Shown piece after piece: positions 1 to 64,000 of a stretch of 64,000 nt of DNA (positions are counted from its first letter, which is position 1; every line of letters starts with the position of its first letter). The position numbers and the translations under genes were made by a program. The notes under the pieces are model-generated. The model worked only from the letters and a program-made list of their open reading frames with translations, was not told the origin of the DNA and ran no database searches. Source of the DNA: Phenylobacterium sp. (GTDB lineage Bacteria > Pseudomonadota > Alphaproteobacteria > Caulobacterales > Caulobacteraceae); assembly GCF_030651185.1 (NCBI RefSeq), contig NZ_JAUSCJ010000041.1:157693-221692 (forward strand). The letters run 5' to 3'.

Positions 1-832
1 GCGCCACGGGCTTGAAGTCCGCCGAGCGGGCGCTGGTCTTGAGGGACTCGAAATCCAGGCCGGCCTTCTTGAACAGATCCACCGCGGTGTCGCGCGCCAG
101 CCAGCCCTGCAACAAAAGCTTGTCCTTGGCCGGATCGGCCCGGACGATGTCGAAACTCTCGCCGTTGGAGGCCGCCACCGTCGACCAGCCGTAGCCGGCG
201 CCCGGGGTCTCGTGGACGATCAGGGCGGCGATGGCGCCCTGGCGCACCGCCTCCTCGTACTTGTAGGTCCAGCGGGCGTAATAGGCCGCCGCCTGGCCGC
301 CGAACTTGCCGGCCACCGGCTCGCCGGCCAGGGCCTCGAAGTCCGGGTCGTTGATCAGGAAGACCGCGACCTTGCCCTTGAGGTCGTAGCCCTTGAAGTC
401 GTCCCAGCCACGCTCAGGCGCCTTGACCCCATAGCCGACGAAGACCAGCGGAGCGTTTGCGATGTCCACGTGATCCACTGGGCGCAGGGTGGCGACATTG
501 ATCTGCCGGGCCTGTTCGAGGGGAACGGTCTTGCCGCCGACCGCGATGCTGAGCTTGGCGCCCGGCTGGACCTGCAACTTCTGGAGCTGCACCTCCTGGG
601 TCCAGCCGCCCTTGTCGCCCGCCGGCTCCAGCTTCAGCGCCTGGAACTGGCCGATGAGGTAGTCGACCGTCTTCTGCTCCCCCGGCGATCCCGGCGAGCG
701 GCCCTCGAATTCGTCGGACGCCATCACCTTGACGATGGCCGACAGCCGGGCCGGATCGATAGGCCCCGAGCCCTGGGCCTGGGCGGTCCCCGCCATCAGG
801 ACGGCGGCGAGGGTGAGGGCGACGGTCTTCAT
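1..832 (-). CDS. M28-family peptidase with PA-like domain (partial, C-terminus runs off window)
   Basis: Reverse-strand frame from ATG at 832 reads MKTVALTLAAVLMAGTAQAQ...ASDEFEGRSPGSPGEQKTVDYLIGQF..., a signal peptide followed by the N-terminal motif typical of M28 aminopeptidases; open to base 1. Confidence 0.8.
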   Translation of the reverse strand, partial: MKTVALTLAAVLMAGTAQAQGSGPIDPARLSAIVKVMASDEFEGRSPGSPGEQKTVDYLIGQFQALKLEPAGDKGGWTQEVQLQKLQVQPGAKLSIAVGGKTVPLEQARQINVATLRPVDHVDIANAPLVFVGYGVKAPERGWDDFKGYDLKGKVAVFLINDPDFEALAGEPVAGKFGGQAAAYYARWTYKYEEAVRQGAIAALIVHETPGAGYGWSTVAASNGESFDIVRADPAKDKLLLQGWLARDTAVDLFKKAGLDFESLKTSARSADFKPVA

Positions 833-871
833 GGGCGACACTCCAGACAGAGGCCGACCCTAGAACTCCGA

Positions 872-1480
872 TCAGGCCCGCGAAAGCTCCGCCTCGACGG
901 CGTGCAGCCGGTCCTTGCCGAAGTACATCTCGCCGTCGACGAAGAAGGTCGGCACCCCGAAGGCGCCCCGGGCCACTGCGGCCTCGGTATTGGCCACCAA
1001 CTCGGCCTTCACCTCCGGGTCCTGGGTCGCCTCCAGGATCGCGCGGGCGTCGAGGCCGGCCTTGGTGAGCACCCCGGCCACTACCTCCGGATCGTCCATC
1101 TTCAGTCCCTGCTCCCACATCGCCGAGACCACGGCCGCGAGATAGGCGTCGCCCACCCCCATCCGCCGCGCCGCCACCAGGCCGCGCATGATCAGCAGCG
1201 TGTTGACCGGGAAGTGCGGGTTGGAGCGATAGGCGGTGAGCTTGTGGGCGGCCACGAAGCGCCGGGTCTCCAGCCCCTCATATTCCAGCTTGCCCTTCAC
1301 CCCGCCGAAGGCGGTCACCGGCGACTGGTTGCCCGTGGCCTTGAAGATGCCTCCCAGCAGGCAGGGGATCAGGTTGACCGTGGCGCCGTGCTTGGCCGCA
1401 ATCCCGGGAAGGACCTTCCAGGACAGGTAGCCGTTGGGGCTGCCGAAATCGAAGATGAAGTCGATCGTCTTGCCCATCAC
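872..1480 (-). CDS. 2-hydroxychromene-2-carboxylate isomerase family (DsbA-like fold)
   Basis: MMGKTIDFIFDFGSPNGYLSWKVLPGIAAKHG...GVPTFFVDGEMYFGKDRL is typical of HCCA isomerase/GST-kappa. Confidence 0.85.
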   Translation of the reverse strand: MMGKTIDFIFDFGSPNGYLSWKVLPGIAAKHGATVNLIPCLLGGIFKATGNQSPVTAFGGVKGKLEYEGLETRRFVAAHKLTAYRSNPHFPVNTLLIMRGLVAARRMGVGDAYLAAVVSAMWEQGLKMDDPEVVAGVLTKAGLDARAILEATQDPEVKAELVANTEAAVARGAFGVPTFFVDGEMYFGKDRLHAVEAELSRA

Positions 1481-2235
1481 CAGGTCTCCTTCCAGGGGCG
1501 CAGATCCAGTTCGTGGGTCCAGGCCGAGCGCTTCTGATTGTGCAGCCAGACATAGTTCGCGGCTATATCGTCGGGCTTGAGGATCTCGTCGCCGGCCAGC
1601 TTGGCCGCGACGGCCTCAGGGGAATTGTTGGTGCGGGTGAAGACCCCGTCGATGGCGCCGTCCACCACGATGTGGGCGACGTGGATCCCCGCCGGTCCCA
1701 GCTCGCGGCCGGCCGTCTGGGCCACCGAGCGGAGGGCCGCCTTGGCTGAGGCGAAGGCCGAATACATCTTGCCCCCGCGCAGGGAGGCGGTGGCCCCGGT
1801 GACCAGGATCGTGCCCCGGCCGCGCGGCGTCATCACCCGGGCCGCCTCGCGAATGCTGAGGAAGCCCGCGAAACAGGCCATCTCCCAGACCTTCTGGAAC
1901 ACCCGCGTGGTGGTCTCCAGAACCGTGAACCGCACATTCGCGCCGATGTTGAAGACCACCACCTCCAGGGGTCCGACCTCGGCCTCCACCTGATCGAACA
2001 GGGCCACCATCTCGGCCTCGTCGCGGGCGTCGACGCCGAAGGCGTGGGCCCTGCCGCCGGCCTTGCGGATGTCGTCCGCCAGGGCTTCGAGCTGATCGAG
2101 ATTGCGGGCGCGGCGGGTGACGCAGACGGTCAGGCCCTCGGCGGCGAAGGCCTTGGCGATGGCGCCGCCGACCCCGTCCCCGGCGCCGATCACCAGGCAC
2201 ACTTTAGGCGCCGCGTGCAGTGGTTCTCCAGACAT
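1477..2235 (-). CDS. SDR family oxidoreductase
   Basis: Rossmann motif VIGAGDGVGGAIAKAFA near the N-terminus; 4-bp overlap with the downstream gene. Confidence 0.85.
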   Translation of the reverse strand: MSGEPLHAAPKVCLVIGAGDGVGGAIAKAFAAEGLTVCVTRRARNLDQLEALADDIRKAGGRAHAFGVDARDEAEMVALFDQVEAEVGPLEVVVFNIGANVRFTVLETTTRVFQKVWEMACFAGFLSIREAARVMTPRGRGTILVTGATASLRGGKMYSAFASAKAALRSVAQTAGRELGPAGIHVAHIVVDGAIDGVFTRTNNSPEAVAAKLAGDEILKPDDIAANYVWLHNQKRSAWTHELDLRPWKETW

Positions 2236-2328
2236 GGCCTCACCTAAGTTCAGTTTCTGGACGAACCATCGTATTGAATCTGGACCCAGTCAATGGGATA
2301 GTCGTGATGCAACGAAAAGGACCCGCCC

Positions 2329-2781
2329 GTGAAGTGGGAAGACCTCGCCGACCAGCCCTGCTCCATCGCCCGCTCGGTGGCGGTGATCGGCGACCGCTGG
2401 ACCCTGATGATCCTGCGCGACGCCTTCCTCGGGGTGCGGCGGTTCGAGGCTTTCCAGACCCGTCTGGGCATCTCGCGGACCATCATCACCGAGCGGCTGA
2501 ACCTGCTGGTGGACGAAGGCGTGCTGGCCAAGGTCCCCTATCAGGACCGTCCCGTCCGCCACGAGTATCGCCTGACGCCGAAGGGCCTGGACCTCTATCC
2601 CGTGGTGATGGCCATCGTGCATTGGGGCGACCGCCACTATGCCGGCGAGGCGGGCGCGCCCCTGCTGCACCGCCACAAGGCCTGCGGCTGCGACTTCCAT
2701 CCGGTGATGACCTGCTCGGAATGCCACGCCCCGGTGGACGCCCGCGAGGTGGAGACGCGCGCCGGTCCGGGGGCCGGCTAG
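2329..2781 (+). CDS. HxlR-type winged-helix transcriptional regulator
   Basis: PCSIARSVAVIGDRWTLMILRDAFLGVRRFEAFQTRLGISRTIITERLNLLVDEGVL is a hallmark HxlR sequence; GTG start; divergent from the SDR gene. Confidence 0.9.
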   Translation: MKWEDLADQPCSIARSVAVIGDRWTLMILRDAFLGVRRFEAFQTRLGISRTIITERLNLLVDEGVLAKVPYQDRPVRHEYRLTPKGLDLYPVVMAIVHWGDRHYAGEAGAPLLHRHKACGCDFHPVMTCSECHAPVDAREVETRAGPGAG

Positions 2782-3449
2782 CTTTCGGCGATGCGCCGCA
2801 AGCCGCTCGCGTCACGCACCTCGATCTGGCCGTAGCCGAGGGTCAGCAGGCCGGCGCGCTGGAAGCCCAGCAGGTAGGCGTTCACGGTCTTGCGGCTGAG
2901 GCCCATCATCTCGGCCAGGGCCTGCTGGTTGATGCGCAGGGTCGGGCCTCCGGTGCGGGCCATGACGTCCAGGCGCGCGGCCAGCCGCTGGCGCGGCGGC
3001 AGGGCCACGGCCTCGGCGGCGATCATCAGGGCGCCGCGCAGCTGCAGATAGACCAGGGCCGCCACCGCCTGCCACAGCTCCGGCCGCTCCGCCGCGATCC
3101 GGGTCAGGGCATGGTCGGGGACCACCAGCAGCACGCTGGGCTCGACGCAGATCAGGGTCACCAGCCGCGGCCCGCCGCCGAACCGCAGGGTCTGGCCCAG
3201 GGCCACGCCGGGACCGGCCTGGCCAAACAGCACCTCGCGGCCGCCGGGCGCGGCGCACAGCATCTGGACCGCGCCGTCCACCACCAGGGTGATCCCGGTC
3301 TGCTCATCGCCCTCCGACTGCGCCCAGGCTCCGGCGGCCAGGTGGACGATACGGCCATGGGTCAGCAGGGCCTCGATCAGCGGTGGCCCATGCCCCTGCA
3401 GCCAGACCGACTTCCTCAGCAGTTCAGCGGCGCGCTCGCGAGGGCTCAT
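2778..3449 (-). CDS. Crp/Fnr family transcriptional regulator
   Basis: cNMP-like N-terminal domain plus C-terminal HTH (LAEMMGLSRKTVNAYLLGFQRAGLL); start chosen at MSPRERAAELL rather than the longer ORF. Confidence 0.8.
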   Translation of the reverse strand: MSPRERAAELLRKSVWLQGHGPPLIEALLTHGRIVHLAAGAWAQSEGDEQTGITLVVDGAVQMLCAAPGGREVLFGQAGPGVALGQTLRFGGGPRLVTLICVEPSVLLVVPDHALTRIAAERPELWQAVAALVYLQLRGALMIAAEAVALPPRQRLAARLDVMARTGGPTLRINQQALAEMMGLSRKTVNAYLLGFQRAGLLTLGYGQIEVRDASGLRRIAES

Positions 3450-3519
3450 TCTCAATTGTAACCCTGGTGACAAACTGAACCAAGCCCCCGGCCTAGGCTC
3501 TCCGCAACAGGAGCCCGCC

Positions 3520-4356
3520 ATGACCCCCACCCTCGACCTCTCGATCCGCCCCACGGACGGCTGCGGCGCCCTGGTTCAGGGTATCGACTTGAACCGGGCC
3601 ACAGACGCCGAGATCGACCTGATCCGGTCCACCGTCTTCGACCGCGGCGTGGCCTTCATCCACGGCCAGCAGATGACCCCCGAGCAGCAGATCGCCTTCG
3701 CCCGGCGGCTCGCCCCCATCGTCGTCAACCGCTACTTCCCCAAGACCGAGCGCTATCCCGAGATCGCCAAGGTCGAGAAGACGCCGGAGCAGCAGACCAA
3801 CATCGGCGGCGGCTGGCACACCGACCACAGCTACGATGTCGCGCCGGCCATGGGCTCGGTGCTGCTGGCCATCGAGACCCCGCCCACCGGCGGCGACACC
3901 CTGTTCGCCGACATGTACGCCGCCTATGACGCGCTGTCCGACGGCCTGAAGGCGACGCTCGCCACCCTGAAGGCGCACCACGCCTCGGAGCACGTATTCG
4001 GGGAGAGCAGCGTCTACGCCATGACCGACCGCGCCGACCTGGCCGGAAACAAGGACGTGCCCGACGCCGTCCACCCGATGGTCATCACCCACCCCGGCAG
4101 CGGCAAGAAGGCGCTCTACGTCAATCCGGCCTTCACCACCGGCATCGTCGGCTGGACTCGCGAGGAGAGCCTGGCCCTGCTGGGCTACCTCTACCAGCAC
4201 GCCGTCAAGCCGCAGTTCGTCCATCGCTTCCAATGGGCCAAGGGCTCGATGGCCATCTGGGACAACCGCTGCACCTGGCACCAGGCCTTGAACGATTATC
4301 CCGGCCAGTACCGCCTGATGCACCGCATCACGCTCGATGGTGGCCCGCTGAGCTAG
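3520..4356 (+). CDS. TauD/TfdA family Fe(II)/2-oxoglutarate dioxygenase
   Basis: HxD motif in GGGWHTDHSYD; TauD-like C-terminus (AIWDNRCTWHQALNDYPGQYRLMHRITL). Confidence 0.9.
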   Translation: MTPTLDLSIRPTDGCGALVQGIDLNRATDAEIDLIRSTVFDRGVAFIHGQQMTPEQQIAFARRLAPIVVNRYFPKTERYPEIAKVEKTPEQQTNIGGGWHTDHSYDVAPAMGSVLLAIETPPTGGDTLFADMYAAYDALSDGLKATLATLKAHHASEHVFGESSVYAMTDRADLAGNKDVPDAVHPMVITHPGSGKKALYVNPAFTTGIVGWTREESLALLGYLYQHAVKPQFVHRFQWAKGSMAIWDNRCTWHQALNDYPGQYRLMHRITLDGGPLS

Positions 4357-4511
4357 GCGTCCCGGGAAGAGGCATGGTGTGCATCGGTCATTCCTCTCGA
4401 AGGGCCGCCGCCAAGTCCGCCGACATCTGCGCGCGCGCCTCCGCCCCCGCACGGGCATCCGCCCGCGCCCGGCCTGCGTAGACTCAGCACCAGCCTCATG
4501 GAGATCCCGAG

Positions 4512-5066
4512 ATGCGCACGACCCTGATCGGCCTGATGACGGTGTCGGCCCTAATGGCCTGCGGCGCGCCGGCCCTGGCCCAGAGCCGCCCGACCACGCC
4601 GCCCACAGCAGGGCCGCTGAACCCCGACACATTCTATCGCGGGACCTGGTACGAGCAGGCGCGCACCCCCACCAGCCTCACGCGCGGTTGCGAGTACGCC
4701 ACCACCGAGCATGGCCGCGACAGCCAGGGCCGGATCACGGTGCGAGACGCCTGTCGGCAGGACGGGCCCGAGGGCCGCGAGCGGGCCCTTTCCGGAATCG
4801 GCACGATCCTGGACCCCGGTCAGAACGCGGTGCTGGACGTCCGCTACCGCTTCGGTCCGTTCCGCCCGTCGCGCGAGTATCGGGTGATCGCCGCAGGGGC
4901 GCAGGGTGAGTGGTTCATCTCCTCGGAACCCGAGTTTGACAAGGTCTATGTCTTCACCCGGGCCGTCGCCCCGCCCCGGACCGAGGTCGAGGCGATGATC
5001 GGCCGGGTGCGCGCCCTGGGCTATGGCGGCGACATCGAGGTCCTGGCGACCCCGGGGCGCGACTGA
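4512..5066 (+). CDS. Lipocalin family protein with signal peptide
   Basis: N-terminal signal then FYRGTWYEQARTP...GCEYATTEH, resembling the bacterial lipocalin GxWYE motif. Confidence 0.7.
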   Translation: MRTTLIGLMTVSALMACGAPALAQSRPTTPPTAGPLNPDTFYRGTWYEQARTPTSLTRGCEYATTEHGRDSQGRITVRDACRQDGPEGRERALSGIGTILDPGQNAVLDVRYRFGPFRPSREYRVIAAGAQGEWFISSEPEFDKVYVFTRAVAPPRTEVEAMIGRVRALGYGGDIEVLATPGRD

Positions 5067-5085
5067 CCCTCGGGGAGAGGCCGCC

Positions 5086-6951
5086 TCAGGTCCGCGTCGC
5101 GAACTCGGAATCGCCGGTCACCGCCACCACCTGGTCGTCGAAGGAGGCGTGGGCCGAGGTGTAGAGGTGCGAGTACAGGCCGCCGGTCTTCATCAGTTCG
5201 TCGTGGCTGCCCTGTTCCTGGATGCGCCCCTGCTGCAGCACCACGATGCGGTCGGCGTCGCGGATGGTGGCCAGGCGGTGGGCGATGACCATGCAGGTGC
5301 GGCCGGCGAACAGCACCTTCAGCGCCTTCTGGATCGCCTGCTCGGTAAAGCTGTCGATATTGGCTGTGGCCTCGTCGAGGATCAGGATCTGCGGATTGGC
5401 CACCAGGGCGCGGGCGAAGCTGATCAGCTGGCGCTGGCCCATGGAGATGTTGCGGCCCCGCTGGCCCAGCTGCGTGTCGTAGCCGTCCGGCAACCGCATG
5501 ATGAAGTCGTGCGCGCTGACCGACTTGGCCGCGGCGATCACATCGTCCTTGGTGGCGGTGAGCGTGTTGTAGCGGATGTTCTGCTCGATGGTGCCGGTGA
5601 ACAGGAAGGGCTCCTGCAGCACCATGCCGATATTGGCGCCCAGGGAATCCAGGGTCACGTCGCGCACGTCGTGGCCGCCCACCAGGACCTGGCCCTGGTC
5701 CACCTCGTAGAAGCGGTGGGCGAGCGCGATGATGCTGGTCTTGCCTGAGCCGGTGGGACCCACCAGGGCCACGACCTCCTTGGGGCGCACCATCAGGCTG
5801 ATGTCGTGCAGGATGGGACGCTTGGGGTCGTAGCCGAAGGTCACGTTGCGGAATTCCACGGTGGCCGGAACATCCTTCAGTTCGATGGCGCCCGGCTTGT
5901 CGGCGATGGTCACTGGCACGTCGATCACCTCGAAGATCCGGTGACCGGCGGCCATCGCTCTCTGCATGATGGTGTACTGCATCGACAGCATGCGGACCGG
6001 CTCGAAGAACCGCTGCACATAGAGGATGAAGGTCACCATCACGCCGACGTTCAGCGTGCCGCCCAGCACCGCGTTGCCGCCCACGATGATGACGATGGCC
6101 ATGGCCAGGCCGGTGAGCACGTCCACGGTCGGGACCATGATCTGGGTCATCCAGGAGGCCCCCACCTGGGCGGTGAAGTTCTCCTGGGCCTTCTCCTTGT
6201 AGAGCTCGAAATTCAGTTGCTCGCGGCGGCTTTCCTGCACGGTGCGAATGCCGTTGATGTTTTCCGCCAGGGCCGAATTGGCGGTGGAGGACGCGTCGCG
6301 GGCGACCCGGAAACTCTTCTTGGAATAGGGCAGCCAGACCGCGCGGATGGCGATCAGGGCCGGCAAGACGGTCAGGGTCAGCAGGCCGAGCTTCAGGTCG
6401 GTGGTGAGCAGCACCACCGTGATGCCCAGCAGCATGACGAAGTCGCCGATCGCCCCGTTCATGTTCTCCAGGAACTCCTGGAGCGCGTTCACGTCGCCCT
6501 GCAGCCGGGCCATGATCCGGCCGACGTGGGTCTTGTCCATGAAGGACAGGGAGACGTCCTGGAAGTGGGCGAACATCTTGCGGCGGATGTCGAAGATCAC
6601 CCGCTGGGCCAGGCGCGAGGACAGCCATTCGCCGATGAAGAAGAAGGTGGCGTAGGCGGCCGCCACGGCGGCGAAGACGATCAGGGTGCGGTCCAGCAGC
6701 GGCCCGTCCTTGGCCACCGCGGCGTTGACCGCCGCGCCGATCATCGCCGGCACCGCGACCTGCGTGGCCGCGGAGATCAGCACCGCCACCTGGGCGATGA
6801 CCAGGGCGCGCTTGTGGGGCCCCAGGAAGGCCAGGAACCGGCGGGCGACCTTGACGTCGAAGGCCCCGAAGATGTCGTCCCCCTCCGACGAGCCGAGGGA
6901 GGCCCGGGGCGCGGTGCGCTTGGGCGCGGCGTTGGCGGCGGTGTCGGTCAC
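5086..6951 (-). CDS. ABC transporter permease/ATPase half-transporter, exporter type
   Basis: Walker A GPTGSGKTS, Walker B ILILDEATANIDS, signature NISMGQRQ; six-TM-type N-terminus. Confidence 0.92.
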   Translation of the reverse strand: MTDTAANAAPKRTAPRASLGSSEGDDIFGAFDVKVARRFLAFLGPHKRALVIAQVAVLISAATQVAVPAMIGAAVNAAVAKDGPLLDRTLIVFAAVAAAYATFFFIGEWLSSRLAQRVIFDIRRKMFAHFQDVSLSFMDKTHVGRIMARLQGDVNALQEFLENMNGAIGDFVMLLGITVVLLTTDLKLGLLTLTVLPALIAIRAVWLPYSKKSFRVARDASSTANSALAENINGIRTVQESRREQLNFELYKEKAQENFTAQVGASWMTQIMVPTVDVLTGLAMAIVIIVGGNAVLGGTLNVGVMVTFILYVQRFFEPVRMLSMQYTIMQRAMAAGHRIFEVIDVPVTIADKPGAIELKDVPATVEFRNVTFGYDPKRPILHDISLMVRPKEVVALVGPTGSGKTSIIALAHRFYEVDQGQVLVGGHDVRDVTLDSLGANIGMVLQEPFLFTGTIEQNIRYNTLTATKDDVIAAAKSVSAHDFIMRLPDGYDTQLGQRGRNISMGQRQLISFARALVANPQILILDEATANIDSFTEQAIQKALKVLFAGRTCMVIAHRLATIRDADRIVVLQQGRIQEQGSHDELMKTGGLYSHLYTSAHASFDDQVVAVTGDSEFATRT

Positions 6952-8822
6952 GCGGGGGCCCCTTCCAAGGTCACGTCGTCGAGGGTGGCCGAGGCGTCGG
7001 ACCGCGACTGCAGTTCATAGAGGTCGGCATAGACGCCGCCGGCCTTCAGCAGTTGGGCATGGGTCCCCCGCTCCACCACCCGCCCCTCGTCGAGGACGAT
7101 GATCTGGTCGGCGTGCATCAGGGACGACAGGCGGTGGGCGATGATGATGGTGGCCTTGGTGCGGGTCGCCTCGGACAGCGCGTCGCGCACCCGGCGTTCG
7201 GTCACCGCGTCGATGGCCGCCGTCGAGTCGTCGAAGATCATCACCCCGGGGCCGGGCACCACGCCGCGGGCGATGCTCATCCGCTGCCGCTGACCGCCCG
7301 ACAGCGCCACGCCTCGCTCGCCGACCCGGGTCTCGTAGTCGGCGGGCAGGCCGACGATGTGTTCGTGGATCTGGGCGGTCTTGGCGGCGCCGACGATACG
7401 CGCCTCCTCCGCCCACGGATCGGCATAGGCGACGTTGTGGCCGATGGAGCTGTCGAACAGGAAGGCCTCCTGCTGCACCAGGCCGACATACTCGCGCAGG
7501 GACGGCAGGGTCACGTCGCGGATGTCGACGCCGTCGATGGTGATGGCGCCGCCGGTGACCTCGTAGAAGCGCGGGATCAGGTTGGCGATGGTGGACTTGC
7601 CCGAGCCGGGCGGGCCGACGATGCCCAGGGTCTGGCCGGGCCCGACCTCGAAGTCGACGCCGCTGAGGATCTGCTTGCCCGGCACATAGCCGAAGTCGAC
7701 GCTGTCGAAGCGCAGCACCCCCTTGGCCGGCGCCAGGGGCCTGGCGTCCGGCGCGTCGGCGATCTCCGGCTCCAGGTCCAGCACCTCGAAGACCCGCGCC
7801 CCTGAGGAGGTGGCCCGCGCCGCGGCGTTGAAGATCATGGCGATCTGGCGGATCGGGCCTTGCAGCAGGGTCATGTAGGTGAGGTAGGCCGTCAGGGTGC
7901 CGACGCTCATCGTGCCCGCCGCCACCTTGTGACCGCCGTACCAGAGGACGCCGGCCATGGAGGCGTTGAAGGTGACCTGCATCACCGCCACGGCCCGGAA
8001 GCGCAGGGTGATGCGGTTGTAGGAATAGGCCAGGGCGTCCACCGAGGCCTGGTCGAACTTGGCCATCTCGAAGGCCTTGCCGGCGAAGGCGCGGACCACG
8101 CGGATGCCCTGGAGGTTCTCCTCCATGGTCAGGGTCAGCTGCGCCATCAACTCCTGGAAGCGCAGCCAGGTGACCCGCAGCAGGAAGCCCATGCGGCCGA
8201 GCGCCAGGGCCGAGAAGGGCACGAACGCGAGGCCGATCAGCCCCAGGGTCTGGTCGATGGCCAGCATCTGCCACGAGGCGAAGACCAGCAGCAGGACGAG
8301 GGTCAGGATCGGCATCAGACCGCCCTGGATGAAGACCCGCGCGCCCTCCAGGTCGAGCATGCCGCGGGTCACCAGGTCGCCGGAGTGGATGCGGTCGTGG
8401 AAGCCGAAGGACAGTCGCTGGAGCTGCTGGAAGAACTGCAGGCGCAGGTCGTGGCCGACCTTCTGGCTGACCAGTTCGCCGAGATAGCCCGACCACATGG
8501 TCATGGCGCCGCGCACGATGGTGGCCCCGATCACCAGCCCGGCGGTGATCAGCAAGGCCTGGCGGGCCTGGTCGGCATGGTCGGCGCCTTGCAGCAGCAG
8601 GCCGTGCGCCTGGTCCACGGCGCGGCCCAGCAGGCGCGGCAGGGCCAGGCTGGCGAGCGCCGCGCCCAGCGAGGCGGCCATGGCCAGGGCCACCAACCAC
8701 GGGTAGTTGAACGCCAGACCAACGATCCGCTGCAGTACGCGGGGCATAGTCTTCACATCGACCTGGATTGGCTCGGACGCAGCCGACGCCGCACCCCGCC
8801 GGGAGGGGTGTGAATCACTCAT
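6948..8822 (-). CDS. ABC transporter permease/ATPase half-transporter, partner of the 5086..6951 gene
   Basis: Walker A GPPGSGKST, signature ALSGGQRQRMSIAR, Walker B VMIFDDSTAAID; 4-bp overlap with the downstream half-transporter. Confidence 0.92.
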   Translation of the reverse strand: MSDSHPSRRGAASAASEPIQVDVKTMPRVLQRIVGLAFNYPWLVALAMAASLGAALASLALPRLLGRAVDQAHGLLLQGADHADQARQALLITAGLVIGATIVRGAMTMWSGYLGELVSQKVGHDLRLQFFQQLQRLSFGFHDRIHSGDLVTRGMLDLEGARVFIQGGLMPILTLVLLLVFASWQMLAIDQTLGLIGLAFVPFSALALGRMGFLLRVTWLRFQELMAQLTLTMEENLQGIRVVRAFAGKAFEMAKFDQASVDALAYSYNRITLRFRAVAVMQVTFNASMAGVLWYGGHKVAAGTMSVGTLTAYLTYMTLLQGPIRQIAMIFNAAARATSSGARVFEVLDLEPEIADAPDARPLAPAKGVLRFDSVDFGYVPGKQILSGVDFEVGPGQTLGIVGPPGSGKSTIANLIPRFYEVTGGAITIDGVDIRDVTLPSLREYVGLVQQEAFLFDSSIGHNVAYADPWAEEARIVGAAKTAQIHEHIVGLPADYETRVGERGVALSGGQRQRMSIARGVVPGPGVMIFDDSTAAIDAVTERRVRDALSEATRTKATIIIAHRLSSLMHADQIIVLDEGRVVERGTHAQLLKAGGVYADLYELQSRSDASATLDDVTLEGAPA

Positions 8823-8995
8823 CTCAAATTTCCATCGTCTAGTATGGAAACATTCTGCGGCGCCCGTCCTGGGTGCGCCACACCTGTTTTGACGCAGACG
8901 GCGAATAGGCGGGGATCATTGCGTTGATGTGTCTACGCCGGGATTTGGCGGCATTATGACTCTTCCTTCCCCGCTGCGCAGGAGAGGAAAGGCGT

Positions 8996-9775
8996 CTAGG
9001 CGGCGCTGACCTGGGCGGCAGGAACCACCGTCACGGGCGCGCTCGGCGCCTTGGGACGGGGACGGAGTTTTTCGCCCTTGCGCCAGATCTTCAACGCTTC
9101 CCAGTGGATGGCGGCCATCACGCCGAGGGTCATCAAGGGGTGGCGGAGCCAGGCCCGCCAGATCGCGGCGTCGGTGAGCTCGGTCCGCAGGCCGGCGAAG
9201 TTGGCGGCCAGCAGGCGGCCCTGCGCGTCATGGACGTCGACGGTGATGGAGACGTCGTCGGCCGGAGGGCTGATGCGGAAGGCGTAGGCGAGGTCCATGT
9301 CCATGAACGGCGAGACATAGAAGGCCTTGGGCGCGCCCTGCTCGATGACGCCCTGGCCTTGGGTGGGGATCAGGTAGCTGTGCCGCTCGCCGAAGGTGTT
9401 GCTGACCTCGTAGAGGATGGCCGAAAGGGCGCCGTCGGGGCGATGGCAGAAGTAGACGCTAAGCGGATTGAACACGCCCCCCAGGATGCGGGGCATGCAA
9501 AGCAGGCGGACGGGACCGCCGTGGGGGATACCGGCGGCGGCCAGGTGGGCCTCGACCTGGGCCTTCAGCGGCGTGGCTGAACCGTCCAGGTGATCGCGCT
9601 GCGAGAAGCTGGTGAGCCGCAAGCGGTCCTGGCCAAACAGCTTCAGTCGGGCGTCCAGGGCCGGCAGTTCATCCAGGTCCAGCAGCAGCATGAAGATGGC
9701 GTAGCGCAGCCGGTGGCCGCGCGGCCGGAACCGCGTGTGGGTGGTGACTCCGGAATAGAGGCCGGAGACTGTCAT
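8996..9775 (-). CDS. DUF1365 domain-containing protein
   Basis: SGLYSGVTTHTRFRPRGHRLRYAIFMLLLDLDELPAL...MPRILGGVFNPLSVYFCHRPDG matches the DUF1365 pattern. Confidence 0.9.
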   Translation of the reverse strand: MTVSGLYSGVTTHTRFRPRGHRLRYAIFMLLLDLDELPALDARLKLFGQDRLRLTSFSQRDHLDGSATPLKAQVEAHLAAAGIPHGGPVRLLCMPRILGGVFNPLSVYFCHRPDGALSAILYEVSNTFGERHSYLIPTQGQGVIEQGAPKAFYVSPFMDMDLAYAFRISPPADDVSITVDVHDAQGRLLAANFAGLRTELTDAAIWRAWLRHPLMTLGVMAAIHWEALKIWRKGEKLRPRPKAPSAPVTVVPAAQVSAA

Positions 9776-9777
9776 GG

Positions 9778-11118
9778 TCAGGCGGCCTGCTCGGCGGGAG
9801 CGGGGGCGACGGCGTCCAGGTGGATGCGGCCGGACTCGTCGGCCACCGTCCAGGGACGGCGGACACCGCCCAGTTCCTCGGCGACGGCCAGGCCTGACTG
9901 CAGGGCGTCCTCGTGGAAGCCGTGGCCGAGATAGGAGCCGCAGAACCAGGTGCGCCGCACCCCCTGCAGCGACCAGATTTCCCGCTGGGCGGCGATCGCG
10001 CCGGCGTCGAACAATGGGTGCTCGTAGACGTCGGTATGGACGACGGCCTCGGGCGCGATCTCCTTGGTGGGATTGAGGGTCACGAAATAGTCGGTGGCGG
10101 TCTTCAGGCCCTGGAGCCGGGTCATCCAGTAGGTGACGCAGCCCTCGCCGGGCGTGGCGCGTTTGCCGATGTGGTTCCAGCTGGTCCAGGCGCTGCGGCG
10201 CTTGGGCATCAGGGCGGGGTCGGTGTGCAGGACCGTCAGGTTGCGGCTGTACTTGAAGGCGCCCAGCAGGCGCTGCTCCTCCGGCGTGGCGTCATCCAGC
10301 AGGCGAAGGGCCTGGTCGCCATGGGTGGCGATCACCACCTGGTCGAAGCGTTCGGCATGCCCCTGGGCGTCACGCAGCTCGACGCCCAGGGCGTCGCGGC
10401 GGATGGAGACCACGCGGGCGCCGGCGCGGACCTCGCCCTGGAAGGCGGCCGCCAGCTTGGCGACATAGCCCCGGCTGCCGCCGGTGACCGTGCGCCAGGC
10501 CCCACGGCCGAAAATCGTCATCATGCCGTGGTTCTGGAAGAAGCGGATCAGGGAGGCGGCCGGATAGTCGCGGATGGCGGCGAGCGGCGTGGACCAGATG
10601 GCGGCGGCCTGGGGGATCAGGTGATCGTCGCGGAAGGCCTGGCCGTAGCCCTTCTGCAACAGATAGTCGTCCAGCGAGGTGAGCGGCGCCTCCAGGCCCG
10701 CGAGGTCCTTGGGGCCGCTGCGGTAGAATCGGTTGACGTCGCGCAGCATCCGCCAGAACCGGGCCGAAAACAGGTTGCGCTTCTGGGCGAAGATCGCGCC
10801 GCTGGAATATTCGAAGGCCCCGTCGTCGAGGGAGACGCTCAGCGCCATGTCGGCGGGCTGGCTGGGGACCCCGAGGTGCTCCAGCAGGGCGGTGAAATTG
10901 GGGTAGTTGGGCGGGTTGTAGACGATGAAACCGGTGTCCACAGGCGTCACGCCCGCGGCGTCGCGCGCCTCCACGGTATTGGCGTGGCCGCCCAGCCGGC
11001 CATCGGCCTCGAACAGGGTGACGGCGTGCTTTTGCCCCAGCATCCAGGCGGCGGAGAGGCCGGCGATCCCGCCGCCGACGACGGCGATGCGGAGCGGCTT
11101 GTCGGGGCTGGGCGTCAC
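9778..11118 (-). CDS. NAD(P)/FAD-dependent oxidoreductase (amine-oxidase-like)
   Basis: VVGGGIAGLSAAWMLGQKHAVTLFEADGRLGGHANTVE; GTG start at 11118 with AGGAGG upstream preferred over the longer ORF. Confidence 0.88.
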   Translation of the reverse strand: MTPSPDKPLRIAVVGGGIAGLSAAWMLGQKHAVTLFEADGRLGGHANTVEARDAAGVTPVDTGFIVYNPPNYPNFTALLEHLGVPSQPADMALSVSLDDGAFEYSSGAIFAQKRNLFSARFWRMLRDVNRFYRSGPKDLAGLEAPLTSLDDYLLQKGYGQAFRDDHLIPQAAAIWSTPLAAIRDYPAASLIRFFQNHGMMTIFGRGAWRTVTGGSRGYVAKLAAAFQGEVRAGARVVSIRRDALGVELRDAQGHAERFDQVVIATHGDQALRLLDDATPEEQRLLGAFKYSRNLTVLHTDPALMPKRRSAWTSWNHIGKRATPGEGCVTYWMTRLQGLKTATDYFVTLNPTKEIAPEAVVHTDVYEHPLFDAGAIAAQREIWSLQGVRRTWFCGSYLGHGFHEDALQSGLAVAEELGGVRRPWTVADESGRIHLDAVAPAPAEQAA

Positions 11119-11249
11119 GGGACCTCCTGGGGTTGGCACGGTGGAGGTACGCAAGGCGCATGTCCGTGGATGCAAACGCCGCATCCAGCGCGCGGCTGCA
11201 TCCGTATCGGTGCTGAAGGCTTCTTTCGGGAGCCCGCAGAGGACCGCCC

Positions 11250-12278
11250 ATGAGTCTCGTCGCCAACGCCATCCAAGCCTTCGAGGGCGCGCCCCTGCCC
11301 GACCTGGTGCGCCGCGCCGCGGTGGATTTCCTGGTGGCCAATGCGCGCCGCAACCTGGCCGACGCGCCGGCGGACGCGCCGGCCCGGTTCGCCCTGGAGA
11401 TGGCGCAGCGGCCGATCGCCGAACACACCGGCGAGGCCAACGACCAGCACTATGAGCTGCCCGCCGCCTTCTTCGAGGCGGTGCTGGGCCCGCAGCTGAA
11501 ATACTCCTGCTGCCTCTATGGCGAGGGGGCGGTCACCCTGGAGGAGGGCGAGGAAAAGGCGCTGGCCGAGACCGCCGCCCATGCCGACCTGAGGGACGGG
11601 CAACACATTCTGGAACTGGGCTGCGGCTGGGGGTCTCTGTCGCTGTGGATGGCGCGCAACCTGCCGCGCTCACGGGTGACCAGCGTGTCGAACTCAAAGA
11701 GCCAGGGCGAGTTCATCCGCGGGCGGGCGGCGGCCCTGGGCCTGACCAACCTGACGGTCATCACCGCCGACATGAATGACTTCCAGCCGCCGGCGGGCGG
11801 CTTTGACCGCATCGTCTCGGTGGAGATGTTCGAGCACATGGCCAACTGGCGCGGCCTGCTGACCCGGGCGAAGGATTGGCTGAAGCCGGACGGGGCGATG
11901 TTCATCCACGTCTTCACCCACAGGACCACGCCCTACCGGTTCGACGTGAACGACGAGGCCGACTGGATCGGCCAGCACTTCTTCACCGGCGGCGTCATGC
12001 CCAGCCACGACCTGATGGCGCAGTTCCCCGACCTGTTCACGGTGGAGGCCGACTGGCGTTGGAGCGGCGCCCACTACGAGACCACCGCCAACCAGTGGCT
12101 GGAGAACTACGACCGCAACGCCGCCATCATCCGGCCGGTGCTGCGGGCGGTCTATGGCGACCAGGCGGTGCTGTGGCGGCGGCGCTGGCGGCTGTTCTTC
12201 CTGGCCACCGCCGGCCTGTTCGGACATCGCGGCGGCGCCGAATGGGGCGTCAGCCACTACCGCCTGCGGCCGGCCTGA
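11250..12278 (+). CDS. SAM-dependent methyltransferase, cyclopropane-fatty-acid synthase-like
   Basis: NDQHYELPAAFFEAVLGPQLKYSCCLY and LELGCGWGSLSLWMA motifs. Confidence 0.9.
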   Translation: MSLVANAIQAFEGAPLPDLVRRAAVDFLVANARRNLADAPADAPARFALEMAQRPIAEHTGEANDQHYELPAAFFEAVLGPQLKYSCCLYGEGAVTLEEGEEKALAETAAHADLRDGQHILELGCGWGSLSLWMARNLPRSRVTSVSNSKSQGEFIRGRAAALGLTNLTVITADMNDFQPPAGGFDRIVSVEMFEHMANWRGLLTRAKDWLKPDGAMFIHVFTHRTTPYRFDVNDEADWIGQHFFTGGVMPSHDLMAQFPDLFTVEADWRWSGAHYETTANQWLENYDRNAAIIRPVLRAVYGDQAVLWRRRWRLFFLATAGLFGHRGGAEWGVSHYRLRPA

Positions 12279-12290
12279 GGGAGCCCTGAG

Positions 12291-12695
12291 ATGCTGAAAT
12301 ACACCATCGCCTACCTGGCCACCGGCCTGGTCTTCGCCGCCGTGGACGCCGTCTGGCTGATCTTCAGTAACGAGCGGCTCTATCGGCCGACCCTCAACCC
12401 GATCCTGGCCGATGACGTGAACCTGAAGGCCGCGGCGGTTTTCTACCTGGTCTATATCCTGGGGATCATGCTGCTGGCGGTGTCGCCGGCCACCTCCTGG
12501 ACCAAGGCCATGACCACCGGGGCGATCGTGGGCGCCATGTGCTACGCCACCTACGACCTCACCAACCAGGCCACCCTGAAGGTCTGGGCCACCAAGATCA
12601 CCGTGGCCGACATCCTGTGGGGGACCTTCGTCACCGCGCTGGCCGCCACCGCCGGCTATCACGCCCTCCGCTGGGCGAGCGCGAAGTTCAGCTAG
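12291..12695 (+). CDS. DUF2177 family membrane protein
   Basis: FAAVDAVWLIFSNERLYRPTLNPIL...GAMCYATYDLTNQATLKVW is the DUF2177 pattern. Confidence 0.88.
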   Translation: MLKYTIAYLATGLVFAAVDAVWLIFSNERLYRPTLNPILADDVNLKAAAVFYLVYILGIMLLAVSPATSWTKAMTTGAIVGAMCYATYDLTNQATLKVWATKITVADILWGTFVTALAATAGYHALRWASAKFS

Positions 12696-14359
12696 AGCAC
12701 GGCCCGCAGCTTGCTGGCCAGCTCATGGTCCCCGAAGGGCTTCTGGATCACGCCGGCCTCGCCCGCGTGGGCCAGGGCCTCGACATCGGCATAGCCGGTG
12801 ACGAAGACAATGGGCAGGTCCGGCCGCCGAGCGCTGGCCTCGCGGGCCACCTCGGCGCCGTTCATGCCGGGCATGGCGAAGTCCAGCAGCATCAGGTCGA
12901 TGTCCGGTCGCTGCTGCAGCGTCTCCAGGGCCGCGCCGCCGCTGCCGGCCTCCACCACGGCGTAGCCCAGCTCGTCGAGCATGCCGGCGGTGATCTCGCG
13001 CACCGCGCTGTCGTCGTCCACCAGCAGGACCACCGGGCGGCCATCGACCCCCAGCGGCGCCTCACGGGTCGCGGGGCGCGGGGCCTGGGCGTCGTCGCAG
13101 CGGGGCAGGTAGACCTTCACCGAGGTCCCCTCGCCCGGCGCGGTGTCGATCCGCACCCCGCCGCCGGACTGCTTGGCCAGACCAAACACCTGGGAAAGAC
13201 CAAGCCCTGACCCCTTGCCCACCGCCTTGGTGGTGAAGAAGGGCTCGAACACCTTGGCCAGCACGTCGGGCGACATGCCAGAGCCGGTGTCGGAGACCGC
13301 CACCATCACATAGTCGCCGGGCGGCGGCTCCTCGGCGCGGCGCGGCGGGCCCAGGGTGGCGTTGGCGGTGCTGACGGTGAGGACGCCGCCGACCTCCATG
13401 GCGTCGCGGGCGTTGATGGCCAGGTTGAGGATCACCAGCTCGATCTGGGTCGGATCGATCATCGCCCCCCAGAGATCGGGATCCAGCTCGGTTTCGATGC
13501 GGGCGTGCGAGGCCATGGTGCTCTGCAGCAGGTCGCGCATGCTTTCCACGGTCTGGTTGAGGTTGACCAGCTGCGGCTCCAGCTTCTGGCGGCGCGAGAA
13601 GGCCAGCAGCTGGGCGGTGAGCTTGGCGCCCCGCTGGGCGGCCTGCTCCATCATGTCGAGGCGCCGACGGGTGATGGGATTGGTCTCGGCCTTGGCCAGC
13701 TGGCGGACATTGCCCAGCACCACGGTGAGCAGATTGTTGAAGTCGTGCGCGACGCCCGAGGTGAGCTGGCCGATGGCCTCCAGACGCTGGGCCTGGCGCA
13801 GGGCGGCCTCGACCTTCTCGCGCTCTTCGATCTGGCCCACCAGCTGGCGATTGGCGGCGGCCAGCTCGCCGGTGCGTTCCTCCACCCGGCGTTCAAGCTG
13901 CTGCTCGGCCTCGCGGATCTCGTCGATGCGCTGGCGGGCCTCGTACTGACGGCGCCGGGCCCGCAAGGCGGTTCGGGCCACGCTCACCAGGCTGGTGGGA
14001 TGGAACGGCCGCTCCAGGAAGATGACATTGCCCAGGGTCTCGGTGAGACGGAAGGCCTGGGGATTGCGCTCCAGTCCGCCGCCGCGCTCGGTGAGCAGGA
14101 GGAACGGAAAGTCCGACCAGGGCGGCTGCTCGAGGACCCACCGCGACAGGCAGCCGATGTCGACATTGAGCAGGGCGTTGTCAGCCAGCAGGGCGAAGCC
14201 CGCCCCCTCCGCCAATTCGCCGCACAGGGCCTCGACGCTGCCGCAGGCGCGGCTCTGGATGCCCGCCTCCCCCAGCAGGCTGGCGGCGATCTGGGCGTCG
14301 CGACCGGCCGGCGTCAGGATGAGGGCGGTCTCTTCGCGCAGGGCGGCGAGACTGGTCAT
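12692..14359 (-). CDS. Hybrid histidine kinase: N-terminal receiver-like domain, HisKA-type kinase, C-terminal receiver
   Basis: H-box TSGVAHDFNNLLTVVLGNV; ATPase motif GSGLGLSQVFG; C-terminal VVLLVDDDSAVREI...LMLLDFAMPGMNG. Confidence 0.9.
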   Translation of the reverse strand: MTSLAALREETALILTPAGRDAQIAASLLGEAGIQSRACGSVEALCGELAEGAGFALLADNALLNVDIGCLSRWVLEQPPWSDFPFLLLTERGGGLERNPQAFRLTETLGNVIFLERPFHPTSLVSVARTALRARRRQYEARQRIDEIREAEQQLERRVEERTGELAAANRQLVGQIEEREKVEAALRQAQRLEAIGQLTSGVAHDFNNLLTVVLGNVRQLAKAETNPITRRRLDMMEQAAQRGAKLTAQLLAFSRRQKLEPQLVNLNQTVESMRDLLQSTMASHARIETELDPDLWGAMIDPTQIELVILNLAINARDAMEVGGVLTVSTANATLGPPRRAEEPPPGDYVMVAVSDTGSGMSPDVLAKVFEPFFTTKAVGKGSGLGLSQVFGLAKQSGGGVRIDTAPGEGTSVKVYLPRCDDAQAPRPATREAPLGVDGRPVVLLVDDDSAVREITAGMLDELGYAVVEAGSGGAALETLQQRPDIDLMLLDFAMPGMNGAEVAREASARRPDLPIVFVTGYADVEALAHAGEAGVIQKPFGDHELASKLRAVL

Positions 14360-15855
14360 ACCCGTTCTTCCAGCAGCGACTCCGAATGGCCCACATAGAC
14401 CGGCACCCCGCGCAGCACGCCCTGGAAACCCTCCAGCGGCCCGCCGACGGTGAGCCCTCGATGGTCGATCTGGTACTCGCGGATGGTGTCCTCGTGGGCG
14501 CCCGTGCGCTTCTTGATCACCGAGAGCGCCCGGCGGACCCGGCCCGAGGCCTCGAAGTAGCGCATGAGGATCACGGTGTCGGCCAGGTAGGTGACATCCA
14601 CCGGCGCCTTCATGTCCCCCACCAGGCCGTGCTGCGCGACGGTGAGGAAGGTGGTGGCGCCGCGGCGGTTCAGGAAGGTCAGCAGTTCGTGCATGTGCAG
14701 CACCAGGAACTGCTCCTCGGGCATCGCGGCCTGGTATCCGTTAAGGCTGTCGATGACGATGGTCTGGAGGTTCTGGGTCTCCACGCATTCGCGGACCTTG
14801 TGGGTGAACTCGCCGGGCGCCAGCTCGGCGGCGTCCACCTGTTCGATCAGCAGGGCGCCCGACGCGCGCAGGGCCTCAAGGTCGATCCCCAGCCCCTTGG
14901 CGCGGGCGAACAGCAGGCCGAGCTCCTCGTCGAAGATGAACATGGCCGCCTTCTCGCCGCGCTTGATGGCGGCCACCACGAACTCCATCACCACCAGAGA
15001 CTTGCCGGCGCCGGCCGGGCCAAGCACCAGGGTCGAGGAGCCGCGCGCCACGCCGCCGCCCAGCAGGGCGTCGAGCTGGGTGACGCCGCTGGCCAGGGCC
15101 TCTCGCTTGAAGTCGACGCGGTGCTCCGATGCGACCAGGCGCGGGAAGACGTCCAGGCCGCCATGGCGGATCATGAAATCGTGGAAGCCGCCCCGGAACT
15201 GCTGACCCCGGTACTTCACCACCCGCAGACGGCGACGTTCGGCGCCGTAGACAGGTGCCAGCTCCTCCAGCCGGATCACCGCATGGGCGACACTGTGGAC
15301 AGTCTTGTCATTGGCGTCGGTGGTCATGTCGTCGAGCATCAGCACCGTGGCGCCGTGCTTGGCGAAGTAGTGCTTGAGCGCCAGGATCTGGCGGCGATAG
15401 CGCAGGGAGCCGCCGGCCAGCAGGCGGATTTCCGACAGGCTGTCGATCACCACCCGCGTCGGCCTGACCTTCTCGATCGACTCGAAGATCAGCCGGGTAG
15501 TCTCCCCCAACTCCAGGTCGGAGGAATAGAGCAAACTCTGCTGCTGCTGCTCGTCCAGCAGATTCTCCGGCGGGATCAGCTCGAAGATCGTCACCAGATC
15601 GGGCAGGGTCCAACCATGGGAGGCGGCGGTGGCGAGCAGTTCGTCCCCCGTCTCCGACAGGGTGATGTAGAGCCCCGGCTCGCCCTCGGCGGCGCCGGCC
15701 ATCAGGAACTGCATGGCCGCCGTGGTCTTGCCGGTCCCGGGCGCGCCTTCCATCAGGTAGACACGGTTGCGCGCCAGGCCGCCCCGCAGGATGTCGTCGA
15801 GGCCCTTGATGCCGGTGCTCGCAAGCTCCGCCGGAAATTTGGTCTGAACAGTCAA
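14356..15855 (-). CDS. KaiC/RAD55-like tandem RecA-domain ATPase
   Basis: Two P-loops (GAPGTGKTT, GPAGAGKSL); KaiC-like C-terminal block VIKKRTGAHEDTIREYQID; ATGA overlap with the downstream kinase. Confidence 0.9.
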   Translation of the reverse strand: MTVQTKFPAELASTGIKGLDDILRGGLARNRVYLMEGAPGTGKTTAAMQFLMAGAAEGEPGLYITLSETGDELLATAASHGWTLPDLVTIFELIPPENLLDEQQQQSLLYSSDLELGETTRLIFESIEKVRPTRVVIDSLSEIRLLAGGSLRYRRQILALKHYFAKHGATVLMLDDMTTDANDKTVHSVAHAVIRLEELAPVYGAERRRLRVVKYRGQQFRGGFHDFMIRHGGLDVFPRLVASEHRVDFKREALASGVTQLDALLGGGVARGSSTLVLGPAGAGKSLVVMEFVVAAIKRGEKAAMFIFDEELGLLFARAKGLGIDLEALRASGALLIEQVDAAELAPGEFTHKVRECVETQNLQTIVIDSLNGYQAAMPEEQFLVLHMHELLTFLNRRGATTFLTVAQHGLVGDMKAPVDVTYLADTVILMRYFEASGRVRRALSVIKKRTGAHEDTIREYQIDHRGLTVGGPLEGFQGVLRGVPVYVGHSESLLEERV

Positions 15856-16191
15856 GCGCCTACTCGCGTGGTTCCAAGGGAGACGATCCTATCGGCGCGT
15901 GTCGCCACGCACCGTCGTCGACAGCACACAACGGCCAAGTTGGCTTTGGGCTCCCCGGCGCGGCCGCCAACGCCGTTCCCAGGCCCGGGTTCCGCATCCG
16001 GTCGGCGGCCGGATTTCCGGAGACATTGTCGGGCGCGGCAAGCCGTGTGATGGTGGGTTTCCGGAACGGAACGGTCACGCGTGGGCATATTGCGCTCACG
16101 GTTTCCGACAAGACGCCGCGCCGGGACCTACAAAATTGATTGCACCGCGTGAAAGCCGCTGCCGGCCACCGGGCGACGGGAGGAATTTGAG

Positions 16192-17778
16192 ATGGAAGAT
16201 TTTAAAACACGCGAGGAATTTATCGCGGCTCTGGATGAATCAGCCAACCACGGCATGACCGTAGCCTTCTGGGCCGATCAGGCGCCCGACCGCACCGCGG
16301 TGGTGGACCCCTCGGGCCGAGAAAAGACCTTCGCCGAGGTCAATGCCAACGCCAACAAGCTGGTGCGCACCCTGCGCAAGGCGGGCCTGAAGGCCGGCGA
16401 CAGCCTGGCCCTGCTTTGCTCCAACCGCGCCGAATTCATCGAGGCCCTGGCGGCCACCCAGCGCAGCGGCCTGCGCATCACCCCGGTGAATTGGCACCTG
16501 ACGGTCGACGAGATCGCCTACATCATCAAGGATTGCGAGGCCAAGGCCCTGGTGGCCGAGTCCCGCGTGGCCGCCGCCGCGTCCGCCGCCGCCGAATGCC
16601 CCGACCTGCTGATCAAGCTGTCGGTGGGCGGCGATATCGAAGGCTTCCTCAACTACGACGCCACCCTGGCGGCGGAGGATGGTTCGGACATCCCCGACCC
16701 GGTCCGCGGCAACCAGATGATGTACACCTCCGGCACCACCGGTCGGCCCAAGGGCGTGCACCGGGCCCAGCCGCCGGTGATCCCGCCCAGCTCCCTGGCC
16801 CTGCGCGGCTACGCCCCGGAGACCTCGGTGCAGTTGTGCGCCGGCCCAGCCTACCACGCCGCCCCCCTGGCCTTCGACGTCAACGCCTCGATGAACGCCG
16901 GGATTCCGCTGCACTTCATCGACAAGTGGGATTCCGAGCACGTCCTGAAGACCATCTCGGAGAAGAAGGTCACCCACCTGCACCTGGTGCCGATCATGTT
17001 CCAGCGTCTGCTGGCCCTGCCGCCTGAGGTGAAAGCCAAGCACGACGTCAGTCACGTGCAGTATGTGGTCCACGGCGCGGCCCCCTGCCCGCCCGAGGTC
17101 AAGCACGCCATGATCGAGTGGTTCGGCCCGGTGCTCAGCGAGTACTATGCCGGCTCCGAGGGCGGCGCGGGCTTCGCCATCACCTCCGAGGAGTGGCTGA
17201 AGAAGCCCGGCAGCGTCGGCAAGCGCCCGCAGATGCTGCAGGTCCGCATCCTCGACGAGGAAGGCAATGAGCTGCCGGCCGGCGTGCCCGGCGGCATCTA
17301 TCACCAGCTCCCGCCCGGCGGCGGCTTCACCTATTTCAAGGACGAGGCCAAGACCAACGCCAACCGGCGCGACGGCTTCTTCACCATGGGCGACGTCGGC
17401 TATTTCGATGAGGACGACTACCTGTTCCTCACCGGCCGCAACGCCGAGACCATCATCTCGGGCGGGGTCAACATCTACCCGCAGGAAATCGACAACGAGC
17501 TGATCAAGCACGAAGCGGTGGCCGACTCGTCCACCGTCGGCATCCCCCACGATGAGTGGGGCGAGCAGGTCCGCGCCGTGATCATGCTGAAGCCGGGCTA
17601 CGAGCCGTCGGACAAGCTGGCCCAGGAGATCCTGGACTTCGGTCGCCAGACCCTGGCCGCCTACAAGGTGCCCCGCGGCCTGGACTTCGTCACCGAACTG
17701 CCGCGCTCCGAAGCCGGCAAGATCCAGCGCAACAAGGTCCGCGCCCCCTACTGGGAAGGCCGCGCCCGGCAGATCTAG
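16192..17778 (+). CDS. Acyl-CoA synthetase (AMP-binding)
   Basis: MMYTSGTTGRPKGV, TMGDVGYFDEDDYLFLTGR and SGGVNIYPQEID motifs. Confidence 0.92.
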   Translation: MEDFKTREEFIAALDESANHGMTVAFWADQAPDRTAVVDPSGREKTFAEVNANANKLVRTLRKAGLKAGDSLALLCSNRAEFIEALAATQRSGLRITPVNWHLTVDEIAYIIKDCEAKALVAESRVAAAASAAAECPDLLIKLSVGGDIEGFLNYDATLAAEDGSDIPDPVRGNQMMYTSGTTGRPKGVHRAQPPVIPPSSLALRGYAPETSVQLCAGPAYHAAPLAFDVNASMNAGIPLHFIDKWDSEHVLKTISEKKVTHLHLVPIMFQRLLALPPEVKAKHDVSHVQYVVHGAAPCPPEVKHAMIEWFGPVLSEYYAGSEGGAGFAITSEEWLKKPGSVGKRPQMLQVRILDEEGNELPAGVPGGIYHQLPPGGGFTYFKDEAKTNANRRDGFFTMGDVGYFDEDDYLFLTGRNAETIISGGVNIYPQEIDNELIKHEAVADSSTVGIPHDEWGEQVRAVIMLKPGYEPSDKLAQEILDFGRQTLAAYKVPRGLDFVTELPRSEAGKIQRNKVRAPYWEGRARQI

Positions 17779-17790
17779 GGGATTGTCACC

Positions 17791-17918
17791 CCCTCTCCCA
17801 CTTGTGGGAGAGGGTAGGGTGAGGGTTCTTTCTGAGCTTCCGTTGCCGCTCGGAGGCTGAGACGCGCAGCCCGCTGCGCGTCTCCCCCACCCTTCCCTCT
17901 CCCCCTGAAGGGGGCGAG
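17791..17918. repeat. Compound palindromic intergenic element made of three successive hairpins
   Basis: CCCTCTCCCAC-TT-GTGGGAGAGGG (17791-17814), GAGACGCGCAG-CCCG-CTGCGCGTCTC (17859-17884), then CCCTCTCCCCC-TGAA-GGGGGCGAGGG. Confidence 0.8.
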
Positions 17919-18018
17919 GGTTAGGTCTCCCCGCAATTTTTCGACAACAAGCGTGTTTGGCTTGGCTAGACTCGCCGTGTCATGAAGCGCGCCGCTTCGT
18001 GACCCGGGACTCCGACCC

Positions 18019-19182
18019 ATGCCGATTCCGTTCATTGACCTCCAGGCCCAGCGGTCCCGTCTCGGCCAGCCGCTGGAGGATGCGATCCTCAAGGTGGTGC
18101 GCTCAGGCGCCTACATCATGGGCCCCGAGATCGCCCAGGTGGAAAAGGAGCTGGGCGAATTCGGCCAGGCGCCCTTCGTGCTGTCCTGTGGGTCAGGCAC
18201 CGAGGCGATCCAGCTGCCGCTGATGGCCTGGGGCATTGGCCCCGGCGACGCGGTCTTCTGCCCCTCCTTCACCTTCGCGGCCACCGCCGAGGTCATGCCC
18301 CTGGTGGGCGCCTCGCCGGTGTTCGTCGACGTCCTGCCCGACACCTACAACCTCGATCCCGTCAAGCTGGACGCCGCCATCGAGGCCATCAAGGCCGAGG
18401 GCAAGCTGACCCCGCGCGCGGTGATCGCGGTGGATCTGTTCGGCCAGCCCGCCGACTATCCGGCCATCAGCGCTGTCGCCAAGAAGCACGGCCTGAAGCT
18501 GATCGCCGACTCCGCCCAGGGCTTCGGCTGCACGCTGAATGGCCAGCACCCGATCGCCTGGGCCGACGTCACCACCACCAGCTTCTTCCCGGCCAAGCCC
18601 CTGGGCTGCTACGGCGACGGCGGGGCGGTGCTGTGCAAGGACGAGCGGCTGCACGACCTGCTGGTCTCCCTGCGGGTCCACGGCCAGGCGGTGAAGTCCG
18701 ACATCGCCGGCAAGACCTTCGACCACGACCCCAAGTACCTGAACATGCGGATCGGCATGAACAGCCGGATGGACACCATCCAGGCTGCGGTGCTGTTGCA
18801 GAAGCTGACCATCTTCGCCGACGAGATCGCCGCTCGGAACCGGGTGGCCGACCGCTATGGCGCGGGGCTGTCCGACGTGGTGCGCACGCCTAAGGTGATC
18901 GAAGGCGGGGTCAGCGTCTGGGCGCAGTACACCATCGAAACCGAGGACCGCGACGGCCTCGCGGCCCACCTGAAGGCCGCCGAGATTCCCAGCGCCGTCT
19001 ACTACCCAATCCCGATCCATCGCCAGGAGATCTATTCCCGCTACCCCGCGCCCGGCGGCCTGCCGGTCACCGACGCGGCGGCGGAAAAGGTGATGAGCCT
19101 GCCCATGCACCCCTACCTGACCGCCGACCACCAGGACCAGGTGATCGCCGCGATCCGGGCCTTCGTGAAGCGGAACGGGTAG
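18019..19182 (+). CDS. DegT/DnrJ/EryC1/StrS family PLP-dependent aminotransferase
   Basis: MPIPFIDLQAQRSRLGQPLEDAI...SCGSGTEAIQLPLMAWGIGPGDAVFCPSFTFAATAEV. Confidence 0.92.
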   Translation: MPIPFIDLQAQRSRLGQPLEDAILKVVRSGAYIMGPEIAQVEKELGEFGQAPFVLSCGSGTEAIQLPLMAWGIGPGDAVFCPSFTFAATAEVMPLVGASPVFVDVLPDTYNLDPVKLDAAIEAIKAEGKLTPRAVIAVDLFGQPADYPAISAVAKKHGLKLIADSAQGFGCTLNGQHPIAWADVTTTSFFPAKPLGCYGDGGAVLCKDERLHDLLVSLRVHGQAVKSDIAGKTFDHDPKYLNMRIGMNSRMDTIQAAVLLQKLTIFADEIAARNRVADRYGAGLSDVVRTPKVIEGGVSVWAQYTIETEDRDGLAAHLKAAEIPSAVYYPIPIHRQEIYSRYPAPGGLPVTDAAAEKVMSLPMHPYLTADHQDQVIAAIRAFVKRNG

Positions 19183-19196
19183 CAAGCAGCCACGAC

Positions 19197-19230
19197 CCTT
19201 TTCCTCCCCCATTCATGGGGGAGGAAAAGG
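19197..19230. terminator. Perfect 16-bp-stem hairpin between convergent genes, likely bidirectional terminator; member of a repeated hairpin family
   Basis: CCTTTTCCTCCCCCAT-TC-ATGGGGGAGGAAAAGG; abuts the reverse-strand stop codon at 19231. Confidence 0.75.
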
Positions 19231-20133
19231 TTACCCAGCCCAGGCCGCCTTCAGCTCCGCCGCCTGGGCCAACCCCTGCGCCAGGCCGGCCCGCGCGGCA
19301 TTAGCGCGTTTGCGGAAGTCCATCAGGTTGAGGCCCATGGCCGCCTGGCTGCCCGCATCGGGGCCAATCAGCACCACCTTGCCGCCATCCTTGCGCAGCA
19401 CGTCGAGTTCGGCCTCGACACGGGCGGCCGTGGCCTGGGCCGCAGCTCCGGCGGTGGCCCCGCCGCGCACCTGGACCACGACGACAAGGTCGTAGCCCGT
19501 CGCCTGGTCGGCATTAAGGGTGGAGCGCATGCCGCCGTCGATGTAGCGGCGGCCCTCCAGGGTGACCGGGGGATAGACGCCGGGCACGGCGCAGGACGAG
19601 GCCACCGCGCGGGTGACGCCAACGCCGGAGTCCTTGGTCCACATACGGAACTCACCGGTGATCGCATCGACCGCCGAGCAGGCGTAGCCGCGCTCGGGCC
19701 AGGCGTCGTCTGGCAGGCCCGCGAAGGACCGGCCGAAGCTCTGGATGAAGGTGTCCTCGTCCGGGGTTTGGGCGGCCAAGGCGAAGGCGCCGATCTCGGC
19801 GCGGACCTCCTGCGGATCCCGGACGCCGCCTTGCGCCTCGGCCATCATCTTCACCAGGACCGAGAGGTCGGCCGCGGGCGCGCTCGAGGCCGGTTTGGCC
19901 TGTCCTTCGGGACGCGGCGCCGGTGGGGGTTCGGCCAGGATCGGGTCGGCCAGGGTGGCGGCGTCGGCCCCCAGGGCCAGGCGCGCGCCCACGAAGGACC
20001 CCGCCGAGGTTCCCATGATGAAATCGGCCTTGCCGAGATCAACTCCGCCCTGGGCCAGCCCCTGGATCAGTCCCGACTCCCAGGCGATGCCCACCGGCCC
20101 GCCGCCGCCCAGCACCAAGGCTTTCGTGGTCAT
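19231..20133 (-). CDS. Patatin-like phospholipase family protein
   Basis: LVLGGGGPVGIAWESGLIQGL, GTSAGSFVG (nucleophile elbow), DGGMRS; start chosen at MTTKALVLGGGG. Confidence 0.9.
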   Translation of the reverse strand: MTTKALVLGGGGPVGIAWESGLIQGLAQGGVDLGKADFIMGTSAGSFVGARLALGADAATLADPILAEPPPAPRPEGQAKPASSAPAADLSVLVKMMAEAQGGVRDPQEVRAEIGAFALAAQTPDEDTFIQSFGRSFAGLPDDAWPERGYACSAVDAITGEFRMWTKDSGVGVTRAVASSCAVPGVYPPVTLEGRRYIDGGMRSTLNADQATGYDLVVVVQVRGGATAGAAAQATAARVEAELDVLRKDGGKVVLIGPDAGSQAAMGLNLMDFRKRANAARAGLAQGLAQAAELKAAWAG

Positions 20134-20346
20134 GGTGGTCCCTTCCCTGCACGCTCTCGTTGGAGACAGGGTCGGACGGGGCAATGGCGATGTCCATCAA
20201 AAGGTCGACAGGCGTGGCCGCCGGGGGGTGGCCACGCCTGTCTGGAGATCCGGCCGGTAACTCCCCCAAGCCCAGCCGTTCCGTCCCGCCCGAAGGAAAG
20301 ACGACGGGCCATCTCCAGGCCCTTTCCGTGCGCCAGAGCCTGGGCC

Positions 20347-21204
20347 CTAGCGAAGCTTGGTCATCGTGTCGTAGGCCACCTGGGCGCCGATCAGCTGCGG
20401 GGTCTGGCGGCTAGGGCCGCTGCGCTTCTCGAAGCCCGCCCCGTTCACCGCCACCCACTTGGCCTCGCCCTTCGGCGGATTTCCGGAGGTGGTGAACTGG
20501 GCCCGCACCGTGGAGGTGGGCAGGTGGGTGACCTTGACCGTGAAGGTGACCCCGGTGGGCGACGAGGCGTCATCGTCGGGCAGGATCTCGATCAGGTACT
20601 GGATGCCCTGGCCCATGGCCAAGGTCTCCAGGTACTGGATGTCCATCCGGTCCTCGCGGGACTGCTTGGCCGAGACCTTGCGGATCACCGCCTCGCGATC
20701 GACGATCCGGGCGCCCGCCGACAGGAAGGTGTTGAGGATCGAGCTCTCGACGCTGCGGGTGAAGTTGTTGCTGCGGAAGCCGTAGCTCGAGTCGGTCATC
20801 CGCTCCTGGTACTGGCGGCTTTCGCTGGCCGAGGCCGCCATGCCGCTGGAGGCGCTGGCCGCCCAGCCCCGGCCGCGCACGGCGGCGCCCTGGCCGACCG
20901 CGATCCCGGCCGAGCTGGTGGTCTGGACGCTGTCGTACTGGCTGGTGGCGTCCTCGATCAGCTGGCGGTTCCAGAACATCAGCATGGTGGGCCGCCCGGC
21001 GCCGGCGTACCAGCGCGCGAAGCTCGACGAGGACGTGTAGTTGCCGGCGTCCGGATTGGCGCTGGGCGGCGGGGTGTTCACGTCGGGCATGCCCTCGCGA
21101 TAGGTCACCGCCGGCGCCTGGGGCCGGTACGGCTGGGCCATGGCGGGGCCGGCGACCAGGAGGGCCGTCAGCGCCGTGGCGAAGAGCTTGGTTTGGTTCG
21201 ACAT
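20347..21204 (-). CDS. Exported protein of unknown function; possible CsgG/LpoB-like fold in C-terminal half
   Basis: Signal peptide MSNQTKLFATALTALLVAGPAMAQ; segment ILNTFLSAGARIVDRE...YLETLAMGQGIQYLIEILP recalls CsgG/LpoB-type domains (by eye). Confidence 0.55.
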   Translation of the reverse strand: MSNQTKLFATALTALLVAGPAMAQPYRPQAPAVTYREGMPDVNTPPPSANPDAGNYTSSSSFARWYAGAGRPTMLMFWNRQLIEDATSQYDSVQTTSSAGIAVGQGAAVRGRGWAASASSGMAASASESRQYQERMTDSSYGFRSNNFTRSVESSILNTFLSAGARIVDREAVIRKVSAKQSREDRMDIQYLETLAMGQGIQYLIEILPDDDASSPTGVTFTVKVTHLPTSTVRAQFTTSGNPPKGEAKWVAVNGAGFEKRSGPSRQTPQLIGAQVAYDTMTKLR

Positions 21205-21231
21205 CGAACCCTCCTGAGTCTTGAGACGCGC

Positions 21232-21693
21232 TTAGTCGGCGCCGCGGATTTCGACGTAGTACTGGGCCGAGTTCAGGCGGGCCGAGTTCTGCTCGAAGGT
21301 CACCATGGCGTTGGGCTGGACGAAGAGGCTGGTCCAGGCCTGGGCGCCGTCGGTGGGCACGCCGTTCTGGTCGTACCAGCTGGCGCGCACCTGCAGCGGC
21401 AGGGCGACATTGGTCTTGTTGCGGATCTGGACGGTGATCTTCTTGAAGCCCGTGGGGCCGGTGGAGACGTAGGCGCCCTCGGTGTCCAGCAGGCTGTCGA
21501 CCTTGAACTTGCGGCCGACGTACTTGGCGAGCGTGTTGTCGATCACCCGGACCGAGTTCAGCTCAGGACGGATGTTGTTCTGCTGGTCGATGCGGACGCC
21601 ACCCTCGGGCGGGGTGGTTTCGCAGGCGGCCAGGCCCAAGCCGAGCACGGCGGTGGCGGCGACAATGGTCAGGTGTTTGCGGAAGGAGGTCAT
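21232..21693 (-). CDS. YcfL-like (DUF1425) lipoprotein
   Basis: Lipobox LGLAAC; NSVRVIDNTLAKYVGRKFKVDSLL...ITVQIRNKTNVALPLQVRASWYDQNG. Confidence 0.75.
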   Translation of the reverse strand: MTSFRKHLTIVAATAVLGLGLAACETTPPEGGVRIDQQNNIRPELNSVRVIDNTLAKYVGRKFKVDSLLDTEGAYVSTGPTGFKKITVQIRNKTNVALPLQVRASWYDQNGVPTDGAQAWTSLFVQPNAMVTFEQNSARLNSAQYYVEIRGAD

Positions 21694-21710
21694 GGGATTT
21701 CCGTTCTCTT

Positions 21711-22877
21711 TTAGTGGGCGCGCACGAGGCACAGCTGTTTGCGGTTGGCGTCGGTGGCGCAGGTGACGGGCTTTTCGGCCACCGGGACGCCGGCCTTGAG
21801 GAAGTTGGCGGTGAGGTTCAGGCTCCTGCCGCCGGCCCCCATCGTCAGGACGTGGACGGTGTCGGGCAGGGAGCTCCAGGTGCGGACGTCGGCCTGGGGC
21901 TTGGAGCTGGAGGAGACGATCAGGAGCACCCCGGACAGCACGCCGACAGCGGCGACGGCGTCGCCGTATTGGCCCCCCGCGCTGAATGCGCCGTTGTTCT
22001 CCGACAGCGCCACCGTGGTGTCGGACAGGAAGCTGCCGATGCCCCCGGTAGTGGCCTTGAACTGGGCCTTGCCGGCCAGGATCTTGTCGATCTCCCGGCC
22101 GCCGCGGGTGGAGGCCTGATAGAAGATATCCTCCATCGGATAGGCCTGCATGGGGGCCGCGCCGTTCATCACCTGGACCTGGTTTTCCAGGATCGGCTTG
22201 CCGCGCCGGTAGACGAAGAAGGAGTGGCTGGCGCCGTCTCCCAGCTTGCGCGGGGCCATGCCGGTTTCCACCAGCACCAGGGTGTCGTCCTTCTCGCCGA
22301 TGCCGCCATAGGTGGGGCGCAGCTTCTTGAGCTGGACCATGGTCTCGTCGCGCAGGTCGGTGTCGCCGTTGAGATGGCTGGCCCAGGCGTCGAGGAACAG
22401 CAGCAGGGCGAAGTCGGACCGATTCTGGTCCTCCTCGGCGAAGGCGTCCTGCATCAGGCCGCGCCGGAAGGCGGCCCGGGCATTCTCATAGTCAGCGTCG
22501 TGCAGGTAGATCAGGCCACGGTACAGGAACACCATGGCCCGCTCGTAGGGCTCGCCTTTGAAGTCCTTGGAGCCTTCGTCGTACCAGAGCTTGCGGGCCT
22601 TGGCGGCGTTGGCGTTGTCGGCGAACACCGAGTCGACGCGCAGGATGGCGTCGTCCAGGGCCGGCTTTGCGGTGGCGTAGTCGGCGCGCCAGAAGGCCCG
22701 GGCGCCGATCTCCATCTGGTTCAGGACCCGATTGGTGGGCAGGTCGCTGGCCAGGCGGTCGACGAAGATTTCCGGTCCCGCGTCATAGGGAACGGGCGGC
22801 AGGAGAGGCGGCGGCTTGGCCTGGGCCGAGCCGAAGGCGGCGACCGCAAGCGCCCCTGAAAGGGCTGCGAGTTTCAT
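21711..22877 (-). CDS. COG3014-like exported protein with TPR-like region
   Basis: Signal peptide; GEPYERAMVFLYRGLIYLHDADYENARAAFRRGL. Confidence 0.65.
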   Translation of the reverse strand: MKLAALSGALAVAAFGSAQAKPPPLLPPVPYDAGPEIFVDRLASDLPTNRVLNQMEIGARAFWRADYATAKPALDDAILRVDSVFADNANAAKARKLWYDEGSKDFKGEPYERAMVFLYRGLIYLHDADYENARAAFRRGLMQDAFAEEDQNRSDFALLLFLDAWASHLNGDTDLRDETMVQLKKLRPTYGGIGEKDDTLVLVETGMAPRKLGDGASHSFFVYRRGKPILENQVQVMNGAAPMQAYPMEDIFYQASTRGGREIDKILAGKAQFKATTGGIGSFLSDTTVALSENNGAFSAGGQYGDAVAAVGVLSGVLLIVSSSSKPQADVRTWSSLPDTVHVLTMGAGGRSLNLTANFLKAGVPVAEKPVTCATDANRKQLCLVRAH

Positions 22878-22885
22878 CGTCGGAC

Positions 22886-23527
22886 CTAGCGGTAGACGAC
22901 GTCGTCGCGGTTCTCTTTCTTGAACTCGTACAGGTTCGACCAGATGATTTCGCCGTACTCCATGTCGAGCAGCTCGAAGGTGTACTGGCTGAACCGCGAG
23001 GTCGTGCCCGTGCGGGTGTCGATGGCGTCCCGGGTGCCGATGCGGCCCACCAGGCGGTAGTCGGCGCCGGCCTGGGCCCGCGTGCGGCCCGTGGTGCCGA
23101 CGTCCACCTTGCCGGCGTCCTTCAGGGCGCGTTCTTCCTCCACCGCCCCGGCGTATTCGCGGCCGATGAAGCGCATGCGGCCGCCGGCGGCGCGCAGCAG
23201 GTTGACCCGGATGCGGTCGGTGATCAGGGCCTTGTCGATGATCTCGGAGCTCTCGTTCCGGAAGAACTTCGGGTCGACGATGATCCGCGGCGGGGTCGGG
23301 CGATTCATCAGTTCCGGCACGTTCAGCAGATCGCGGAACATGGCGTCGGCCATGGAGACGATGTCCTGGCTCTCGGTGCCCACGCCCCGCACCCCGTCGG
23401 AGGTGGTGGTGTCGCGATAGACCGTCGCCGAGCCCTGCGGCTTCAGCTTCGGCGCGGCCAGGGCCGGTCCGGCGGCCGCGAAGCCGAGGGCGGCCAGCAG
23501 GCCGATGGTGGTGGTTTGAATGCGCAT
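22886..23527 (-). CDS. Penicillin-binding-protein activator LpoB-like protein, no lipobox
   Basis: IVSMADAMFRDLLNVPELMNRPTPPRIIVDPKFFRNESSEIIDKALITDRIRVNLLRAAGGRMRFIGRE...ADYRLVGRIGTRDAI; start at MRIQTTTIG. Confidence 0.75.
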   Translation of the reverse strand: MRIQTTTIGLLAALGFAAAGPALAAPKLKPQGSATVYRDTTTSDGVRGVGTESQDIVSMADAMFRDLLNVPELMNRPTPPRIIVDPKFFRNESSEIIDKALITDRIRVNLLRAAGGRMRFIGREYAGAVEEERALKDAGKVDVGTTGRTRAQAGADYRLVGRIGTRDAIDTRTGTTSRFSQYTFELLDMEYGEIIWSNLYEFKKENRDDVVYR

Positions 23528-23631
23528 GATCGCCCCCTTGGCGTGGACGGCCCTTGGGGTGGCCGCCTGAAATTTCAGAGGGTCATCGGCCGCGCCCGAC
23601 ACGCGGCCGAATCCCCGTGTTTGGCCTGTGG

Positions 23632-24150
23632 TTACTTGCCGACCGAGGCGCTCTGCAGCGCGGGCAGGTAGGCGACCTGGAAGTCCGGATAGATCGCGTA
23701 GGTCGCGTCCAGGATCTTCTGGTACTCCGGGTTGGTGGAGTGGTTGACGTACATGTAGAGCGCCATGTCGTTCAGCGAATTGAAGGACAGGTCGGTCGAG
23801 GCGCGCAGGAACTCCTCGCCGCCGATGGACTTCAGCGCGATGCCCCGGCCCATGGCCGCGCCGGCCTTCTTGCCGAGGAAGCCGCCGACGAAGGGCACCT
23901 GTTCCATGGCCTTCTGACCGGCGTAGTTGCCCGCCATCGAACCGATCTGGCCGGCGGCCTTCACCGACATCGACTTGGTCACCCAGCCGGCGGTGACGCC
24001 GTCGGAGGTGAAGGGCGAGGCGTACTTGCCGGCCGAGCCCTCGATGGGGGCGGGCGCGGTGAGCGCGGTCGGGGCGGCGATCGGCGGCGCGCCCCAGGCC
24101 GTCAGCATCAGAGCCCCGGCGACGACGACGGGAATATGGATCTTCTTCAT
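23632..24150 (-). CDS. Exported protein of unknown function with glycine-zipper-like segment
   Basis: Signal peptide; AGNYAGQKAMEQVPFVGGFLGKKAGAAMGRG; same orientation as the LpoB-like gene. Confidence 0.6.
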   Translation of the reverse strand: MKKIHIPVVVAGALMLTAWGAPPIAAPTALTAPAPIEGSAGKYASPFTSDGVTAGWVTKSMSVKAAGQIGSMAGNYAGQKAMEQVPFVGGFLGKKAGAAMGRGIALKSIGGEEFLRASTDLSFNSLNDMALYMYVNHSTNPEYQKILDATYAIYPDFQVAYLPALQSASVGK

Positions 24151-24439
24151 CTCGGTTGGCCCCCCAGCCTTTGAATTGTGGGTTCACGGGTGATCGTTCA
24201 GCTCACCGGCGGACGCTCTCCAGGTCCGCCGACAAGCCGTCCCCGCGAGAGGCCGGGATCCTGTCGGCTCGGGTCCACACACCACCTTCGGCGGCAGGCG
24301 CGGGCGCGCCTTGGACAGGAATGACAGGACACTCGGTCGACCCTTGGGGGTAGGTCTTTAGAGTTCGCAAACCCTGTCTGACGGCTCGCGCCCGTCCCCG
24401 CATGATCCAAACGGACTATGCGCCCCGATCTGGGGGGTC

Positions 24440-26131
24440 TCAGGCTGCGGCGCGGCGCAGGACCTCGTCCCAATGCTTCAAGGCCATCAGGTGGCCGATG
24501 CCGGGGACCACCCGAACCTCGCGGGGCTTGTCCCCCAGATAGTCCAGCAGATCGGCCAGGGGCGCGAAGACGTCCTGGTCGCCGTGCCAGACCTCCAGCG
24601 GACAGGCGAGGTCGGCGACGGTGAGGTTGCGGGCGCGGCGGAAGGCCTTCACCTCGTCGGCCGCCCCGCGGCTCGTGCGGGCCAGGGCCTCGCCGACATA
24701 GGTGGCGATGTAGCTTGCGATGTGGGCGTTCTCGTCGAAATAGGCCGCGTCACCCGGGGAGCCCCCGACCGAGCCGCGGACAACGCGTTCCACCAGCTGC
24801 GCCGACATCCGCAGGCGCAGGATGGCGTAGAAGGTCTCGATCACCCACGGATTGTTCTCGATCCGCGAGCGGAAGAGGGTGAGCGGGTTCTTGTGGTGGA
24901 TCTCGCTGACCGGCCGGGGCGGACGCCCCGAGCACAGCAGCACCCCCGCGGCGCGGGGCCCCAGGCGGATGGCGGTCTGGAGGGCCGAGGGCGCGCCGGA
25001 GAGGATGGCGCCGATGCGGACCTCGGACAGGCCAAGCTGGTCGCAGAGCTCCACCATGTCATCGGCGACGCTGTCAAAGCTATAGTCCGGGCTGGGGTCT
25101 GACTGTCCGAACCCCGGCCGTTCGGCGCAGATCAGCCGCAGGTTTAGCTCGCAGGCCAGGCCTTGAGCCCCCGGCGGCAACAGACTGGACCCCAGGCCCT
25201 CATGGAAGATCAGCACCGAGCGGCCGGCGGGAACGCCATAGTCGCGATAGGCCAGGCGGCGGCCATCCCGCAGGGTGATCGCCACCACCGGCGGGGCGTC
25301 GGCGCTGGCCAGGGGGATCATGCCGGGGGTCTGGATCTCGATGGCGCTGGCCACTGAGGAGAGCTGGGTCAGGGCCCGGATCAGGTCGCTCTGCCGCTTC
25401 AGCCCCATCTTGTCGAAGATGGCGCGGAGCTGGTTGCGCAGGGTGTTGACGCTGACCTCCAGCTCGTCGGCGGCCTCCTTCAGCGAGCGGCCATCCCGCA
25501 GCTTGCGGGCCAGGCGCAGCTCGGCCGGCGTCAGGCCGAAGCTCTCGCGGATGGACGACCACAGCCTGCCGGTCTCCTCCACCGCCGGGAAGATCAGGGC
25601 ATAGGCCTGGTCGTCGTCGGCCAGCTCGATGGCCGCGGCGTCGGCGACGCCCGGCAGGGCGCGGGCGGGCGCCACATAGGCGAAGCAGGGACCATCGTCC
25701 TCGCCGCGATCCAGGCGCAGGATGGTCTGCCCCCCGGCCTGGGCGCGGGACTGGGCCAGGGCCCGGGTCAGGGCCTCGGCGTTGCCGGGGTCGTCGAAGC
25801 CAAGCTCGGCCCCGACCTTCATCCGCCCGAGGCTTGAGGCCATCACATCCCGGGCCAGTGTGTTGGCGGCCAGCACCTTGCGCCGCGACGACAGCACGAT
25901 CCAGCCGATGTCGTTGCGCCCGGCGGGGATGGGGCCCTCCTCGGGCCGCGCGGTCAGGCGGGCGACATCCTGGCTGCGGGCCATGTCCTGCGCCGCCTCG
26001 GGGGGCATGTCCTGCAGGTCGCCGGCGTCGGCCAGGGCGTCGATGAGCTGCTGCCAGGAGTCGGGATTGGCGGCGACCTGGTACATGGTCTCGATCACCA
26101 GGGCGACATTGGCGCTCTTCGTATCGTCCAT
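24440..26131 (-). CDS. LuxR-type HTH regulator fused to alpha/beta-hydrolase-fold domain
   Basis: HTH FGLTPAELRLARKLRDGRSLKEAADELEVSVNTLRNQLRAIFDKMG followed by a hydrolase-like domain VLIFHEGLGSSLLPPG...ICAERPGFGQSDP...VVPGIGHL. Confidence 0.88.
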   Translation of the reverse strand: MDDTKSANVALVIETMYQVAANPDSWQQLIDALADAGDLQDMPPEAAQDMARSQDVARLTARPEEGPIPAGRNDIGWIVLSSRRKVLAANTLARDVMASSLGRMKVGAELGFDDPGNAEALTRALAQSRAQAGGQTILRLDRGEDDGPCFAYVAPARALPGVADAAAIELADDDQAYALIFPAVEETGRLWSSIRESFGLTPAELRLARKLRDGRSLKEAADELEVSVNTLRNQLRAIFDKMGLKRQSDLIRALTQLSSVASAIEIQTPGMIPLASADAPPVVAITLRDGRRLAYRDYGVPAGRSVLIFHEGLGSSLLPPGAQGLACELNLRLICAERPGFGQSDPSPDYSFDSVADDMVELCDQLGLSEVRIGAILSGAPSALQTAIRLGPRAAGVLLCSGRPPRPVSEIHHKNPLTLFRSRIENNPWVIETFYAILRLRMSAQLVERVVRGSVGGSPGDAAYFDENAHIASYIATYVGEALARTSRGAADEVKAFRRARNLTVADLACPLEVWHGDQDVFAPLADLLDYLGDKPREVRVVPGIGHLMALKHWDEVLRRAAA

Positions 26132-26194
26132 GACTGAAACTGATTCCCCCCGCGCCCCGCACTCTAGCGAACGCGTTCGAGGAACCGCAAATTC

Positions 26195-26878
26195 TCAGTG
26201 CGCGCCCAGGGTTCCCACGATGGAGGCGCGCTGGGAGATTTCGATCCAGTTGCCGTCGGGATCGCGCACCATGGAGATGCGCGCGGTGGTCCCCAGGGTG
26301 GTGGGGGGCATGGCCTGACGGCCGCCCTTCTCCAGGATGCGGGCGTGCTCCTCGTCGACCTTGAACACCTGGAAGGTGATGTAGCGCCAGCCCTTGCCCG
26401 ACATCCCGGCGTCGGAGGGCGCGTCGGGGCTCTCCTCCAGGATCAGCAGGGTCTCGCCGGCCCGGAAGGCGCCGGGCGTCTCCTCGGTGAGGCCCAGGCC
26501 GTGGGTATAGAATCTCCGATGGGCGGCGAGATCGCGGACCGCCAGGCGGATGCCGATCTGGGTGACACCCTCGTGGCCGGGCGGAACCAGGGTCACGCGG
26601 GCGCCGTCCGGATCGGTGAGGGCCTTCGGCGCCGTCAGCCCCGGCCGGGCGACGATCAGCTCGCGGTAACCGGTGGCGGGGGTGTCGGGCAGGGGGTCGG
26701 CATGGTGGTTGATCTTCAGTACCGAGCCCAGGGCGTCGTGGCGGTGCTGGTCCTGGCCGCGGCGGATCTTCAGCAGGTGGTCGAAGGGAATACCCGCCTC
26801 GCCCTGCCAGAAGGCCAGCATGGGTTCGAGGTGATTGGTGGACAGCCCGATGTCGACCCGTGGTTTCGCCAGTTCCAT
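26195..26878 (-). CDS. VOC family (glyoxalase/dioxygenase-like) protein
   Basis: Paired VOC-like modules (GLSTNHLEPMLAFWQGEAGIPF; IGIRLAVRDLAAHRRFYTHGLGL; MVRDPDGNWIEISQR); start at MELAKPRV. Confidence 0.85.
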   Translation of the reverse strand: MELAKPRVDIGLSTNHLEPMLAFWQGEAGIPFDHLLKIRRGQDQHRHDALGSVLKINHHADPLPDTPATGYRELIVARPGLTAPKALTDPDGARVTLVPPGHEGVTQIGIRLAVRDLAAHRRFYTHGLGLTEETPGAFRAGETLLILEESPDAPSDAGMSGKGWRYITFQVFKVDEEHARILEKGGRQAMPPTTLGTTARISMVRDPDGNWIEISQRASIVGTLGAH

Positions 26879-26942
26879 GACGTCGCGTCCGCCTTTAGAT
26901 TTCCTCGACTTGCCTAGCCGGCTTGGGCGTGAGACCCAAGTC

Positions 26943-26954
26943 AAACAATTGTTT
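26943..26954. promoter_or_regulatory. Candidate operator palindrome AAACAATTGTTT in divergent intergenic region
   Basis: Perfect 12-bp palindrome about 20 bp upstream of the ATG at 26976. Confidence 0.45.
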
Positions 26955-26975
26955 TAAGTCATTAGGAGACCTCCC

Positions 26976-27941
26976 ATGAAGGCAGCTGTCTATTACGAGA
27001 ACGGCGGGCCCGAAGTCCTGAAATATGAGGACGTGCCGGATCCGCAGTGCCACCCCAAGGGCGTGATCATCGCCGTCGAGGCCATCGCCATCGAGGGCGG
27101 CGACGTCCTGAGCCGCTTCGGCGGCCAACTGGTCACCAAACCGCACGTGGTGGGCTATCAGGCGGCCGGAACCATCATCGAGGTCGGCCCCGAGGTCGAA
27201 CACCTGAAGGTCGGCCAGAAGGTCGCGACGCTGATGAACTACGGCAGCCACGCCGCCCTGCGCGCCGTGGCCGCCCGCAACTGCTGGGTCATCCCGGACG
27301 GCTACGACGTGAAGATGGCCGCCGCGATTCCGGTGACCTTCGGCACCGCCGATGACTGCCTGTTCGAGTTCGGCCGCCTGAAGAAGGGCGAGACCGTCCT
27401 GATCCAGGCCGGCGCCTCGGGCGTGGGCGTGGCCGCCATCCAGCTGGCCAAGCGGGCCGGCGCGGGCCTGATCCTGGCCACCGCCTCCTCCGACGAGCGC
27501 CTGGAAAAGCTCAAGCGCCTGGGTCTCGACCACGGCATCAACTACACCCGCAGCGATGTGGCCAAGGAGGTCCGCCGCCTGACCGACAACAAGGGCGCGG
27601 ACGTCGTTGTCGACTCGGTCGGTGGCTCCACCCTGCAGGGCTCGATCAATTCCCTGGCCTATCGCGGCCGGGTCTCCCTGGTCGGCAACGCCGGGCGCGA
27701 ACCCATGGTCGTCGACGTCGGCTCACTGATGGGCGGCAACCGCTCTGTCTCAGGCGTGTTCCTCGGCGCCGAGATCGGCACCGACCGGGTGCACGACAAC
27801 GTACAAAGACTGATCAACGACGCCGCCAAGGGTGAGCTGGAAGTGGTGATCGACCGGGTCTTCCCGCTGTCGGAAGCCGCCGCCGCCCACGCCTATATCG
27901 AAAGCCGCGCGGCCGTCGGCCGCGTGGTGATGGTGCCGTAA
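26976..27941 (+). CDS. Zinc-binding-dehydrogenase/quinone oxidoreductase family (MDR)
   Basis: MKAAVYYENGGPEVLKYEDVPDP...VLIQAGASGVGVAAIQLAKRAGA. Confidence 0.9.
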   Translation: MKAAVYYENGGPEVLKYEDVPDPQCHPKGVIIAVEAIAIEGGDVLSRFGGQLVTKPHVVGYQAAGTIIEVGPEVEHLKVGQKVATLMNYGSHAALRAVAARNCWVIPDGYDVKMAAAIPVTFGTADDCLFEFGRLKKGETVLIQAGASGVGVAAIQLAKRAGAGLILATASSDERLEKLKRLGLDHGINYTRSDVAKEVRRLTDNKGADVVVDSVGGSTLQGSINSLAYRGRVSLVGNAGREPMVVDVGSLMGGNRSVSGVFLGAEIGTDRVHDNVQRLINDAAKGELEVVIDRVFPLSEAAAAHAYIESRAAVGRVVMVP

Positions 27942-27955
27942 GACCAACCTACCTC

Positions 27956-28055
27956 CGTCATCCTCGCCCTCGTGGCGAGGACCCCTCTCACGGCTTCATT
28001 CCGCAAGGCTTGAGCAACGGCTGGAGGGGTCCTAGGCACAAGGCCTAGGATGACG
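27956..28055. repeat. Nested palindromic element with self-complementary 31-nt arms
   Basis: Left arm CGTCATCCTCGCCCTCGTGGCGAGGACCCCT; right arm reverse complement CGTCATCCTAGGCCTTGTGCCTAGGACCCCT (26/31 identical). Confidence 0.85.
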
Positions 28056-28100
28056 AAACTGGGGGTCACACCCAGCATCAGATCATCAGGGAGGACATCC

Positions 28101-28934
28101 ATGCCCAAGGCTAAGAACGGCGACGCGGCGATCGAGTACGAGGTCTTCGGCTCCGGTCCCGAGACCATCCTGCTGATCAACGGCCTGGGCTCCCAGATGA
28201 CCCGCTGGCCCGAGGCCTTCTGCGCCAAGCTGACCGCCAAGGGCTTTCGCGCCATCCGCATGGACAACCGCGACACCGGGCTGTCCACCTGGTTCCAGCC
28301 GGGCCAGGCCTACAGCCTGTCGGACATGAGCAACGACGCCATGGCCGTGCTGGACGCCGTCGGCGTGGACAAGGCCCATATCGCCGGCGTCTCCATGGGC
28401 GGGATGATCAGCCAGGTGATCGCCATCGAGCACGCCGACCGGGTTCTCTCGCTGACCTCGATCATGTCGGCCAGCGGCGCGCCGGGCACCATGGACCCGA
28501 CGCCGGAGGCCGGCGCGGTGCTGACCGTGGCGCCGCCCAACCCGGACGCCGACCGCGAGGCCTTCATCGCCCACGGCGTCGCCAACGCGCAGACCATCGG
28601 CAGTCCGGGCTATCCCTGGCCGCAGGGCGCCCTGCGCGAACGGGTGATCGCCGAGCATGGCCGGGCCTTCAATCCCACCGGCTCGGCCCGCCAGATGGCC
28701 GCCATCCGCGCCTATGGAGACCGGACCGAGGCCCTGAAGACCCTCAAGGTTCCCGCCGTCGTCCTGCACGGCGCCGACGATCCCCTGGTGCCGCTGCGCG
28801 GCGGTGAGGCGACGGCCGCCGCCATTCCCGCCGCCGAGCTGCGGGTGATCCCCGGCATGGGCCACGACGTGCCGCCGGCCCTCTACGACATCGTCGCCGA
28901 CGCCATCCTGGCCGCGGTGGCCAAGAGCAAGTGA
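28101..28934 (+). CDS. Alpha/beta-fold hydrolase
   Basis: ILLINGLGSQMTRWPEAFC...IAGVSMGGMISQVIAI (nucleophile elbow)...VIPGMGHDVP. Confidence 0.9.
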   Translation: MPKAKNGDAAIEYEVFGSGPETILLINGLGSQMTRWPEAFCAKLTAKGFRAIRMDNRDTGLSTWFQPGQAYSLSDMSNDAMAVLDAVGVDKAHIAGVSMGGMISQVIAIEHADRVLSLTSIMSASGAPGTMDPTPEAGAVLTVAPPNPDADREAFIAHGVANAQTIGSPGYPWPQGALRERVIAEHGRAFNPTGSARQMAAIRAYGDRTEALKTLKVPAVVLHGADDPLVPLRGGEATAAAIPAAELRVIPGMGHDVPPALYDIVADAILAAVAKSK

Positions 28935-29365
28935 CCAACCCCGTCGCCCTGACCCTGGCGACGGTGCTGACCGCGATCAGCCTGCTGCATTTTGCCTGGG
29001 CGGCCGGGATCTACTGGCCGGGCAAGGACCCGGTGTCGCTGTCGGACAAGGTGATGGGGGCCCGCCCCGGCGCGGGCCTGCCGCCGACCTGGCTGACCGC
29101 CCTGGTGGCCACGGCCATCCTGGGCGCCGCGCTCACCGTGCTGATGTTCAGCGTCGAGGCCTGGGACGGCCCCTGGCGGCCGACCTTCGCCCTGGCCTAT
29201 ATCGCCATCACCCTGGTTTTCCTGGCCCGCGGGATCGCGGGCTATGTCCCGGCCCTCTGGCGCCAGGCGCGGGCCACGAGCTTCTACGGGCTCAACCGCC
29301 TCTACTATTCGCCGCTCTGCCTGCTGATCGCGGGCGGGCTGGTGGTCAATTTCATCCTCGGCTGA
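28931..29365 (+). CDS. DUF3995 membrane protein
   Basis: [26 protein letters not shown]...[16 protein letters not shown]; 4-bp overlap with the upstream gene. Confidence 0.7.
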
Positions 29366-29399
29366 CAGCCGGGCCCCTATTCAGAGCAAAGGAATCTCC

Positions 29400-30185
29400 A
29401 TGGGACGTCTTTCCGGCAAGAGCGCCATCATCACCGGCGCGGGCTCCGGCATCGGCCGCGCGGCCTCGGTTCTGTTCGCCCAGGAGGGCGCCAGCCTGGT
29501 CCTGGCCGACAAGATGGACACCGTCCATGAGACCGCGAAAATGGTCACCGATGCGGGCGGCAAGGCCGTCTCCCTGGCGGGCGACGCCGGTGACGAAGCC
29601 TTCGTCGCCAGCCTGGTGGCCCGGGCCATCTCGGAATACGGCGGACTCGACGTGGCCTGGGCCAACGCCGGCATCTCTGGTGGCTGGACCGGCTTCGACG
29701 ACCAGGACGGCGCCTTCTGGGCGGAGATCCTGCGGGTCAACCTGATCGGCGCCTTCCTGCTGGTGAAGCACGCCAGCCGGGTGATGATCCCCAAGGGCAA
29801 GGGCTCGATCATCTGCACCGCCTCGGTGGCCGGCATCCGCTCGGGCGCGGGCGGCTCGCCCTATTCGGCCTCCAAGGCCGGGGTCATCAACCTGGCCCAG
29901 ACCTCAGCCAACGAGTTCTACGGCACCGGCGTGCGGGTCAACGCCATCTGCCCCGGCCTGATCGAGACCGGCATGACCCAGCCGATCTTCGACGGCGCCC
30001 GGGCGCGCGGCAACGAGGAGAAGATCGGCCAGCTCAACCCCATGACCCGCGGCGGCGTGCCCATCGAGATCGCCAACGCGGCCCTGTTCCTGGCCAGTGA
30101 CGAGGCCTCCTACGTCAACGGACAGGCCATCGTCGTCGACGGCGGCCTGTCCTCGTCCCACCCGGTCGTGCGCCGCAAGCGGTGA
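29400..30185 (+). CDS. SDR family NAD(P)-dependent oxidoreductase
   Basis: [42 protein letters not shown]. Confidence 0.92.
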
Positions 30186-30763
30186 TCTATCTCGTCCGTC
30201 ACGGCCAGACGGAGTCGAACCTGGCGCGCCGCTATCAGGGCGCGTCGGACTCGCCCCTCACCGCCCTGGGCCAAGCCCAGGCGCGGCGGATGGGCGAACT
30301 GCTCAGCCGGCTCGTGCCCGACACCACCGGCTGGCGGATGGTGGCGAGCCCGCTCGGCCGGGCGCGACAGACGGCGGGGATCATCTGCGAGGCGATGGGC
30401 GGGGCGCTGATCCCCAGCCTCGATCCGCGCGTCGCCGAGGCCAGCATGGGCTCCTGGGACGGGCTGTCGCTTGAGGACCTGGAGGCCCGGCGGCCAGACG
30501 ACATCCCCTATCCCGAACGCTACTTCCAATCGCCGGACGGCGAGAGCTTCGACGCGATCTGGTCGCGGCTGGCCGCCTGGCTGGCCAGCGTCAGCGAGGC
30601 GGAGAACCTCATCCTGGTGTCCCACGGCCTGGCCGGCCGATTCCTGCGCGGCATCTATGGCGGCTTGCCCCGCGAGGCGCTGCTGACCCTGCCCGTGCCG
30701 CAGGACGCCATCTACGCCCTGGTCGGCGGGACCATCGCCCAGATCGATTGCGAGCCGGCATGA
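30182..30763 (+). CDS. Histidine phosphatase (phosphoglycerate-mutase-like) family protein
   Basis: [31 protein letters not shown]. Confidence 0.9.
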
Positions 30764-31170
30764 CCCCCGGACGCGCCGCGGCGCGGGGGGCGGCCGGGTT
30801 CTGCCTGGCCTTCGCCGCATTCCAGGTCGCCCTGGCCCTGGGCGCCCCATTCGGCAGGATGGCGTGGGGCGGCGCAAGCTCGCCTGTCCTGCCCGACGGC
30901 CTGCGGGCGGCAAGCACCGGCGCGGCCGTCTATCTCGTCCTGGCCGCCGCGGTCATGCTGGTCCGCGCTGGAGACCTGGGGGTGGGGCTTCCCCACCGGC
31001 CCTTCTGGTGGATCAATCTGGTTCTTGCGATCCAGCTCGCGCTGAACACGCTGGGCAATCTCGCCGCCCAGGGCGACGTCGAGCGCTACGGCATGGGCGC
31101 CGCCTCGCTGATCGGGTGCGCGTTGTGTCTGGTCGCCCTGAGGGCGCGCCCTAGACCCGACGCAGGATGA
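30760..31170 (+). CDS. Small membrane protein of unknown function
   Basis: Hydrophobic 136-aa ORF overlapping the upstream stop codon by 4 bp. Confidence 0.55.
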   Translation: MTPGRAAARGAAGFCLAFAAFQVALALGAPFGRMAWGGASSPVLPDGLRAASTGAAVYLVLAAAVMLVRAGDLGVGLPHRPFWWINLVLAIQLALNTLGNLAAQGDVERYGMGAASLIGCALCLVALRARPRPDAG

Positions 31171-31372
31171 CCCCGCCGTCGTTGGCGTCATCCAGCTGGC
31201 GCAGCAGCACCATGACGCTAACGCCCACCAAGGCGCCCAGAAGGAAGGTTCCGAACATGGCGCTCGATGCGGCCACCGGGCCCAACCCCGTCCGACGGGA
31301 CTCCTTGCCGTAGATGAGGGATCCGTCCCACGCCTCGGCATAGTCGCTCATCGGTTCGTACTGCTCTTTCAT
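31151..31372 (-). CDS. Small single-TM protein of unknown function
   Basis: MKEQYEPMSDYAEAWDGSLIYGKESRRTGLGPVAASSAMFGTFLLGALVGVSVMVLL...; no competing CDS. Confidence 0.55.
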   Translation of the reverse strand: MKEQYEPMSDYAEAWDGSLIYGKESRRTGLGPVAASSAMFGTFLLGALVGVSVMVLLRQLDDANDGGVILRRV

Positions 31373-31481
31373 GCCACTCAAACCCTTCGAAATCGGGGAG
31401 GTTCCTCCCCCGCTGGCCTTCCGCGCCCCCTGGCGTTAGAAGCCCTCAACCCACCGCCTGAACGAGAACAACAGACCACTC

Positions 31482-32225
31482 ATGGCCGGACATTCCAAGT
31501 TCAAGAACATCATGCACCGCAAAGGACGTGCCGACGCGGTGCGTTCCAAGCTGTTCTCCAAGCTATCGCGGGAGATCACCGTGGCCGCCAAGTCGGGCCT
31601 GCCCGACCCCACCATGAACGCCCGCCTGCGGCTGGCCGTGGCCAACGCCAAGGCGGAGTCCATGCCCAAGGACAATATCGACCGGGCCATCAAGAAGGGG
31701 GCCGGCGGCGACGCCGAATCCTATGACGAAGTGCGCTACGAGGGCTTCGGCCCCGGCGGGGTGGCCCTGATCGTCGAGGGCCTGACCGACAACCGCAATC
31801 GCGCGGCGGCCAACATCCGGTCCACCTTCTCCAAGAACGGCGGCAACATGGGCGCCACCGGCTCGGTGGCCTTCATGTTCGATCGCCTGGGCCAAATCGT
31901 CTATCCGGCCAAGGTCGGCAGCGAGGACAAGGTGATGGAGGCCGCCATCGAGGCCGGCGCCGAGGATGTGGAGTCCGACGAGGAGACCCACACCATCTTC
32001 ACCGCCTACGAATCCTTCGCCGAGGTCGCCGCCGCCCTCGAAGCCAGCCTCGGTGAGGCCAAGTCCACGAAGATCATCTGGCGCGCCAAGGGCGGCACGC
32101 CGATCAGCGGCGATCCCGTGGGCACGCTGATGAAGCTGCTGGACGCCCTCGAGGACGACGACGACGTCCAGAGCGTCTACGGCGACTACGAGATCTCCGA
32201 CGAGGACATGGAGAAGTTCGGCTAA
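31482..32225 (+). CDS. yebC: YebC/PmpR family regulatory/translation protein
   Basis: [39 protein letters not shown]. Confidence 0.97.
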
Positions 32226-32343
32226 CCCTGCCGAGTAATACCGCTCCCGATTCATCCTGGGCAAGAAACAGGGTGAACGCCGCGGACTCTGACCTGACTA
32301 TCCGCCTCGGGCTGTCGGCCAGGACAGTCCAAGAGGGGGAGCC

Positions 32344-33765
32344 ATGGCTTCGAAATCCCGCGGCGACGCGCCCAGCCGGCGTGACCTGCTGGCGCGCTCG
32401 GGTCTCGCGCTGAGCGCCGCCGCCCTCGCGCCCGCCGTCCTGGCGCAGGAGAGCGAAGCCCCCACCGATCCCGACTTCGCTGATGGCGAGCCCCATGTTC
32501 CCGCCGCGCCCCAGCCCGGCCCGCCGCCGCCCGCGCCGGGAACTGTCGACTGGGCCTGGGTGCGAAGCCAGTGGGCCCTGGACTGGAGCGAGGTCGATCT
32601 CTCCGCCATGCTGTTTGCGTCCAACCCCAAGCCGGTGCGCGACGCCATTGACCGCCACCGCCGAGCCCTGGACGCCAATCCGGTCCGCTATCTGGAGAGG
32701 AACAACCGGCCGCTTCAGAACGCCGCCCGCGCCGCCGCCGGCACCTATTTCGGCGTGCCGGCGCAGAACGTCGCCCTGTGTGAAAGCACCACCTCCGGCA
32801 TCGGCCTGCTCTACAACGGCCTGGGCCTTCGCTACGGCCAGGAGGTCCTGACCACCACCCACGACTATTATGTCACCCACGAGAGCCTGCGGCTGGCCGC
32901 CCTGCGCGGTGGCGGGACGGTGCGCAAGATCAGCCTGTTCGAACGGGTGGAGACCGTGACGGTCGAACAGATCGTCGGGCGGATCATCACCAATATCGGA
33001 CCCCAGACCCGCGTCCTGGCCCTGACCTGGGTGCACTCCTCCACCGGCCTGAAGATGCCGATCCGGGCGATCGCCGACGCGCTGATCCCCATCAACGCCA
33101 ACCGCGCGCCGCACGAGAAGGTGCTGTTCTGCGTCGACGGAGTGCACGGGTTCGGGGTGGAGGATACGACCCTGCCGGCGCTGGGCTGCGACTTCCTGGT
33201 GGCCGGCTGCCACAAGTGGCTGTTCGGGCCGCGGGGCACGGGCGTGATCTTCGGCACCCCGCTCGGCTGGTCCCGGGTCGAGCCCACCGTGCCGAGCTTC
33301 CTGGCGGAAGGCGCCTATTCCGCCTGGCTCGGCGGCTACGATCCGGGCCCTACCACCGGGGCGCGGATGACGCCCGGCGGCTTCAAGGCCTTCGAGCAGG
33401 TCTGGGCCCTGAGCGAGGCCTTCGGCTTCCACCAGCAGGTGGGCAAGAGCAATATCCGCAACCGCACCGTGGAGCTGGCCGGCCGCCTGAAGGAGGGCCT
33501 GGTCCAGATGCCCCACATTCGCCTGCGCACGCCCCGCGATCCGCGGCTGTCGGCCGGCATCGTCGCCTTTGATGTCGATGGCCTGTCGTCGGACGGCGTG
33601 TCCCGGCGGCTGCGGAACTACAAGATCATCGGCTCGGTCTCGCCCTATGCCGAACGCCACGTCCGCCTGACGCCGAGCTTCCGCAACACGGTGGAGGACG
33701 TGGAATATGCGCTGAACGCCCTGCACGTGATCCGGGCGGGCAGCCCTGCGGGGCGCCGATCCTAG
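32344..33765 (+). CDS. Aminotransferase class V-fold PLP-dependent enzyme with Tat-like signal
   Basis: Twin-arginine segment SRRDLLARSGLALSAAALAPAVLAQ; PLP lysine context VAGCHKWLFGPRGTG; CVDGVHGFG. Confidence 0.88.
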   Translation: MASKSRGDAPSRRDLLARSGLALSAAALAPAVLAQESEAPTDPDFADGEPHVPAAPQPGPPPPAPGTVDWAWVRSQWALDWSEVDLSAMLFASNPKPVRDAIDRHRRALDANPVRYLERNNRPLQNAARAAAGTYFGVPAQNVALCESTTSGIGLLYNGLGLRYGQEVLTTTHDYYVTHESLRLAALRGGGTVRKISLFERVETVTVEQIVGRIITNIGPQTRVLALTWVHSSTGLKMPIRAIADALIPINANRAPHEKVLFCVDGVHGFGVEDTTLPALGCDFLVAGCHKWLFGPRGTGVIFGTPLGWSRVEPTVPSFLAEGAYSAWLGGYDPGPTTGARMTPGGFKAFEQVWALSEAFGFHQQVGKSNIRNRTVELAGRLKEGLVQMPHIRLRTPRDPRLSAGIVAFDVDGLSSDGVSRRLRNYKIIGSVSPYAERHVRLTPSFRNTVEDVEYALNALHVIRAGSPAGRRS

Positions 33766-34568
33766 TCCATCATCCGCACGATCACCGACTGGCTGGCGGT
33801 GGCCATCAGCTCCCCGTCCTCGGCGAACAGGTTCATGATGCCGTGGGCGAAGCCGCCGTGGATGCCGGTGATCTGGATGTCGCAGAGCACCCACCGGGTG
33901 GGGACGATCCGGCGGATGCGCAGGGTGTTGTCCAGGCTGTTGCCGCCGCCCTGGCGGCCGAGCGCCGCGCCGACGCCGGAGGGCACATAGTCGGCCACGA
34001 TCGCCAGCATGCTGGCGTCGACGGCGTAGTCCTCCACCGGCTTGATCCACATCACCAGCCGGCCATCGGCGCTGAGCTGGCCGGTGCGCGGCCCCTCGCC
34101 ATAGCGGCCCTTGGCCATGCGCACATCGAGGCGCCCGTTGAGGTTGTCGCCCTGGTCGCCCCACAGCACCGAGCGCTCGCAATCCTCCGGCGCCGGCATG
34201 TCGGGCATGCTCACCCACTGGTGGGACACGGTGCTGGGCCGCGCGCCCAGCGCCGCGTTGACGGTGAATATCTCCTGGTCGCCGACGTGGCCGATCACCC
34301 GGGCCTGGCTGTTGTACTTGCCCTGCACCGGCACCCGGACGTCCAGGTCCACCACCGAGCCCGGCCGCGCATACGAGAGGTACTGGGCCGTGGCCCAGAT
34401 CACCGGCCGTCCGCAGGTCCGCTCCATGGCCGCGATGGCGCTGGCCAGGCCGATGCCGCCGTACATGAACAGGTTGCCGGGCGGGCCCACGCAGACGGCC
34501 GGCGTCAGGGGCATGAACCAGCGGTGCGGGTTATGGGTCGGCTGCAGGTCGAAGAAGAGTTCGGTCAT
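33762..34568 (-). CDS. Acyl-CoA thioesterase-like (tandem hotdog) protein
   Basis: Hotdog-like pattern MYGGIGLASAIAAMERTCGRPVIWATAQYLSYARPGSVVDLDVRV. Confidence 0.75.
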   Translation of the reverse strand: MTELFFDLQPTHNPHRWFMPLTPAVCVGPPGNLFMYGGIGLASAIAAMERTCGRPVIWATAQYLSYARPGSVVDLDVRVPVQGKYNSQARVIGHVGDQEIFTVNAALGARPSTVSHQWVSMPDMPAPEDCERSVLWGDQGDNLNGRLDVRMAKGRYGEGPRTGQLSADGRLVMWIKPVEDYAVDASMLAIVADYVPSGVGAALGRQGGGNSLDNTLRIRRIVPTRWVLCDIQITGIHGGFAHGIMNLFAEDGELMATASQSVIVRMMD

Positions 34569-34609
34569 GGCGGGCCGATACGCCGCTCAGCCGCGCCTGT
34601 CCTCTATTT

Positions 34610-36727
34610 TCAGACCGCGATGGCGGTGTCGTCCTCACCCAGCAAGCCGGCGATCTGACCGATCAGGGCGGCGACCGCGATCGGTTTCGCCACCACCCCG
34701 TTCATGCCGGCGGCGCGATAGGCCCCCAGCTGGTGGGTCATGACGTTGGCGGTCAGGCCGATGATCGGGGTCTGGGCCACGACGCCTGGCAGGGCGCGGA
34801 TGGCCCGCGTCGCCTCGATGCCGTCCATGTTGGGCATCTGCACGTCCATCAGGATCAGATCAAAGCCGCCATCGCGAGCGGCGTTCAGGCCGACCAGCCC
34901 GTCCTCGGCCTCGGCCACCTGCGCGCCCAGGCGGGTCAGCAGGGTGCGGGCCACCAGACGGTTTGTGGGGTTGTCCTCCACCAGCAGGATGCGCACGCCC
35001 TCCAGCAGCCCCTCGTCCACCGGGGAGGCCAGGACCGGGGTCGCGGCCGGGGCGGTGAAGTCCAGCCAGAAGGTCGAGCCCACACCCTGGGTGCTGGTGA
35101 AGGCGATATCCCCGCCCATGAGCTGGGCCAGCGCCCGGGTGATGGAGAGACCCAGGCCTGAGCCGCCGAAGCGCCGCGCCGTCGAGCTTTCGGCCTGGCG
35201 GAATCGTTCGAACAGATGGGGCTGGGCCTCGTGCGGGATACCGACCCCGGTGTCTTCGATCTCCAGCCGGACGTGGCGCTGGCCGTCGGGCTCCGTCGTG
35301 ACCGTCAGGCGGGCGGCGACGTGGCCGACCGGGGTGAACTTAATGGCGTTGCCCAGCAGGTTGAACATCGCCTGCCGCACCCGCACCGGGTCGGCGGCGA
35401 TCCAGAGGTCCGCTCCGCTGATTTCCCGATACAGCTCGATTCCCTTGGCGCGGGCCTGGCCGTCCAGCAGCGCCATCACGGCGTCCAGGGCCTCGCCGAC
35501 ATCCATCGGCGCGGGGGTCAGGTCGATTTGGCCGGCCTCGATCTTCGAGAAGTCCAGCACGTCGTTGAGCAGTTGCGACAGCATCAGCCCGCAGTCGGCG
35601 GCCTGGCGCATCAGCTCGCGACCCTCGGGCGAGATGGGCTCGCGCTCCAGCAGCTGCAGGGCGCCCAGCACCCCGTTCATCGGGGTGCGGATCTCGTGGC
35701 TGACATTGGCCAGGAAGTCGGCCTTAGCCTGGGTGGCGCTCTCGGCCTCGGCCTTGGCCTCGCGCAGGGCCAGGTCCTTGGCCACCTGTTCAGTGATGTC
35801 GCGGCTGACGTCGATGACCGCCGCCGGGATTCCATTTTCATAGACCAGCTTGGCGTTGGTCTGGATCCACAGCCAGCGGCCATCCTTGTGGCGGACCCGG
35901 CAGGTGATCACCTCCGACCGCTCAGGATCGGCCTGCATCCGCGCGCTGGCCTCGAGGATGAGCGCATAATAGGCCGGGTCGACAATATCCGCCCGGGAGA
36001 CCCCGATCAGTTCCTCGGGGCGATAGCCGAGCACCTTCTCCACCGAGGGCGAAAGATAGGTGTGGACGCCGGCCATATCGGTGCGCGCGATCACGTCGGT
36101 GACGTTGTCGGTCAGGATCTGGAGCTCGCGCAGGGTGTCGTTGATCCGCAACTGCTGGGCCTGGGCCGAGGGCGTCGCGATGGCGCGGCCCAGGGAAAAG
36201 ACGACGCTGAGGCTCAGGGCCAGGCTGATCGCCAGCAGGTCCGTCAGGTCACGCCCCTCCCGGAACCCCAGGAACAGGAAGGTGACGAGGGCGGGCGCCG
36301 AGCCGGCGACGACGAAGATCGCCGGGGTGCTGAAGAACCGCAGGATGGACACCGCGACGAGGGTCATCACCAGGATCAGCGCGCAGGCCTGGCCCGCCAG
36401 GCCGGCGTCGCGCCAGAGCAGAAGCGCCAGGGTGGTCCAGCAGAGGACCACGCCGATCATGGCCCCCCGGACTCCGAAACGGGCGCGTCGATCCACGGGT
36501 CCACGCCGATAACGCGCGATGGCGCGAAGCACCCAGATCTCCATCACGAGCACGGTGATCAGCCAGACCGCCGCCTGGACTGGGCTGAGGAGCACGGTAA
36601 AAATGACAAAGGCGCAGAGGCAGACCACCAAACGGACCGGGGTCGCCTCGCGGATGCCGGTGATGGCCTGATCCAGGCGCGCGCGAAATGGAACGTCGCC
36701 CGCTTTCCGAAGCCAATTCTGACGCAT
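34610..36727 (-). CDS. Membrane PAS-domain hybrid histidine kinase/response regulator
   Basis: N-terminal TM segments; PAS region; H-box ADFLANVSHEIRTPMNGVLG; REC ILLVEDNPTNRLVA...LILMDVQMPNMDGIEATRAIR. Confidence 0.95.
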   Translation of the reverse strand: MRQNWLRKAGDVPFRARLDQAITGIREATPVRLVVCLCAFVIFTVLLSPVQAAVWLITVLVMEIWVLRAIARYRRGPVDRRARFGVRGAMIGVVLCWTTLALLLWRDAGLAGQACALILVMTLVAVSILRFFSTPAIFVVAGSAPALVTFLFLGFREGRDLTDLLAISLALSLSVVFSLGRAIATPSAQAQQLRINDTLRELQILTDNVTDVIARTDMAGVHTYLSPSVEKVLGYRPEELIGVSRADIVDPAYYALILEASARMQADPERSEVITCRVRHKDGRWLWIQTNAKLVYENGIPAAVIDVSRDITEQVAKDLALREAKAEAESATQAKADFLANVSHEIRTPMNGVLGALQLLEREPISPEGRELMRQAADCGLMLSQLLNDVLDFSKIEAGQIDLTPAPMDVGEALDAVMALLDGQARAKGIELYREISGADLWIAADPVRVRQAMFNLLGNAIKFTPVGHVAARLTVTTEPDGQRHVRLEIEDTGVGIPHEAQPHLFERFRQAESSTARRFGGSGLGLSITRALAQLMGGDIAFTSTQGVGSTFWLDFTAPAATPVLASPVDEGLLEGVRILLVEDNPTNRLVARTLLTRLGAQVAEAEDGLVGLNAARDGGFDLILMDVQMPNMDGIEATRAIRALPGVVAQTPIIGLTANVMTHQLGAYRAAGMNGVVAKPIAVAALIGQIAGLLGEDDTAIAV

Positions 36728-36949
36728 TTCGTCCGGTCCCTCCGATTCCCTTCATAGCTTTTCTGGCGCCCCCGGAGTGCTAATCGAGGGTGCGACTATT
36801 TCGCCTAGCTCCGATTTGAGTAGCGCAAGCTTGCTTTCTCCCCGCCGTTCAGGTGTCTAGCCGCCCTGCCGAGCGCTTCTCCGAACCTGACCCGCGACCT
36901 TCGCGGTGGGCCCGCCGCCTCGCCCCAAAGACCTCAGGAAGATCTCGCC

Positions 36950-37219
36950 ATGCAAAGCTCCACCTCCTTCACCCGTGAAACCGTCCAGCTCGACGGCGAG
37001 ACCTTCCACGACTGCGATTTCCAGAAGTGCCGCCTGGTCTATGCCGGCGGCGAGGCCCCGGTGTTCAAGGACTGCCGCTTCGAGGACTGCGACTGGAAGT
37101 TCGAGGACGCGGCCGCCCGCACCCTCGACCACATGAAGGCCGTCTGGAACGCCGGCGGCAAACCGCAGCTCCAGGCGCTGATCAAGGACATCACGAGCGG
37201 CGGGGCCGCACGGTCGTAA
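36950..37219 (+). CDS. Small conserved-looking protein with pentapeptide-like Cys/Asp/Phe turns
   Basis: ETFHDCDFQKCRLVYAGGEAPVFKDCRFEDCDWKFEDAA; 89 aa. Confidence 0.65.
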   Translation: MQSSTSFTRETVQLDGETFHDCDFQKCRLVYAGGEAPVFKDCRFEDCDWKFEDAAARTLDHMKAVWNAGGKPQLQALIKDITSGGAARS

Positions 37220-38489
37220 GCAACATGTAGGCGGCCGCGGCGACGCCGAAGGCCGGCAGGGTGGCCCCGAGACCAGGCGCCAGCCGCGTCACCGCCTGGT
37301 AGGCCGCGATGCCGACGATCCAGGCAGCCAGGCCGCGCAGGCTGAAGCCCCCAACGAACCAGTAGGCGCCGCCCTTGCGATCGATGTCATCGGCCTCGAT
37401 GGTCCGGCCGCGCACGATGAAGTGGTCGGTGAGCAGCACCCCGAACAGGGGCGCGAACACCGAGCCGATCAGCAGCAGGAAGCCCTCGTACCTGGCCAGC
37501 GGGGCGGCCACCGCGATGGCGGTGCAGATCAGGCCGTAGCCGATCGCCAGCCGGCTTGGCCGCGCCCGCACCAGGGTGGCGGTGGAGACCGCCGCCGAAT
37601 GGATGTCGGCGAAGGTGTTGTCGGTCTCGTCGATGAGGATCATCAGCAGGGCGACGCCGCCGCCGGCGGCCGCGAGCGCGCTCAGCAGCATGCCGTCCCC
37701 GCCGCCCGAGGCCAGGGCGTAACAGGCGCCCAGGCTGAAGAACCAGATGTTGGCCAGCAGGTAACCCGCCGCCGTGCCCCGGAACATCTGGCGCGGCGAA
37801 CGGCCGAACCGCGAATAGTCGGCGATCAGCGGCAGCCAGGAGAGCGGCATGGCCACCACCAGGTCGACTCCCGCGCCGAAGCTCATCTCGCCGGTGCCCG
37901 CCTTGGCCATCAAGGCCGGCAGGTCGTAATCGGCCAGCAGCTTCCAGCTCAGCCAGGCCGCACCGGCCAGCAGCAGCCACAGGCCCCAGGCGCGCAGAAA
38001 ACGGCGCACGAAGGACACCGGCCCGATCACCGCCAGGGCGGTGGCCAGGGCGCCGAACAGCAGGGTCCAGGCCAGCGGATTGGAGACGCCGAAGGTTTGC
38101 TTGGCCAGGGCGTCGGCGGCCTCGCGCATGGCGATGATCTCGAAGGCGCCCCAGCCGGTGAGCTGGACCGCGTTGAGCACCGCGGGGATCGCCGCCCCCC
38201 GCACGCCCAGCGCCGGCCTCAGACTGGCGATGGCCGAGAGCCCGGTGTCAGCCCCCACCACGCCAGCCAGCGACAGCAGCAGCACACCCAGCGACGACCC
38301 CACCACGATGGCGGCCAGCGCATGCGGCAGGCTGAGGCCCGGCACCAGGAAGGCCCCGGCCTGCAGCACCAGCAGGCCGATGCCCAGGCTGAACCACAGG
38401 GAGAAGGCGTCGCCGGTGGCGAAGATCCGGCGGATCGCCGGGACCGGTTTCAGGGGGTCGTACGAGTCGTCTGGGGCGGGCATGGTCAA
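37191..38489 (-). CDS. NCS1-family permease (cytosine/hydroxymethylpyrimidine-type, CytX-like)
   Basis: Polytopic; DAFSLWFSLGIGLLVLQAGAFLVPGLSLPHALAAIVVGSSLG...GAFEIIAMREAAD. Confidence 0.8.
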   Translation of the reverse strand: MTMPAPDDSYDPLKPVPAIRRIFATGDAFSLWFSLGIGLLVLQAGAFLVPGLSLPHALAAIVVGSSLGVLLLSLAGVVGADTGLSAIASLRPALGVRGAAIPAVLNAVQLTGWGAFEIIAMREAADALAKQTFGVSNPLAWTLLFGALATALAVIGPVSFVRRFLRAWGLWLLLAGAAWLSWKLLADYDLPALMAKAGTGEMSFGAGVDLVVAMPLSWLPLIADYSRFGRSPRQMFRGTAAGYLLANIWFFSLGACYALASGGGDGMLLSALAAAGGGVALLMILIDETDNTFADIHSAAVSTATLVRARPSRLAIGYGLICTAIAVAAPLARYEGFLLLIGSVFAPLFGVLLTDHFIVRGRTIEADDIDRKGGAYWFVGGFSLRGLAAWIVGIAAYQAVTRLAPGLGATLPAFGVAAAAYMLLTTVRPRRS

Positions 38490-38560
38490 GGTGTAGCAGG
38501 CGGGGGCCGCGCGGCCAGCCTCGCTTGGGCCGCGCCGGGCTCTGGGTTAAACTCCGCGCC

Positions 38561-38980
38561 ATGAGCACCCTGCGCCGCCTGATCGACCTGCCCGGCATCG
38601 CCGACCTGGAATTCGCCTCCGTCATGAAGCCCGCCCTGCGCGAGCCGGGGGCGCAGGCGGAGTTTCCGCAACTGGACGAGGTCAGCCGCGCCAATTTCGG
38701 CCTGACGATCGACGAGGCCGACGAGGTCCCCCTGCCCGCCGACTGGGACAGGATCGACCGCAAGCCGGAACGAGATCAGGTCGAGGCCTTCGAGGCCGCT
38801 GGCTGGGACGTAACCGACAAACGCCGCCCTCTCAAGATCCTGCCTCAGTTCAGCCTGCAGCTCTGGCTCGCCATCCGTGGCGTGGCCGGAAGCCTGCCCT
38901 ATCAGGCCGAGGAGGACGTGGAGGCCAAGATGCAGTCGTCCCTGGCGGCGGACGCGGCGAAGTTCCGAAGGGATCGGTAG
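38561..38980 (+). CDS. Hypothetical protein
   Basis: 139-aa ORF MSTLRRLIDLPGIADLEFASVMKPAL... with no stronger competing frame. Confidence 0.55.
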   Translation: MSTLRRLIDLPGIADLEFASVMKPALREPGAQAEFPQLDEVSRANFGLTIDEADEVPLPADWDRIDRKPERDQVEAFEAAGWDVTDKRRPLKILPQFSLQLWLAIRGVAGSLPYQAEEDVEAKMQSSLAADAAKFRRDR

Positions 38981-39066
38981 GACGTCGAGGGCCTGGGCCC
39001 TATCCATCAAAACCTTTGTTCCGGTATGGTCAGGCGACAACGAAAGTAGCTGACAAGGAAACACCC

Positions 39067-39498
39067 ATGCCCCGCTCTCCCGACTATCTCGGCGCCACCG
39101 GCATCGGGGTCAGCGACCTGGCCCGCTCTACCGACTTCTACACTCGAGTCCTGGGCATGAAGCAGGTTCAGACCTTCAAGCTGGACTATATGGACGAGGT
39201 GGTCGTGGCCTTCGAGGGCCGCACCGCGGTGGTGCTGATGCACTACACCGACGGCTCGGCGCGGAACTACAAGGACAACCCGATCAAGCTGGTGTTCTAC
39301 GTCACCGACCCCAAGGCGGTGAGCGACCGCATCAAGGCCGACGGCATGACCATCATCCGCGAGCCCGCCCCCATCGCCAGCCTGGGCGGCGCGGTCGTGG
39401 GCCTCGCCAAGGACCCAGACGGCTACACCATCGAACTGCTGCAGGCGCCGCCCGCGAAGGGTGAAGCGCAATCCGCCACGACGTCATCCCGGGCGTAG
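39067..39498 (+). CDS. VOC family (glyoxalase-like) protein
   Basis: LGATGIGVSDLARSTDFYTRVLGMKQ...DPDGYTIELLQAPP. Confidence 0.88.
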   Translation: MPRSPDYLGATGIGVSDLARSTDFYTRVLGMKQVQTFKLDYMDEVVVAFEGRTAVVLMHYTDGSARNYKDNPIKLVFYVTDPKAVSDRIKADGMTIIREPAPIASLGGAVVGLAKDPDGYTIELLQAPPAKGEAQSATTSSRA

Positions 39499-39576
39499 CG
39501 CAGCGAAGACCCGAGACCCAAGGGCCGCAGCCATCCCCCCTGGGTCCCGGATCGCCGATCGGCGTCCGGGATGACG
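39482..39576. repeat. Palindromic intergenic element overlapping the 3' end of the VOC gene
   Basis: Outer arms CGTCATCCCGG / CCGGGATGACG with internal GACCC/GGGTC palindromes. Confidence 0.8.
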
Positions 39577-39598
39577 GGAATTGTACGCGGCTCCAGCT

Positions 39599-40027
39599 TT
39601 AGGCCCTCGGGTACAGAATGATCTGCGTGCAGCGGAACGCGGCCATCAGCTTGCCGGTGGCGCCGTCCGTGAGGGTGGCGTCCCAGACCTGGGTCGTGCG
39701 GCCTCCGTGCAGCAGCTGGGCGGTGCAAACCACCGCGCCTTCCCGCAGGGTGCTCATGAAGTTGCACTTCACCTCGGCGGTGGTGAAGCCGCTGGCGCCC
39801 TCCGGCCAGACGGTGGAGACCCCGTAGGCGCAGAGGATATCGGCCACCGACAGCAGGCAGCCGGCCAGCAGGAAGCCGGTATGGGCCACCAGGTCAGGCC
39901 GCACGTCGAAGCGCCCCACGACGCGGCCATCGGCGACCTCGGTGACGGTCAGGCCTAGATGACCCGGCAGCTTGCCCTCATTGGCGCGGTTCAAGTCCTC
40001 GACGGACGTGCGGTTGGTCGTGGCCAT
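39599..40027 (-). CDS. PaaI-type hotdog thioesterase
   Basis: GRFDVRPDLVAHTGFLLAGCLLSVADILCAYG...TAEVKCNFMSTLREGAVVCTAQLLHGGRTTQVW. Confidence 0.85.
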   Translation of the reverse strand: MATTNRTSVEDLNRANEGKLPGHLGLTVTEVADGRVVGRFDVRPDLVAHTGFLLAGCLLSVADILCAYGVSTVWPEGASGFTTAEVKCNFMSTLREGAVVCTAQLLHGGRTTQVWDATLTDGATGKLMAAFRCTQIILYPRA

Positions 40028-40110
40028 GTGGTTCCCCCGTTTGCTGGCGCCATCTAGCCCAGGATCAGGTCCTTGTGTCAGGGTCCACGCGCTGGAAGCC
40101 GGGGGAACCC

Positions 40111-40818
40111 ATGCCGCAGATCGACCTGACCGAGGTGGTGGTCCGCCTGGCCGCGCGGCGTCCGGCGTCCGGGACCTTTGTCGTGGGAATCACCGGGGCG
40201 GTGGCGGCGGGCAAGAGCGTCTTCGCCAGAGCCCTGACCGAGCATCTGGCCGCCGACGGCGCCACGGTCGAACAGGTGGCCACCGACGGCTTCCTGTTCT
40301 CCAACGCCCGGCTCGCCGAACTCGACCTCTCCAACCAGAAAGGCTTCCCGCCCTCCTACGACCACACCGCCCTGCGCGCGGCCCTGGAGAACGTGCGCCA
40401 CGGGCCAACCGTCTTTCCCGGCTATTCCCACGTCACCTACGATGTCGATCCGGGGCTGGCCCGCACGATCGATCGGCCCGACGTCCTGGTGATCGAGGGT
40501 CTGAACCTGATCCCCACCCACGGCCCGTCCCTGATCGACAGCCTGATCTATCTCGACGCGCCGGAGTACGACCTGGAGGCCTGGTACATCGCCCGCTTCA
40601 TGGGCCTGTGGGAGGCCGCCGAACATGATCCCACCTCGTTCTACGCCCGTTTCCGCGCCATGAGCCGGCCCGAGGTGGAGGGACTGGCCAGGATGGTCTG
40701 GGAGAAGGTCAACCTGAAGAATCTCCGCGATCACATCCTTCCCGCCCGCGACCAGGCCGACCTGGTGGTGCGCAAGGGACCCGGGCACCAGATTCTCGCG
40801 GTCGAGATGCGGGGCTGA
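40111..40818 (+). CDS. P-loop kinase, type I pantothenate kinase/uridine kinase-like
   Basis: VGITGAVAAGKSVFARAL; VATDGFLFSNARL; NLIPTHGPSLIDSLIYLDAPE. Confidence 0.8.
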   Translation: MPQIDLTEVVVRLAARRPASGTFVVGITGAVAAGKSVFARALTEHLAADGATVEQVATDGFLFSNARLAELDLSNQKGFPPSYDHTALRAALENVRHGPTVFPGYSHVTYDVDPGLARTIDRPDVLVIEGLNLIPTHGPSLIDSLIYLDAPEYDLEAWYIARFMGLWEAAEHDPTSFYARFRAMSRPEVEGLARMVWEKVNLKNLRDHILPARDQADLVVRKGPGHQILAVEMRG

Positions 40819-40900
40819 CCCGCGGGGTCATACGAGCGCGCCATGGCCAAGCTTCAAACGGCTAGTTGAGACTCGCGCGAAGCCCACGCCTCAAGGTTGT

Positions 40901-42112
40901 TTGTCGGCTTGGCTAGGGATAGACCCTGCGCCTCAGCAATCCGTCGGGGGGGGCGCCATGCCGACCAACGCCGCCACCGTCCCTGGGCTCGCGAGCCGTC
41001 CCCACCTTGGCGGCATCGAATCCCTGCGCGCCTACGCGGCCTGCGCCATCGTGATCTTCCACGTCATCCACCTGACCGGCACGCCCCTTCCACACAGCCT
41101 GGAGTTCATGAAGTGGTACTTCGGCTTCGGCGTGCCGCTGTTCTTCGTCGTCAGCGCCTTCAGCCTCGCCTACGGCTATGAGGGTCGGCTGGGGGCGCCG
41201 GCCGATGTGTGGAAGTTCTATCTGCGGCGCGTCTTCAGGATCGCGCCGCTGTTCTACGCGATGGTGGCCTACAACCTTTTGACCGTCGGCAACACGTCCT
41301 CGCTGGGAGCCCGGGTTGGGGAGATCGCCGCCAATCTCGCCTTCGTCTTCAATCTGTTCCCCGACCTCGTCGAGGGGATCAGCCCGGCCTCATGGTCCAT
41401 CGGGGTGGAGATGGTGTTCTACGCTATTTTTCCCCTGGTCCTGATGGCCGTACGGGGGCCGGTGTCCGCCGCCATCGGCACGGTGGCCGCCACCGTCGCG
41501 GCGGTGCTCTTCGCCCTGAGGATGGACTTGCTGGGGGACGTGCCCGGGGCCTTTATCCAGCACGGCTTCCTGTTCAACCTGCCCTATTTCGGCTTCGGCC
41601 TGCTGGCCTATTTCAGCTATCGGCACATGTCGCCACGGCTGGGCGGCGCCGCTCTGGTGGCCGCCGTCGCCGGCCTGCTCGTCCTGTACGGCATGGCCGT
41701 CTGGCCGACGCCCCTGATGCCCGGCCGGATCGGCAACACGGTTTTCCAAGCCCTCTGGGGCGCGCCATTCGCCCTGCTCTGCCTGGCCATGGCTCAGAAC
41801 CCGCCGGCCATCCTCTCCAATCGCGTCACCCGGTTCCTGGGCAAGATCAGCTTCAGCCTCTACCTCACCCATCCGTACGTGATCTCGGCGCTCACCGGCG
41901 TGGGGGCCTATGCGAGCATCAACACCCTGCCGGGCGGCTCAGGCGTGCGGTTCCCGGTCGCCGTCCTGGTCACGCTCGCGGTCCTGACGCCCCTGTCCTG
42001 GGGCCTCTACCGGCTGATCGAAGAACCGGGGATGAATCTTGGCCGCCGGATCGGCCAACGCACCACCGCCCGACCCGAGGCCGGCCCCCAACCGGGCGCC
42101 GAGACGGCCTGA
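40901..42112 (+). CDS. Acyltransferase 3 (OafA/YrhL-type) membrane protein
   Basis: HLGGIESLRAYAACAIVIFHVIHLTG...SWSIGVEMVFYAIFPLVL...KISFSLYLTHPYVI; start may be at 40958 (MPTNAATVPG). Confidence 0.88.
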   Translation: MSAWLGIDPAPQQSVGGGAMPTNAATVPGLASRPHLGGIESLRAYAACAIVIFHVIHLTGTPLPHSLEFMKWYFGFGVPLFFVVSAFSLAYGYEGRLGAPADVWKFYLRRVFRIAPLFYAMVAYNLLTVGNTSSLGARVGEIAANLAFVFNLFPDLVEGISPASWSIGVEMVFYAIFPLVLMAVRGPVSAAIGTVAATVAAVLFALRMDLLGDVPGAFIQHGFLFNLPYFGFGLLAYFSYRHMSPRLGGAALVAAVAGLLVLYGMAVWPTPLMPGRIGNTVFQALWGAPFALLCLAMAQNPPAILSNRVTRFLGKISFSLYLTHPYVISALTGVGAYASINTLPGGSGVRFPVAVLVTLAVLTPLSWGLYRLIEEPGMNLGRRIGQRTTARPEAGPQPGAETA

Positions 42113-42186
42113 CCAGAACACCCTTCCTTAACCCTGAAGGCCGCTGTATCACCGGAACATATCCCGAACACGCCTTGAGTCCCGTC

Positions 42187-42687
42187 ATGACCGCCATCCG
42201 TATCCTCGGCCTCGATCCGGGTCTTCGCCGCACCGGCTGGGGCGTGATCGAGATCGACGGGGCGCGGCTGACCCACGTGGCCCACGGCGTGATCGCACCC
42301 AAGGACTCCTTGCCGTTTTCCGAGCGCCTGCTGGCCCTGTTCGAGGGCATTAGCGCCATCGTCGCCGAGCACACGCCGCACGAGGCGGCCGTGGAGGAGA
42401 CCTTCATGAACAACAACGCCGCCTCGGCCCTGAAGTTGGGCCACGCGCGCGCCATGGCCCTGGTGGCGCCGGCCCGCGCCGGGCTGCCCGTGGCGGAATA
42501 CGCCGCCACCGTGGTCAAGAAATCGGTGGTGGGCACCGGGGCCGCCGACAAGACCCAGGTGGCCTTCATGATCGCCCGCCTGCTGCCCAAGGCCGGGCCC
42601 GCCAGCGCCGACGCCGCCGACGCGCTGGCCGTCGCCATCGCCCACGCCCACGCCCGCAAGGCCCGCCAACTCGGAGCCGTGGCGTGA
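42187..42687 (+). CDS. ruvC: Crossover junction endodeoxyribonuclease RuvC
   Basis: [41 protein letters not shown]; followed by ruvA and ruvB. Confidence 0.98.
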
Positions 42688-43298
42688 TCGGGCGGCTGCG
42701 GGGCCTGGTTGCGGAGGTCGGCGAGGAGGACGCCCTAATCGACGTCGCCGGCGTCGGCTATGTGGTCCGCTGCGGATCGCGCACGCTCGGCCACCTGCCG
42801 GCCCTGGGCGAGGAGGCGGTGCTGCACGTCGAGACCCAGTGGTCGGAGGCCACCGGCATGCGGCTCTACGGCTTCCTCGGCCGCGACGAGCGCCGCGCCT
42901 TCGTGGTCCTGCAATCCATCCAGGGGGTCGGCCCCAAGGCGGCGCTCGGCGTGCTGGACATCCTGTCGCCGGGCGAGCTCGCCCAGGCCGCCGCCCGCGA
43001 GGACAAGGCCGCGGTGGCCCGCGCCAACGGCGTCGGCCCCAAGCTTGCCCTGCGCATCGTCACCGAGTTGAAGGACAAGCCGCTGACCGACGGTCCGGTG
43101 GCCGCCTTCCACGCCACCGCCACGACGCCGGCGCCGAGTGCCCCCTCCGCCACCGGCGAGGCGGTCTCGGCCCTGATGGGCTTGGGGATAGCCGAGGTGA
43201 ACGCGCGCCGCGTCGTTGAGCAGGCGGCCCTGCGCCTGGGCGACGAGGCCACTGTCCAGGCCCTGATCAAGGCTGGTTTGCAGGAGTTGGGGCGTTGA
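42684..43298 (+). CDS. ruvA: Holliday junction branch migration protein RuvA
   Basis: [52 protein letters not shown]. Confidence 0.98.
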
Positions 43299-43312
43299 AG
43301 GCTGATGTGGCG

Positions 43313-43345
43313 CTTTTCCTCCCCCGCTTCGCAGGGGAGGAAAAG
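43313..43345. repeat. Hairpin whose 3' arm contains the ruvB Shine-Dalgarno; same family as 19197..19230
   Basis: CTTTTCCTCCCC-CGCTTCGCA-GGGGAGGAAAAG immediately 5' of the ruvB ATG at 43348. Confidence 0.85.
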
Positions 43346-43347
43346 AT

Positions 43348-44382
43348 ATGACCCGCCTGGTCTCGGGGGAGGAGGTCCCCCTGGAGAGCCATGACAAGGC
43401 CCTGCGGCCCCAGACCCTGGCTGAGTTCGTCGGCCAGGAGCAGGCCAAGGGCAATCTCTCGGTCTTCATCGAGGCCGCCAAGGCCCGCGAGGAGGCCCTG
43501 GACCACGTCCTGCTGTTCGGCCCGCCCGGCCTGGGCAAGACCACCCTCGCCCAGATCGTCGCCCGTGAGCTGGGGGTGAACTTCCGCGCGACCTCGGGCC
43601 CGGTGCTGGCCAAGGCCGGAGATCTCGCGGCCATCCTGACCAATCTCGAACCCCGCGACGTGCTCTTCATCGACGAGATCCACCGCCTGCCCGCCAATGT
43701 GGAGGAGATCCTCTATCCGGCCATGGAGGATCACGTCCTCGACCTGATCATCGGCGACGGCCCCTCGGCCCGCTCGATCCGCATTGATCTGGCCCCCTTC
43801 ACCCTGGTGGCGGCCACGACGCGCGCCGGGCTGCTGGCCACGCCGCTCCGCGACCGCTTCGGCATTCCCCTGCGCCTGGAGTTCTACACCCACGCAGAGC
43901 TGCAGAAGGTGCTGACCCAGGCGGCGCGGAAGATGAACCTGGAACTGTCGCCGGACGGGGCCCTGGAGATCGCGGCCCGGGCGCGGGGCACCCCGCGGGT
44001 GGCCGGCCGCCTGCTGCGCCGGGTCCGCGACTTCGCCGCCGCCGACGGCGCGACCCTCATCGACCAGAAGGTCGCCGCCAAGGCCCTGGCGCGGCTGGAC
44101 GTGGACGAGGCGGGCCTGGACGCGCTGGACCGCCGCTACCTGCGCGCGCTGATCGAGAACTATGGCGGCGGCCCGGCCGGGGTGGAGACCCTGGCCTACG
44201 CCATCGCCGAGGCCCGCGACGCGGTGGAGGACGTCATTGAGCCCTTCCTGCTGCAGCAGGGCTTCATCCAGCGCACGCCGCGCGGCCGCATGGTCTGCGC
44301 CAAGGCCTACACCCACATCGGCCTGACCCCGCCGCCGCAGGTCCAGGCGGGCGGACAGGCGGGGCTGTTCGAGGAGGAGTGA
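43348..44382 (+). CDS. ruvB: Holliday junction branch migration DNA helicase RuvB
   Basis: [28 protein letters not shown]...[33 protein letters not shown]. Confidence 0.98.
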
Positions 44383-44424
44383 GCGGGCATTGGCCCTCGC
44401 CCCCCCGCCGGGCATAAGGGGGCG

Positions 44425-44796
44425 ATGCGTACCCTTTCCCTGATCCTGCTGGGCGCCGTGCTCTGGTTCCTCGCCGCGGTGTTCATCCGGCTGGCCATGC
44501 CCTGGGGGGTGTTCAGCGGCGGATACGTCACCGCGATCCTGTTTGGCCTCACCGCCCTGTTGGCGCCGGTGCTATTGAGCAGCGTCCACCGGCTCACCGC
44601 CGGGGGCCAGACGCCCCGCCTGCCCACCGCGGCCATCATCTGCCTGGTGGGGGTGCTGCTGGACGCCGTGGCCATGACCTGGTCGCCCGAGCTCTACGCC
44701 TCCAACCCCGCGCGCCTGGTGAACGGCGCGGCCTGGCTGCTGTTCGGGGTCGGCGCCCTCCTCACCTCGGCCATGCTGCAGGACCGACGCCCATGA
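44425..44796 (+). CDS. DUF5367-like small membrane protein
   Basis: LLGAVLWFLAAVFIRLAMPWGVFSGGYVTAILFGLT; 4-bp overlap with ybgC. Confidence 0.65.
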   Translation: MRTLSLILLGAVLWFLAAVFIRLAMPWGVFSGGYVTAILFGLTALLAPVLLSSVHRLTAGGQTPRLPTAAIICLVGVLLDAVAMTWSPELYASNPARLVNGAAWLLFGVGALLTSAMLQDRRP

Positions 44797-45230
44797 CCCA
44801 ACCCTATGCCGGCGAGATCGTCGGGCGCGAACACCGCCTGCCGGTCCGCATCTACTACGAGGACACCGACTTCACCGGCGTCGTCTACCATGGCCAGTAC
44901 GTGCGGTTCTTCGAGCGTGGCCGCAGCGACTTCCTGCGGGTCGCGGGCATCGGTCATGCGCAGTTGCTGGACCGTCCGGACCCGGCGGCGTTCACCGTCG
45001 TGCGGCTGGAGATCGATTTCAAGGCGCCGGCCCGGATCGACGACGCGCTGCTGGTGCGCACCACCTATGACCGGATGGCGGGACCTCGCCTGTTCATCGA
45101 CCAGAGGATCACGCGTGGCGAGCAGCTGATTGCGCAGGCGGTTGTCGAGGCCGCCTGTATCGATCTCGCAGGACGGCCACGAAAGCCGCCTAAAGAACTC
45201 ATAGCGACGCTTCGGCCTCTCTTTTGCTAG
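44793..45230 (+). CDS. ybgC: Tol-Pal system-associated acyl-CoA thioesterase
   Basis: VRIYYEDTDFTGVVYHGQYVRFFERGRSDFLR; directly upstream of tolQ. Confidence 0.95.
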   Translation: MTQPYAGEIVGREHRLPVRIYYEDTDFTGVVYHGQYVRFFERGRSDFLRVAGIGHAQLLDRPDPAAFTVVRLEIDFKAPARIDDALLVRTTYDRMAGPRLFIDQRITRGEQLIAQAVVEAACIDLAGRPRKPPKELIATLRPLFC

Positions 45231-45305
45231 GGCTTGGCCATAAGTTCGACACTGCGCCGTCCCAAGCCAATCCTGGCCGGACGCAAACCACGGAGCCCAG
45301 GCCGC

Positions 45306-46016
45306 ATGGACCCCGCAGTCCCCGCCGCGATCACCGCCGACACCTTCTCCTTCATCTCCCTCTTCATGCGCGCCGACTGGGTGGTGAAGAGCGTGATGAC
45401 GGGCCTGGCGCTGTCGTCCCTGTGGTCGTGGACCGTGATCATCGACAAGTTCTTCCGCTTCAGCGTGTTGAACGGTCAGGCCGACAAGTTCGAGAACCAG
45501 GTGTCCTCCGGCCGCAGCCTTGAAGACATCGCCGCCGAGGCCGGCGAGCGACCCAAGCACGCCCTGCCCCGCATGCTGCAGGGCGCCCTGCGCGAGTGGC
45601 GCGACGCCCGCGGCAAGGGCCTGTCCACCGACAGCCAGGCGGCCTTCCTGATCCAGCGGATCGACCGGGTGCTAGACACCACCATCGCCCGCGAGGCGCA
45701 GCGGGTGGAGGACGGTCTCGGCTCGCTGGCCATCGTCGCCACCGCCTCGCCGTTCATCGGACTGTTCGGCACCGTCTGGGGGATCATGCAGGCCTTCCAG
45801 GAGATCGCCATCCAGAAGAACACCAACCTGGCCGTGGTCGCCCCCTCTATCGCCGAAGCCCTGTTCGCCACCGCCATCGGCCTGATCGCCGCCATCCCGG
45901 CCTATATCGCCTACAACAAGTTCTCCACCGACGCCTCGCGCTATGCCGGCCGCCTCGAGGGCTTCGCAGACGACCTCTCCACCGCCATCCAGCGGCGGCT
46001 GGCGGACCGGACCTGA
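45306..46016 (+). CDS. tolQ: Tol-Pal protein TolQ
   Basis: FISLFMRADWVVKSVM...SPFIGLFGTVWGIMQAFQEIA...VVAPSIAEALFATAIGLIAAIPAYIAYNKF. Confidence 0.96.
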   Translation: MDPAVPAAITADTFSFISLFMRADWVVKSVMTGLALSSLWSWTVIIDKFFRFSVLNGQADKFENQVSSGRSLEDIAAEAGERPKHALPRMLQGALREWRDARGKGLSTDSQAAFLIQRIDRVLDTTIAREAQRVEDGLGSLAIVATASPFIGLFGTVWGIMQAFQEIAIQKNTNLAVVAPSIAEALFATAIGLIAAIPAYIAYNKFSTDASRYAGRLEGFADDLSTAIQRRLADRT

Positions 46017-46019
46017 GCC

Positions 46020-46514
46020 ATGGCGATCTCGAGCCATGACGCCTTCTCAGCCTCAGGCGGCGGCGGCCGCAGGCGCCGCCGTGGCGGCCGCAGAGGCGCC
46101 CTGTCGGAGATCAACGTCACGCCCCTGGTGGACGTGATGCTGGTGCTGCTGATCGTCTTCATGATCTCCGCTCCGCTGCTGACGGTGGGGGTTCCCGTGG
46201 AGCTGCCGAAGACGGAGGCCGGCTCCATGCAGGACCAGTCCGAACCGCTGACGGTCTCCATCCGCGCCGACGGCTCACTGTTCGTGCAGGAGGAACCCGT
46301 GGTCTTCGCCGGCCTTTCGCCGCGCCTGCGCGCCATGGCCGGCGACACCACCAAGCCGATCTATGTGCGGGCCGACGGCCGAGCCTCCTATTCGATCGTC
46401 GCCCAGGTGATGGCGGCGCTGTCGACCTCCGGCTTCACCTCGATCAACCTGATCACCGACACCGGCGGCCCCTCCTCCGGCGGGACCCCCGCCCCGGACG
46501 CTCCGGCGGGTTGA
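46020..46514 (+). CDS. tolR: ExbD/TolR family protein
   Basis: LSEINVTPLVDVMLVLLIVFMISAPLLTVGVPVELPKTEA. Confidence 0.95.
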   Translation: MAISSHDAFSASGGGGRRRRRGGRRGALSEINVTPLVDVMLVLLIVFMISAPLLTVGVPVELPKTEAGSMQDQSEPLTVSIRADGSLFVQEEPVVFAGLSPRLRAMAGDTTKPIYVRADGRASYSIVAQVMAALSTSGFTSINLITDTGGPSSGGTPAPDAPAG

Positions 46515-46521
46515 GGCCGGC

Positions 46522-47343
46522 ATGATGCGCACCCGGTCGGACTTCTCCGCGGCGATGATCGTGTCGGTGCTGTTGCACGGCGGCGTGATCGTGGCCGCCC
46601 TGATCTCCTGGCCGCAGGAACCGACCCAGGTCGGGACCACCGTGCCGGTGAACATCATCTCCAACGCCACCTACACCGACCTGCGCGCCGCCGCCCAGGC
46701 CGCCCAGGCGCAGATGGCCACCACCGAGCAGCCGGTCGCCGACGCGCCGCCCGAGGCCGCCGTCGAGGCGCCCGTGCCCGACCCCGCGCCCCCCGCGCCC
46801 CTCCCCGCGCCAAGCCCCGTCAAGCCCGCGCCGGCCGTGGCCAAGCCTACGGTCGATCCAAACGCCAAGGGCGTCCAGAAACCCGCCGCCAAGCCGCAGA
46901 AGGCCCTCGACCTCGACGCGCTCTCGGCCAGCATCGCCAAGTCCCGCCCCTCCGGCGGCAAGGCCTCGTCGGCCGCCAAGGGCCCCACCAAGCAGGAGAC
47001 CGCGCTGGAGGCGCGCGCCGCCGCCGGGGCAGGCAAGGGGGTCTCGGCCAGCGCCTTGGCGGGCCTGGTCTCTCAGATTGAGCGCCGCTGGAACCCCAAC
47101 TGCGAGGTCGAGGGCGGGCGCGACGTGCGGGTGCGCGTCACCTTCACCCTCTCGGCTACCGGCCAAGTGGTGGGCGCGGTCGAGGCCGGCGGCCAGGAAT
47201 CCTCGTCCAATCCCGTCGTCCGGGCCGCCGCGGAACGCGCCATCCGCGCCGTCCGCCAGGCCGCCGCCGACAAGGCCCTGCCCCGCGAAGTCTACGGCCA
47301 GGCCTGGGCCCCCACCTTCAACGCCCAGGAAGCCTGCCAATGA
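46522..47343 (+). CDS. tolA: TolA-like cell envelope protein
   Basis: N-terminal TM, Pro/Ala/Lys-rich linker, C-terminal [34 protein letters not shown]; lies between tolR and tolB. Confidence 0.85.
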
Positions 47344-48662
47344 GCGCCCTAAAGGAGACCCGTCCGATGCGACTGAAGGCCCTCTGCCTGGCTCTCGCCA
47401 GCCTCATGCTCGCCACGGTGTCGGTGGCCACGCCAGCCGCAGCCCAGATCGAGGTCGATGTGAACAAGGGCGACGTCCAGCCCCTGCCCATCGCCATTCC
47501 AGCCTTTGGCGGAACCCGCGGCGCCGACATCGCCCAGGTCATCACCGGCAACCTGGAACGCTCGGGCCTCTTCGCCCCCATCGGCCAGCAGGTCCATATC
47601 GAGAAGGGCCTGAACGTGGCGGTCCAGCCGCGCTTCCCCGACTGGAAGGCGATCAACGCCCAGGCCCTGGTCAACGGCCAGGTCACCGTCGAGGGCGGCC
47701 GGCTGCGGGTCGATTTCCGCCTGTGGGACATCTATTCCGAGCAGCAGCTGCTGGGCCTGCAGTTCACCTCCACGCCGGAGAACTGGCGCCGCGTGGCCCA
47801 CAAGATCTCCGACGCCGTCTATGAACGGCTGACCGGGGAGAAGGGCTATTTCGACACCCGCATCGTCTTCGTCTCCGAGACCGGGGGCCGCATCAACCGC
47901 ACCAAGACCCTGGCCATCATGGACCAGGACGGGGCCAATCCCAGCTATCTGACCGACGGCTCCTACATCGTCATGTCGCCGCGCTTCTCGGCCACCAGCC
48001 AGGAGATCACCTACATGACCCTGCGGCCGGAGGGCTCGGCCATCTATCTGTTCAATCTGGAGACGGCGCGCCGCGAAAGCATCGGCCAGTTCCCGGGCAT
48101 GGTCTATGCGCCGCGCTTCTCGCCCGATGGCGGCCGCGTCGCCTTCTCCGTGGAGCGGGGCGGCAACAGCGACATCTATGTGATGAACCTGAAGAGCCGA
48201 GTCTCGGCGCGCCTGACCTCCGACCCCGGCATCGACACCTCGGCCTCGTTCTCGCCGGACGGGACCAAGATCGTCTTCAACTCCGACCGCGGCGGCTCAC
48301 CCCAGCTCTACATCATGAATTCCGACGGCTCGGGGGTTCGTCGCATTTCCTACGGATCTGGCCGCTATACCACTCCGGTCTGGAGCCCCGTGGGGGACTT
48401 CATCGCCTTCACCAAGCAGACGGGCGGGGAGTTCCACATTGGGGTCATGCGCCCGGACGGTTCGGATGAGCGGCTTTTGACCACCAGCTATCTCGACGAG
48501 AGCCCCACCTGGGCGCCGAATGGGCGCGTGCTGATGTTCAGCCGTGAAACATCAGGCGGACCTCCGCGTTTGTGGACGGTGGATGTAACAGGTCGGATCC
48601 TGCGCCCGGCGCCCTATCCGGGCTCCGGATCAGACCCAGCCTGGTCTCCGCTGCTCAACTGA
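47340..48662 (+). CDS. tolB: Tol-Pal system beta-propeller protein TolB
   Basis: [29 protein letters not shown]; repeated propeller blades [26 protein letters not shown]. Confidence 0.97.
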
Positions 48663-48791
48663 TGAGAGAATTCAGGTGTAACGTTTGCATAGTGGCGGTC
48701 ATTTGAAATGTCCGGCACATCAAAATGCAGGTACAGATTAGTGAATGGCGCGGTTGGCGCCGGCGAAACCCAGCTTAAGGAGAAGCCCGAC

Positions 48792-49328
48792 ATGAGCTTC
48801 AGCACCAAGCACGCCCTTCGACTGGCGCTTGTCACCACCGCGGCTCTGTCCATGGCCGCCTGCGCCAGCAAGCCCAAGCCCGGTCCGGGCGTCGGCCCTG
48901 GCCCCGGCCCCGGCTATCCGTCGCAACCGGGCCCTGGCCCGGGCGTCGGGAACGTGGTCCCCGGCTCGATCCAGGACTTCGTCGTCAACATCGGCGACCG
49001 GGTCTATTTCGACTTCGACCAGTACGACATCCGCTCCGACGCCGGCCCGGTGCTGGACGCCCAGTCCCAGTGGCTGATGCGCTATCCCAGCGTGATGGTG
49101 CGCATCGAAGGCAATGCCGACGAACGCGGCACCCGGGAATACAACCTGGCGCTTGGCGCCCGCCGCGCCAACTCGGTCCGGGAATATCTGGTGAGCCGCG
49201 GCGTTTCGCCGGCGCGGATCTCCACGGTGTCCTTCGGCAAGGAACGCCCGATCGATCCGGGCACCAGCGAGGACGCCTATCAGCGCAACCGGAACGGCCA
49301 CACCGCCATCACCGGCGGCGCGCGCTAA
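48792..49328 (+). CDS. pal: Peptidoglycan-associated lipoprotein Pal
   Basis: Lipobox LSMAAC; OmpA-like VYFDFDQYDIRSDA...IEGNADERGTREYNLALGARRANSVREYL. Confidence 0.97.
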   Translation: MSFSTKHALRLALVTTAALSMAACASKPKPGPGVGPGPGPGYPSQPGPGPGVGNVVPGSIQDFVVNIGDRVYFDFDQYDIRSDAGPVLDAQSQWLMRYPSVMVRIEGNADERGTREYNLALGARRANSVREYLVSRGVSPARISTVSFGKERPIDPGTSEDAYQRNRNGHTAITGGAR

Positions 49329-49357
49329 GAGCTGAAGTTCAGTTCGAGGAGAGTGCG

Positions 49358-49387
49358 AGAGGGGTCCCCGCAGCGGGACCCCTCTTT
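49358..49387 (+). terminator. Rho-independent terminator-like hairpin after pal
   Basis: AGAGGGGTCCC-CGCAGC-GGGACCCCTCT followed by TT. Confidence 0.7.
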
Positions 49388-49452
49388 GCGTTCTGGACTA
49401 ATCCTTTGGACGGGCCCCAATTTGGCCCACCCGACCTGAAGATGATGACCGC

Positions 49453-50301
49453 ATGACCCTTCGCCGCCTCGCCCTCGCCTCCGCCGCCGTCCTGACCCTG
49501 GTCAGCGCCGCGCCCGCCCTGGCCCAGACCCCCATCGATCCCCTGGACGCCCGCGACGCCCGGCGCCTGGACCGCATGGAACAGGTGATGCGCGAGCTGC
49601 GGTCCATCGTCTTCCAGGGCCGCGACTCCGGAAAGCCGGTGGTCGTGCAGCCCGCCGAGACCGACTACCAGCTGCAGGAACTGACCCGGCGCATCGCCGA
49701 CCTTGAACAGGCCCTGACCCGGGTAAACGGCCAGCTCGAGACCACCAACCACGACCTGGAACTGGTCAAGCGCGACGCCGAGGCCGTGAAGCGCGACAAC
49801 AAGGCCCTGGCCGACCGCCTGGGCGGCGTCGAGCAGCGCCAGGTCGCCCCCGCGCCTGACACCCCGGCGCCGGACCTCGCCGGCGGCTCGGCCTACGCCG
49901 CCGCCCCGGTCCAGACCGCGTCGGAGGCGTTCACCGCCGCCCGCCAGCTGATGCTCGGCGGCGACTACACCGGCGCGGAAGAGGCGTTCCGCGACTATGT
50001 CGGCCGCTATGAGGACAGCGCCAAGGCGCCGGAGGCCCGCTACTGGCTGGGCAAGACTCTGGCCGCCCGCGGCGCCAACGCCGACGCGGCCCAGGCCTAT
50101 ATCGGCGCGATCCGTGGCTGGCCCGCCACCGCCTGGGCGCCCGACGCCACGGTGGAACTGGCCCGTTCGCTGGTGGCCATCAAGAAGCCCACCGACGCCT
50201 GCCAGATCCTGGGCGAGTTCGACCGCCGCTATCCCAAGGCGACCGCCGCCGTGAAGGACCGCGCCACCGCCGCCCGGACCCAGGCCAAGTGCGCGGTCTG
50301 A
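49453..50301 (+). CDS. cpoB: Tol-Pal system coordination protein CpoB/YbgF
   Basis: Coiled-coil N-terminus and TPR region FTAARQLMLGGDYTGAEEAFRDYVGRYEDSAKAPEARYWLGKTLAARG. Confidence 0.92.
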   Translation: MTLRRLALASAAVLTLVSAAPALAQTPIDPLDARDARRLDRMEQVMRELRSIVFQGRDSGKPVVVQPAETDYQLQELTRRIADLEQALTRVNGQLETTNHDLELVKRDAEAVKRDNKALADRLGGVEQRQVAPAPDTPAPDLAGGSAYAAAPVQTASEAFTAARQLMLGGDYTGAEEAFRDYVGRYEDSAKAPEARYWLGKTLAARGANADAAQAYIGAIRGWPATAWAPDATVELARSLVAIKKPTDACQILGEFDRRYPKATAAVKDRATAARTQAKCAV

Positions 50302-51509
50302 CCGCCGCCGTCCACGAGGTTCTAGACCGCCGACTGCTGAGCGCCTCCCTCGCGCCGATCGCCCTGGCGCTTTCGGGGGGCGGGGATTCCCTGGCCCTGG
50401 CCCTGATCGCCGCCGACTGGGCCCGGGCCCACGGGCGGCGCCTGCTGATCCTCACCGTCGACCATCGCCTGCGCCCTGAAAGCGCCGCCTGGACCCAGGC
50501 CTGCGCCGCCACCGCCGACCGGCTCGGCGCGGACTTTCAGGCGCTCGCCTGGGAGGGCGACAAGCCCGCCACCGGCCTGCCCGCCGCGGCGCGGGCCGCC
50601 CGGCACCGCCTGATCGCCGACGCCGCCCGCACGGCGAGCGCGAAGGTGGTCCTGATGGGCCACACCGCCAGCGACCGCCTGGAGGCCGCCGCGATGCGTC
50701 AGGCCGGCGCCACGACCCCGAGCCCGCGGGAATGGGCCCCGTCGCCCGCCTGGCCCGAGGGCCGCGGCGTCTTCCTGCTGCGACCGATGCTCGCCCAGAC
50801 CCGCGCCGAGCTCCGCGTCTGGCTGGCGGCCCACGGCGAGACCTGGATCGAGGACCCCGCCAACGAGGATAGCCGCTTCGCCCGGGCTCGCGCTCGGGCG
50901 GGCCTGACGGGCATCGAGACCGACGACATCGCAATGGCTCCGGACCTCGCCGATCTCGCCGGCGCCGTGACCGATCTGGCGGGCGGGCTCGGCCTGCCCC
51001 GCGAGCGCCTGCGGGAGGCGTCACAGGCCTTCCTCGCCGCCGCCTGCCTCTGCGCCGCCGGAACCAGTCGGCCGCCCCGTGGCGCCCGCCTTGAGCGTCT
51101 TGCGGAGGCGCTCAGGGGAGACGCCGACCTCACCGCCACCCTGGCCGGGGCGCGGATCGAGGCGGATGGGGACCAGGGGCGGTTCCTGCGCGAGGCGGGA
51201 GAGGCTCGGCGGGGCGGCCTCGCCGCCCTGACCCTGGCCGCCGGGGAGACCGACGTCTGGGACGGGCGCCTCGAGATCACCGCCGCGCGGCCGCTGACCA
51301 TCCGGGCCCTGACCGGCCACGCCGCCGGGCTCTCGCGCCTTCAGCGCGCGGCCCTGCAGCGTCTGCCGGCCGGCGCGCGGGGCGCGCTGCCCTTCATCGA
51401 CGGCGAAGGCTCGCCCCTGCTGGCGGCGATCCCGGGGGTCTCGGCGCGTCCCCTGGCCCTGGACCGCCTGCGGGCGGTCTGTGGCGTCATGCAAATGGAA
51501 CCGGCCTAG
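50289..51509 (+). CDS. tilS: tRNA(Ile)-lysidine synthetase
   Basis: P-loop-like LALSGGGDSLALALIAADWA; LTVDHRLRPES; MGHTASDRLE; WIEDPANEDSRFARARAR. Confidence 0.93.
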   Translation: MRGLTAAVHEVLDRRLLSASLAPIALALSGGGDSLALALIAADWARAHGRRLLILTVDHRLRPESAAWTQACAATADRLGADFQALAWEGDKPATGLPAAARAARHRLIADAARTASAKVVLMGHTASDRLEAAAMRQAGATTPSPREWAPSPAWPEGRGVFLLRPMLAQTRAELRVWLAAHGETWIEDPANEDSRFARARARAGLTGIETDDIAMAPDLADLAGAVTDLAGGLGLPRERLREASQAFLAAACLCAAGTSRPPRGARLERLAEALRGDADLTATLAGARIEADGDQGRFLREAGEARRGGLAALTLAAGETDVWDGRLEITAARPLTIRALTGHAAGLSRLQRAALQRLPAGARGALPFIDGEGSPLLAAIPGVSARPLALDRLRAVCGVMQMEPA

Positions 51510-52369
51510 CCCGCCATCACGTGCTCGATCCCGACGATGATCGGATCGGCGAAACGCTTGCCCAGCAGGGTCGAGTGGTTGGCGCCGGCGATGTCGGCGA
51601 CATAGCCGCGGGCCGAGGCGTGGGCCGGGGCGGCCTGGATCGCCTTCAGGCGCGCGGGCAATCGCGTGGCCCCGGCATTGACCACCGCCACCGGCAGGTC
51701 GGGACGATAGTGGCCGATCTCGCGGCCCTGCGCCGAGGTCGCCGCCCAATGGACCACCTCCTCCGCCGACCAGTGGGCGTGGCTGGCCAGGCCGTAGATG
51801 CGGCGCTTCTCGATGGAGGCCTCGCCCTCCAGGCCGATCTTGTCGCCGACCACCAGGGCGAACGGCTTCATGAAGCCAAGGCCGGACCAGCGGCCGACCA
51901 GCCTCATGGCGTTGCGGAAGCCGTTGATCACGCGGGCGGCGCCGGGACTCTCGATGGTCTCCGGCGTGACGGCGTCCACCAGCACCACGCCGGCCACCCG
52001 GTCATGGTTGCGGCCGACGAACACCCGCAGCAGCAGGCCGCCCATGGAATGGCCCACGAGGATCAGCGGGCCAGCCTCGCCCACATGAGCCAGCAGGATC
52101 TCCAGGTCGATGGCGATGGCCCGGCCGTCGCGGGGCCGGGGGCCCGGATCGGAATAGCCGAGACCCGCCCGGTCATAGGCCAGGCTGCGCAGGCCCTTGT
52201 CGGCCAGACGCTGCTGGACGACCGCCCAGTCGGCGGCGCAGCCGAAGGCGCCACACTCCAAGACGATCAGCGGCCGGGAGCTCTCAGGTCCCGCCCGCAC
52301 AGCGCGCAACCGCCGCCCGCCGATGTCGACGAGCTCTCCGCGCGTGGGATGGAAACCCGCCTTGGCCAT
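51506..52369 (-). CDS. Alpha/beta-fold hydrolase
   Basis: LILVGHSMGGLLLRVFVGRN nucleophile elbow; VLECGAFGCAADW. Confidence 0.9.
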   Translation of the reverse strand: MAKAGFHPTRGELVDIGGRRLRAVRAGPESSRPLIVLECGAFGCAADWAVVQQRLADKGLRSLAYDRAGLGYSDPGPRPRDGRAIAIDLEILLAHVGEAGPLILVGHSMGGLLLRVFVGRNHDRVAGVVLVDAVTPETIESPGAARVINGFRNAMRLVGRWSGLGFMKPFALVVGDKIGLEGEASIEKRRIYGLASHAHWSAEEVVHWAATSAQGREIGHYRPDLPVAVVNAGATRLPARLKAIQAAPAHASARGYVADIAGANHSTLLGKRFADPIIVGIEHVMAG

Positions 52370-52416
52370 GGGCGAGACCTAGGCGCCGCCCAGGTCTCAC
52401 GCAAGTCCGTTTGGGG

Positions 52417-52920
52417 CTATTTCCAGACAACCGTTTGCGGCGCCTCGGAGGGGCCGTAGTCGATCTCCACCCGGGTCACCGCCTTGGCGCCGGCCGGCAC
52501 GTCGAAGGGGGCGCGGGGGGTGGTGGGCTTCAAGGCCACCGGCGCGCCGCCATCGAAAGAGACCCGCACATTGCGCACCCCGGTTTCCGGATTGGCCAGG
52601 AAGCCCGGCTGGTCGGCCGCGGCGCCGGTCTCGGTGACCACGAAGAAGCGCTTGGTCTGGCTGGCGCCGGCGTACCACATGATATTCAGCTGCCGCCCCC
52701 CCACCCGCCAGTTCGGGGTCATGGCCACGGTCGCGACCGAGCCCTTGGTCTTGATCTCGACGCTCTGGGCCGGAAGGATGCCGTGGGCGCCCTCGGCGGT
52801 GGACAGCGCCAGACTCGCCGGCGCCGCCGGAGCCGCGGGTTCGCTCTTCCCGCAGGCGGCGAGAGAACTGCTCAGTAGAAGGACGGACGCGAGCGCAAGC
52901 CCGCTGAAGCCTGAACGCAT
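52417..52920 (-). CDS. Putative lipoprotein of unknown function
   Basis: MRSGFSGLALASVLLLSSSLAACGKSE lipobox; no family recognised. Confidence 0.65.
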   Translation of the reverse strand: MRSGFSGLALASVLLLSSSLAACGKSEPAAPAAPASLALSTAEGAHGILPAQSVEIKTKGSVATVAMTPNWRVGGRQLNIMWYAGASQTKRFFVVTETGAAADQPGFLANPETGVRNVRVSFDGGAPVALKPTTPRAPFDVPAGAKAVTRVEIDYGPSEAPQTVVWK

Positions 52921-53036
52921 GGGTCGTTTCCTCGTTTTTATGACACGAGGATGGGCAGAAGCTTGGCCACACACAAGGCCGTGCGCGGAACCCTTACAGG
53001 GGCTAGGTTTGCGGTCCCAGGGAGAGGAATTCGACC

Positions 53037-53438
53037 ATGCTGAGGCTGATTCTGGCGGTGATTCTCGGGCCCCTGATCGGGCTTGTCGTGCTGGGCACCG
53101 TCGACGGCGCGGCCAACACGATCTTCCCGCCGCCGGCCGGCGTGAACCTCACCGATCCTGCGGCCATCCGCGCGGCCACCGCGGTCCTGCCCTTCGGCGC
53201 GCAGGTCGGCGCCATTCTGGCCTGGCTGCTGGGGGCGCTGGGCGGCGCCTGGAGCGCCAACCTGATCGCCGGACGCCGGGCCCTGGCCGGCCGCATCGTC
53301 AGCGGCCTGTTCCTGGCCTTCGCCGCCTGGACGATGGCCACGACCGCCTATCCGCTGTGGACGCGGGTGGGCCTTGTGATCGCAGTGCTGATTGCGGCCG
53401 TGGCGGCGGACCGCGCCTCAGGCAAGGCTAGGAATTAG
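53037..53438 (+). CDS. Small membrane protein of unknown function
   Basis: MLRLILAVILGPLIGLVVLGTVDGAANTIFPPP... with predicted TM segments. Confidence 0.65.
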   Translation: MLRLILAVILGPLIGLVVLGTVDGAANTIFPPPAGVNLTDPAAIRAATAVLPFGAQVGAILAWLLGALGGAWSANLIAGRRALAGRIVSGLFLAFAAWTMATTAYPLWTRVGLVIAVLIAAVAADRASGKARN

Positions 53439-54204
53439 CGGCGAAGGTCAGGGTCTCGCGGACCCGCTTGCCCTTCTTGGACTTCTTGCCCTTGCCGGCC
53501 TTGGCCTCCATCAGCGCCTTCTTGCTCTCCGGAATCTCGGAGACCGTGGCCAGGCGCACGCGGGGCGAGACATAGGCGCCGAGCTTGATGGGCAGGTCGG
53601 CCTTGGTGGCGAATTCGCGGCCAATGAAGACCAGCGGGTTCAACGGCTTGCCGTCCTGGCGGATCTCGAAGTGGACGTGCGGGCCGGTGGAGGTGCCTGT
53701 CGAGCCCATGCGGCCCACCGTCCTGCCGGCCTCGACGTAGCTTCCCTTCTTCACGCCGCGCTCGATCTTGCCGAGGTGGGAGTAGAAGCTCGTCAGGCCC
53801 ACGCCGTGCTCGACCTCGACATAGCGGCCATAGGAAGGGCTCTCGCCAGAGCGTTTCACGATGCCGTCGGACACCGCGACCACGCGGGTCCCGGTGGGCC
53901 CGGCGATATCGACGCCCTCATGCAGGCGGCCGCGGTCTTCCCAGGGCAGGCGACGCAGGCCGAAGGGGGAGTTGATCTTCTCACCCGGAACCGGATTGCC
54001 GCACTCGAAGGCCGGCGGCGGGGCCGGCGGCGCGGCGTCCTCGACCGGAGCCTCGACGACAACGGGCTTGCTCTCGGGCTTGGCGACATTGGGCAGGGCC
54101 GCATAGGCGACCGTGGCGACTCCCAGGGCCAGGGCGCCGGCGAAGGCAGCCTCCAGGCCGAAATGGCGCACGCGGTCTTTTGTCGGCAAGAACTTCGAAA
54201 ACAA
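53428..54204 (-). CDS. M23 family metallopeptidase (LysM-less, membrane-anchored)
   Basis: INSPFGLRRLPWEDRGRLHEGVDIAGPTGTRVVAVSDGIV...GSTGTSTGPHVHFEIRQDGKPLNPL. Confidence 0.93.
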   Translation of the reverse strand: MFSKFLPTKDRVRHFGLEAAFAGALALGVATVAYAALPNVAKPESKPVVVEAPVEDAAPPAPPPAFECGNPVPGEKINSPFGLRRLPWEDRGRLHEGVDIAGPTGTRVVAVSDGIVKRSGESPSYGRYVEVEHGVGLTSFYSHLGKIERGVKKGSYVEAGRTVGRMGSTGTSTGPHVHFEIRQDGKPLNPLVFIGREFATKADLPIKLGAYVSPRVRLATVSEIPESKKALMEAKAGKGKKSKKGKRVRETLTFAANS

Positions 54205-54437
54205 GCGGAACCTCTTCCAGTACAGTCGAGCTTAAAAAGCGTCCGCTAGAGGTGTGCGGACCAGCTTCGACCATTTCCCACGGATGTGCGTGGGCTAGAT
54301 GCCGGGGCTTTTGGACGAAAAAGCGGCAGGGTTAATGATTTACCTTTGACCTATTGTCGCGGCGGCGAACGAAGCGCCACCATAGAGTCCACTGGTAAAC
54401 GGTGTTCTTACAAACCTGCGGCAAATTGGCAGGAAGC

Positions 54438-54470
54438 CGCCGCCGGGTCCTTGCGAAGACTCCGGCGGCG
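54438..54470 (-). terminator. Hairpin downstream of pntB
   Basis: CGCCGCCGG-N15-CCGGCGGCG just past the pntB stop. Confidence 0.45.
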
Positions 54471-54485
54471 CGCGGTGGTGACCGC

Positions 54486-55910
54486 TCAGAGACCCTTGAG
54501 GATCCCCTCGACCATCTTCTTGGCGTCCCCGAACAACATCATGGTGTTGTCGCGGAAGAAGAGTTCGTTCTCGACCCCGGCATAGCCGGAGCTCATGCCA
54601 CGCTTCACGAACAGCACGGTGCGGGCCTTTTCGACATCCAGGATCGGCATGCCGTAGATGGCGCTGGTGGGGTCGGTCTTGGCGGCCGGGTTGGTGACGT
54701 CGTTGGCGCCGATCACGAAGGCCACGTCGGCGCTGGCGAACTCGGCGTTGATGTCCTCCAGCTCGAAGACCTCGTCATAGGACACATTGGCCTCGGCCAG
54801 CAGCACGTTCATGTGCCCGGGCATCCGGCCGGCGACGGGGTGGATGGCGTACTTCACCTCCACGCCCTCTTCCTTCAGCTTGTCGCCCATTTCGCGCAGG
54901 GCATGCTGGGCCTGGCTGACGGCCATGCCGTAGCCGGGGACGATGATCACCTTGGAGGCGTTCTTCATGATGAAGGCCGCGTCCTCGGCCGAGCCCTGCT
55001 TGACCGGCCGGGTCTCGACCTTGCCGCCGCTGGCCGCGGCCGCGTCATCAGCCCCGAACCCGCCCAGGATCACGGAGATGAAGCTGCGGTTCATCGCCTT
55101 GCACATGATGTAGCTGAGGATCGCGCCGGACGAGCCCACGAGCGCGCCGGTGATGATCAGGGTCACGTTCTCGAGCGTGAAGCCGAGGGCCGCCGCCGCC
55201 CAGCCGGAATAGCTGTTCAGCATGGAGACCACGACGGGCATGTCGGCGCCGCCGATGGGGATGATCAGGGTGATCCCGATCAGCAGGCTGAGGAAGAGGA
55301 TCGCCCAGAAGGCCCAGATGACCTCAGGCTGCCCGCCCCCCATCACCAGCACCACCACCAGGGCGACGATGGCCAGCGCGATAACGATGTTCAGCAGGTG
55401 GCGTCCCGGCAGCATGATCGGCGCGCCGCTCATATTGCCGTTCAGCTTCAGGGCCGCGATGATCGAGCCGGTCAGGGTCACGGCCCCAATGGCCAGGCCG
55501 AGCGACAACTCCACCAGGGAGTTGATGTGGATCGTGCCGTCTTCGCCGAGGATGCCATAGGCGGCGGGCGTGTAGATGGCGGCGACAGCCACCAGACAGG
55601 CCGCGGCGCCCACCAGGCTGTGGAAGGTGGCCACCAGCTGCGGCATGGAGGTCATGGCGACCTTGCGGGCGATCACCGCGCCGACCGTGCCGCCGATGGC
55701 GACGCCGCCGACGATCAGGCCCAGCGTGATGGTGTCCAGCGCCTGTTGGCCCCAGAGGGTCAGCAGGGTGGTGCCCACCGCGATGGCCATCCCGATCATG
55801 CCGTTGCGGTTGCCCGCCTGGCTGGTGGTGGGGCTGGACAGGCCGCGCAGGGCAAGGATGAAGAGGACGCCCGAGACGATGTAGGCGATGGCCGCGAGAT
55901 TGGCGTTCAC
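54486..55910 (-). CDS. pntB: NAD(P) transhydrogenase subunit beta
   Basis: MNANLAAIAYIVSGVLFILALRGLSSPTTSQAGNRNGMIGM...VIIVPGYGMAVSQAQHALREM. Confidence 0.97.
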   Translation of the reverse strand: MNANLAAIAYIVSGVLFILALRGLSSPTTSQAGNRNGMIGMAIAVGTTLLTLWGQQALDTITLGLIVGGVAIGGTVGAVIARKVAMTSMPQLVATFHSLVGAAACLVAVAAIYTPAAYGILGEDGTIHINSLVELSLGLAIGAVTLTGSIIAALKLNGNMSGAPIMLPGRHLLNIVIALAIVALVVVLVMGGGQPEVIWAFWAILFLSLLIGITLIIPIGGADMPVVVSMLNSYSGWAAAALGFTLENVTLIITGALVGSSGAILSYIMCKAMNRSFISVILGGFGADDAAAASGGKVETRPVKQGSAEDAAFIMKNASKVIIVPGYGMAVSQAQHALREMGDKLKEEGVEVKYAIHPVAGRMPGHMNVLLAEANVSYDEVFELEDINAEFASADVAFVIGANDVTNPAAKTDPTSAIYGMPILDVEKARTVLFVKRGMSSGYAGVENELFFRDNTMMLFGDAKKMVEGILKGL

Positions 55911-56251
55911 TTCGCGGCGTCCTTCTGCACGGGCTTGTCCTTCTTCTTGTACATGGCCAGCATCCGCTGGGTGACCAGGAAGCCGCCGAAGATGTTCACC
56001 GCGGCGAAGGCGGCGGCGATGGCGCCGGCCCCTTTCGAGATCATCACGTTCTGGGTCAGGCCCGCATCAGGCCCGCCGCTGGCGGCGGCGGCCAGCAGGG
56101 CGCCGACGATGATCACCGAGGAGATGGCGTTGGTCACCGCCATCAGCGGGGTGTGCAGGGCGGGGGTCACACTCCAGACGACATAGTAGCCGACGAAGAT
56201 CGCCAGCACGAAGATCGCCAGGCGGAAGACTGTGGGATCGACGGCTTCCAT
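55907..56251 (-). CDS. pntAB: NAD(P) transhydrogenase alpha-2 subunit (membrane part)
   Basis: TPALHTPLMAVTNAISSVIIVGALLAAA; VNIFGGFLVTQRMLAMYKKK. Confidence 0.95.
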   Translation of the reverse strand: MEAVDPTVFRLAIFVLAIFVGYYVVWSVTPALHTPLMAVTNAISSVIIVGALLAAAASGGPDAGLTQNVMISKGAGAIAAAFAAVNIFGGFLVTQRMLAMYKKKDKPVQKDAAK

Positions 56252-56268
56252 CGTTTCCTCCTTGGGAT

Positions 56269-57402
56269 CTAGCTGTTGAGCGCGGGGTGGACGACCTTGC
56301 CGCCCTGGGTGACCAGGGCCGCCTTGAGGATCTCGTCCTCCAGGTCGGGGGCGAACTTGCCCTCCTTGTCCAGCAGCAGGCCGGCGAAGGCGAACAGGTT
56401 GCGGGCGTAAAGGGCCGAGGCGTCTGTGGCGATACGGCCGGGCAGGTTGGCGACGCCGAGGATCTTGGCGCCGTTGGCGGTGACCGCCACCTCGCCCAGC
56501 TTGGCGCCGACGACATTGCCGCCCTGCTCGATGGCCAGGTCCACCAGGATCGAGCCGGGGCGCATGGAGGCCACCTGCTCGGCGCTCACCAGCTTGGGCG
56601 CCGGGCGGCCGGGGATCAGGGCGGTGGTGATGACGATGTCCTGTTTGGCGATGTGGCTGGACACCAGGGCCGCCTGCTTGGCCTGGTACTCGGCGCTCAT
56701 CTCCTTGGCGTAGCCGCCGGCGGTCTGGGCGTTCTTGAATTCCTCGTCCTCGACCGCCAGGAACTTGGCGCCGAGGCTCTCGACCTGTTCCTTGGTGGCG
56801 GGACGGACATCGGTAGCGGTGACGACAGCGCCCAGACGGCGCGCCGTGGCGATGGCCTGCAGGCCGGCGACGCCGACCCCCATCACGAAGACCTTGGCGG
56901 CGGCGACAGTGCCCGCCGCGGTCATCATCATCGGCATGGCCCGGCCATAAGCCTCGGCGGCCTCGATCACCGCGCGATAGCCCGCCAGGTTGGCCTGGGA
57001 GGACAGGGCGTCCATCACCTGGGCCCGGGTGATGCGCGGCACGAACTCCATGGCGAAGGCCGTCGCGCCCTTGGCGGCGATGGCGTTCAGCGCGTCCTTG
57101 TCCATGTGCGGGTTGAGCAGGGCCACGACGAGGGCGCCGGACTTCAGAGCCGCGATCTCGGCGGCCTCGGGGGCGCGGACCTTGAACAGGATGTCGGCCT
57201 TGCCGATGGCGGCCTTGGCGTCCTTGGCGATCTCGGCGCCGGCGGCCTGATAGTCGGCGTCGGGATAGGCCGCCGCCGTTCCGGCGCCGCTCTCGACCAC
57301 CACCGAGAATCCGGCGGCGATCAGCTTCTTCACCGTCTCGGGGACGGCGGCGACCCGGGTCTCGCCGGCGCGGCGTTCAGTGGTGACGGCTATGACGGCC
57401 AT
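56269..57402 (-). CDS. pntAA: NAD(P) transhydrogenase alpha-1 subunit
   Basis: ERRAGETRVAAVPETVKKLIAAGF; AGTVAAAKVFVMGVGVAGLQAIATARRLGA. Confidence 0.96.
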   Translation of the reverse strand: MAVIAVTTERRAGETRVAAVPETVKKLIAAGFSVVVESGAGTAAAYPDADYQAAGAEIAKDAKAAIGKADILFKVRAPEAAEIAALKSGALVVALLNPHMDKDALNAIAAKGATAFAMEFVPRITRAQVMDALSSQANLAGYRAVIEAAEAYGRAMPMMMTAAGTVAAAKVFVMGVGVAGLQAIATARRLGAVVTATDVRPATKEQVESLGAKFLAVEDEEFKNAQTAGGYAKEMSAEYQAKQAALVSSHIAKQDIVITTALIPGRPAPKLVSAEQVASMRPGSILVDLAIEQGGNVVGAKLGEVAVTANGAKILGVANLPGRIATDASALYARNLFAFAGLLLDKEGKFAPDLEDEILKAALVTQGGKVVHPALNS

Positions 57403-57586
57403 GCGCCTGTTTCCCCCAAGTCAGTGTTGGCCGGACCATACGGGGGGCAGGCTGAGCTTGTCCAGCTATCGACCTGGGATATCCGAACGTTTGTTTGAAT
57501 CACCCAAACGACATCGGGCGCGCCGAGGATCCGGCGCGCCCGACAGGTCTTTCAGGACGGCGCGCGGCGATCGCGCGCCAGCCACC

Positions 57587-57817
57587 TTAGTGTGCGGCGT
57601 CGGGCTTTTCGCGCAGGAAGACGACGCCCAGAACGGTCATAACGGCGGCGCTGATGAAGCCGGCCAGAAAGCCCGCGGGGGTGCAGAACCAGACCACCAG
57701 CAGCACCATCAGGGCGGCGATCGACAGCGAGCCCCACTTGGTCAGGCCGTTGAACAGGTTGAACGTCGCGACCTGCTCGGAAATGTCCATGTCGCCGCGG
57801 TGATATTCGGAAGCCAT
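57587..57817 (-). CDS. aa3-type cytochrome c oxidase subunit IV-like small protein
   Basis: MASEYHRGDMDISEQVATFNLFNGLTKWGSLSIAALMVLL, the characteristic alphaproteobacterial CoxIV-like pattern. Confidence 0.8.
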   Translation of the reverse strand: MASEYHRGDMDISEQVATFNLFNGLTKWGSLSIAALMVLLVVWFCTPAGFLAGFISAAVMTVLGVVFLREKPDAAH

Positions 57818-57901
57818 AGAAGGGCGTCTCTCAACTTGGGAAGCAATGGGAGAAAGCGGACCTACACGGTCCGCCCCGTCGGCTCAAGAGCGCCTTGTAT
57901 C

Positions 57902-58951
57902 TCAGCCGGGCCAGCGGGCCAGAAGCCCCCGCAGCGCCGCGATGAGCGCCAGGGGCTGGTCGACCATGATGTGGTGCGCCGAATCGGGGATGGCGATCTC
58001 CAGCATGTCCTTGGGCAGGGGTGAGGGCCGGTCGTCGCTGATCCGCGACTTCACCACCGAGCGGTCGCCATAGATGTGCACCAGGGGCACGGTGACCTTG
58101 GGCGGCCCCTCGGCGGTCATGCCCATCATCACGCTGCGGTCGAGCTTGTTCCACATCGCCGGGTCGAACCGCCAGGTCCAGCCCTCCCCGCCGCCATCCG
58201 GCAGCGGCGCGCGCTTCAGGGAGCGGCGGGCGATGAAGTCGGCGATGAACAGGTTGCCGGCCACCTGGGGAGGCATGAAGCGGAAGCGGGCGAGCGCCGC
58301 CTCTTCCGTCGGATAGACACGAGCGGCGCGATCCCCGGTGGGGATATTGCGGACCTGCTGCTCCTGCATCCGCTTGGCCTCCGGCGAGTCCGGCGGCGGA
58401 CCGCCGAAGCCGGTGTCCACCAGCACCGCGGCGCGCATGCGCTCCGGGTGGGCGGCCGCGGCGAAGAACACCTGACTGCCGCCGAAGGAGTGGCCGATAT
58501 AGATCGGCTTGCCTGCCTCATAGAGGCCGGTGGCGCGGGCCACGGCCTCGGCGTCCTCGGCGAAGTCCTGGAAGGCGTAGCTCTCGCGCCAGTCCGACGC
58601 GCCCATGCCGGCCAGCGACATCGAGGTCACACGGTAGTCCTGGGCCAGATAGGGGGCGATGAAGCTCCACCAGTCGGCGTGGGCGGAGTTGCCGTGAACC
58701 AGCAGCAAACCCGGCTTGCCCAGCTCGCCCCAGGTCAGGGCCTCGATCTTTGTGCCCAGCGAGGTGACGAAGCTGCGCTCCGGCTCCTGGGCGATGGCGT
58801 CCAGGAACCATTCCGGCGCATCGGGATGGCGGCCGCGGAACGGCGCCAGCGGCGCCTGCACCTGAGGCGGCAGGCTGCCGGGCTCGGAATGGATGGGACG
58901 GTCGTCGTAGCCGACGGGCGCGCCTTCCTTGATCGCCGGATCCAGAGCCAT
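57902..58951 (-). CDS. Alpha/beta-fold hydrolase
   Basis: LLLVHGNSAHADWWSFIAPYLAQDYRVTSMSLAGMGASDWRE; IYIGHSFGGSQVFFAA; start at [10 protein letters not shown]. Confidence 0.9.
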   Translation of the reverse strand: MALDPAIKEGAPVGYDDRPIHSEPGSLPPQVQAPLAPFRGRHPDAPEWFLDAIAQEPERSFVTSLGTKIEALTWGELGKPGLLLVHGNSAHADWWSFIAPYLAQDYRVTSMSLAGMGASDWRESYAFQDFAEDAEAVARATGLYEAGKPIYIGHSFGGSQVFFAAAAHPERMRAAVLVDTGFGGPPPDSPEAKRMQEQQVRNIPTGDRAARVYPTEEAALARFRFMPPQVAGNLFIADFIARRSLKRAPLPDGGGEGWTWRFDPAMWNKLDRSVMMGMTAEGPPKVTVPLVHIYGDRSVVKSRISDDRPSPLPKDMLEIAIPDSAHHIMVDQPLALIAALRGLLARWPG

Positions 58952-59427
58952 CAGGCCACCCCTCGCACTTCTCGCTCGCCCGCCTTGCGGGAGATCGAGC
59001 GGATACCCTTGTAGACGCCGGTGCCGGTGATCAGGGTGCGGTCGCCGCACCAGATCCGGCCCCGGACCGTGAAGACGTCGTCCTGCTCGGTGATGATCTC
59101 GCTGGTCCCCTCCACCCAGTCGCCCATGTGGGCGCCGGAGAGGAAGTCAGTGGTCAGCCGCACGGTCACCCAGCCGATCTCGCGCTTGTTGGAGATCACC
59201 CGGCCCCAGGCCATGTCGGCGAAGCTCATCAGCATGCCGCCGTGGCAGTTGTTCATGCCGTTGGCGTGGTGCTCCTCGACCCGGAAGGCCATCACCTCGT
59301 CGCCGGTCGCGGCGTCGCGGCTGGAATAGAACGGCCCGACCGTGCGGCCGAACCCCCGGTTCCAGAGGTTGATGACAAAACCATCGGGGACGATGGCGGT
59401 CTGGACTTCGGTCAGATCATCGGACAT
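58951..59427 (-). CDS. PaaI-type hotdog thioesterase
   Basis: [17 protein letters not shown]...[25 protein letters not shown]. Confidence 0.88.
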
Positions 59428-59523
59428 CGCGCAGGGAAATGAACGGGCGGTCGCCGAATGGCAAGCCCTGTCCCGTGGGAAAGCATCTGGACAAGGCGGG
59501 CGCTGCGGGTCTAGGCGGGCGGC

Positions 59524-59949
59524 ATGGTGGGGCGCCAGCAAGGATCGCAAGGATGGGGGGACGCGGGCTTGATGCTCGCCGCTCTCGCCCTGATCGTGCG
59601 CCTGCTGCTTCCCGCCGGCTTCATGCTGTCGCCGGACCGGGCGTCGCTGCCCACCCTGGAGATCTGCACCGCCCAGGGCGCGGTGATGATGTCCATCGAC
59701 GCCGAGGGCCGCTTCCAGGCGATCGATGACCAGGGCCACACGGACGACGATTCAAAGTCCGACCGACCCAGCCATGCCTGCACCTTCGCCGCCACCGGCG
59801 CCGCGGTCGTCGCGCCCCAGCTGATCGCGGTCATCACGCCCATGCCGCTGGTCCGGGTGGCGGCGTCCCTGCTGCCCTCCACCCAGCGCCCCGGCCTCGG
59901 CCTCGCCGCCCCGCCGCCCCCCACCACAGGACCACCCGCCCGACTCTGA
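59524..59949 (+). CDS. DUF2946-like protein
   Basis: N-terminal hydrophobic segment [34 protein letters not shown]; precedes a TonB receptor. Confidence 0.65.
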
Positions 59950-60019
59950 ACGACGTCCCAAGCTCCGGCCCGCTCCGCGCGGCCGGCCCTTTCCGTTCGG
60001 ATTATCGGATTCCAAGATC

Positions 60020-62296
60020 ATGCTGCGCTATCTGCGCGGCGGCGTTTCGCCGCTCGCCCTCGCCATCGCCTTCCTCGCCAAAGCCCCCGCCGCCCACGCC
60101 GCTGAAGGCGGCGACGCCGGAACCGTCAGCGAACTCATCGTCGTTGGCCAGGGCGACCGCCCCATCACCGTGCAGCCCCGCGGGCTCTCGGTCTCGCTCG
60201 GCCAGACCGAGTTCGAGGCGATCAACGCCATCAATGTCGAAGACCTGATGAAGTACGCGCCGAACTTCTTCGTGCGCAAACGCTTCGCGGGCGACGACAA
60301 CGCCGTGGTCGCCCTGCGCGGCGCCAACACGGTGCAGAGCGCCCGGACCCTGGTTCTGGTGGACGGCTTCGTGGTCTCCAACTTCCTGGGCAACCGGTAC
60401 GACTATCCGCCCAAGTGGAACGTGGTCGGGCCGTCGGAGGTGCGCCAGTTCGACATCGTCTATGGTCCCTATTCGGCCCGCTACGGCGGCAACTCCATGG
60501 GCGGGGTGATCTCGGTCACCACCCGCGCCCCGGAGGGCCAGGAGGTCTACGCCTCGGCCCAGACCTTCGTCATGCCGTTCCAGGAGTACGGCTTCGACCA
60601 GACCTTCCGAGGCTACAGCGCCGAGGGCGGCGCCTCCTACAAGCAGAAAGCTGGTCCCTGGAGCGTGCGCGGCGGGTTCCGGCATTTCGACAATGTCGGC
60701 CAGTCGATGACCTACAACCTGCTCACCGCCACAACGGGGACGGGAACACCTGTCACCGGCGCCTATGACGACAAGCGGCTGGCGAGCCCGGTGTTCGGCG
60801 CCGCCTCGCCGGTCCATGTCGTGCAGGACCAGCTTCGCCTGCGGGTGGGCTATGAGGCCGATAACGGCTGGAAGGCCGAGGCCATGGCCTTCGCCTGGCT
60901 CACCAACCAGGACCTCACCGACAGCCGGACCTTCCTGAAGGACGCCGCCGGCGACCCGGTTTATCAGGGCAGGGTCACCTATGGCGGCCGGACCTGGAAC
61001 GCCACGGGCCTCACCCAATCGGAATCCGACCGCACCGAGTATCTGGGCGGCGTCAAGCTCGGCGGTCCGCTGGCGGGCTGGGACGCCTCGGGGAACCTCT
61101 CGCGTTACTGGATCGCCAGGCAGGACGCCCGCACCTCGCGGGACTCCCTGACCGGCGCCGCCAACGGCACGGGAACCCAGACCCTGGGCCGCACGCCGGG
61201 CTGGTGGACGGGCGACGCCACCCTGGAGCGCAGCTTCGGCGACCACAGGATCGCCGTGGGCCTCAACGCCAATCTCTACGAGACCGACCAGGAGACCTTC
61301 AACACCACCAAGTGGAAGACCGCCACGGCGCCGGTCTTCTCAGCCTCGACCTACGGCAAGACCAGCCTGTGGGGGATGTTCGCGGAGGACGCCTACCAGC
61401 TCGGCGGCGGCTACCGGCTGACCGGCGGCCTGCGGTTCGATAGCTGGCGCGCCTTTGACGGCGGGATCGGCAAGCTGGTGGGTGGCGGCCGGGTCGACAG
61501 CGGCTACGCCACTCGGGAGGACACCTCCGTCAGCCCCAAGCTCAGCCTGCAGGGGCCGCTGCCCGCCGAATGGGAAATGCAGGTCAGCCTCGGCTCGGCC
61601 GTCCGCTTCCCCACCGTCGGCGAACTGTTCCAGGGCCGGATCGACGACATCACGCGCCAGATCGATCCCCAGAGCTTCGACCCCAACCTGAAGCCCGAGA
61701 CCTCCAAGGACGCCAGCCTGATCCTGCGCCGTAGCTTCGGCCCGGTGCGGATGACCACCAGCCTGTTCTACCAGAACATCGACGACGCGATCTTCAGCTT
61801 CAGCGGCCTCAACCCGTTCGGGACCGTGGTCTCCTCCTACAAGAACGTCGATGAGGTCCGGCAGTACGGACTGGAACTGATCCTGGAGGCGACCGACGTC
61901 CTCCTGCCCGGACTCGACATCGACGCCAACGCCTCCTGGATGAGCGCCGAGACCGTGAAGAACAGCGCCAACCGCGCCGCCGAGGGGGTGATGTTCCCGC
62001 GCATTCCCGAGTGGCGATCCAACGGCAACATCCGCTACGCCATCAACCCGGCCTGGAAGGCCTCGCTGGGCTGGCGCTACGCCACCCGGCCGAATTCCGA
62101 CCTGTTCGGCCTCTCCCGTGGCGACGCCTACGGCTTCCAGAGCGAGTACTTCACGGTCGACGCCCGAGTGTCCTGGAAAGTGGCCGAGAAGGCGCAACTG
62201 AGCGTCGGGATCGACAACCTGTTCAACGACCAGGCCTATGTCGCTCACCCCTTGCCGCAGCGGACCTTCGTGGTCGACTTGAAGACCGGCTGGTGA
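60020..62296 (+). CDS. TonB-dependent receptor
   Basis: Plug FFVRKRFAGDDNAVVALRGANTVQSARTLVLVDGFVV...YGPYSARYGGNSMGGVISVTTR; C-terminal VGIDNLFNDQAYV...TFVVDLKTGW. Confidence 0.95.
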   Translation: MLRYLRGGVSPLALAIAFLAKAPAAHAAEGGDAGTVSELIVVGQGDRPITVQPRGLSVSLGQTEFEAINAINVEDLMKYAPNFFVRKRFAGDDNAVVALRGANTVQSARTLVLVDGFVVSNFLGNRYDYPPKWNVVGPSEVRQFDIVYGPYSARYGGNSMGGVISVTTRAPEGQEVYASAQTFVMPFQEYGFDQTFRGYSAEGGASYKQKAGPWSVRGGFRHFDNVGQSMTYNLLTATTGTGTPVTGAYDDKRLASPVFGAASPVHVVQDQLRLRVGYEADNGWKAEAMAFAWLTNQDLTDSRTFLKDAAGDPVYQGRVTYGGRTWNATGLTQSESDRTEYLGGVKLGGPLAGWDASGNLSRYWIARQDARTSRDSLTGAANGTGTQTLGRTPGWWTGDATLERSFGDHRIAVGLNANLYETDQETFNTTKWKTATAPVFSASTYGKTSLWGMFAEDAYQLGGGYRLTGGLRFDSWRAFDGGIGKLVGGGRVDSGYATREDTSVSPKLSLQGPLPAEWEMQVSLGSAVRFPTVGELFQGRIDDITRQIDPQSFDPNLKPETSKDASLILRRSFGPVRMTTSLFYQNIDDAIFSFSGLNPFGTVVSSYKNVDEVRQYGLELILEATDVLLPGLDIDANASWMSAETVKNSANRAAEGVMFPRIPEWRSNGNIRYAINPAWKASLGWRYATRPNSDLFGLSRGDAYGFQSEYFTVDARVSWKVAEKAQLSVGIDNLFNDQAYVAHPLPQRTFVVDLKTGW

Positions 62297-62306
62297 GGGC
62301 GCGAGG

Positions 62307-63722
62307 ATGAACACCTCATACGCCAAGGCGCAGGCCCGCCGCTCGATCCTCGGCCACCGGGCCATCTGGCGCTGGCACTTCTATGCCGGGCTGTTCTGTG
62401 TGCCCTTCGTGGTGGTCCTGGCGATCACCGGGTCGATCTACCTGTTCAAGCCCCAGCTGGAGGCCTGGCTGGACCGGCCCTATGATCACCTGACCCTCAC
62501 CGGCCGGCCGGTCAGCGCGGAGGCGCAGGCCGCCGCCGCCCTGGCCGCCGTGCCCCGCTCCCGGCTCAAGGCCTACGAGGTCCGCCGCGAGGCCGACGAC
62601 GCGGCGCGGGTGACGCTCGGCACAGCGGCCGGAAACGTGTTGGTCTACGTCCACCCGGAGACCAACGCCGTGCTCAAGGTGCTGCCGGAGGCCCGGCGGC
62701 TGATGGAGATCGACAAGACCATCCATGGCGAGCTGCTGCTGGGGGACAAGGGCTCCATCCTCGTGGAGCTGGCGGCCTCCTGGGCCATCGTGATGATCGT
62801 CACCGGCCTCTATCTGTGGTGGCCCAGACAGGCCCAGGGCCTGGCCGGGGTGCTCTATCCGCGCCTCGCCCGAGGCCGGACCCTGTTCTGGCGCGACCTG
62901 CACGCGGTGACAGGGGTCTGGATTTCCGGTCTGGCCCTGTTCCTGCTGCTCACCGGCCTGCCCTGGACCACGGTCTGGAACGGCGGGTTCAAGGAAGTCC
63001 GCAGGATGACGGGTACCTTGGAGGCCAGGCCGGATTGGAGCCAGGGCCGGGCCGCGGAGAAAGCCGCCGACCACGCCGAGCATGATGGCATGGCCCGGAT
63101 GGAGAGCATGGAACACGCGGCCCACGGGGCGGCCCCTCTGGACCGGATGGCGGCCACCGTCCGCGCCCTGGACCTGCCGCCGCCGGTGCTCATCGCCCCG
63201 CCGTCCACGGCCAAGGGCTGGCGCGGTTCGCCGGCCTGGACCGCGCGTTCGGACACCCCCAACCGGCCGCAGCGGGTGACCCTGACCCTCGACCCCGCCA
63301 CGGGCGCGGTGGTGGGGCGCGAGGGCTTCGCCGCCAAGCACCCCATCGACCAGGTGATCGGCTATGGGATCGCCGCCCATGAGGGCCAACTGTTCGGACT
63401 GGCCAACCAGCTGCTGGGGGTGGCCGCCGCCCTGGGCCTGATCCTGCTCAGCGTCAGCGGTTTCGTGATCTGGTGGCGACGCCGTCCCGACGGCGCCCTC
63501 GGGGCGCCCCCGCCCCTGCCCGAGGGTCGGCTGACCGCCGGCCTGGGCCTGATCATCCTGGCCCTGGGCCTGTTCCTGCCGGTCCTGGGCGCCTCGCTGA
63601 TCGTAGTGGCCCTCATCGAGGCCCTGGTCCTCAAGCGGCTCCCCGGCGTCCGGTCCTGGCTGGGCCTGCGCGACACCGCACGCGAGGGCGGAAAATCTAC
63701 GGCTTCATCGTCCGCGCTGTGA
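62307..63722 (+). CDS. PepSY-associated transmembrane protein
   Basis: HRAIWRWHFYAGLFCVPFVVVLAITGSIYLFKPQ; FWRDLHAVTGVWISGLALFLLLTGLPW. Confidence 0.92.
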   Translation: MNTSYAKAQARRSILGHRAIWRWHFYAGLFCVPFVVVLAITGSIYLFKPQLEAWLDRPYDHLTLTGRPVSAEAQAAAALAAVPRSRLKAYEVRREADDAARVTLGTAAGNVLVYVHPETNAVLKVLPEARRLMEIDKTIHGELLLGDKGSILVELAASWAIVMIVTGLYLWWPRQAQGLAGVLYPRLARGRTLFWRDLHAVTGVWISGLALFLLLTGLPWTTVWNGGFKEVRRMTGTLEARPDWSQGRAAEKAADHAEHDGMARMESMEHAAHGAAPLDRMAATVRALDLPPPVLIAPPSTAKGWRGSPAWTARSDTPNRPQRVTLTLDPATGAVVGREGFAAKHPIDQVIGYGIAAHEGQLFGLANQLLGVAAALGLILLSVSGFVIWWRRRPDGALGAPPPLPEGRLTAGLGLIILALGLFLPVLGASLIVVALIEALVLKRLPGVRSWLGLRDTAREGGKSTASSSAL

Positions 63723-64000
63723 GTTCGGCCAAGCCGTGCAGGATAGTGGCTTCCGCAGAGGTCGCGAGGCTCACCGCGACCGCGCCCGCCGCGATCTTCC
63801 AGCCCGGCAGGGTGGCGTCATAATTGGCCAACAATCTCGCGTCGGCGGTCACCGTGACGCGGCGGGTTTCGCCGGGCGCCAGGGCCACCTTGGCCCAGCC
63901 GATCAGGCGCTGGGAGGGCTTGCCGTCCGAGCCGGTCACCGTCGCATAGACCTGGGGGGTGTCGGTCCCGGCCACGGCGCCGGCGTTCTTGACGTCGAAG
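63697..64000 (-). CDS. C-terminal fibronectin-III-like domain of a glycoside hydrolase family 3-type protein (partial)
   Basis: FDVKNAGAVAGTDTPQVYATVTG...RLIGWAKVALAPGETRRVTVTAD resembles the GH3 Fn3-like tail; runs off window. Confidence 0.75.
   Translation of the reverse strand, partial: FDVKNAGAVAGTDTPQVYATVTGSDGKPSQRLIGWAKVALAPGETRRVTVTADARLLANYDATLPGWKIAAGAVAVSLATSAEATILHGLAELTARTMKP

Follow-up and report, generated by a model that had tools for sequence, protein, structure and literature searches.

Five adjacent genes at 20347..24150 on the minus strand of the window (the whole 64,000-nucleotide stretch of Phenylobacterium sp. DNA analysed here) are one real, co-inherited unit, transcribed in the order GZ, LpoB, COG3014, YcfL, U1. 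The LpoB-family protein belongs to this conserved unit in genomes that lack the UB2H docking domain, so the automatic label 'PBP activator LpoB' would mislead; the unit may reveal a role of the LpoB, YcfL and COG3014 families apart from PBP1b. To these families the cluster adds GZ and U1, which are conserved families without names. In transcription order the genes are:

24150..23632, minus strand: GZ, first gene of the unit; exported, glycine-zipper-like protein of 172 aa
23527..22886, minus strand: LpoB-family protein (PF13036); 213 aa, with a signal peptide but no lipobox
22877..21711, minus strand: COG3014-like protein; 388 aa, TPR-type helical domain and beta domain
21693..21232, minus strand: YcfL/DUF1425 lipoprotein (PF07233); 153 aa, lipobox LAAC
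21204..20347, minus strand: U1, last gene of the unit; exported protein of 285 aa without a family match

A preliminary description of this DNA had picked out five consecutive, closely spaced, same-strand genes for exported proteins, and the open reading frames are indeed found there; it gave no strand, which is minus. The intergenic gaps of 104, 8, 17 and 27 bp (in transcription order) appear consistent with one operon, and a hydrophobic N-terminal export signal was recognised by eye on all five proteins. Comparison with two Phenylobacterium relatives gave dN/dS values of 0.14–0.50 across the five genes, U1 being the fastest, indicating purifying selection on each of them. A phage or defence origin of the cluster was rejected, as none of the five proteins matches PHROG or PADLOC and COG3014 occurs in no phage record. 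A literature search returned nothing published on COG3014, a single paper mentioning DUF1425 and nothing linking these families together.

Searching public genomes with the COG3014-like protein as query yielded 32 loci, in which GZ, LpoB, COG3014, YcfL and U1 follow one another in identical order in Phenylobacterium, Sphingobium SYK-6, Pseudidiomarina, Alteromonas and Massilia; Novosphingobium keeps the order but has U1 inverted. Two Phenylobacterium loci (L007 and L012) yielded no GZ, and in the Verrucomicrobiota loci LpoB, COG3014 and YcfL (plus U1 where the contig reaches) come after an unrelated glycine-zipper gene that is unmatched by the GZ profile and is of YMGG type (E 9e-11 in L028). 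Beyond the five, no gene is constant around the unit across the genera inspected, and since the outside genes vary between genera we set the limits of the unit at these five; no constant neighbour in these genera is a beta-barrel porin, export substrate, polysaccharide synthase or curli gene. The proposal that the two terminal unknowns, 20347..21204 and 23632..24150, are additional parts of the cluster is thus borne out by the same order in other classes.

The unit is rare and patchy, being present in Alpha-, Beta- and Gammaproteobacteria and in Verrucomicrobiota, so that the initial view of LpoB/YcfL neighbours as mainly gammaproteobacterial no longer holds. The COG3014-like profile was found in 12/101 genomes of Phenylobacterium and in 5/398 Pseudomonadota species. 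An independent U1 search of the 398 species recovered the same five and one further species with U1 and LpoB in which COG3014 was undetected; U1 therefore co-occurs with COG3014 in 5/5 carriers (hypergeometric p ~7e-11, treating species as independent). This co-occurrence, the gene order recurring across classes and the purifying selection on all five genes point to something beyond a chance arrangement. GZ occurs in three of the 398, namely the source genome, one species in which it lies at a contig end with its neighbours out of view, and one without the unit. Plasmids carry copies of the unit in one Sphingomonas and one Marinobacter. Within Caulobacteraceae the carriers are scattered, the COG3014-like protein being encoded in 2 of 60 sampled genomes. 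Horizontal spread is the simplest reading, although it is not proved by the LpoB tree, which has several long branches and does not settle the direction of transfer.

Two of the five proteins fall into named families, as had been proposed from their resemblance to LpoB and YcfL. The window LpoB-family protein matches PF13036 (E 7e-21, 75.1 bits against a cut-off of 22.3) and the window YcfL matches PF07233/DUF1425 (E 1.8e-8, 34.6 bits, cut-off 28.3), with the YcfL family profile also matching a solved structure, 3o0l (E 5.7e-6). GZ, the COG3014-like protein and U1 have no significant Pfam family, and a PDB sequence search with COG3014, U1 and LpoB gave no credible match. Although the COG3014-like protein is without a match in Pfam and NCBIfam, its profile finds proteins in Alteromonadales (E 7e-11 to 8e-4; 14 genomes of the order in addition to the source genome) that sit directly upstream of YcfL and/or LpoB, and these distant matches make the COG3014 name first given to 21711..22877 plausible. 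Its predicted structure comprises a TPR-type helical domain (residues 36-186) and, after it, a beta domain (199-250 and 340-387), within which an insert is of low confidence and unmodelled; the TPR assignment is supported by Foldseek and by Pfam TPR hits among relatives (best E 1.5e-9). Homologues of GZ precede LpoB in Phenylobacterium, Sphingobium, Novosphingobium, Pseudidiomarina, Alteromonas and Massilia, and the glycine zipper read into 23632..24150 receives weak Pfam matches in relatives (E 0.004-0.045) but none in the window protein itself.

Lipoboxes were called by sequence pattern, calls that are unreliable for the LpoB of Sphingobium and Novosphingobium and for some Verrucomicrobiota COG3014 entries with uncertain starts. 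In the window only YcfL carries a lipobox (LAAC), and the same holds for the other Phenylobacterium copies, while the gammaproteobacterial copies have it on four of the five proteins (GZ, LpoB, COG3014 and YcfL) and the Massilia copies on GZ, LpoB and YcfL. The GZ lipobox of the gamma- and betaproteobacterial copies is replaced in the window protein and its close Phenylobacterium relatives by a Trp in the Cys position (LTAW). LpoB has a lipobox in gammaproteobacterial, betaproteobacterial and Verrucomicrobiota copies and lacks one in the window and its Phenylobacterium relatives, and U1 nearly always has an export signal and no lipobox. The YcfL lipobox is found in nearly all relatives (none was called in two entries), and YcfL is therefore predicted to be the constant lipid anchor and the most constantly lipidated subunit.

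The AlphaFold2 model of U1 has a mean pLDDT of 68, with an ordered core at about residues 53-78 and 146-285 and a long variable insert at about 84-141. The best PDB match of this model in Foldseek is PelC of PelBC (9h80_A, E 4.7e-3, prob 1.00), followed by CsgG, the TolB N-terminal domain, GNA1162 (prob 0.92) and the LpoB C-terminal domain (prob 0.91). PelC, CsgG, TolB, the LpoB C-terminal domain and GNA1162 are generally placed in one fold group. Sequence homology between U1 and LpoB was rejected, the profile comparison aligning the N-terminal signal region only. We assign U1 a PelC/CsgG/LpoB/TolB-N-like α/β fold with moderate confidence, because every Foldseek match has an E-value of 0.001 or more and the searches did not tie U1 to LpoB by sequence; the CsgG/LpoB-like fold anticipated for 20347..21204 thereby gains support from structure prediction at that same level. 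The CsgG family itself (PF03783) is matched by neither the window LpoB nor the window U1 in Pfam, and is matched, in addition to PF13036, by 8/24 cluster LpoB relatives.

The five-gene unit may encode an outer-membrane-linked periplasmic assembly, ring-like in the manner of PelC and CsgG and with a TPR scaffold, a reading to which we give an even chance of being correct. In such an assembly LpoB and U1, sharing the CsgG/PelC/LpoB/TolB-N fold, would supply ring- or scaffold-like parts, the COG3014 TPR protein would organise them, the YcfL lipid would tether the complex to the outer membrane on its inner face, and the glycine-zipper protein would pack into or against a membrane. The whole would support export, or organise components locally, at the outer membrane, like PelC with the PelB TPR region or the CsgG group, and would work otherwise than by PBP1b activation through UB2H. 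In PelBC, a ring of CsgG-fold-like lipoproteins binds the TPR region of PelB (PMC12141448). We favour this assembly because the same gene order is found in four bacterial classes and plasmid copies exist in Sphingomonas and Marinobacter, because U1 and COG3014 co-occur, and because the U1 model matches PelC best, a third of the cluster LpoBs match PF03783 and COG3014 has a TPR domain. Retention of YcfL alone as the consistent lipoprotein in Alphaproteobacteria, set beside four lipoboxes in Gammaproteobacteria, also fits a single-anchor complex. The gene set and its order, the co-occurrence, the pattern of signals and lipoboxes, the lack of UB2H and, with moderate confidence, the fold class are observed; that the proteins form a complex and a ring and serve a client or cargo is inferred. 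Against the assembly stand the quality of the U1 model (pLDDT 68, Foldseek E > 0.001) and the unaligned U1 and LpoB profiles, the fact that no export, curli or polysaccharide gene constantly adjoins the unit, and the behaviour of GZ, which is replaced in Verrucomicrobiota and once present without the rest of the unit. The preliminary description had suggested that the cluster may be a cell-envelope assembly, and its reading as an envelope module is supported. A bolder version, in which an undescribed, horizontally spread outer-membrane machine unites two CsgG-fold proteins, the TPR protein, YcfL and GZ in a ring-like export or scaffolding complex, with the enteric LpoB/YcfL pair as a pared-down relative that later became linked to PBP1b, seems to us unlikely.

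The same description had also offered PBP regulation, a proposal that the analysis does not support for this genome, in view of the absence of UB2H and of a lipobox and the low equivalog score of the window protein. E. coli LpoB acts by docking onto UB2H, a domain of PBP1b (PMC3060616; PMC6220978), and LpoB and this docking domain are reported to be co-restricted, to gammaproteobacteria/enterobacteria (PMC3060616). In the source genome, a draft with an estimated completeness of 100%, UB2H is absent, the sole weak match (21.6 bits, cut-off 27) being UvrB, and PBP1b regulation via UB2H was rejected there; as far as the draft is complete, UB2H-dependent activation is excluded, and with the docking part missing LpoB-type PBP1b activation is very unlikely in this organism. 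Among 22 carriers searched, true UB2H (77-85 bits, in frames of ~770 aa) occurs only in Pseudidiomarina and Alteromonas; the other matches are weak and partial, in frames whose lengths suggest Mfd or UvrB (identity checked only for that of the source genome), and none of the sampled alphaproteobacterial, Massilia or Verrucomicrobiota carriers has the domain. An activating role of the cluster LpoB towards a class A PBP, with the other four proteins as helpers and with docking here through something other than UB2H, is an explanation we regard as improbable: the protein belongs to PF13036 and the source genome encodes six transglycosylase-domain proteins (class A PBPs), but canonical LpoB membership was rejected at 39.4 bits against the TIGR02722 equivalog cut-off of 110.55, the Pro/Gln-rich spacer seen ahead of the domain in the E. 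coli protein is missing along with the lipobox, and in the tree the cluster LpoBs form a separate clade well apart from classical LpoBs. PF13036 occurs once per genome in 20 carriers, always as the cluster copy, and in Pseudidiomarina and Alteromonas this lone copy is accompanied by a true UB2H PBP, so in the gammaproteobacterial carriers the cluster LpoB may have a PBP role, through UB2H-dependent activation.

The patchy distribution and plasmid carriage, together with the lack of constant substrate genes nearby, would also suit an accessory, horizontally moving fitness module in which lipoprotein and TPR protein sense stress or envelope quality, reporting on the state of the outer membrane or peptidoglycan. 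We consider such a sensor quite unlikely, as the conserved unit contains no regulator or signalling protein, and the LuxR/hydrolase gene adjoining it in the window is not beside it in the other genera inspected. The plasmid copies raise a further idea, that the unit is accessory to a surface appendage or polysaccharide system (a Flp pilus or a c-di-GMP-controlled matrix) and aids passage across the outer membrane: the Marinobacter copy adjoins Flp pilus genes and GGDEF/PilZ genes, and the Sphingomonas copy a nucleotide-sugar dehydrogenase and a diguanylate cyclase/phosphodiesterase. No such neighbours surround the listed chromosomal copies, however, so these genes may be ordinary plasmid cargo, and we hold this role to be doubtful at best.

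The outer-membrane assembly that we favour can be set beside several known systems. The gammaproteobacterial triad shares three of the five families, also adjacent, but runs COG3014, YcfL, LpoB where the cluster runs GZ, LpoB, COG3014, YcfL, U1; GZ and U1 were not found within the short stretch examined around the triad, and its LpoBs lie outside the cluster clade. In E. coli, ycfL immediately precedes lpoB. PelC and PelB of the Pel exopolysaccharide exporter pair a PelC-fold protein with a TPR partner at the outer membrane, as the cluster would if the U1 model is right, yet the cluster TPR protein lacks a beta barrel, Pel synthesis genes are absent beside the cluster, and U1 is not a lipoprotein and has the long insert. 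The GNA1162 (DUF799) lipoproteins are linked to U1 by the Foldseek match noted above, with no match at the level of sequence family. CsgG, the curli channel, and CsgG/HfaB represent the fold class predicted for U1 and LpoB, although curli subunit and CsgE/F genes are not among the five; NCBI gives the name 'CsgG/HfaB family' to the LpoB on the Sphingomonas plasmid. The source genome carries three separate CsgG-family genes.

A caspase-domain protein is encoded directly after the gene for U1, the last exported protein of the five-gene unit, in a divergent copy of the unit (L096, genome G151), which also carries an additional 257-aa ORF, with a lipobox-like signal at its start, between LpoB and COG3014.

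L096 1526-2902, minus strand: caspase-domain protein (Peptidase_C14, E 1e-36)

Two genomes from the same genus as the window encode a divergent and longer form of the COG3014-like protein (617-660 aa), which contains a long Ala-rich insert and is followed by an uncharacterised exported protein of 250-280 aa. At L122, LpoB, YcfL and U1 adjoin the long gene in divergent orientation, with a small additional ORF separating YcfL from U1.

Long COG3014-like protein and following exported protein:
L122 (G690) 5586-8281
L121 (G746) 3379-6113

The homologue of the glycine-zipper-like first protein, GZ, sits within a 510-aa frame on Marinobacter plasmid pHP-187 (L092 6816-8348), the long N-terminal extension having a lipobox-like signal of its own. 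In Pseudidiomarina woesei, U1 is immediately followed by another GZ gene, divergent in sequence and the second at that locus (L016 8417-9124). Upstream of GZ in the window lies a LuxR-type HTH fused to an alpha/beta hydrolase domain.

24440-26131, minus strand: LuxR-type HTH and alpha/beta hydrolase protein, 563 aa

U1 is adjoined by a peptidase S41 gene in Pseudidiomarina and Alteromonas loci, on the opposite strand in Alteromonas.

Peptidase S41 gene beside U1:
L013 8468-9754
L021 8370-9737

At L010 11439-11822 the motif FRSTPLREG recurs along a reading frame, which is perhaps a translated array of short direct repeats, CRISPR-type or other.
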